DNA of 26,430 nt from a virus, in the IMG/VR virus record IMGVR_UViG_3300043436_000722, positions 1 through 26,430 of that record, one strand, 5' to 3'. Shown one piece after another: positions 1 through 26,430 of this stretch (positions are counted from its first letter, which is position 1; each line of letters opens with the position of its first letter). The notes under the pieces are model-generated. The model saw nothing but the letters and a program-made list of their open reading frames with translations, did no database searches and was not told the DNA's origin. The translations under genes were made by a program, and so were the position numbers.

Positions 1-911
1 TCTGGAATATCAATATCAGTTCCATTATTAATACCAGTATTGTTACCACTTCCTCTAAATGGATTCGAATCTTCGAAGTCGCCTCTAGTAATATCAGTCG
101 GAGCAATGCTATAATTAACTTTTAAACCAGTGTTACTAATAGCAGTTTGGATACCAGCTGCTAATGAAGCAGTTACAACGAATGATGCAGTATAGTTAGC
201 GTCAATAGTTGAAAATGCTTGAACTGGGATGATTTCTGTTGAACCAGAAATTAATGTAAATGAGCGAATTGCTAATGAATCAGCTGACGTAGGAACTGGA
301 GTAGTTAATACGAAATATTGTGCATTGTCAAATCTGCTATCAAAATTTAATGATGCGGACGATGCAGCAACTGCAGCAGCACCAGACCCGGTAGTAGCAC
401 CAGCGGCAGACGCAGTTACGTTTGCAATTGAATAACCAAAACGACCAGCGCCATAAAGACCACCAGATGCATCACCAGTTGTACTAGTTACACCAAACAT
501 TGAATCGTCAGCATTTGGAGAACCAAAAGGTTGACCTGTTCTGCTAGAGTTATCGTCATCAAACCCAGGACGAGCTGTACCATATTTAAAATCTAAATAA
601 AATACTAGACCCGATGGCAAGTTCATTGGTTGTACTGAAACGAATTCTTTTGCTGCAAATTCAGCAAAAATACGTCTTACTAATGGAAGAGCAACCCCTG
701 CCCATTCTTCAGAACCTTCTGCGGTTCCGGTTTGTGAAGCTTCTTTTACAAGCTGACGTGCTTGATTTTCTAAAAGTTGCGCCATACCAGCTTTTTCAGT
801 CTCAGTTCTAAGACCTTCTAATAAACCGGTACCTTCCCATTTTCTTACAAGCGGTTTTGCTGCAAAACTTTGGTTAGGATTTTTACTTTCTAATAGACTT
901 GAAATATCCAT
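1..911 (-). CDS. gp23: Major capsid protein, T4 gp23 family (3' end missing)
   Basis: This is the N-terminal 303 residues of the T4-type major capsid protein, the shell subunit assembled around the gp22 scaffold and trimmed by the gp21 protease. The protein begins M-D-I-S-S-L-L-E. The family signature is clear: W-E-G-T-G-L-L-E-G-L near residue 25, then E-E-W-A-G-V-A-L-P-L-V-R-R and V-Q-P-M-N-L-P-S-G near residues 70-100. The frame stays open to base 1, so the C-terminus lies outside the window. An Ala/Ser/Gly-rich stretch follows the conserved block. The start has an AAGGA SD (916-920) four bases upstream. It lies 27 bp after gp22 and probably shares its late promoter. The exact maturation cleavage site cannot be fixed by eye; L-L-E-N near residue 48 is one candidate. 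Family assignment is secure. Confidence 0.95.
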   Translation of the reverse strand, partial: MDISSLLESKNPNQSFAAKPLVRKWEGTGLLEGLRTETEKAGMAQLLENQARQLVKEASQTGTAEGSEEWAGVALPLVRRIFAEFAAKEFVSVQPMNLPSGLVFYLDFKYGTARPGFDDDNSSRTGQPFGSPNADDSMFGVTSTTGDASGGLYGAGRFGYSIANVTASAAGATTGSGAAAVAASSASLNFDSRFDNAQYFVLTTPVPTSADSLAIRSFTLISGSTEIIPVQAFSTIDANYTASFVVTASLAAGIQTAISNTGLKVNYSIAPTDITRGDFEDSNPFRGSGNNTGINNGTDIDIP

Positions 912-938
912 TTTTTCCTTGTTGTTTTTTAAAATTAA

Positions 939-1907
939 TTATTTAGTTAAACCTGCTAATTTCTTCCAGCGGTTTGCAAGCTCATTACCTTCAGTTAAAA
1001 CATGTTTTGTTTTAGCCGATGGTGCTGTAGTTCGAGTTGCTTTTGAAGCATAGCTTTCTTTAACAACACGCTTTTTATTTGCTGGACGATTAAAGCTCTC
1101 AGCTAAAGTGCTGAATACTAATTTAACTTCTCTCGTATTCGATGCACGATCAAAGTTTTCAATAACTTTCATTTTCTGTACATTATTCAACTCAAAGTTG
1201 CGGAATAATTTGTTAGTGTAAAGAAGTTTAGCGTTAAGTAAATTTACTTCATTAATAACAGACTGAAGTTTTTTAATAGTGGTATACGCTTCAGTTAACT
1301 CGTCGTTAGCTTTTACGCGGTTACCAACAATTTCGTCTGCTTCGTCTGATAAAATTGATTCGATGATAGAATCAATATCTTCTTCAATCATACCATCGCC
1401 ATCGTCACCAGCTGAATCTACAACTTGTTCTTCCATGTCTTCTTCATCATCTGAATACATTCCGTCTTCGAGTTCAGCAATGATTTCATCCAAGTTCATG
1501 TCTGATGCATTATAACGACCTTCTTCCATGTCAACTTCGTCATACTCAGCTTCCATTTCGTCATCGCCCATTTCTTCACCATCCATACCCTCTAATTCTT
1601 CGTCACCAACCGCACCAATTTCGCCTTCTACATCATAGTTACCATCGCTGTCTAAATCGACTGCAACTCCAATTGTTTTAGGTTTCATCATATCACCCAT
1701 ATCATCCATACCCATATCATCCATACCCATTTCTAAATCATCGACGTCATCTTCGTCGTCTAATTGTTCAGATAGTTTGGCAGATAGCATGCTTTGGATT
1801 CTAGGAGCAAACGCTTCTTCTAAAGCAATTTTTGCATTTGCAATTGCTGTTTCTTTTACAGCACGCGCATCGGCAATTGCTTCTTTTAGCAAATCTGATT
1901 TTGCCAT
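939..1907 (-). CDS. gp22: Prohead core scaffolding protein, T4 gp22 family
   Basis: This 322-aa protein is the internal scaffold around which gp23 assembles; it is later digested by the prohead protease. The order gp21-gp22-gp23 is that of T4. The N-terminus has a helical region with A-F-A-P-R-I-Q-S-M-L, resembling gp22 of other T4-like phages. Residues about 48-190 are extremely acidic (Asp/Glu with Met and Gly), typical of a proteolysed core protein. The C-terminus carries H-V-L-T-E-G-N-E-L-A, whose L-T-E matches a gp21-type cleavage site, followed by a short basic amphipathic tail ending L-A-G-L-T-K. A strong SD, AAGGAG at 1914-1919, lies six bases before the ATG. A 15-bp tandem duplication lies inside the gene. 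Confidence 0.9.
   Translation of the reverse strand: MAKSDLLKEAIADARAVKETAIANAKIALEEAFAPRIQSMLSAKLSEQLDDEDDVDDLEMGMDDMGMDDMGDMMKPKTIGVAVDLDSDGNYDVEGEIGAVGDEELEGMDGEEMGDDEMEAEYDEVDMEEGRYNASDMNLDEIIAELEDGMYSDDEEDMEEQVVDSAGDDGDGMIEEDIDSIIESILSDEADEIVGNRVKANDELTEAYTTIKKLQSVINEVNLLNAKLLYTNKLFRNFELNNVQKMKVIENFDRASNTREVKLVFSTLAESFNRPANKKRVVKESYASKATRTTAPSAKTKHVLTEGNELANRWKKLAGLTK
1701..1730 (-). repeat. Two perfect 15-bp tandem copies inside gp22
   Basis: Plus-strand bases 1701-1715 and 1716-1730 are identical (atcatccatacccat). The repeat is in frame and encodes a duplicated five-residue unit made of Met, Gly and Asp in the acidic part of the scaffold. Imperfect further copies flank it. This looks like replication slippage in a region under loose sequence constraint. 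Confidence 0.9.
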
Positions 1908-1935
1908 TTTATTCTCCTTAATTTTGTTTTGGAAA

Positions 1936-1955
1936 TAAGATTATTTGAAATCTTA
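1936..1955 (-). other. Small hairpin in the gp22 leader
   Basis: The perfect 7-bp arms taagatt (1936-1942) and aatctta (1949-1955) enclose a six-base loop. The hairpin lies between the candidate late promoter and the gp22 SD. It is AT-rich and weak. It might stabilise the leader or tune translation, but this could be chance in such AT-rich DNA. Confidence 0.3.
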
Positions 1956-2004
1956 ATAGAATTTATTTAGTTTTATATTAACGTTATATTAGATTTGAAT
2001 AACG

Positions 2005-2012
2005 TATTTATA
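2005..2012 (-). promoter_or_regulatory. Candidate T4-type late promoter for gp22-gp23
   Basis: The minus strand reads TATAAATA, an exact match to the T4 late promoter -10 box recognised by the gp55/gp33/gp45 system. It sits in a 203-bp intergenic region directly after a terminator and about 100 bases before gp22, where a capsid promoter is expected. Chance matches occur elsewhere in this AT-rich window, so position is the main support. Confidence 0.55.
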
Positions 2013-2050
2013 ATATATATGACATACAAAAAAAAATATGTATAAACAGT

Positions 2051-2079
2051 AAAAAAGTGCTAACATTTCTGCTAGCACT
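2051..2079 (-). terminator. Rho-independent terminator after the S21-like gene
   Basis: On the minus strand the arms AGTGCTA (2079-2073) and TAGCACT (2062-2056) form a 7-bp stem. One mismatch and two further pairs inside close a four-base loop, and the stem is followed at once by a run of T (2056-2051). It lies 32 bases after the S21-like stop codon and upstream of the candidate late promoter. It is the clearest terminator in the window. Confidence 0.8.
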
Positions 2080-2110
2080 CGATAATTAAATGATATAAAA
2101 TATAGTTTTC

Positions 2111-2341
2111 TTAATAATCTTGTTGTCTTGTATTTAAAAATTTAGCTCTAAGGTTTTCTCTTCTTTTAGTAACACTTGGTTTTTCAAATTCCCGCAATTC
2201 AGTTAATCTAGTTAACGTGTTATTTTGTTTTAATTTTTGTTTCCAAGTTTTTAATGCATGTCCAATATCATTGCCAACTACATTGATAGCAAAACCATTG
2301 CCAGGTACAATTGATTGATGTTCTTTTTGTTTTTTACTCAT
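2111..2341 (-). CDS. rpsU: Ribosomal protein bS21 homologue
   Basis: This 76-aa basic protein resembles bS21, the small-subunit protein near the 3' end of 16S rRNA. From about residue 20 it follows the family pattern: a Val-rich start, A-L-K-T-W-K-Q-K-L-K (29-38), a short turn, then R-E-F-E-K-P-S-V-T-K-R (50-60) and a basic helix ending R-Q-Q-D-Y. E. coli bS21 has A-L-R-R-F-K-R and Y-E-K-P at the matching places. About 17 residues are added at the N-terminus. The K-P-S-V-x-K-R form recalls Bacteroidota bS21, which is my impression from memory. Viral bS21 genes are known in several phages. No SD precedes the start, unlike its neighbours. It lies between two head genes and just before a terminator. 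Confidence 0.8.
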   Translation of the reverse strand: MSKKQKEHQSIVPGNGFAINVVGNDIGHALKTWKQKLKQNNTLTRLTELREFEKPSVTKRRENLRAKFLNTRQQDY

Positions 2342-2350
2342 ATAACTGTT

Positions 2351-2824
2351 TTATAAATTTTTATTGATTTGTTTTTTTGTTGTATCTAATATTTTAAATC
2401 TAAAATGTTTTATTTCAGGTTTCGAAGAAATAAACCCTTGTATTTGCTGTGATTCTTTTGCTGGATCATCTCCTATTCTAAAATGAAAATATCCAAATTT
2501 TCCATCTCGCGATCTTTTATAGTTAATTATATATATTTTCTTTTTAGTAGCAAAATTACGAATTTCATTAGCTACATTATCTGCCATTGCGGGATCATAC
2601 AACATGTATTGAACTCCTCCGCGATAATCAGTCATGTTGTTAATAAGTTGAGCTTCTTCGAGATCAGCTTCAGTTAGACCAGCATCTTTCATTGCAGCTC
2701 CTAAATCTTTTACAGCGGCTGTAGTTGATTTAATTTGTTCAATATCTTCTGGTTTTGGTATTTTTGAATTAGTCTGTTCATTTAATCCAAAAAAGTCTTT
2801 ATATAAATTGTTAAACTTGCCCAT
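2351..2824 (-). CDS. Unrecognised 157-aa protein of the head cluster
   Basis: No family is recognised. The N-terminus M-G-K-F-N-N-L-Y-K-D-F-F-G-L-N-E has L-N-E at residues 14-16, matching a prohead-protease site. An acidic/helical part with E-A-D-L-E-E-A follows, then a likely alpha/beta domain in the second half (beta-like I-Y-I-I-N-Y, then G-Y-F-H-F-R-I). AGGA at 2832-2835 lies seven bases before the ATG. The position between gp21 and gp22 suggests a prohead core or head-associated protein that may be processed by gp21. This is inference from location and motif. Confidence 0.75.
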   Translation of the reverse strand: MGKFNNLYKDFFGLNEQTNSKIPKPEDIEQIKSTTAAVKDLGAAMKDAGLTEADLEEAQLINNMTDYRGGVQYMLYDPAMADNVANEIRNFATKKKIYIINYKRSRDGKFGYFHFRIGDDPAKESQQIQGFISSKPEIKHFRFKILDTTKKQINKNL

Positions 2825-2869
2825 TTTTATTTCCTATATAATATAAAAATATTTTAACTTAAATCAAAA

Positions 2870-3274
2870 TTAATCTACGCTATAATATTTTTTAAGTCCT
2901 TCGCCTATATCATCCATTGCAGCCTGACATCGTCTTTCATGAATCATGATTTCGTTTGCCGATTTACGAAAATCTTTAAGTGCAGATTCAATCATTTTTA
3001 AACGTCTACCTTCTGCTACTTTATCCAACATATCATCATCAGATTCACTTATCATTCTAGATGCAGTTTCAACCATACGAGATATTCGTTCTACAATTTC
3101 GTCTAGATTTCGCGTTCCCGATACAGACTCAGCCATAGATGAAAATGATCGCAATGTTTCAGCAAATTGTTTCTTATCATCCATTGTTAATGGTACTGAT
3201 TCATTTCCAAAAACCGTACGTTTTTCAGTTTCATTTAAAAATGATTTAATTGTTTTTAAATTTTTTCCTAACAT
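2870..3274 (-). CDS. Unrecognised helical 134-aa protein of the head cluster
   Basis: The frame opens at an ATG at 3289, inside the end of gp21. The ATG at 3274 is preferred because AGGA (3282-3285) stands seven bases before it and it avoids overlap with gp21, starting three bases after gp21's last base. The product starts M-L-G-K-N-L-K-T-I-K-S-F-L-N-E. L-N-E at residues 13-15 is again a possible prohead-protease site. The rest is charged and apparently all-helical, with several Met residues and a C-terminus of Y-Y-S-V-D. It may be a prohead core component by position; no function can be read from the sequence. Confidence 0.75.
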   Translation of the reverse strand: MLGKNLKTIKSFLNETEKRTVFGNESVPLTMDDKKQFAETLRSFSSMAESVSGTRNLDEIVERISRMVETASRMISESDDDMLDKVAEGRRLKMIESALKDFRKSANEIMIHERRCQAAMDDIGEGLKKYYSVD

Positions 3275-3276
3275 TG

Positions 3277-3909
3277 TTATATCCTGCATTTTCCATCTTC
3301 ACAAAGAATGGATGTAATTATTTCATTTGTTCTATGATACTTAGTATTTATATTTGGTGATTTTGAAACCGATTCATGAATAGATTTTGGGTTCATAAAA
3401 GCTCCCTGTGTTGATGGGTTTGACACAAAATCCCAACATACCAATTCAAAATCTTCTTGTACTTCGACAGCTCCTTCGCGATATAATTCTTTAACGCTTC
3501 CTAGTCCGCGCGACGAGATTCCTAATGTAATGCCAGCTTTAAATAGTTCTTTAAGAATTTTACCAGATGGTGTATCAAGTACTAGTACATCACCTTTTAA
3601 ATCATCACCTTCCCACCAAATTTTTAACACATTGTGTGATACATTGTTAAGATTAACAACTGCTGAATCTGGGTGATCTAATTCGCCTAGTGCTCTATTT
3701 TGCTGTATAAATTCTTTATTATATTTTTGGCATTCTCGCTGTAAAATGTGTTTTGGATATATTCGACCGTTTTGATTTTTTGCTCCTGCTCGTTGTAATA
3801 CCCCTTGCACAACGTATCCACCAGGCACTCCATACTTGGATCCATTTGACTCAGTTAAATTCGTTAATGGTTTAAACGGTATATAATCCTGTATAAGTTG
3901 TGGTGTCAT
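3277..3909 (-). CDS. gp21: Prohead core protease, T4 gp21 family
   Basis: This 210-aa serine protease digests the scaffold and trims head proteins before DNA packaging. Family landmarks are visible: N-G-R-I-Y-P near residue 48, A-L-G-E-L-D-H-P with the candidate catalytic His79, V-L-D-T-P-S-G-K near 110-117, and G-I-S-S-R-G-L-G-S with the candidate catalytic Ser at 132/133. N-L-T-E-S at residues 17-21 fits the L-x-E rule and could be a self-cleavage site, as T4 gp21 also processes itself. The C-terminal tail (C-E-D-G-K-C-R-I) is probably dispensable. A strong AGGAG SD (3916-3920) lies six bases before the ATG, within the end of the preceding gene. The two genes are one base apart. Confidence 0.93.
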   Translation of the reverse strand: MTPQLIQDYIPFKPLTNLTESNGSKYGVPGGYVVQGVLQRAGAKNQNGRIYPKHILQRECQKYNKEFIQQNRALGELDHPDSAVVNLNNVSHNVLKIWWEGDDLKGDVLVLDTPSGKILKELFKAGITLGISSRGLGSVKELYREGAVEVQEDFELVCWDFVSNPSTQGAFMNPKSIHESVSKSPNINTKYHRTNEIITSILCEDGKCRI

Positions 3910-3910
3910 A

Positions 3911-4684
3911 CTATTCTCCTAATGATCTTACTCGTTCTGATAATTTAATTAATGTTTCTGAAATTTTATTCAGTGCCCGTTCGGTTGCAGGACCATATCC
4001 CGTTCTTGTTACCCCAGATTCTGTTTTTAATCTAGCAGTATGTTTAACAAGGTCTTCAACTTCTCGTAATTTTTTAGCAACACTTCGTATTGTTTCTTTT
4101 ACTTTGGTATCTGGTGATTTTTTTGGATCACTAGTAGCAAACGATCTATATCCTTCAATAAGTTTAGAATACCGATGATCTAATGCTTCTTGTATTTTTC
4201 GATATCCAATTGCTTCAATAGTATCATCGTCAGCTTTACCAAACGCGTTTTTTGTCATATACGCACCAGCTGCACCTGATGTAGACGCTTCGTCTAAATC
4301 ATAAATTCCCATTCGTTCTAATTCTACGCGATCAAAATCTTTTATGAGCTGATTTCTAAAATCTTTTATTGATATAATCCATTCTACAACTACGTCAACT
4401 GCGCCGGAGTTATCTTGAAAAAATTCTTCAAATCCCTGATATCCCAATGATCCGATAATAGTCTCTAGCGGAGAAGAAGAATAATAGCCTTCTTTAATTT
4501 CCGTTACATCAACTCCAGGTTCATACCATATACCATCGCCGTCGTTATCTTGCCAACGCTTAGGGGACATTTTTGAATCTATAGACCGATTTGCACTGAC
4601 TTTTTTAGTATCTCGCGATGTTTCTGTCAACCCAGCTTCGTAGTTTTCAAACTTTTTTTCTATTTCTTTTAAAAATGATTTCAT
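3911..4684 (-). CDS. Unrecognised 257-aa protein with a DxDxDG acidic loop, gp67/68 position
   Basis: No full-length family is recognised. The protein starts M-K-S-F-L-K-E-I-E and has G-L-T-E-T at residues 18-22, a possible prohead-protease site. Near residues 43-56 is R-W-Q-D-N-D-G-D-G-I-W-Y-E-P, matching the calcium-binding DxDxDG pattern of Excalibur or EF-hand-like loops, with Tyr where Excalibur has Cys. The remainder is mainly helical and charged. Its ATG shares a base with the stop codon of the gene before it (TAATG). It occupies the place of T4 head-core genes 67/68 between portal and protease, so a head-core or packaged protein is a reasonable guess. Confidence 0.75.
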   Translation of the reverse strand: MKSFLKEIEKKFENYEAGLTETSRDTKKVSANRSIDSKMSPKRWQDNDGDGIWYEPGVDVTEIKEGYYSSSPLETIIGSLGYQGFEEFFQDNSGAVDVVVEWIISIKDFRNQLIKDFDRVELERMGIYDLDEASTSGAAGAYMTKNAFGKADDDTIEAIGYRKIQEALDHRYSKLIEGYRSFATSDPKKSPDTKVKETIRSVAKKLREVEDLVKHTARLKTESGVTRTGYGPATERALNKISETLIKLSERVRSLGE

Positions 4685-5535
4685 TATCGATGTACCCGTA
4701 TTAATTCGTCTACTAATTCAAAATATCGTAATATTGACAAAATATGTGATTCTTTTATTGTTTTTATATTTTCAACACTACATAACAATTCAGATAATTT
4801 TTGTACTTTAATTTGGGTTACTTGATCTGTAATTTTATTTGCATGTTCTGATAATTGTTTTTTGATTGTCGGAATTTCCTTTTTAATATATTCCCGCAAT
4901 GATTCTGTATCATTAATGTGAGTAATATATTGATTTAACAATCTTTTCTGTGATTCAGATAAATTAGAATATTTTTGATTGAATTTATCTATTACCAATT
5001 TGTATATTAACAGTCGATCCGATTTATCTTGTTTTTTAAATTCATCGATAACTGAATCGGTTTTAGTTGAGATATTTTCGGTTAATAAGGTGTGATTTAA
5101 TACCACAGTTTTATATTCATTTAATTTTTTAATATTATTTGAATCTTGATATTCAAATAACATGTAAATTGAAGCTAGAACTTTATAATTATTAATATGT
5201 CCACGTGATAATGAATCAAACTTAAAATTTTCAGAAATTTCTTTTACGAGATTATATTTTTGTCTGCGTAATAACGATTGATTGAGTTTTTTATACGCAC
5301 CTTGAGCAGTATTTAAAAAATCCAATGCTCGGGCTTCTGATTTAAAATGCTCTTTAACAATTGAATTATATAAATGTAATTCTTTTGCTAGTTCAGTGTT
5401 GTTTCCAAAATATTTTTTGATAATATCAATTGCAATTGATTTATCAGACGACAATGTTTCAGAAGTAAGTTTACGAACTAGTAGTTCAAAAAGAACCCCG
5501 GTGTTTTTATACTTTGAATGTTTTATTTTTTTCAT
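4684..5535 (-). CDS. Unrecognised helical 283-aa protein, gp67/68 position
   Basis: This basic, apparently all-helical protein starts M-K-K-I-K-H-S-K-Y-K-N-T-G-V-L-F-E-L-L. I have a faint memory of similar proteins beside the portal in other marine T4-like phages but know no function. L-L-T-E-N near residue 150 is a possible protease site in mid-protein. The gene lies 47 bp after gp20 and is translationally coupled (TAATG) to the next gene. No SD is seen at the ATG. A head-core, neck or completion role is possible from the neighbours; nothing in the sequence decides between these. Confidence 0.75.
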   Translation of the reverse strand: MKKIKHSKYKNTGVLFELLVRKLTSETLSSDKSIAIDIIKKYFGNNTELAKELHLYNSIVKEHFKSEARALDFLNTAQGAYKKLNQSLLRRQKYNLVKEISENFKFDSLSRGHINNYKVLASIYMLFEYQDSNNIKKLNEYKTVVLNHTLLTENISTKTDSVIDEFKKQDKSDRLLIYKLVIDKFNQKYSNLSESQKRLLNQYITHINDTESLREYIKKEIPTIKKQLSEHANKITDQVTQIKVQKLSELLCSVENIKTIKESHILSILRYFELVDELIRVHR

Positions 5536-5582
5536 CGGTTTAGACAGTACTTATTTTATTATATATATAAATATAATTTAAT

Positions 5583-7400
5583 TTATAAAATATTGTTTTC
5601 ATCAAGCATCGTGCCATTATCTGCATCAGATTGTTTATCTTCATATAATAATTTTGTCGATGTTTTTTTATTAATTGTTTTCAAAATATCAGTTGATTCA
5701 GTTTTAGACCAGCTACCAGTTCTTCTAGTTGCATTTGGATTTGGCTGAAATGCGGTTTTTTGATTTTCCGGATCAAAGGATTGTTTAATTTGTTTAATTC
5801 CTAATGGATCCCAACCAAATGCATTTCGATGTTGCCCAGACTTAATTCCTTCAGGTGGCCGTCCTCCCTTATTATCAGAATCTGAACTCATATGAAGCGT
5901 TGCCATGTCGTGTGGAGTTCCATATGATATACCCGTTATAGTAGGATCATTTCCCTCTTGTTCAATTTGATTTTGTCGGAATCTCAATTTAAGATCTTCA
6001 ATAACTTGGATTCTTTCAGATAACCACTGTTCCTCGGTCATATTAAATATGTATTCATATATATATTTATCAGATACGAGTTTGCTATCTTTCATTGTAT
6101 TAGCTAACTGTATTTTCTCATTCATCAATGCAATCTTTTGTTGATCGTAAATTATCGATGGTGAGGTCAAAGAAAGGTCAAAACTAATTAAATCTTTTCC
6201 TTCAAATCCTTGTGCGTATAAATGTACAATTGCAATCTTAGTTAATTCAGAAACTACAATTTTTTGAATTCTTTCAATTGTTCTAGCAAAACGAATATCC
6301 ATTGCAGCCAAGGTAGACTTTCCTTCAACCCCTTCATCATAACCTAAAAATGGCTTAGGTATTTTAAGAGCAGCCATCATTTTGTTTTTAACATACTCGA
6401 TATCATCAATTCCAGTAAATGTCATTCCCGGCAATGTGTCAATCTGAGTAGAAGAATTTCCGCTGCGGACCGGCAAATAAAAATCTTCTAACATGTTATT
6501 CAAATTGAATTTAAGATTGTAATTACCTGTTTGTGGATCTACATGTGGAACTTTTTTCATTTTATTGATAACTTGCTCCATGAATGAATCTACCTCATTC
6601 GGAGGAATGTTCCCAATATCAATTTTAAATATTCGTTTTTCTGGAGCTCGCATTATACGATGAATAAGCATTGCATCTTCTAACAGTGTTAATTTCTGAA
6701 ATTCATGGCGTGCTCCTTCTAACATCGATCGACCGTACGGTAAGAAATTTGAATCAGATAATAATCTAAAATGTGCTATTTCAAAAACATCGTACTTTTG
6801 TTGTGCAGATGAAATATGACGGAATGTAATATCATATTCGCCAGTCGACTCATCATATTCTTCCCATCTTTCAATTTCATAACTTGAAAATGGTCTAGCA
6901 TTTAATATTCCAACCTCATCTGCAATATCTAATTTTAAAAAGAAATCGCCATACTTACACATATTACGAATCCAAGCCCATAAATTAAAATCAACATTTA
7001 AAACATCATAAAATAAATTTTGTAGAATTTTCTGTATTACAGCATCCTCAGTTTTAATTGTAATAACATCGCCAAATTGATTATTTAAAGTCGATTCATC
7101 AGCATAGATATCTAACGCAGAATGTAATATCGGATCTTTATCCATCATTTCATAATCAGTATATAACTGCATACGATTCTGATGCATATAATAATTAGAA
7201 TCATACCCACCCATTCCACCTACCCGGTGCTTATTACTACCATGCAATCTGGTATATCGATCTGCCACTTTACTTTGTGTCAAATTGCCTACACTCTGAA
7301 GCCGATTCGTATCAACTACTCGTAATTTGTCTTTACCATATGCCCTAACAATGACATTGGTACTAAATAAATTTGTTAATCGTTTTCTTAATGAAGCCAT
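5583..7400 (-). CDS. gp20: Portal vertex protein, T4 gp20 family
   Basis: This 605-aa protein forms the dodecameric DNA gate of the head, which docks the terminase during packaging and the neck afterwards. It was recognised by overall similarity to gp20: D-P-I-L-H-S-A-L-D-I-Y-A-D-E near residue 90, W-A-W-I-R-N-M-C-K-Y-G-D-F-F near 142-155, R-A-P-E-K-R-I-F-K-I-D-I-G near 255, and the T-L-P-G block with the stem/tunnel region near 320-350. The length is a little above T4 gp20. The C-terminus is polar and probably flexible. It directly follows the terminase gene; T4 has tail sheath and tube genes 18 and 19 in between. No SD is seen before the ATG. Confidence 0.93.
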   Translation of the reverse strand: MASLRKRLTNLFSTNVIVRAYGKDKLRVVDTNRLQSVGNLTQSKVADRYTRLHGSNKHRVGGMGGYDSNYYMHQNRMQLYTDYEMMDKDPILHSALDIYADESTLNNQFGDVITIKTEDAVIQKILQNLFYDVLNVDFNLWAWIRNMCKYGDFFLKLDIADEVGILNARPFSSYEIERWEEYDESTGEYDITFRHISSAQQKYDVFEIAHFRLLSDSNFLPYGRSMLEGARHEFQKLTLLEDAMLIHRIMRAPEKRIFKIDIGNIPPNEVDSFMEQVINKMKKVPHVDPQTGNYNLKFNLNNMLEDFYLPVRSGNSSTQIDTLPGMTFTGIDDIEYVKNKMMAALKIPKPFLGYDEGVEGKSTLAAMDIRFARTIERIQKIVVSELTKIAIVHLYAQGFEGKDLISFDLSLTSPSIIYDQQKIALMNEKIQLANTMKDSKLVSDKYIYEYIFNMTEEQWLSERIQVIEDLKLRFRQNQIEQEGNDPTITGISYGTPHDMATLHMSSDSDNKGGRPPEGIKSGQHRNAFGWDPLGIKQIKQSFDPENQKTAFQPNPNATRRTGSWSKTESTDILKTINKKTSTKLLYEDKQSDADNGTMLDENNIL

Positions 7401-7462
7401 ACGCGTATGTTATATTATAATTTTATACATAAATAAATATAACTTTATAAATATCTATGCGG

Positions 7463-9043
7463 TTAAATTAACCAGGTAAGATCCTCTTGGCCGTTGCCTG
7501 GATTCCAATTCCATCCGGCGTCATGTTTTCTTTGGTTATTCGTATATATAACTGAATCTGTTTTCTTAAACTGCGATAATGCTCGTTTATTTAATTCAAT
7601 TCCTTGTTGACGAAGTTTGAGCGAGGTATCTCGGAGCCACAATCCAATACAAAATGCCATGGTAAGGTCATCATTGTATCCAGTTTGTGCCTGAGCTTTA
7701 CCATTTAACCAAATAAATACATATAATTCTTGTATAAGGCGTTTACTTCGTATAATAGGAGTTCCTTCTCGCATATACATTTCTAATGCAGAAATCATTA
7801 GTGGTCTAGTTCTAGATGTAGTAGAAACACCCGGTACCATTTGTGACTTATCTTTAGTATCGTACCCTTTTCTTAATTGTATTTCTAAATCTACATATCC
7901 ATCGTCTTTATATGTATAGAATAAATTTTCATACCCTTTATCTAACAATGGTTGTATTGCAGCCCATCCAATATTTGCATTTTCGATTGCTAGCAAGGCA
8001 GTATTCCATTCAGTAGCTACACTATATAGCATGTTACCAAAATCATTGGGAGGCAATTTACCTTTATATTCTGCTACTTGTTTTATATCTTGAATATCAA
8101 TTACATGAAAAGATGAATAATCGGCGCCATCGCCTCGAGCGACATCCGCTACTACTAGATAATTTTTGGAGTAGTCTGGATATTCCCAAATCCAATAACC
8201 TTGATCAAATCCTCGTTTTTCAATTGGATCTGCACAATTTTCCTCATACCGTTGAAGTATCGGGCCATCAATTACTGTGTGCCCTGAGCTAATAAAATCA
8301 CAATCACATTCTTGGGCAGCTCCCTTTTCTCCTAATAATTGTGTTTGTTCATCTCGCCACTTTTGACCGCGTTCTGGGTGAACTGTCCAATGCAATTTTA
8401 TATTATGCCATTGCGTATTTGGGTTAGTTTCACTGTCGACCCATGTTTGATGAAACCAGTTACCAATACCGTTTGGAGTAGATAATACAATTGCACCACC
8501 ACCGGTTGATAACGTTGCCTGCGACGCGATCCAAATTTCTTCAATATTTCTAATAAATGCAGCTTCATCCACAATCAATAATGATAGTGCCTCCGAACGA
8601 GCTCCAGTATTTGAAGATGATATTGCTTTTATTTGAGAACCATTTTTAAATTTTAATGAAAGTTTATTATCTGCATCAATCGTTCCTTTTAACCAAGACG
8701 GTAAATTGTCATGCATTATCCGAACTTTAGTTACTAGGTTTTTTGCTACTTCTTGGGTAGTAGCAATTACTAATACATTGAATGAATCAGTAAACAACAT
8801 GCTCCATAATGCATAACCAGCCGATAAAGTAGAAATACCTAATTGTCTAGATTTTAGTATTACATTATATCGGTTATCTTTTAACTCAGTTAATGAATGT
8901 TCCTGGAAGTCGTATAAATTAAATTTAATTTTTCCTCGTTTAGGATGTTGAATATAACAATAATTCCGCATAAAGAATACCGGATCCTGCGAGCAGCGAA
9001 TCCATTGATCGCGAATTATTGTTTTTAAATTTTTGTTTTCCAT
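7463..9043 (-). CDS. gp17: Terminase large subunit, T4 gp17 family
   Basis: This 526-aa packaging motor and nuclease translocates and cuts concatemeric DNA at the portal. The ATPase half shows a deviant Walker A, L-K-S-R-Q-L-G-I-S-T (63-72), Walker B L-L-I-V-D-E-A (155-161) and a coupling motif L-S-T-P-N-G (187-192). The RNase H-like nuclease half has V-A-D-V-A-R-G-D-G (Asp300), L-A-I-E-N-A-N (Glu354) and Y-N-D-D-L-T (Asp458/459), the expected acidic triad. It is shorter than T4 gp17, mainly at the ends. Upstream are two membrane-protein genes rather than an obvious small terminase subunit. No SD is seen. The assignment is secure. Confidence 0.95.
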   Translation of the reverse strand: MENKNLKTIIRDQWIRCSQDPVFFMRNYCYIQHPKRGKIKFNLYDFQEHSLTELKDNRYNVILKSRQLGISTLSAGYALWSMLFTDSFNVLVIATTQEVAKNLVTKVRIMHDNLPSWLKGTIDADNKLSLKFKNGSQIKAISSSNTGARSEALSLLIVDEAAFIRNIEEIWIASQATLSTGGGAIVLSTPNGIGNWFHQTWVDSETNPNTQWHNIKLHWTVHPERGQKWRDEQTQLLGEKGAAQECDCDFISSGHTVIDGPILQRYEENCADPIEKRGFDQGYWIWEYPDYSKNYLVVADVARGDGADYSSFHVIDIQDIKQVAEYKGKLPPNDFGNMLYSVATEWNTALLAIENANIGWAAIQPLLDKGYENLFYTYKDDGYVDLEIQLRKGYDTKDKSQMVPGVSTTSRTRPLMISALEMYMREGTPIIRSKRLIQELYVFIWLNGKAQAQTGYNDDLTMAFCIGLWLRDTSLKLRQQGIELNKRALSQFKKTDSVIYTNNQRKHDAGWNWNPGNGQEDLTWLI

Positions 9044-9051
9044 GCTATAAC

Positions 9052-9429
9052 TTAATTAATTAATAACACGACTAATCTGCCGGTTAGTATTGTAGTACCA
9101 ATGCCACCAATAAACCATATTGCAGGATGTTCATACCATTTCGATGAAATTATTTGTTCTCGCTGTATATATAAATCAATGTTATCATTTAATAATTCAA
9201 TTTGCATATTTTGTAGTTGCAATTCTACTGAATCTAATAGTATTATACGTTCTAAATATAGAATTAGTGAATCTTGTTCTTCAATGATTTTATCGTTAAT
9301 ATCGGAAATATAAAATAACGAATCCAATGTTTCAGAAATATCATGTATTTCTTGTGGTGTAAAACATGTGTCTGGAATTTGACTATATCCAAATAAAGGA
9401 AATAATAATATTAATATATATATTTTCAT
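9052..9429 (-). CDS. Exported coiled-coil protein with C-terminal membrane segment, spanin-like
   Basis: This 125-aa protein has an N-terminal signal peptide (residues 1-17, ending F-G-Y-S-Q, a form common in Flavobacteria), a Leu/Ile-rich helical middle with coiled-coil character (about 35-95) and a predicted membrane segment at 103-124. No lipobox Cys follows the signal, so it is not a classical outer-membrane spanin. Its start overlaps the stop of the preceding membrane gene by four bases (ATGA), suggesting a co-translated pair. The topology suggests envelope disruption at lysis, for example a spanin-like role, but this is inference. It could be another phage envelope protein. Confidence 0.7.
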   Translation of the reverse strand: MKIYILILLFPLFGYSQIPDTCFTPQEIHDISETLDSLFYISDINDKIIEEQDSLILYLERIILLDSVELQLQNMQIELLNDNIDLYIQREQIISSKWYEHPAIWFIGGIGTTILTGRLVVLLIN

Positions 9430-9746
9430 TTTTTTTTAGTTTTAGATATAATATTTTGTTTTGCTTGGCTAGTAGTTTCTCGCACTGTCGGAGTAATTGT
9501 TTTTTTCTCTGTTTTAAGATTATTAACTTTCTCTTTTGTATCTGCAACTTTCTCAGTTACCGCTATTTTTTCTTTTCGAACTAAATCCGTTTCGTGTTTA
9601 ACAGCTTCGATTTTTTTATTATTATTTTTTATTTGGGTATCTAGTTTTTCTATTTTTTTATTTTTATTTTTAGATACTATAAAGATAGCAATTAATGCTG
9701 CAAATATTGTTCCTAACGCGTATAATATATTTTTAATTGTTTTCAT
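9426..9746 (-). CDS. Membrane-anchored coiled-coil protein, i-spanin-like
   Basis: This 106-aa protein has one membrane segment (residues about 7-24) and then a long, very Lys/Glu-rich helix with heptad-like spacing and a basic end (K-T-K-K-K). Size and layout are those of an inner-membrane spanin (Rz-like), and the overlapping partner downstream supports a two-gene envelope function. No enzymatic motif is present. The start overlaps the end of the upstream gene by 14 bases. A general membrane tether is an equally simple reading. No sequence similarity to a named spanin can be asserted from inspection. Confidence 0.65.
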   Translation of the reverse strand: MKTIKNILYALGTIFAALIAIFIVSKNKNKKIEKLDTQIKNNNKKIEAVKHETDLVRKEKIAVTEKVADTKEKVNNLKTEKKTITPTVRETTSQAKQNIISKTKKK

Positions 9747-10407
9747 CTTGTTCGCCTATATTTGTATTAAAATTATTATTTAATTTTTTAAAAAAATCGT
9801 CTTTAAAAGAATCAAAACTTTTTTGTATCGTTTCTTCAAATTCTACTGGTGTCATTTTTGCAGATATGTTTTCTGTTAACCCATCGCTATTTGTTACAAT
9901 CTTAGCTGCTTCAGTATATGCCTTTTTTAATACTTCTACTTCTTGCTCTGCCTGTGATATCCATGCTATTGCATTATTTTTAACTTTCTTTCGAGCATAT
10001 TCGTCAAATTCGCCTGATATTTTTAACTCATGTTCATGAACAATAGTGCAGTCATAACACATACCATTAACTTTACGCATTTTTTCATCTAGATGTGATG
10101 GTTTAACACATGTACATGATTCTTTTTGACAATTAGGAAATGTTCTAAGATATTCCCTTACTTGTTGAAGTGCATCAGAATTTTTTGATTTTCGTATACG
10201 AAATCCATCCTTTTGTTCTATAATAGTAACAACCCCGGTTATCGTATCTACTTCTTCCCAAATATCACCAACGTTATGAGTTTCTGATTTTTTAGCTGCA
10301 GATTTTGCATCAGAAAATCCAATAGTCTTTTTTGTCTGAAACTTATGTGTGCCGTCAATCATTTGTTGTACGGCTTTAATGTTTTGTAACTTGTTCTTTT
10401 TTGACAT
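9733..10407 (-). CDS. Unrecognised 224-aa protein with a Cys cluster
   Basis: No family is recognised. The first half contains a beta-rich stretch (G-D-I-W-E-E-V-D then T-I-I-E-Q-K-D-G-F-R) and a cysteine cluster: Cys93, Cys98, Cys100 and then Cys117, Cys120 (C-Y-D-C). The spacing suggests a zinc-binding fold. The second half is helical and charged, with G-L-T-E-N near residue 176, a possible prohead-protease site. It lies two genes upstream of the large terminase, so a small-terminase or head-related role was considered, but nothing in the sequence shows it. No SD; the ATG follows an AATAAGTTAT stretch also seen before other starts here. Confidence 0.7.
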   Translation of the reverse strand: MSKKNKLQNIKAVQQMIDGTHKFQTKKTIGFSDAKSAAKKSETHNVGDIWEEVDTITGVVTIIEQKDGFRIRKSKNSDALQQVREYLRTFPNCQKESCTCVKPSHLDEKMRKVNGMCYDCTIVHEHELKISGEFDEYARKKVKNNAIAWISQAEQEVEVLKKAYTEAAKIVTNSDGLTENISAKMTPVEFEETIQKSFDSFKDDFFKKLNNNFNTNIGEQDENN

Positions 10408-10468
10408 TTTTATATAACTTATTTTTAGTTTAGTATACGATATTGGTTATGCTAGGCGAGTCAGCGGG

Positions 10469-11284
10469 TTATGCATGTTTAGACGATTGTTCTTTAATTT
10501 GATTGCTACCCATTTTATTTTTAGCAACAACAGCGTAATTTTGTAACATTTTATATATAGACATTTTTTTATCTGCATCAGCATCACGTAATGCCGATTC
10601 CAATGTTTTTATTACAGCCGTAATCATATCAATACCAGGTCCTTTTTGTTTTAAATATTTAATAAACAATGTTTCTGGGGTAACTGGCTCTACTGGGTCT
10701 TTATCAATTTCTGGCGTTTCTATGTCGACACCGGCTTCGTCTGCAGGAACAGCTGGTGCTGCCGGAGCTGGTGTTGGTTCCGCGGTGTTAGCCAATGCTT
10801 TTTGATCTGCTGCTTGTTCTCGAATCATTAACGCAATTTTTCTTCTGATATATTCTCGAACCAATCGCTCTTTATTTTCTTCTGATAGCCGACTTAATTT
10901 TTCTTGTAAATCAGTGCCAACGACTACACCATGGTCGATATTTTTTAATTTTTCTAAATATTCTTCAGTATCTTGTTTTTGATTTTTATCAAAATACTTT
11001 GCAGCATATTTAGGATCATAATCACCGGCTTCTAAGTTTTTATATGTCCTGTCTTTATCAGTCATATTAGGTACCATGTTTTCAACGTCATCGATTATTT
11101 TTTTATCATCTTTTCTTGATACCATTGTTTGTTTTTTACCAGTCGAGTTTGGTACCATGGTACCATTTTTATCTTCCTCAACATAATCTTTAATATCTTT
11201 ACGTGGTTTTGGTTTAGTTGATTTTTCTAAATCTTTTGGATTTTTGTATTTAGATTTGTGTGTTGTTGACATTTTGTTTTCCAT
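10469..11284 (-). CDS. Unrecognised 271-aa protein, charged with a Pro/Ala linker
   Basis: The first half is highly charged and low in hydrophobics (many Lys/Asp) and is probably disordered. A helical segment at about 133-158 contains L-V-R-E-Y-I-R-R-K-I. A Pro/Ala-rich linker near 168-184 (P-T-P-A-P-A-A-P) leads to a helical C-terminal part ending I-K-E-Q-S-S-K-H-A. An ATG at codon 5 is an alternative start; no SD distinguishes the two. The layout suggests a structural or packaged protein with a flexible tether. No function is claimed. Confidence 0.7.
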   Translation of the reverse strand: MENKMSTTHKSKYKNPKDLEKSTKPKPRKDIKDYVEEDKNGTMVPNSTGKKQTMVSRKDDKKIIDDVENMVPNMTDKDRTYKNLEAGDYDPKYAAKYFDKNQKQDTEEYLEKLKNIDHGVVVGTDLQEKLSRLSEENKERLVREYIRRKIALMIREQAADQKALANTAEPTPAPAAPAVPADEAGVDIETPEIDKDPVEPVTPETLFIKYLKQKGPGIDMITAVIKTLESALRDADADKKMSIYKMLQNYAVVAKNKMGSNQIKEQSSKHA

Positions 11285-11334
11285 TTTATTTAATATAAAT
11301 ATTGATATCTATATTTTAATACAGTTTTTTATAA

Positions 11335-13776
11335 TTATCGTTGATATCTTACCATTCCCAATATCTGATTAATCGGGGCAAATGATCCGGTTAATTTATA
11401 TGTATTACCTTTGTATACAAATACAATTCCTTCCAGAGGTACAATTGTGCCAAATCCACCAAGTTGTTGTATACGACCTAATTGTCTTTCTAATGCACTT
11501 AATTGCGATGCGTCATCAGTTTGTTTAAGAATACGAATTGTATTGGCTAACTCTTTTCGAATATCCTGAACTGTGTTATTAGGATTAAGTGCTAAAAACT
11601 CAGATGCATTTTTTAAAACAGTTGCACCTAATTTTAAGAATATAGTTTCAAATGGCTGTATATTTTGTTTTTGATATTGTTTAAAATCTTTTTTATCAAA
11701 TTCAGTTACCCAGTTTGCAAATTCCGTATTATCTATATCTTTAACAAGATTATTTATTCTTGTAGATTTATTTTCAAATGCCCATCGGTTTACTAATGTG
11801 TTTAATACTAAATCTGGAATACTATAATTTAATTGATCTGCTTTTGTTTTAATAACATCTGCCCACCATGCTTTATGATATTCAGAAACCAAATCAGTTT
11901 CTTTTAATCCGTATTTGTTTTTCAACTGATCTACTTCTTTATATAAAGCATCTTGATAATCTTCAAAATCATCAATACGCCCGATCTTTAATTTTTGCGG
12001 AGGTATAATCTTAAATGTATTTTGTAGATGAGCATTTGCATCTTGAATTGCCCGTTGTAGTGTAGCACCGCCTGGCATATCTGTCATTACAATATCGCCG
12101 TTGTCATCAAACTCAGTTAAATTATGAAACTGCAGATACGCATCTTCATATGCAATTATATTTTTTGTTTGCGGATATATAATTTCCATGTTTGCAAATA
12201 CACGACCATTTTTAAATATATCATCTAATCGCTCCGAGTTTAATTTTGATAACGCCGCATTTAAATCATTTCCAGCTTCTCCAAATGCATCTGATAATGC
12301 TCCCCGGCCGCCGAATTTTTCCTGAAGTTCAGTGACAGATAATGGATTGATTCGTTCTCCCTTATTTCTTGCAAACCCTACTTGTCCATCTTTATATGTA
12401 ACAAATATATTTTGACCATCCGTTTTCTCAGTAACTGCTTGTTCAATATCTAGGCGACCACTTAATGATCTAGCAATTATTTCTTTCATGTCATTGAAAG
12501 TTAAACCATGTGTATCATACGGATGATTCATATGCCCGCCTAACCCGCCTTCGGTAAGAAGAGATGAATTTGATTTTTTTGATTCAATCGTATAAATTTT
12601 ATCTTCGGGGTTATTTGATTGCCATCGTTTGCGCTGTGCTTTAATTGTTCTTGGTATCAATTGAATTTGTCCTAATGTTGGATTAAATTCTAACTGAAAT
12701 GGCATATGTAGTGGAACATCGAATTGATAATCTGAGGCAACTGCATAAGGACGTTTTTCTCGTAATTGGTTTGCAATATCTTCCCCATACTCGTCTGCCA
12801 AATCGCGAAATAAGTTTTCTAAATCATCTAATGTAATAGTTCCTTCATTCCTAGGATCATTTAATCTTTCAATAAAATGGGTAAATTTACCTTGAAAGTC
12901 GACGTCAATATCATATCGTTTAAAAAATCCATCAATGACCGGTTCGATTTGAGCTAACTCTGATCTAGTAATATAATTTTCGTTGAGTTTAGATTCTGTT
13001 AATTTAACTCCATATGTAGTTTTTTCATAGTCATCAAAATCATATACAAACTCTTTTCCAGGATTATCTTCAAGAAACTTTTTTAATTTGGCAATTTTCT
13101 TTTGATGTTTGTCAGCTATTTTAGTATTCATATACCCTTCGAATACATTATTAACATCTTCTTGTAATTTAGATAACCACCATTCTTTTGTTAGTGTTTG
13201 TTCTTGTGTTCCATTTAATATCTGGAATACGTTTTTCACAATTGCATCTGAATACTGCGGATAACTTTGTTTGAAGTTAGTATAATTAGATAAATCGGCT
13301 CGTGTACGAGATGCAGATATTGCTTCTCCATTTGCAGTTGTTAATGGATCTATATCTACCATTAATTCAGTAGCATCGATTCCAGCTGGCATTGTTCTTC
13401 CATTCCTGTCGCCAACTGTTTTATATTTATCTACATTTGGTACAAAATCTTTAACACGAACATAATCCAAATCTTTATTAGATGCCGCCAATGCATATGT
13501 TCCAGTTTCCGTTTCTGGTAAAGCAAATAAAAACTCATATGCAGCCGTAACTGGAGAATTAAATTCAGTTGGTTGAAATTCAATTTTAGAATCAGAATTT
13601 AACAATTCGAATATTTGTCGACTATTATCTCTAGTTATACCGTCCCGGGGATTCGGTCCACATAACATAATTACGCGTTTTACTTGTGGATTACTAGCAT
13701 ATCGCTGTGCTAATTGCATATGAGCGCCAGTGATTGGTTTAAATCCACCAGGAAAAAGTACTGTTACATTATTCAT
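11335..13776 (-). CDS. Fusion of an adenylyltransferase-like domain and a KxDG nucleotidyltransferase (ligase-like) domain
   Basis: This 813-aa protein has two separable enzyme signatures. Residues 1-190 look like a nucleotidylyltransferase of the NMN adenylyltransferase type: V-L-F-P-G-G-F-K-P-I-T-G-A-H (6-19), a variant of the G-x-F-x-P-x-H-x-G-H signature, and I-S-A-S-R-T-R (153-159), matching the ISSTxxR motif. Residues from about 410 look like a covalent nucleotidyltransferase of the polynucleotide ligase class: V-T-E-K-T-D-G-Q-N (Lys451 in motif I KxDG), then G-F-A-R-N-K-G-E, and F-A-N-M-E-I-I-Y (Glu531, motif III-like). L-T-E-S and L-N-E-N (259-266) and L-L-T-E-G (406-410) flank the domains and could be prohead-protease sites. 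The enzyme's substrate is unknown. Confidence 0.8.
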   Translation of the reverse strand: MNNVTVLFPGGFKPITGAHMQLAQRYASNPQVKRVIMLCGPNPRDGITRDNSRQIFELLNSDSKIEFQPTEFNSPVTAAYEFLFALPETETGTYALAASNKDLDYVRVKDFVPNVDKYKTVGDRNGRTMPAGIDATELMVDIDPLTTANGEAISASRTRADLSNYTNFKQSYPQYSDAIVKNVFQILNGTQEQTLTKEWWLSKLQEDVNNVFEGYMNTKIADKHQKKIAKLKKFLEDNPGKEFVYDFDDYEKTTYGVKLTESKLNENYITRSELAQIEPVIDGFFKRYDIDVDFQGKFTHFIERLNDPRNEGTITLDDLENLFRDLADEYGEDIANQLREKRPYAVASDYQFDVPLHMPFQLEFNPTLGQIQLIPRTIKAQRKRWQSNNPEDKIYTIESKKSNSSLLTEGGLGGHMNHPYDTHGLTFNDMKEIIARSLSGRLDIEQAVTEKTDGQNIFVTYKDGQVGFARNKGERINPLSVTELQEKFGGRGALSDAFGEAGNDLNAALSKLNSERLDDIFKNGRVFANMEIIYPQTKNIIAYEDAYLQFHNLTEFDDNGDIVMTDMPGGATLQRAIQDANAHLQNTFKIIPPQKLKIGRIDDFEDYQDALYKEVDQLKNKYGLKETDLVSEYHKAWWADVIKTKADQLNYSIPDLVLNTLVNRWAFENKSTRINNLVKDIDNTEFANWVTEFDKKDFKQYQKQNIQPFETIFLKLGATVLKNASEFLALNPNNTVQDIRKELANTIRILKQTDDASQLSALERQLGRIQQLGGFGTIVPLEGIVFVYKGNTYKLTGSFAPINQILGMVRYQR

Positions 13777-13828
13777 TAATTATCCATTTATTAATAAATA
13801 TTGTATATAATAATTACGATGTAGTTAA

Positions 13829-16546
13829 TTATGGTATTTCGATGCCGACCGGGGCAGCCGGGGCTGATGTAGATGAGCCAACGACGCGAGATGTACGAAA
13901 CACAAAGTTTTTTAGTTTAATAGTTCCAGTAGCCCCAGTAGGATTAGATATTGATAATGTAGTATGTATTAAAACATAATATCCTTGCCGAGCTTCAATA
14001 GCAGCATTGGTAATATTACGATTATTAGCTCCAGATTTTAATGTTAGTGGTGGCGCGAAATCGATTGATGCTCCGCCGCCTAAACTACTCTGAGTATCAA
14101 ACAATCCATATTTCGATGATCCTGAATATGACCCTGTAATTGAGTTTGCTATAAATGCATTTAGATAAAACGTTTTATTTCCTGCAGTTGCGTCTGTACG
14201 GTTGATTTCATATGTATATGATAACTGCATTCTAGTTTCTCCAGGCAATATAAACATACGGAAACTAGGGCCGGCTACTGCAGAACCAGTAGTTGTTGTT
14301 GGAGTCCCATTATCTGGCAATGATGCTATACTAACTGAGTATTCGGTATCATCAAAATATACTACCCTACCAACATTTAATCCATCTATAAATTCATTGT
14401 TTGAATCAAATAAAACAGTCGATCCCTGTACTGCTATAAACGATGACGCTGTAACATTGCCAGCAGCTGTTAAGTGAAATCCACTTGAAGAAATTTGTAA
14501 GTTTCCTGTAGATCCTGATATAAACTGTGTTGCGGGGTCGCCTAGAAAAAATGTTTTTGTGTGAACATCTAGACTAGAATCAGCAGTAGAATATCGAAAA
14601 TAATTATCACCATCGGCATATAATTCTAATCCAACGCCACTGTATGGTATCCCGCCTTTAGTATTTTGCCCTTGTAACGCAGATCCAGACCACAATAAAA
14701 ATCCAGGATTTCCAGTTTCAAATCCATCATATCCCAATGACCGTACAAATCCAGCGTTTGCATATCCACTTATTGCAACCCCGCTATTCAACGAATCTGC
14801 TACATACAATGACCCAGTTAACAGTGAATAATCGCCGTCAATATATCGGTTTCCACCTTGCCACGTGTTGTCGTAATTAAAACTAATTAATTTGCTACGT
14901 GCCCCAGCAACATTGTAATACTCAATTTTAAATGCTAATTGATTTGCAGATTTATGTTTTGTAGGTACCTCTGTCCTAATTCTTGTATAATTGGGAGTAT
15001 ATCCAGGATCGTTATCCGTAGTGGTTCGTATGTCTGATAATTGCCATTGCCCGGCATTGATTACGAATATTAGTACGCCATCGCCTGATTTATCTGCTTT
15101 AAAATTTATTTCATAATCATCGACTCTAGCGCTATTGGCATTAACAGTGAGTTCGCCAATTCGTTTACCTAAGTTAACTGGTAATTCTTGATTATAATAA
15201 TCTGTTACATTATAATTAAAAGCAGATCCGGAAGCATATACATAAATTTCAGGATTGTTATTCGAGCTCGTATTAGATTTTTGTGCATATGCATCAAATG
15301 TAATTTTATATTGTGAATTTTGTATAAACTCTCCAGCAAATGAACTAGTTATTTGAAAAATATGAACTGCATTTTTATTTGTAATATCAATTGAACTAGA
15401 TATTAATGCTGCATTATTTATAGATGATGTTGTGTATATTAACGTAGGCGCCGCTACTTCAGTTTTACCTAGATATGTATGACCGTCCCAATAGGTATCA
15501 ATAATACTTTGCGATGTAAATAATCCAATACTAGTATATGGATCAACCGAACTCGTGTTAGGAACAAATATTTCTGTTTCTGATAATTCAATATCATTTG
15601 TCAATTCCCAAGTGCCAACAGTTCCTTTTCCAGATGCATATACTTTAATTCTGGAAACATCCCCAGTTGCTGGTTCTAATCCTTTTATTTCAACTAATGC
15701 AAAGGATTGCGAATTTTGAGTCGGGACATATGTCGGAGTTTCTTCATAATCAATTGTATAAGATGATGGAGAAAACGAAGTATAAGTATGTTGAGATAAA
15801 CTCTGGCTACTATATCCAATGTACGGCGTATTTAGTATCGCAGAATGATCTGATAATATTTTTTTTATTGTAGTTGTATAAGTTGTATTGCTTATGTTAT
15901 TTAATGGCGTAGGAGATAAATTTTGTGGTGAGGTAACAGTTAATGTTCCGCCTACCATGTCCGATATAAATTTACCACTATTTAATATAGCAATTGGCGT
16001 TTTATTTTGATATTGATATTCAATTGTCCCAGTAGAATATTGAGGAAATTGGCTTATCAAATAACTACGATCCAATTGCACTCCTACTTGTTCTTGGATA
16101 ACAATTGTAGGATCTTGTTCAAATATAATTTCTGAAACATTTGGAGCAATTGGGTTTACTGGTATTGTTCTTGTCCAACGTAAATTAATTTTATTTTTCC
16201 ATTCAATCGGTACATTAGATGATTCGCCTATGATAATTATTGTTGCATCCCCTGGCGAAGTATCTTCATAAATATAAATCGAAACTACCCGGGACTTATC
16301 TTCATCGATATAATTAATAATTTCAGCATATATAGGATCGCCGTTATAATCTAATACTTCAATTCTAACGTCAGATCCAATTTTCAATGAATTTGGATTC
16401 CCTCGAAGTTTTATTAAGTTTTTTCCAGCTGTTAATCTTGTAGGAAATTCTGATATTTGAAAATATTCAGTAGACAGTAAAGATGAATCTTCAATATATA
16501 CTGGGATGTTTTCTAAATTTTGTTTAACAGCTGTTTTTCGTTTCAT
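13829..16546 (-). CDS. Large fibre-like virion structural protein
   Basis: This 905-aa, Ser/Thr/Tyr/Asn-rich and strongly beta-predicted protein has no enzymatic motif. The N-terminal 150 residues look like an attachment domain (repeated beta segments such as I-G-S-D-V-R-I-E-V). The middle contains carbohydrate-binding-like beta-sandwich stretches. Near residues 685-705 is I-S-S-S-G-F-H-L-T-A-A-G-N-V-T-A-S, a pattern typical of phage tail-fibre shafts just before a tip domain. The C-terminal region (about 770-905) again looks beta-rich. A tail fibre, tailspike or baseplate adhesin is likely; which one cannot be told. It lies 45 bp after the Rad50-like gene, with no SD. Confidence 0.75.
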   Translation of the reverse strand: MKRKTAVKQNLENIPVYIEDSSLLSTEYFQISEFPTRLTAGKNLIKLRGNPNSLKIGSDVRIEVLDYNGDPIYAEIINYIDEDKSRVVSIYIYEDTSPGDATIIIIGESSNVPIEWKNKINLRWTRTIPVNPIAPNVSEIIFEQDPTIVIQEQVGVQLDRSYLISQFPQYSTGTIEYQYQNKTPIAILNSGKFISDMVGGTLTVTSPQNLSPTPLNNISNTTYTTTIKKILSDHSAILNTPYIGYSSQSLSQHTYTSFSPSSYTIDYEETPTYVPTQNSQSFALVEIKGLEPATGDVSRIKVYASGKGTVGTWELTNDIELSETEIFVPNTSSVDPYTSIGLFTSQSIIDTYWDGHTYLGKTEVAAPTLIYTTSSINNAALISSSIDITNKNAVHIFQITSSFAGEFIQNSQYKITFDAYAQKSNTSSNNNPEIYVYASGSAFNYNVTDYYNQELPVNLGKRIGELTVNANSARVDDYEINFKADKSGDGVLIFVINAGQWQLSDIRTTTDNDPGYTPNYTRIRTEVPTKHKSANQLAFKIEYYNVAGARSKLISFNYDNTWQGGNRYIDGDYSLLTGSLYVADSLNSGVAISGYANAGFVRSLGYDGFETGNPGFLLWSGSALQGQNTKGGIPYSGVGLELYADGDNYFRYSTADSSLDVHTKTFFLGDPATQFISGSTGNLQISSSGFHLTAAGNVTASSFIAVQGSTVLFDSNNEFIDGLNVGRVVYFDDTEYSVSIASLPDNGTPTTTTGSAVAGPSFRMFILPGETRMQLSYTYEINRTDATAGNKTFYLNAFIANSITGSYSGSSKYGLFDTQSSLGGGASIDFAPPLTLKSGANNRNITNAAIEARQGYYVLIHTTLSISNPTGATGTIKLKNFVFRTSRVVGSSTSAPAAPVGIEIP

Positions 16547-16591
16547 ACCAATAATATCAATTTATAATAAATACCATTTCATAATAATATG

Positions 16592-19147
16592 TTATGTATG
16601 GACAATTTTACTAAAACTATCAATTTTATTAACTTCTAATAAATTGTCTACCATATCCCGCATAGAATCTACATGTGAGATAATAATTGAAAAATCAAAT
16701 TTTGTTCTTAAGTATTCAAACAGATTAACTACAGAAGCTAAATGATCAGCATCTAAACTTCCCCACCCCTCATCAATTGCAATAAAATTTGGCCTAGGTA
16801 ACGCTGAAACATTAATTAATCCAATTCGTATAGCTAATGAAGAAATAAATCGTTCCATGCCAGATGTTAATTCTAATGGCCAACTATTATCTTCATCATA
16901 CACGATATAACCATTAATATTTTTTCCATCTGTTTGTAAAACAATATTAAATTCTACAATCTGATTAAGAACGTTATTAATCTCAGATTCAATTTTCGGC
17001 AATGCGGTTGCTACTAATTCATATGGCACACCATTGCGTTTAACTGCTTCTAAATAATATTCATACGCCTTATATTCAGTTTCTAACTTTTTATATGTTT
17101 CTAATTGAGTCAATGCATTTAACTTTTTTGTTTTAGCAACTTCAATTCCACCATATTTGCTTTTTATGTTATTTGTTATTAACTTTAATTCAGTATCAAT
17201 ATCAACTAGTTGTTGTTTAATTTCTTGTATTTTCAAGTCAATAACAGAATTTTGTTCTATCGCTGTTTTGTTTTTAAAGAAATGTTCTTGCCGTTCTTGA
17301 TTTGTTTCTAATTCAGATTCTTTAGTTTGTAAATCACTTTCAATAATCTGTAACAACAATTCGTTTTTTTCTAACTTAACAGCATTAATTGTTTTAATTT
17401 TTGTTTCTAAATTTTGAGCTTCAGATAGTTTTATTTCATATTCATAATACGATTTAATTTTTTCCAGTAACTCTAATTTTGTTTCAGTTAGTTCCGTTAA
17501 TAATTTTTGATCATTGGTAATCGTATCCTTTGCTTTTGTTGCGCTTTGAACAAAAACGTTAGATGTACAGTATTGGCAATTTGGGTCGTATTGATGATCT
17601 GCCAAATGTTTAATCTGTGTTTCTTTTTCATTGACTATCCTTTGTGTAGTACTAATATGTTTTTCTAAATCAACTAGTTCCTGTTTTAAATTAAACAATT
17701 CAATCGATTTATCTTGTAATTGTTTAATATCATATGTTTTTAGTTTCTTTTTATCTTCTTTAATTATTTTTGTTAACGTTTCAATTTCTGTTTCTTTTAT
17801 TTCAGAATTAGATTGCAATGTTTCGATGTTCTGTATTAGTTTCGTTTCTTCGTTTTTTAGATCCGTAATTGAAGGTCCAGTATATGTGGTTGGATATTTT
17901 GATTCAATTAATTCTAAAATCTGATTTTGTAAATCATTTCTAGTATTATTTTGTATAGATTCAGAAGTTTCGCAACTAATGATATAATCTTTGTTTTCAT
18001 TAATAATTTTTTCGGCTTCTGATATAATAATCGGAAAATCAATTTTTTGATATTCTTTTAGTTTGCCGGCAGTTTCTTTTATTTCTTCTGATGCTAATCG
18101 ATATAATTGTTCAAATACCGTTATATCTAGAAACTGCGAAAGTAAATCTTTACGTTCTCGTTGCGACTTATCAATGAAATTATTACTATCGTTTTGCAAT
18201 GAAAATGCAGTTAAAATAAAATCATCGTATGATCCTAAATATTTTCTAATATTTTTATTTGTTTCACTGCGTTCTTCCCCATTTAAATTTTCTATATCCG
18301 AATAAAATTCTACATCAACTTTAACATGTCCCGATTTTTGCATAATACCAGTACGCTCAATAGTATAATTAATATTGTTAAGTTGAAATTTAAATATTCC
18401 TTTAAAGCTAGTAGATTTATTATTTAAAACTTCATGTGCTTTACTAGTTTTACTACATTTATCAAAAATAGTATATGTTATTGCATCCAATAAAGATGAT
18501 TTGCCAGAAGTATTTGGTGCAAATAATCCAGTTACGTCAGATATTTTAGTAAAATCAACAATATTATCTGGGCCATATGAAAATATGTTTTCAAATTGAA
18601 AAGATATTGGAGTCCATGTTACATGCCGTACTTGACTTAATATTGGTAATTTTGAATTTATAGTTCTATTAATATAACGAATTGCGTCTACTTCATATGA
18701 AGTTGCTTGAGGATAATTGTTTTCTACAAATTCAGTAATTAACTTATTTTGATATTCAACATCACGAACATTTCCTATCGTTATTGACCCATTATCATTA
18801 TTCGTAGAATTTTTATTAATTCGCTGTACAGATATGTCTTGTACCGAATATTTCGATCGAAGCATTGTTATGAATTTTTTCATATCAGCGGCATCGGTAT
18901 CTTCGAATTTAATTCGTATTCTAGGTTTATTTGGTACCCGACTCGGATAATTAACTAATGATGTTCCTTTTACTTCAAATGTAATATACCCATAGTCATT
19001 TTCTATTTCTACAAATTTTGCCTTACGCGTTTCAATATCCCATACAAGTATTCCATGATCTAATGATTCTCCATGATTTTGTTGAATTGTGCTTCCAACA
19101 TATCTAACTTCTGGCTTTTTTCTAAATAATTTTATTTTTTTACTCAT
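16592..19147 (-). CDS. gp46: Mre11 C-terminal region fused to Rad50/SbcC-like ATPase (gp47C-gp46)
   Basis: This 851-aa protein has a composite structure. Residues 11-110 match the capping domain of Mre11/SbcD/gp47 (V-R-Y-V-G-S-T-I-Q-Q-N-H-G-E, then G-I-L-V-W-D-I-E-T). Residues 125-170 resemble the helical Rad50-binding end of gp47. From 175 on it is a Rad50/SbcC/gp46 ATPase: F-E-N-I-F-S-Y-G, Walker A A-P-N-T-S-G-K-S (210-217), a long coiled coil with a zinc hook C-Q-Y-C (524-527), ABC signature E-L-T-S-G-M-E-R-F (759-767), Walker B F-I-A-I-D-E (788-793) and H-loop I-I-S-H-V-D. T4 gp46 is much shorter and lacks the gp47 part. The nuclease domain is the separate ORF at 19947-20642. The ATG overlaps the endonuclease stop (ATGA). 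Confidence 0.9.
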   Translation of the reverse strand: MSKKIKLFRKKPEVRYVGSTIQQNHGESLDHGILVWDIETRKAKFVEIENDYGYITFEVKGTSLVNYPSRVPNKPRIRIKFEDTDAADMKKFITMLRSKYSVQDISVQRINKNSTNNDNGSITIGNVRDVEYQNKLITEFVENNYPQATSYEVDAIRYINRTINSKLPILSQVRHVTWTPISFQFENIFSYGPDNIVDFTKISDVTGLFAPNTSGKSSLLDAITYTIFDKCSKTSKAHEVLNNKSTSFKGIFKFQLNNINYTIERTGIMQKSGHVKVDVEFYSDIENLNGEERSETNKNIRKYLGSYDDFILTAFSLQNDSNNFIDKSQRERKDLLSQFLDITVFEQLYRLASEEIKETAGKLKEYQKIDFPIIISEAEKIINENKDYIISCETSESIQNNTRNDLQNQILELIESKYPTTYTGPSITDLKNEETKLIQNIETLQSNSEIKETEIETLTKIIKEDKKKLKTYDIKQLQDKSIELFNLKQELVDLEKHISTTQRIVNEKETQIKHLADHQYDPNCQYCTSNVFVQSATKAKDTITNDQKLLTELTETKLELLEKIKSYYEYEIKLSEAQNLETKIKTINAVKLEKNELLLQIIESDLQTKESELETNQERQEHFFKNKTAIEQNSVIDLKIQEIKQQLVDIDTELKLITNNIKSKYGGIEVAKTKKLNALTQLETYKKLETEYKAYEYYLEAVKRNGVPYELVATALPKIESEINNVLNQIVEFNIVLQTDGKNINGYIVYDEDNSWPLELTSGMERFISSLAIRIGLINVSALPRPNFIAIDEGWGSLDADHLASVVNLFEYLRTKFDFSIIISHVDSMRDMVDNLLEVNKIDSFSKIVHT

Positions 19148-19890
19148 AACTTATTAAAATCAAAATCTTTTATTTCATCTTCCCAAATACGTATTAATGT
19201 CCAATCTGATGACTCTACTAACATATTTTTGTAAATATCATTTTCTCGTGTACGTTGTTGTGTTTCATTTAATTCAGTATCGTTTAAATCTTTACCATGC
19301 CAATAAACACCATCTACTTCAATTAAAATCTTTTTAGATAGTATTGCAAAATCAAAAGAACGACCTTTAAACTCATATTGTGTTTCAAATGTTATTTTAT
19401 TATTTGTTAATATTTCAAACACTTCTATTTCTGGTTTTGTTTGTTTAACATCTTGTAATATTTTATTTCGATATTCATGCGAAGTCATTCCATATCTTTC
19501 AATAAATGTTTTATCGCATTGACGCGTTCCATACTTTCCCGATAAATTATGTACGCCAATCGCTTTAATTGTTTTATTACGTTTTTTAATTGCTGCAGGT
19601 GACCATCCAATTGGGTATTCACTATTTTCTCGAGCTTTTTGTAAACCGTCTAATCGTTTTTTACGAAATTCATCATTCTGCCATGTTTCCGCAGTTCGGG
19701 TTGCTCGCATTTTGCGTTCGGAATCAGAAGCTTTTCGTCCGATATTGTGATGTGGTTCATTTTCATATTTTTCTTTTTTACGTCTTGAATCGGCTTTTGC
19801 ATAACACGATCTATTACAGAATTTTTGTTTTAAGTTGAATGTTGAATATTCTTTTTTACATTCCTCACATATTTTTGTTTGTTTTGCCAT
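19144..19890 (-). CDS. Vsr-like EDxHD homing endonuclease
   Basis: This 248-aa homing endonuclease splits the gp47 coding sequence. The N-terminal zinc finger has Cys8, Cys11, Cys25 and Cys30. NUMOD3-like DNA-binding segments (N-I-G-R-K-A-S-D-S-E-R-K near 49-60) follow. The C-terminal nuclease domain has S-F-D-F-A (Asp180), I-E-V-D-G-V-Y-W-H-G (Glu191, Asp193, His198), R-E-N-D-I-Y-K-N (Asp218) and W-T-L-I-R-I-W-E-D-E. These match the Vsr-like EDxHD class of phage homing endonucleases (I-Bth0305I type). An 11-bp inverted repeat ends eight bases before its ATG, and its stop overlaps the start of the following gene. It appears intact. Confidence 0.88.
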   Translation of the reverse strand: MAKQTKICEECKKEYSTFNLKQKFCNRSCYAKADSRRKKEKYENEPHHNIGRKASDSERKMRATRTAETWQNDEFRKKRLDGLQKARENSEYPIGWSPAAIKKRNKTIKAIGVHNLSGKYGTRQCDKTFIERYGMTSHEYRNKILQDVKQTKPEIEVFEILTNNKITFETQYEFKGRSFDFAILSKKILIEVDGVYWHGKDLNDTELNETQQRTRENDIYKNMLVESSDWTLIRIWEDEIKDFDFNKL

Positions 19891-19898
19891 ATTAATTA

Positions 19899-19940
19899 TG
19901 TTGTATTAGTCTCTTTCTAATAAATATGTCTAATACAACA
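19899..19940. repeat. Perfect 11-bp inverted repeat before the homing endonuclease
   Basis: Plus-strand arms tgttgtattag (19899-19909) and ctaatacaaca (19930-19940) are exact reverse complements separated by 20 bases. On the transcript the hairpin would lie between the gp47 nuclease stop and the endonuclease ATG, with a purine-rich stretch (AGAAAGAGA) in its loop. It could terminate or attenuate the read-through, control endonuclease translation, or be a relic of the insertion. Confidence 0.75.
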
Positions 19941-19946
19941 AAAACA

Positions 19947-20642
19947 TTATTTTATTTGCCAACCATTTTTTAAATATTCATCAACATCACTTTCATCAAC
20001 TTCAATCTCTTCATATTTATATTTTTGTAATATCTGGTTCGGTTTATGTATATCACCTAATAACGTTATATCATGTCCATTAAATAGTTCAGTTGTTACA
20101 TGCTCATTTGAAATTTCATATCCAATATCTGTTTTTGCAGAATGAACCGCGCCATGATGTAAAGCAATTTTTCTGTATGCTGCATTAAAATCAGCTGCTT
20201 TAATATAGTTAGCCGGAGCAACATCGACTGCCATATGATTCCATGTTATTCCAGCAAATTCAAATAATCCATTCTGTTTAACGAAAAATATATTCGGATT
20301 ATTTATCATATCCAATATTGGCGACAATGCGTCTTCACGATATGAATTATTTAGATTCATGTCATGATTTCCTAGAATAACAATTGTAGGAATATCAAAT
20401 CTGTTAAAAAACTCTGTTAACATGCGAATCAATTCCGGAGACATTTCTAATTTACTGTGCACAATATCCCCGGTTACAACTGCGATACTATTAATAGTAC
20501 TGTGTGTACTAATATAATTAAACATGGTTTCAAACACCGATCGGTATTCTTGATGCCGTTTTAATGTTCTTATATGCACATCAGATATATGAAATATCTT
20601 GTCGGCTTTTTCTATTCCGCAATCAATATATTTTACTTCCAT
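19947..20642 (-). CDS. gp47: Mre11-like nuclease domain (N-terminal part of gp47)
   Basis: This 231-aa protein carries the metallophosphoesterase nuclease core of Mre11/SbcD/gp47, which acts with Rad50/gp46 in end resection and recombination-dependent replication. Visible motifs are I-S-D-V-H-I (Asp21, His23), V-T-G-D-I-V-H-S (Asp59), I-L-G-N-H-D (Asn92, His93), A-L-H-H-G-A-V (162-163) and L-L-G-D-I-H-K (197-199), so the metal site appears complete. Homology stops at about residue 206. The last 25 residues (ending V-D-E-Y-L-K-N-G-W-Q-I-K) replace the capping domain, which is encoded after the homing endonuclease. The start overlaps the primase stop by ten bases. T4 gp47 is about 340 aa. Confidence 0.9.
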   Translation of the reverse strand: MEVKYIDCGIEKADKIFHISDVHIRTLKRHQEYRSVFETMFNYISTHSTINSIAVVTGDIVHSKLEMSPELIRMLTEFFNRFDIPTIVILGNHDMNLNNSYREDALSPILDMINNPNIFFVKQNGLFEFAGITWNHMAVDVAPANYIKAADFNAAYRKIALHHGAVHSAKTDIGYEISNEHVTTELFNGHDITLLGDIHKPNQILQKYKYEEIEVDESDVDEYLKNGWQIK

Positions 20643-21577
20643 AATAAATCCATTCGGTGTTTCATTAATTTTTCAAATGTCATTGTGTATGTTTCTTCGA
20701 TTAATTTTGTAATTTGTTCGAATCCTAGTTCCGAAGCATCTTTTTCTTGTAATTCAACTAAATACACATTCAATCCCTCAGCCATGAACTTTTCACAGAT
20801 AGATAATGATTTTTTTATTGCGTCGTTATCCAAACATATGTATATGTCTTTTACATGTTCTTCGATTATTTTCTTTTGCAGCATTGGTTGTATTATTTTA
20901 CCAAATAATGGAATTGCGTTTCTCTTAATAGCCATAGCATCAAATGACCCTTCACACAATACTATTGGCTCATTCCAATTAATCATCATTTCAAATCCAA
21001 TTATATCTTTTGATACTTTTGGATTTTTATGCTTAAATGTATCGTTTGAATAATACGCTCTAGATACAAAATAATTCAATTGCCCGGTTGCATCATAGCT
21101 AGGTATAATTATTTTACCAGAATATGTTCCAGATTCACAATATCCGATTCTATAACGAATTATATCAAAAACTGTTATACCTCGTTTTTTTAAATAAAAT
21201 ATTGCATTACGATACTCTGGAGTATTCTTTGTTATCCATAACGGTTTATATTCAGCTGGCAATTGCAGTATTTCTTGTGTTTGGGTAGTCGATTGGATAT
21301 CACGATATTTATCTGTGTCTATAATTTTAGATAATCGATCGAATAATTCTTTTGGTAAATTTAACTGTTTAAACAATGAATATACACTTTTACCTTTTTT
21401 ATCAGATACCCAACAATGCCAAGTATAATTTCCTTCTGAATCTGGAGTTGATCTTATTTCTAATTTTGGTTTATAATGAGATACAAACGGAGAAAAGAAT
21501 GCTATATTACCTCCAGACGTAGGTTTACCTTTTCCTAGAACAGATTCTAATAATTGTATCAACCTAAGGTTATTCAT
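20633..21577 (-). CDS. gp61: DnaG/gp61-type primase with a degenerate zinc ribbon
   Basis: This 314-aa protein makes RNA primers for lagging-strand synthesis. The TOPRIM part is clear: I-V-L-C-E-G-S-F-D (Glu209), then I-Y-I-C-L-D-N-D-A (Asp250, Asp252) and K-D-A-S-E-L-G. A core primase segment with L-K-K-R-G-I and Y-R-I-G-Y precedes it (about 130-147). The N-terminal zinc-ribbon region keeps the framework (P-F-x-x-H-x-K-P-K-L-E-I and W-H-C-W-V) but has S-P-F-V-S-H and C-W-V-S where Cys pairs are expected, so only one of four Cys remains. It leads the recombination block, with a candidate promoter immediately upstream, and overlaps the next gene. Confidence 0.88.
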   Translation of the reverse strand: MNNLRLIQLLESVLGKGKPTSGGNIAFFSPFVSHYKPKLEIRSTPDSEGNYTWHCWVSDKKGKSVYSLFKQLNLPKELFDRLSKIIDTDKYRDIQSTTQTQEILQLPAEYKPLWITKNTPEYRNAIFYLKKRGITVFDIIRYRIGYCESGTYSGKIIIPSYDATGQLNYFVSRAYYSNDTFKHKNPKVSKDIIGFEMMINWNEPIVLCEGSFDAMAIKRNAIPLFGKIIQPMLQKKIIEEHVKDIYICLDNDAIKKSLSICEKFMAEGLNVYLVELQEKDASELGFEQITKLIEETYTMTFEKLMKHRMDLLWK

Positions 21578-21608
21578 ATTATTATAATATAAAAAAATCT
21601 GAAAAAAT

Positions 21609-21639
21609 CAAAAGTATATGTTATTTTGATACCTAGAAA
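21609..21639 (-). promoter_or_regulatory. Candidate Bacteroidota-type promoter for the primase operon
   Basis: On the minus strand TACTTTTG (21616-21609) matches the -7 consensus TAnnTTTG. TTTC (21639-21636) stands 19 bases upstream, a three-of-four match to the -33 TTTG at the usual spacing. Transcription would start near 21602 and leave a leader of about 25 bases before the primase ATG. Match quality and position are good, but AT-rich DNA gives chance hits. Confidence 0.42.
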
Positions 21640-21687
21640 TATTAATAATATATTTTATATTAATTATATTATAATACTATTATATAT

Positions 21688-21720
21688 GTTAGACACATTC
21701 ATTATCATTACTGGTCTAAC
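21688..21720. repeat. 7-bp inverted repeat in the spacer before the primase
   Basis: The arms gttagac (21688-21694) and gtctaac (21714-21720) enclose 19 bases, within the very AT-rich 223-bp spacer between endonuclease I and primase (21578-21800). There is no T-run next to it, so terminator status is weak. It could be an operator or attenuator at the module boundary. Apart from this and the candidate promoter I see nothing else in the spacer. Confidence 0.35.
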
Positions 21721-21800
21721 GATCATTAATCATTATAAAAATAATTAATTATCATTTAATAATATAGAAAAAATAATCTTTTATTTTCACAAATCCAACC

Positions 21801-22283
21801 TTATCCAAAGAAATTTTTAGTATCTTTAAAAGTTTCACCATTTTTTAAACATTCTGACAGCCAAGATTCTGGCATATTTTTCTTGGCAACATGCTGTATA
21901 CCTAGTTTTAATGCATATGATTCATAAGTAGTTTTACTAGTTTTTGATATTTTTTGGTTGGGATTCTGAAAAATAATTCTTAAATCTATATTAGGATTCG
22001 ATTGTAATACATGTTTCATTTTGAGTCGATCGATATTAGTCCATCGGCCTTTTGTTTCAATATACATTATTTCTCCGTTCTTTTTTGTGAATATAAAATC
22101 CGGAGTATATTTAGATTGTTTTTCAGGTACCGTGTATGTTAACGTGTTAGTTTCATAGTTAACTGGATAATCAGATTCTTTAATTTGATCAGCTACTATT
22201 AATTCTAACCCAGATCGATATCCGTATTTATACGCAACTTCACGTTGTTTACTGCCAGCAGTGTGCCAATGATTTTTTTTCAT
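21801..22283 (-). CDS. T7 endonuclease I-type Holliday junction resolvase
   Basis: This 160-aa protein resolves branched DNA, a step needed before packaging. The catalytic set of T7 gp3 endonuclease I is intact: R-S-G-L-E (Glu27), Y-T-P-D-F (Asp62) and Y-I-E-T-K-G-R-W (Glu76, Lys78). Similarity continues through D-L-R-I-I-F-Q and G-I-Q-H-V-A with P-E-S-W-L near the end, as in T7 gp3. Length is close to the T7 enzyme. T4 itself uses the unrelated endonuclease VII (gp49). No SD; the ATG follows AAAATAAGTT. It is 15 bp from the upstream gene and followed by the 223-bp spacer. Confidence 0.88.
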   Translation of the reverse strand: MKKNHWHTAGSKQREVAYKYGYRSGLELIVADQIKESDYPVNYETNTLTYTVPEKQSKYTPDFIFTKKNGEIMYIETKGRWTNIDRLKMKHVLQSNPNIDLRIIFQNPNQKISKTSKTTYESYALKLGIQHVAKKNMPESWLSECLKNGETFKDTKNFFG

Positions 22284-22298
22284 AACTTATTTTTAATA

Positions 22299-23288
22299 TT
22301 AGAAATAATTCCATTTAAATAGAAACGGTACTGGTATCCATTTCTTTTGTTTTGGATCATATAGCCAAAGCTTACTATACTCAGGTTTTATACTACCTTG
22401 TCTTCCACGTGAAATAAGATCGACTATACCTGGTATAATAACATCTCGTATATTCCCAATATTTTTTAGTACCCATTTACAGTCTGGCAATGTAGCTAGA
22501 TTGTTGTTACACCAAATTTCATACTGATCTAGTAAGTTGGCATGATTACTTTTATTGTTAAATTGATCAAGTATCCAATCAGCGGCCTCTTGTTCTTCAT
22601 CGTTATACCAACTTGTAAAATCTCTTAAGTAGTTTTCTGGTTCCAATACAAATACATCGTACCACATTCGCCATATATTTTTTACTTGTGTATTTATACT
22701 AATTAATTCGTCGAATAAATTAGTTTGTGGTTCAATATCCATATTATCCGCCGCAGATGGTGCCTTTAAAAGAGATTTAGTTAAATTCGGGTTCGATTTA
22801 TTTGTTCCCCAAGTACGTAGATCTGGGTTAACTGCTAATTCGTCTGCTGTTATGTTGTCTTGTTTCAATTGACCCATTAAATTGGTATAATAAGATTGAT
22901 TCAATGTGTCGACTGTTGCCTGTACCCCAGCATCGATATTTGAAAACCTCTTAACACCGACCGTATTGTGTTGAGTCATACCAGGATCTTTGGACCACGT
23001 GGTTTTATTTGGACCTGGCCATTTGGTTGCATATGGATTATATGTTGCATTTGTACCTTCTGCGCGGCGCCAGGCCTGAAAAAATCTAGACTTTTCCGGT
23101 GTTAATGTAATTCCTAATTTAGATGCTAAATTATTAATAAATGTTTTAAACTCCGAATCACTAATAGCAGTCCCAGAACTTGACGTACTACGTTGGGTAT
23201 TACTGGTACCACTACCAGCCGACGATGTATTACTACTAGTACTAGTTATTGTATCCCAGTTAAAATATTTCTTTTGTTCACGTATCAT
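22299..23288 (-). CDS. Probable muralytic (lysozyme/transglycosylase-like) protein
   Basis: This is a 329-aa protein. After a Ser/Thr/Gly-rich linker (residues about 15-42), residues 60-165 resemble phage peptidoglycan-cleaving domains: F-F-Q-A-W-R-R-A-E-G-T-N-A-T-Y-N-P (68-85, Glu77 a candidate acid), D-P-G-M-T-Q-H-N-T-V-G-V (101-112), then D-A-G-V-Q-A-T-V-D-T-L (119-129). This Glu, Asn-Pro and G-V-x-A-T-x-x-T-L arrangement is familiar from lytic domains. The C-terminal half is helical with many Trp and is not recognised. No signal peptide is present, so it would need a holin or be virion-borne. The ATG shares a base with the upstream stop. Confidence 0.65.
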   Translation of the reverse strand: MIREQKKYFNWDTITSTSSNTSSAGSGTSNTQRSTSSSGTAISDSEFKTFINNLASKLGITLTPEKSRFFQAWRRAEGTNATYNPYATKWPGPNKTTWSKDPGMTQHNTVGVKRFSNIDAGVQATVDTLNQSYYTNLMGQLKQDNITADELAVNPDLRTWGTNKSNPNLTKSLLKAPSAADNMDIEPQTNLFDELISINTQVKNIWRMWYDVFVLEPENYLRDFTSWYNDEEQEAADWILDQFNNKSNHANLLDQYEIWCNNNLATLPDCKWVLKNIGNIRDVIIPGIVDLISRGRQGSIKPEYSKLWLYDPKQKKWIPVPFLFKWNYF

Positions 23289-24358
23289 TACAATGTATCC
23301 GTTTGATATTTAATTATTAAATTATATACTTGTTTAGTTATAACAGATCTGGAACTACCCGCTTCAAACCCTTGATTTATTAACTCAACCATATTGCTCA
23401 TATTCGTTCCCCATCTACCATCATCTTTATACCGATTGATAAATAAATCAAAGATCTGTTTAAATTGAGGATTTGTCGGATATATTTGTGGATTATTATT
23501 AACCATTTTAATAATATCGCGCTGTAATTGGCTGATTAATTCCGCATCCGAGCTATTGTATACATCGGTTATTGCGGTATTTGATTCTTGATTTGCTGCA
23601 CCTGGATCTGCTCCGGCAGCGGCCGCGGTTTCATCGCTAGTCGGAGCCGTTGGAGCAAGTTTTATAGTTTCGAGCTCTCGCTTTAACAAATCATTTGTTT
23701 TTTCCAATTCACCAATCTTTTCTATATATGCACCAGTTCCCGGCCCGTAACGTTTCATTCTGTCTATATCTGATTGATATGCGGCTACCGATTTACGGGA
23801 GGCAGCTATGTCAGTATCAAAATATAGATAGGCATTCATAGTATTAGGATAAGCTGATGAATATAATGAAGTGAATGTCCATATATCGCCACGTTCGCCA
23901 ATTCCGAATATATTCATCATATCTTGTTTTGAAAGGCTGTGTATTAATGCATTATACTGGTCATCAAGTGTTTGAATCAGCACCGTTAAACTATAATTTT
24001 TACGTTGCAATATAAGCACATCCCGTTTACTCGAATTATTTCCTATCGACCTATCATTTGAAATCAAGTAAACCCAGTTATCTGTATCATATCTACTACC
24101 TTTACCAAATTCACGTGAATTTTGTATCGCATCCACAACATCCGGTTTACTTATAGCCGATGATTTTCGGTTTATAACCACGAACCCATTATCTACCGGA
24201 TCTGCAATTCCCATCGCCGCTTTAGCCCGAGCGATTTTACGCTCTCCTTCTAATCCTAACATGGGACGTATAACAGTTTTACCGGATTCAGGAGAAGCTT
24301 GTTCAAACAAAGCATCCCGTATAATCGACTCTAATAATACACTATTCCAATTTTTCAT
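23288..24358 (-). CDS. Unrecognised 356-aa protein, possibly virion-associated
   Basis: No family is recognised. The N-terminus is M-K-N-W-N-S-V-L-L-E-S-I-I. L-L-E at residues 8-10 places a Glu exactly where T4 internal head proteins are cut after their ten-residue capsid-targeting peptide. Residues about 60-215 look like a mixed alpha/beta domain (V-Y-L-I-S-N-D, S-L-T-V-L-I-Q-T). A helix then an Ala/Pro/Thr-rich linker (about 236-262) follows, and the C-terminal part is helical. It is placed between a kinase-like and a lytic protein in a tight cluster. Packaging into the head is a hypothesis; function is unknown. Confidence 0.7.
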   Translation of the reverse strand: MKNWNSVLLESIIRDALFEQASPESGKTVIRPMLGLEGERKIARAKAAMGIADPVDNGFVVINRKSSAISKPDVVDAIQNSREFGKGSRYDTDNWVYLISNDRSIGNNSSKRDVLILQRKNYSLTVLIQTLDDQYNALIHSLSKQDMMNIFGIGERGDIWTFTSLYSSAYPNTMNAYLYFDTDIAASRKSVAAYQSDIDRMKRYGPGTGAYIEKIGELEKTNDLLKRELETIKLAPTAPTSDETAAAAGADPGAANQESNTAITDVYNSSDAELISQLQRDIIKMVNNNPQIYPTNPQFKQIFDLFINRYKDDGRWGTNMSNMVELINQGFEAGSSRSVITKQVYNLIIKYQTDTL

Positions 24359-24386
24359 TTATATTCCAATTTTATATATATATTAG

Positions 24387-24929
24387 TTACCAATCAATCA
24401 TAACTAAATTACCATTCCACATCATTATATTTTCTACGCGTAAGTCTAAATCCAATTCTAAATCAGGAATTCCTGTTTTTGCAACATCCTGCTGCAATGC
24501 TCGTAAAAAGTTAATTAGTTTTATATCAGCTTCGCGAGCACCATCGGCATCTAGAAAATCAAAAACTGAAGATTCGCCGCCGGTATTTCTAGCAAACTCA
24601 TGATACTTTTTTATAAAATTTTCAATGGCTATTCGATATGAACCAGGCAGTGGATCTGCCAAACTCATGATGTACATGTTTGTGCCGTTAACATAATGTA
24701 CAGGAATAAACGTGGAAAATTCACCATGTCTACCAACAATTATAGATGCTACCCGATATTCTTCTTGTTCGGTAGTTATCTTAAATAAGAAATCTTCATC
24801 ATTGATTTTATATATTCGACCATTAGCTCCTTTATCAAAAAAAGAAAACTGTTTCTGATTAATCTTTTCTATTAAACGATTTACGTCTTTTTCAACCATT
24901 TCCCGGAGTATTTGTTTTAATTTTATCAT
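24387..24929 (-). CDS. Minimal protein-kinase-like protein
   Basis: This 180-aa protein has kinase-fold landmarks: a glycine loop D-K-G-A-N-G-R-I-Y-K-I (32-42), F-L-F-K-I (Lys50, VAIK-like), a possible helix-C Glu (E-Q-E-E-Y, 54-58), a catalytic-loop-like L-D-L-R-V-E-N-I-M (Asp162, Asn167) and M-I-D-W (Asp179) in the place of the DFG aspartate. It stops one residue after that Asp, so activation loop and most of the C-lobe are missing. The N-terminus M-I-K-L-K-Q-I-L-R-E has L-R-E at 8-10, resembling a T4 capsid-targeting peptide. The ATG overlaps the LamG gene stop by four bases. The substrate (protein or small molecule) is unknown. Confidence 0.72.
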   Translation of the reverse strand: MIKLKQILREMVEKDVNRLIEKINQKQFSFFDKGANGRIYKINDEDFLFKITTEQEEYRVASIIVGRHGEFSTFIPVHYVNGTNMYIMSLADPLPGSYRIAIENFIKKYHEFARNTGGESSVFDFLDADGAREADIKLINFLRALQQDVAKTGIPDLELDLDLRVENIMMWNGNLVMIDW

Positions 24930-26430
24930 ATCGTTATTGGTAAATTTTTATCTAAATCAATTTTAACTAGCAAATTAACATCAATATCATTTCGTTTTTG
25001 TATCGGCTGTGCTAATTTCCCAATTGCTACCAATTCGTTTCTATCATTATACAGCCCAATGGTTGTTATATACGGCTTAAAATCAGATCCGGTAGCAAAA
25101 GATTTTATTTCAGCATTATTATCTTTTAATGTAGTAGGGTTCGATGAAATATTTAATACTCCACGATTTATTCGTGCCAACACATCCAATTCGTATATTC
25201 TAACCGTGCTTTTATAACTAGCAGTATATGGCGAATTTAAAATGTATTCATATGCATAATCTAAACTAGAAATTGTAGCTATTCCTTGTGGCTCAAAAAT
25301 GTTTCCAACATAATTAGTTTGCAAACATTTTAATGTAGCTTGCTCTCGGTCATTTAACGCACTTATACTGCTAATATTATTTGCCTGGTTAAATATCCTT
25401 ATTTCATCAATAACACCCGTAAGATTTGAGCTATTAGAGTCGTAGCCCCCAATTTTCAATAAATCTGTGTTATTAATATACGCACTCTGAGTAAATGAAT
25501 TATTTATGCTATTATTTAATAAATTACTAGATGCAGATGCATGTATAGCGCCATTAATATACAATTCAAACAAACTACCTGTTTTTTGGCAAACTACATG
25601 AGTCCAATTAGTAACAACGGCTGAACTAGTTATTTGTGTTATATAATTACTAGCACCAGCAACTGATGCAATAATTTGATTACTACCACTTAATTCTATT
25701 TTAAATGGATATTTTGTAACTGCTGATGTATTAGCCTTTGCTAGTATCAACACATTATCTGGCCCGGGGTTGGATGCAGATATAAACAACGATATTGAAT
25801 AGTCATTGTCTCGGTCATATTCTCCTACAATATCCTTTTCAATATAGCCCGCGCCATTAAATTTAGCAGCTAATCCTAACGATTGTGTTGCCCCGGTAGT
25901 TGTAGTAATACCAGGAACATATGTAACACCTGCGGCTGTATAATTTATTCTTGTAGTATCAAAATATTCATTGAATCCTTCATAATATTTAACACCGGTT
26001 ACTATAGATCCACTGTCATATAAATTATCATATAAATTTCCATATACATCACTTCGAATAGCAATACTTTTTGAAACTGGAATACTAGTTCCATGAATCG
26101 TGGTATTAACATATGTATTTAATTGAAATGATCCTCGTTTTACACTTTCACCGACTTTGTTTTGAGGAATAGAAAAAACCGACGCAGACTCATATAAATA
26201 TTTATTAGTACGTGTTATGTCAGTTTGTCCAAAACAATTATATGGATTATCTTTTTTATTGTAAAATAAATGATTTATTGAATAATATGTAATAACCTGA
26301 TATGAACCATCAATGTTTGTTGCGTTATTAAATGGAATACTACTACCGATCGGGGGCAGTGTCGAAGTATAAATTGCGTGTAGTGGAATTGCACTACTAG
26401 TAACAGATCCAGAATAAAACGTCCATGTTT
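24926..26430 (-). CDS. LamG-domain virion structural protein (5' end missing)
   Basis: The frame is open from the stop at 24926 to the window edge, giving about 500 visible residues. A TTG at 25789 would give a shorter 287-aa product but would cut the LamG domain, so it is not the start. The visible first 200 residues are beta-rich and Tyr/Ser/Thr-rich (T-F-Y-S-G-S-V-T, R-I-N-Y-T-A-A-G). A concanavalin/LamG-like domain follows: A-K-F-N-G-A-G-Y-I, W-T-H-V-V-C-Q-K, F-E-L-Y-I-N-G, and G-V-I-D-E-I-R-I-F-N. A C-terminal domain has P-Y-I-T-T-I-G-L-Y-N-D and K-L-A-Q-P-I. It is probably an adhesin, fibre or other surface-exposed virion protein. The stop overlaps the next start (ATGA). Confidence 0.8.
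   Translation of the reverse strand, partial: TWTFYSGSVTSSAIPLHAIYTSTLPPIGSSIPFNNATNIDGSYQVITYYSINHLFYNKKDNPYNCFGQTDITRTNKYLYESASVFSIPQNKVGESVKRGSFQLNTYVNTTIHGTSIPVSKSIAIRSDVYGNLYDNLYDSGSIVTGVKYYEGFNEYFDTTRINYTAAGVTYVPGITTTTGATQSLGLAAKFNGAGYIEKDIVGEYDRDNDYSISLFISASNPGPDNVLILAKANTSAVTKYPFKIELSGSNQIIASVAGASNYITQITSSAVVTNWTHVVCQKTGSLFELYINGAIHASASSNLLNNSINNSFTQSAYINNTDLLKIGGYDSNSSNLTGVIDEIRIFNQANNISSISALNDREQATLKCLQTNYVGNIFEPQGIATISSLDYAYEYILNSPYTASYKSTVRIYELDVLARINRGVLNISSNPTTLKDNNAEIKSFATGSDFKPYITTIGLYNDRNELVAIGKLAQPIQKRNDIDVNLLVKIDLDKNLPITI

Follow-up and report, generated by a model that had tools for sequence, protein, structure and literature searches.

Group I introns house many phage homing endonucleases. 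In Aeromonas phage Aeh1, in contrast, a free-standing homing endonuclease gene lies between the two parts of a broken gene (nrdA-a/mobE/nrdA-b), and the split NrdA enzyme is functional (PMC2988022). PMC3267527 cites a paper of 2011 that deals with the Aeh1 tails. Other endonuclease-associated split replication genes whose products assemble are the T4 topoisomerase genes (60/mobA/39) and gene 43A/43B of Aeromonas phage 25, and phage 44RR has a split gene 43 with no endonuclease (PMC2988022). According to the citation of Dassa et al. (2009) in PMC10448857, EDxHD endonucleases were first reported from "fractured genes" of environmental phages, in the company of split inteins. Mre11/Rad50 fusion proteins are known from the Mimivirus R555 family and aquatic viruses (PMC3175470).

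We analyzed a 26,430-nt stretch of viral DNA (IMG/VR record IMGVR_UViG_3300043436_000722; hereafter the window) in which an Mre11-Rad50 gene is interrupted by an endonuclease gene. Judging from the sequences, it is highly probable that this is a gene in pieces, the two halves of which rejoin non-covalently by means of tags encoded in the inserted cassette, with no RNA or protein splicing.

Three ORFs follow one another on the minus strand. The first (231 aa, 20642-19947) encodes the Mre11 core. Its residues 1-207 (20022..20642) make up the nuclease N-part (Metallophos, E=1.3e-11; SbcD-like phrog_100), which is 81-86% identical to the equivalent part in the closest relatives. Every metal-binding motif is present and homology stops after LLGDIHKPNQILQ, the terminus being just past GDIHKPNQILQ, as read in the initial annotation. 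The rest of this ORF (19947..20021) is a cassette-encoded acidic C-terminal tail, YKYEEIEVDESDVDEYLKNGWQIK, with the stop codon. An 11-bp RNA hairpin is predicted at 19899..19940 (minus strand, z -2.2), just 5' of the endonuclease start codon. The endonuclease (19144..19890, minus strand) is an EDxHD (Vsr-like) homing endonuclease of 248 aa with an N-terminal Zn-binding region; it matches MTES_1575, Vsr and DUF559 as well as homing endonuclease PHROGs. The second ORF of the split gene (19147-16592, minus strand) starts with an ATG that overlaps the endonuclease stop (ATGA) and encodes a basic N-terminal head, MSKKIKLFRKKPE (19109..19147). Homology restarts at about residue 12 (PEVRYVGSTIQQNHGE), and the earlier reading that it resumes at the start of the ORF beyond an intact endonuclease gene holds. 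The Mre11 C-part (18608..19108) comprises the last phosphoesterase strands, the cap and the Rad50-binding region, with 67-72% identity to the closest uninterrupted fusions. Fused to it is Rad50, an SbcC-like ATPase (16592..18607; AAA_23, E=5e-8; phrog_77, E=1.5e-39) with Walker A, zinc hook CQYC, signature and Walker B all present. The insert is ordered as acidic tail, stop, RNA hairpin, endonuclease and overlapping ATG with basic head. About 165 bases lie outside the endonuclease (tail, stop, untranslated gap and head), close to the 160 estimated previously.

An uninterrupted relative, which the initial annotation had proposed to look for, was found. By direct comparison the break site is a single continuous ORF in L008 (..LLGDIHKPAQFLNTEKTIAYAGSLIQQNHGE..) and L012, and of the 166 relatives scanned, 147 have one ORF through the site (at another locus the contig breaks off). 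In the relatives a single ORF encodes the Mre11 nuclease and then Rad50. In its unbroken form the gene is an Mre11-Rad50 (SbcDC) fusion, and the C-ORF therefore carries the Mre11 C-part plus the whole of Rad50. The intact L008 protein is predicted to have the Mre11 fold (AlphaFold2/Foldseek). The break falls in the turn of a beta-hairpin inside the phosphoesterase core, just past the last metal-binding motif (GDIH). The split proposed earlier is real, but it is not located at the core/cap boundary as had been claimed; likewise, the cap and Rad50-binding parts were correctly placed on the C-ORF while the presence of all of Rad50 there was overlooked.

The endonuclease has a profile match (E=1.8e-4) to the I-Bth0305I structure 3r3p, consistent with homology to the EDxHD catalytic domain, and no match was found for it in sequenced phages. 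Its ORF lies between the two halves, in neither an intron nor an intein. In every endonuclease-bearing split locus the start of the C-ORF overlaps the endonuclease stop. The hairpin is predicted at the same place in L013 (z -5.7), L097 (-5.6), L099 (-3.2) and L101 (-4.9), is weak in L098 (-1.4) and is gone in L009, which has no endonuclease. The hairpin would control endonuclease translation. Sequestration of the ribosome binding site, as in T4 and Aeh1, cannot be argued here because a Shine-Dalgarno sequence is recognisable in just 3 of the 23 window genes.

Splits at the same site with the same tail and head are found in L006, L009, L013, L097, L098, L099 and L101-103, which are seven further lineages (eight in all). 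Their inserts carry EDxHD, HNH or PD-(D/E)xK-like nucleases. In L009 only an endonuclease remnant is left and the gene is still split, with halves open over 230 and 851 codons. Split and intact copies are intermingled in the Mre11 tree; there are eight changes for the eight split rows, at least five of them forced by well-supported branches. The window host gene is closer to intact L008 (dS 0.66/0.89) than to split L006 (dS 2.4/1.39). Between the window and L006 the endonuclease dS is 0.49 and the tail dS 0.35, and identity rises from ~78% to ~90-98% at the tail. Tail, hairpin, endonuclease and head thus appear to travel together between these two lineages, and therefore at least there the split would have come with the endonuclease. 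The same signs suggest that the insert is a mobile cassette that spreads laterally.

The tail is present in all eight split lineages and absent from all uninterrupted relatives; the head is likewise missing from intact genes. Across 2.9 million viral contigs scanned, the tail motif was confined to split mre11 loci, and it was not found elsewhere in the fetched loci. Nothing convincing was seen in sequenced phages when the tail was searched as a widespread protein motif (best E 0.5). The sole match in a scan of bacterial genomes, a small Aquimarina ORF with an EYLKKGW-like stretch, is unrelated and has no Mre11. At the protein level the tail is conserved even among phages with Mre11 cores that share just 35-48% identity with the window core, and most tail pairs have dN < dS. 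It shares the lower divergence of the cassette, as a tail derived from the insertion should. In each of the eight split lineages the head carries a net charge of +4 to +6. Part of this basic charge is due to A-rich codons overlapping the endonuclease end. The initial annotation had missed the conserved tags, the apparent movement of the cassette and its recurrence at one site in eight or more lineages, with nucleases of three types.

We propose that a phage gene for an Mre11-Rad50 fusion was invaded by a homing-endonuclease cassette at the beta-hairpin turn of its nuclease core and thereby became two cistrons flanking the endonuclease. The upstream cistron would be translated into the Mre11 core with the acidic tail, and the downstream cistron into the basic head, the rest of Mre11 and Rad50. 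Tail and head would each prolong one of the two hairpin strands parted by the break and be held together by electrostatic attraction, yielding a working non-covalent Mre11-Rad50 complex. Spread of the cassette would depend on the endonuclease, which would cleave uninterrupted mre11 genes where the conserved GDIH codons lie. Functional complementation by the two halves is what we infer from these features.

Joining of the halves by splicing was considered. Since phage homing endonucleases commonly reside in group I introns, an unrecognised self-splicing intron could take the insert out of the mRNA; this is very improbable. The intron model scan that had been suggested gave no Rfam match to group I or II introns over 18600-21000 at E<=5, and there was none in five related loci at the gathering threshold. 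The ~165 nt outside the endonuclease also argue against an intron, as do the L009 split, which persists though most of the insert is deleted, and the reading frames of tail and head, which are conserved across lineages. A split intein or a ribosome bypass that unites the two polypeptides has hardly any chance of being correct, even though a split intein would fit the context in which EDxHD endonucleases were first reported. Tail (24 aa) and head (~12 aa) are far below the size of a splicing domain and lack splice-site residues. As had been noted, no intein residues stand at the break (no boundary Cys or His-Asn); no window ORF matches an intein family, and N- or C-intein halves flanking the endonuclease were not found. 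A bypassing ribosome would need to skip ~880 nt with a conserved ORF. A second mre11 is absent from the window record, where a complete copy would have spoken against the two-piece reading, and from three records of related phages with the split (169, 98.8 and 55 kb); because every split record is a contig from an uncultured virus, this negative holds for the records searched, and a copy could lie elsewhere in the window genome. The earlier reading of two polypeptides made with no RNA or protein splicing is supported by these results together with the uninterrupted relatives, the conserved motifs and a split in L009 that outlives its endonuclease.

It is quite improbable that the insertion killed Mre11-Rad50 and that the ORFs are recent relics, tolerated as the function is dispensable or supplied by the host in trans. 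Pairwise dN/dS is 0.05-0.23 for both halves, but much of this signal may be older than the insertion because cassette dS is lower than host dS; some acquisitions look recent. Selection after the split is not measurable within a lineage, since the copies of any one split are nearly identical and differ little or not at all. Against inactivation, the metal-binding and ATPase motifs are all intact in the window halves and the L009 halves stay open although the endonuclease is lost. The tail exists only in the split state, and its protein-level conservation across divergent cores and its dN < dS weigh the same way. It also seems unlikely that mre11 was divided a single time into a stable pair of genes and that assorted homing endonucleases settled in the gap later, being neither cause nor carrier. 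Three nuclease types in the same gap, a mere remnant in L009 and the endonuclease-free split gene 43 of phage 44RR would suit such a history. Against it stand the nesting of split copies among intact relatives and, between the lineages of the window and L006, the apparent transfer of tail, hairpin, endonuclease and head as one unit.

The best reading by analogy is that the Mre11 split is a gene in pieces of the Aeh1 type, a strategy known in one other phage enzyme; Aeh1 nrdA/mobE is the fitting precedent instead of the split-intein fractured genes first invoked. The latter share an EDxHD-type endonuclease between gene halves, whereas the window has no split intein halves and its tags are too short for splicing. 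The uninterrupted relatives resemble the Mimivirus R555 family in being Mre11-Rad50 fusions, here of viral contigs; the window gene is such a fusion, interrupted in its Mre11 portion. T4 60/mobA/39 and phage 25 43A/43B are also endonuclease-associated splits of phage genes, and to our knowledge neither is described as having conserved tags carried by a cassette. It is possible, though we lean slightly against it, that the insert belongs to a dedicated class of mobile elements that spare the host gene without splicing, with complementary assembly tags, start/stop and a hairpin module as the core and an interchangeable nuclease. If true, such an element would be a protein-level counterpart to introns and inteins, with tags possibly portable to other proteins. 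For studies of mechanism the window locus provides an Mre11 split by nature, and the oppositely charged tail and head are candidates for a pair of tags with which to assemble split proteins. Previously Aeh1 NrdA was the one well-studied case and the generality of insertion-derived assembly tails a standing question; recurrence in a second enzyme and at least eight phage lineages, with tags of opposite charge conserved, nucleases exchanged and the split outlasting its endonuclease, makes it directly testable. Direct reading of the Aeh1 locus revealed the same layout as in the window: an essential DNA-metabolism gene cut into two ORFs, a tail and head of opposite charge, a hairpin before the endonuclease ATG and an endonuclease stop overlapping the start of the second half. 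Aeh1 differs in the gene (ribonucleotide reductase vs Mre11-Rad50), in the endonuclease (HNH vs EDxHD in the window) and in the reversed charge polarity of tail and head, the tags having no evident sequence relation; unlike Aeh1, the Mre11 cassette is found in at least eight lineages with its nucleases exchanged.

The Mre11 region of the window comprises three consecutive minus-strand ORFs: the nuclease half (N-part, 231 aa, 20642-19947), a 248-aa endonuclease (19890-19144) and an 851-aa third ORF (19147-16592), following a primase-like gene (21577-20633, minus strand). The N-part belongs to the calcineurin-type phosphoesterases (SbcD/Mre11 family). The third ORF starts in an ATGA overlap with the endonuclease stop codon; its first ~180 residues are the Mre11 C-part, followed by a complete Rad50 (Walker A, zinc hook CQYC, signature, Walker B). 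A T7-type endonuclease I gene (Phage_endo_I, E=1.8e-29; 21801-22283) adjoins the primase/Mre11 genes. The initial annotation's claim that mre11 is broken by an endonuclease gene was borne out by this gene order and by uninterrupted relatives. A search of IMG/VR with the N-part found 420 relatives, and nearly all of the best 80 of 420 read through the site as a single Mre11-Rad50 fusion ORF, e.g., the close relative L008 (LLGDIHKPAQFLNTEKTIAYAGSLIQQNHGE). Such fusions are known in aquatic viruses (PMC3175470). Searching with the L099 N-part (L099 being a split locus) brought up another, divergent group, which encodes a separate 259-aa Mre11 reading CGDIHKRQIFDIPGGKKAYMIGST. With both sets pooled, the site is intact in 147 of 166 scanned loci among the matches listed, which is not a frequency since each list covers the best matches by similarity.

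Past GDIHKPNQILQK the first half in the window continues with an acidic tail, YKYEEIEVDESDVDEYLKNGWQIK, and stops; the second half opens with a basic head, MSKKIKLFRKKPE, after which homology resumes. Both extensions were absent from every intact gene compared. The identical site with equivalent tail and head was found in the related loci L006, L013, L009, L097 (169-kb record), L098, L099 and L101-L103. The C-fragment is a stand-alone ORF of 74-75 aa in L098, L099 and L101 because their Mre11 is non-fused. Immediately 3' of the 74-aa C-fragment, L102 (2779-3678) and L103 (3485-4384) carry a coiled-coil-like ORF with repeated VEKxVEVPVE-type units. Among split loci the net charge is -6 to -8 for the tail core (third residue through the E preceding YL; L006 excluded, its whole tail being -7) and +4 to +6 for the head. 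The tail motif, written as a degenerate DNA pattern, matched 14 of 2.9 million viral contigs, 14/14 being these split loci; judged by this pattern, the tail is specific to split mre11. The single match in a bacterial genome scan was an unrelated small ORF on an uncultured Aquimarina contig (L220:4692-4832), with a tail-like stretch (DINEYLKKGWKIKG) and no Mre11 nearby. This ORF may encode a small DUF4177-type protein, in which case the tail may be built like the opening strand and helix of such a protein.

In the AlphaFold2 model of the intact L008 Mre11 region (pLDDT 81; an Mre11 fold by Foldseek), the break falls in loop 205-210 between short strands 203-204 and 211-213, with the metal-motif histidine H199 just N-terminal. 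We read the two modeled strands as a beta-hairpin. Profile alignment with T. maritima Mre11 places the break in the same turn, ahead of YPGS. Since the hairpin turn is broken, the second polypeptide carries the last core strands, and each half by itself is an incomplete phosphoesterase. The proposed division between nuclease core and cap thus shifts: the cut runs through the core rather than along its border with the cap. The window N-half model has a short predicted helix in the tail (217-225). Based on the models, tail and head would each extend one strand of the broken hairpin and might pair through opposite charge.

A two-piece enzyme without splicing had been proposed. No Rfam intron was found in the window or in five related loci, and the window ORFs gave no intein match; a splicing domain cannot be formed from 24 tail and ~12 head residues. 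No second mre11 was detected in the window record or in split records of 169, 98.8 and 55 kb, all of which may be incomplete. The two-piece reading is thus supported, with the corrections that the third ORF also holds a complete Rad50 and that the core itself is divided. The dN/dS values are 0.05-0.13 (N) and 0.11-0.23 (C), much of which may predate the insertion. In L009 only ~69 endonuclease codons are left and both mre11 halves are open and still separate; therefore the split outlasts endonuclease loss. These intact halves, dN < dS in most tail pairs, and conservation of the tail protein between lineages that share only 35-48% Mre11-core identity with the window are stronger signs of post-split use than the dN/dS of the halves.

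EDxHD/Vsr-like inserts are found in the window, L006, L013, L098 and L099 (window-group profile against the I-Bth0305I structure 3r3p, E=1.8e-4). The L097 insert shares their zinc-binding and middle regions and has an HNH-like C-terminal sequence, and the L101-L103 insert ORF ends in a PD-(D/E)xK-like stretch with weak TnsA/REase matches; by sequence, three nuclease types occupy one mre11 site, the latter two assigned from motifs and weak matches. The endonuclease end (..WEKLN) and overlapping head start ATGGGAAAAATTAAATTA are near-identical in L098 (6020-6041), L099 (6031-6049) and L101 (4972-4990), despite the different nuclease type of L101, which suggests that the nuclease was swapped within the cassette and the 3' end retained. 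L097 carries a second endonuclease ORF (3555-4394; NUMOD3-bearing, DUF559-like) just 5' of the split gene, where it separates the primase gene from the Mre11 N-part.

On a tree of Mre11 cores trimmed at GDIH, 8 changes are required to account for 8 split rows, at least 5 of them forced by well-supported branches. The window host gene shows 85% nt identity to intact L008 (dS 0.66, N side) and 78% to split L006 (dS 2.4). In the tail and hairpin, identity to L006 climbs to 90-100%; endonuclease dS is 0.49. By these comparisons tail, hairpin and endonuclease appear to have moved as one unit after the hosts diverged, probably together with the head; co-transfer with flanks would fit homing.

A predicted RNA hairpin, variable in sequence, directly precedes the endonuclease start codon (ATG) at every split locus that carries an endonuclease (z-scores: window -2.2, L013 -5.7, L097 -5.6, L098 -1.4, L099 -3.2, L101 -4.9) and is gone in L009. 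Such hairpins repress endonuclease translation in Aeh1 and T4 (PMC2988022). Only 3 of 23 window genes have a recognizable Shine-Dalgarno sequence, and therefore the hairpin, if it acts at all, may do so by start-codon occlusion; SD-independent initiation may operate in the phage or in its host.

Among the papers searched, none combined split genes, homing endonucleases and Mre11. The layout is shared with Aeh1 nrdA-a/mobE/nrdA-b, in whose record a basic extension closes NrdA-a (..MGKKEKMLFKVKKSEVDKFK..), a strong hairpin stands ahead of mobE, mobE and nrdA-b overlap by 14 nt, and an acidic extension opens NrdA-b (MIEHERIYEVYEDEEYTTVEIEVD). The charges are reversed: the tail is basic and the head acidic in Aeh1, whereas the mre11 tail is acidic and its head basic. 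The Aeh1 enzyme works in two pieces (PMC2988022; PMC3653736), and this kind of gene in pieces is therefore already known. New here are the target gene, a single cassette that recurs in distant phages, its exchange of nucleases, and a split that outlives its endonuclease.
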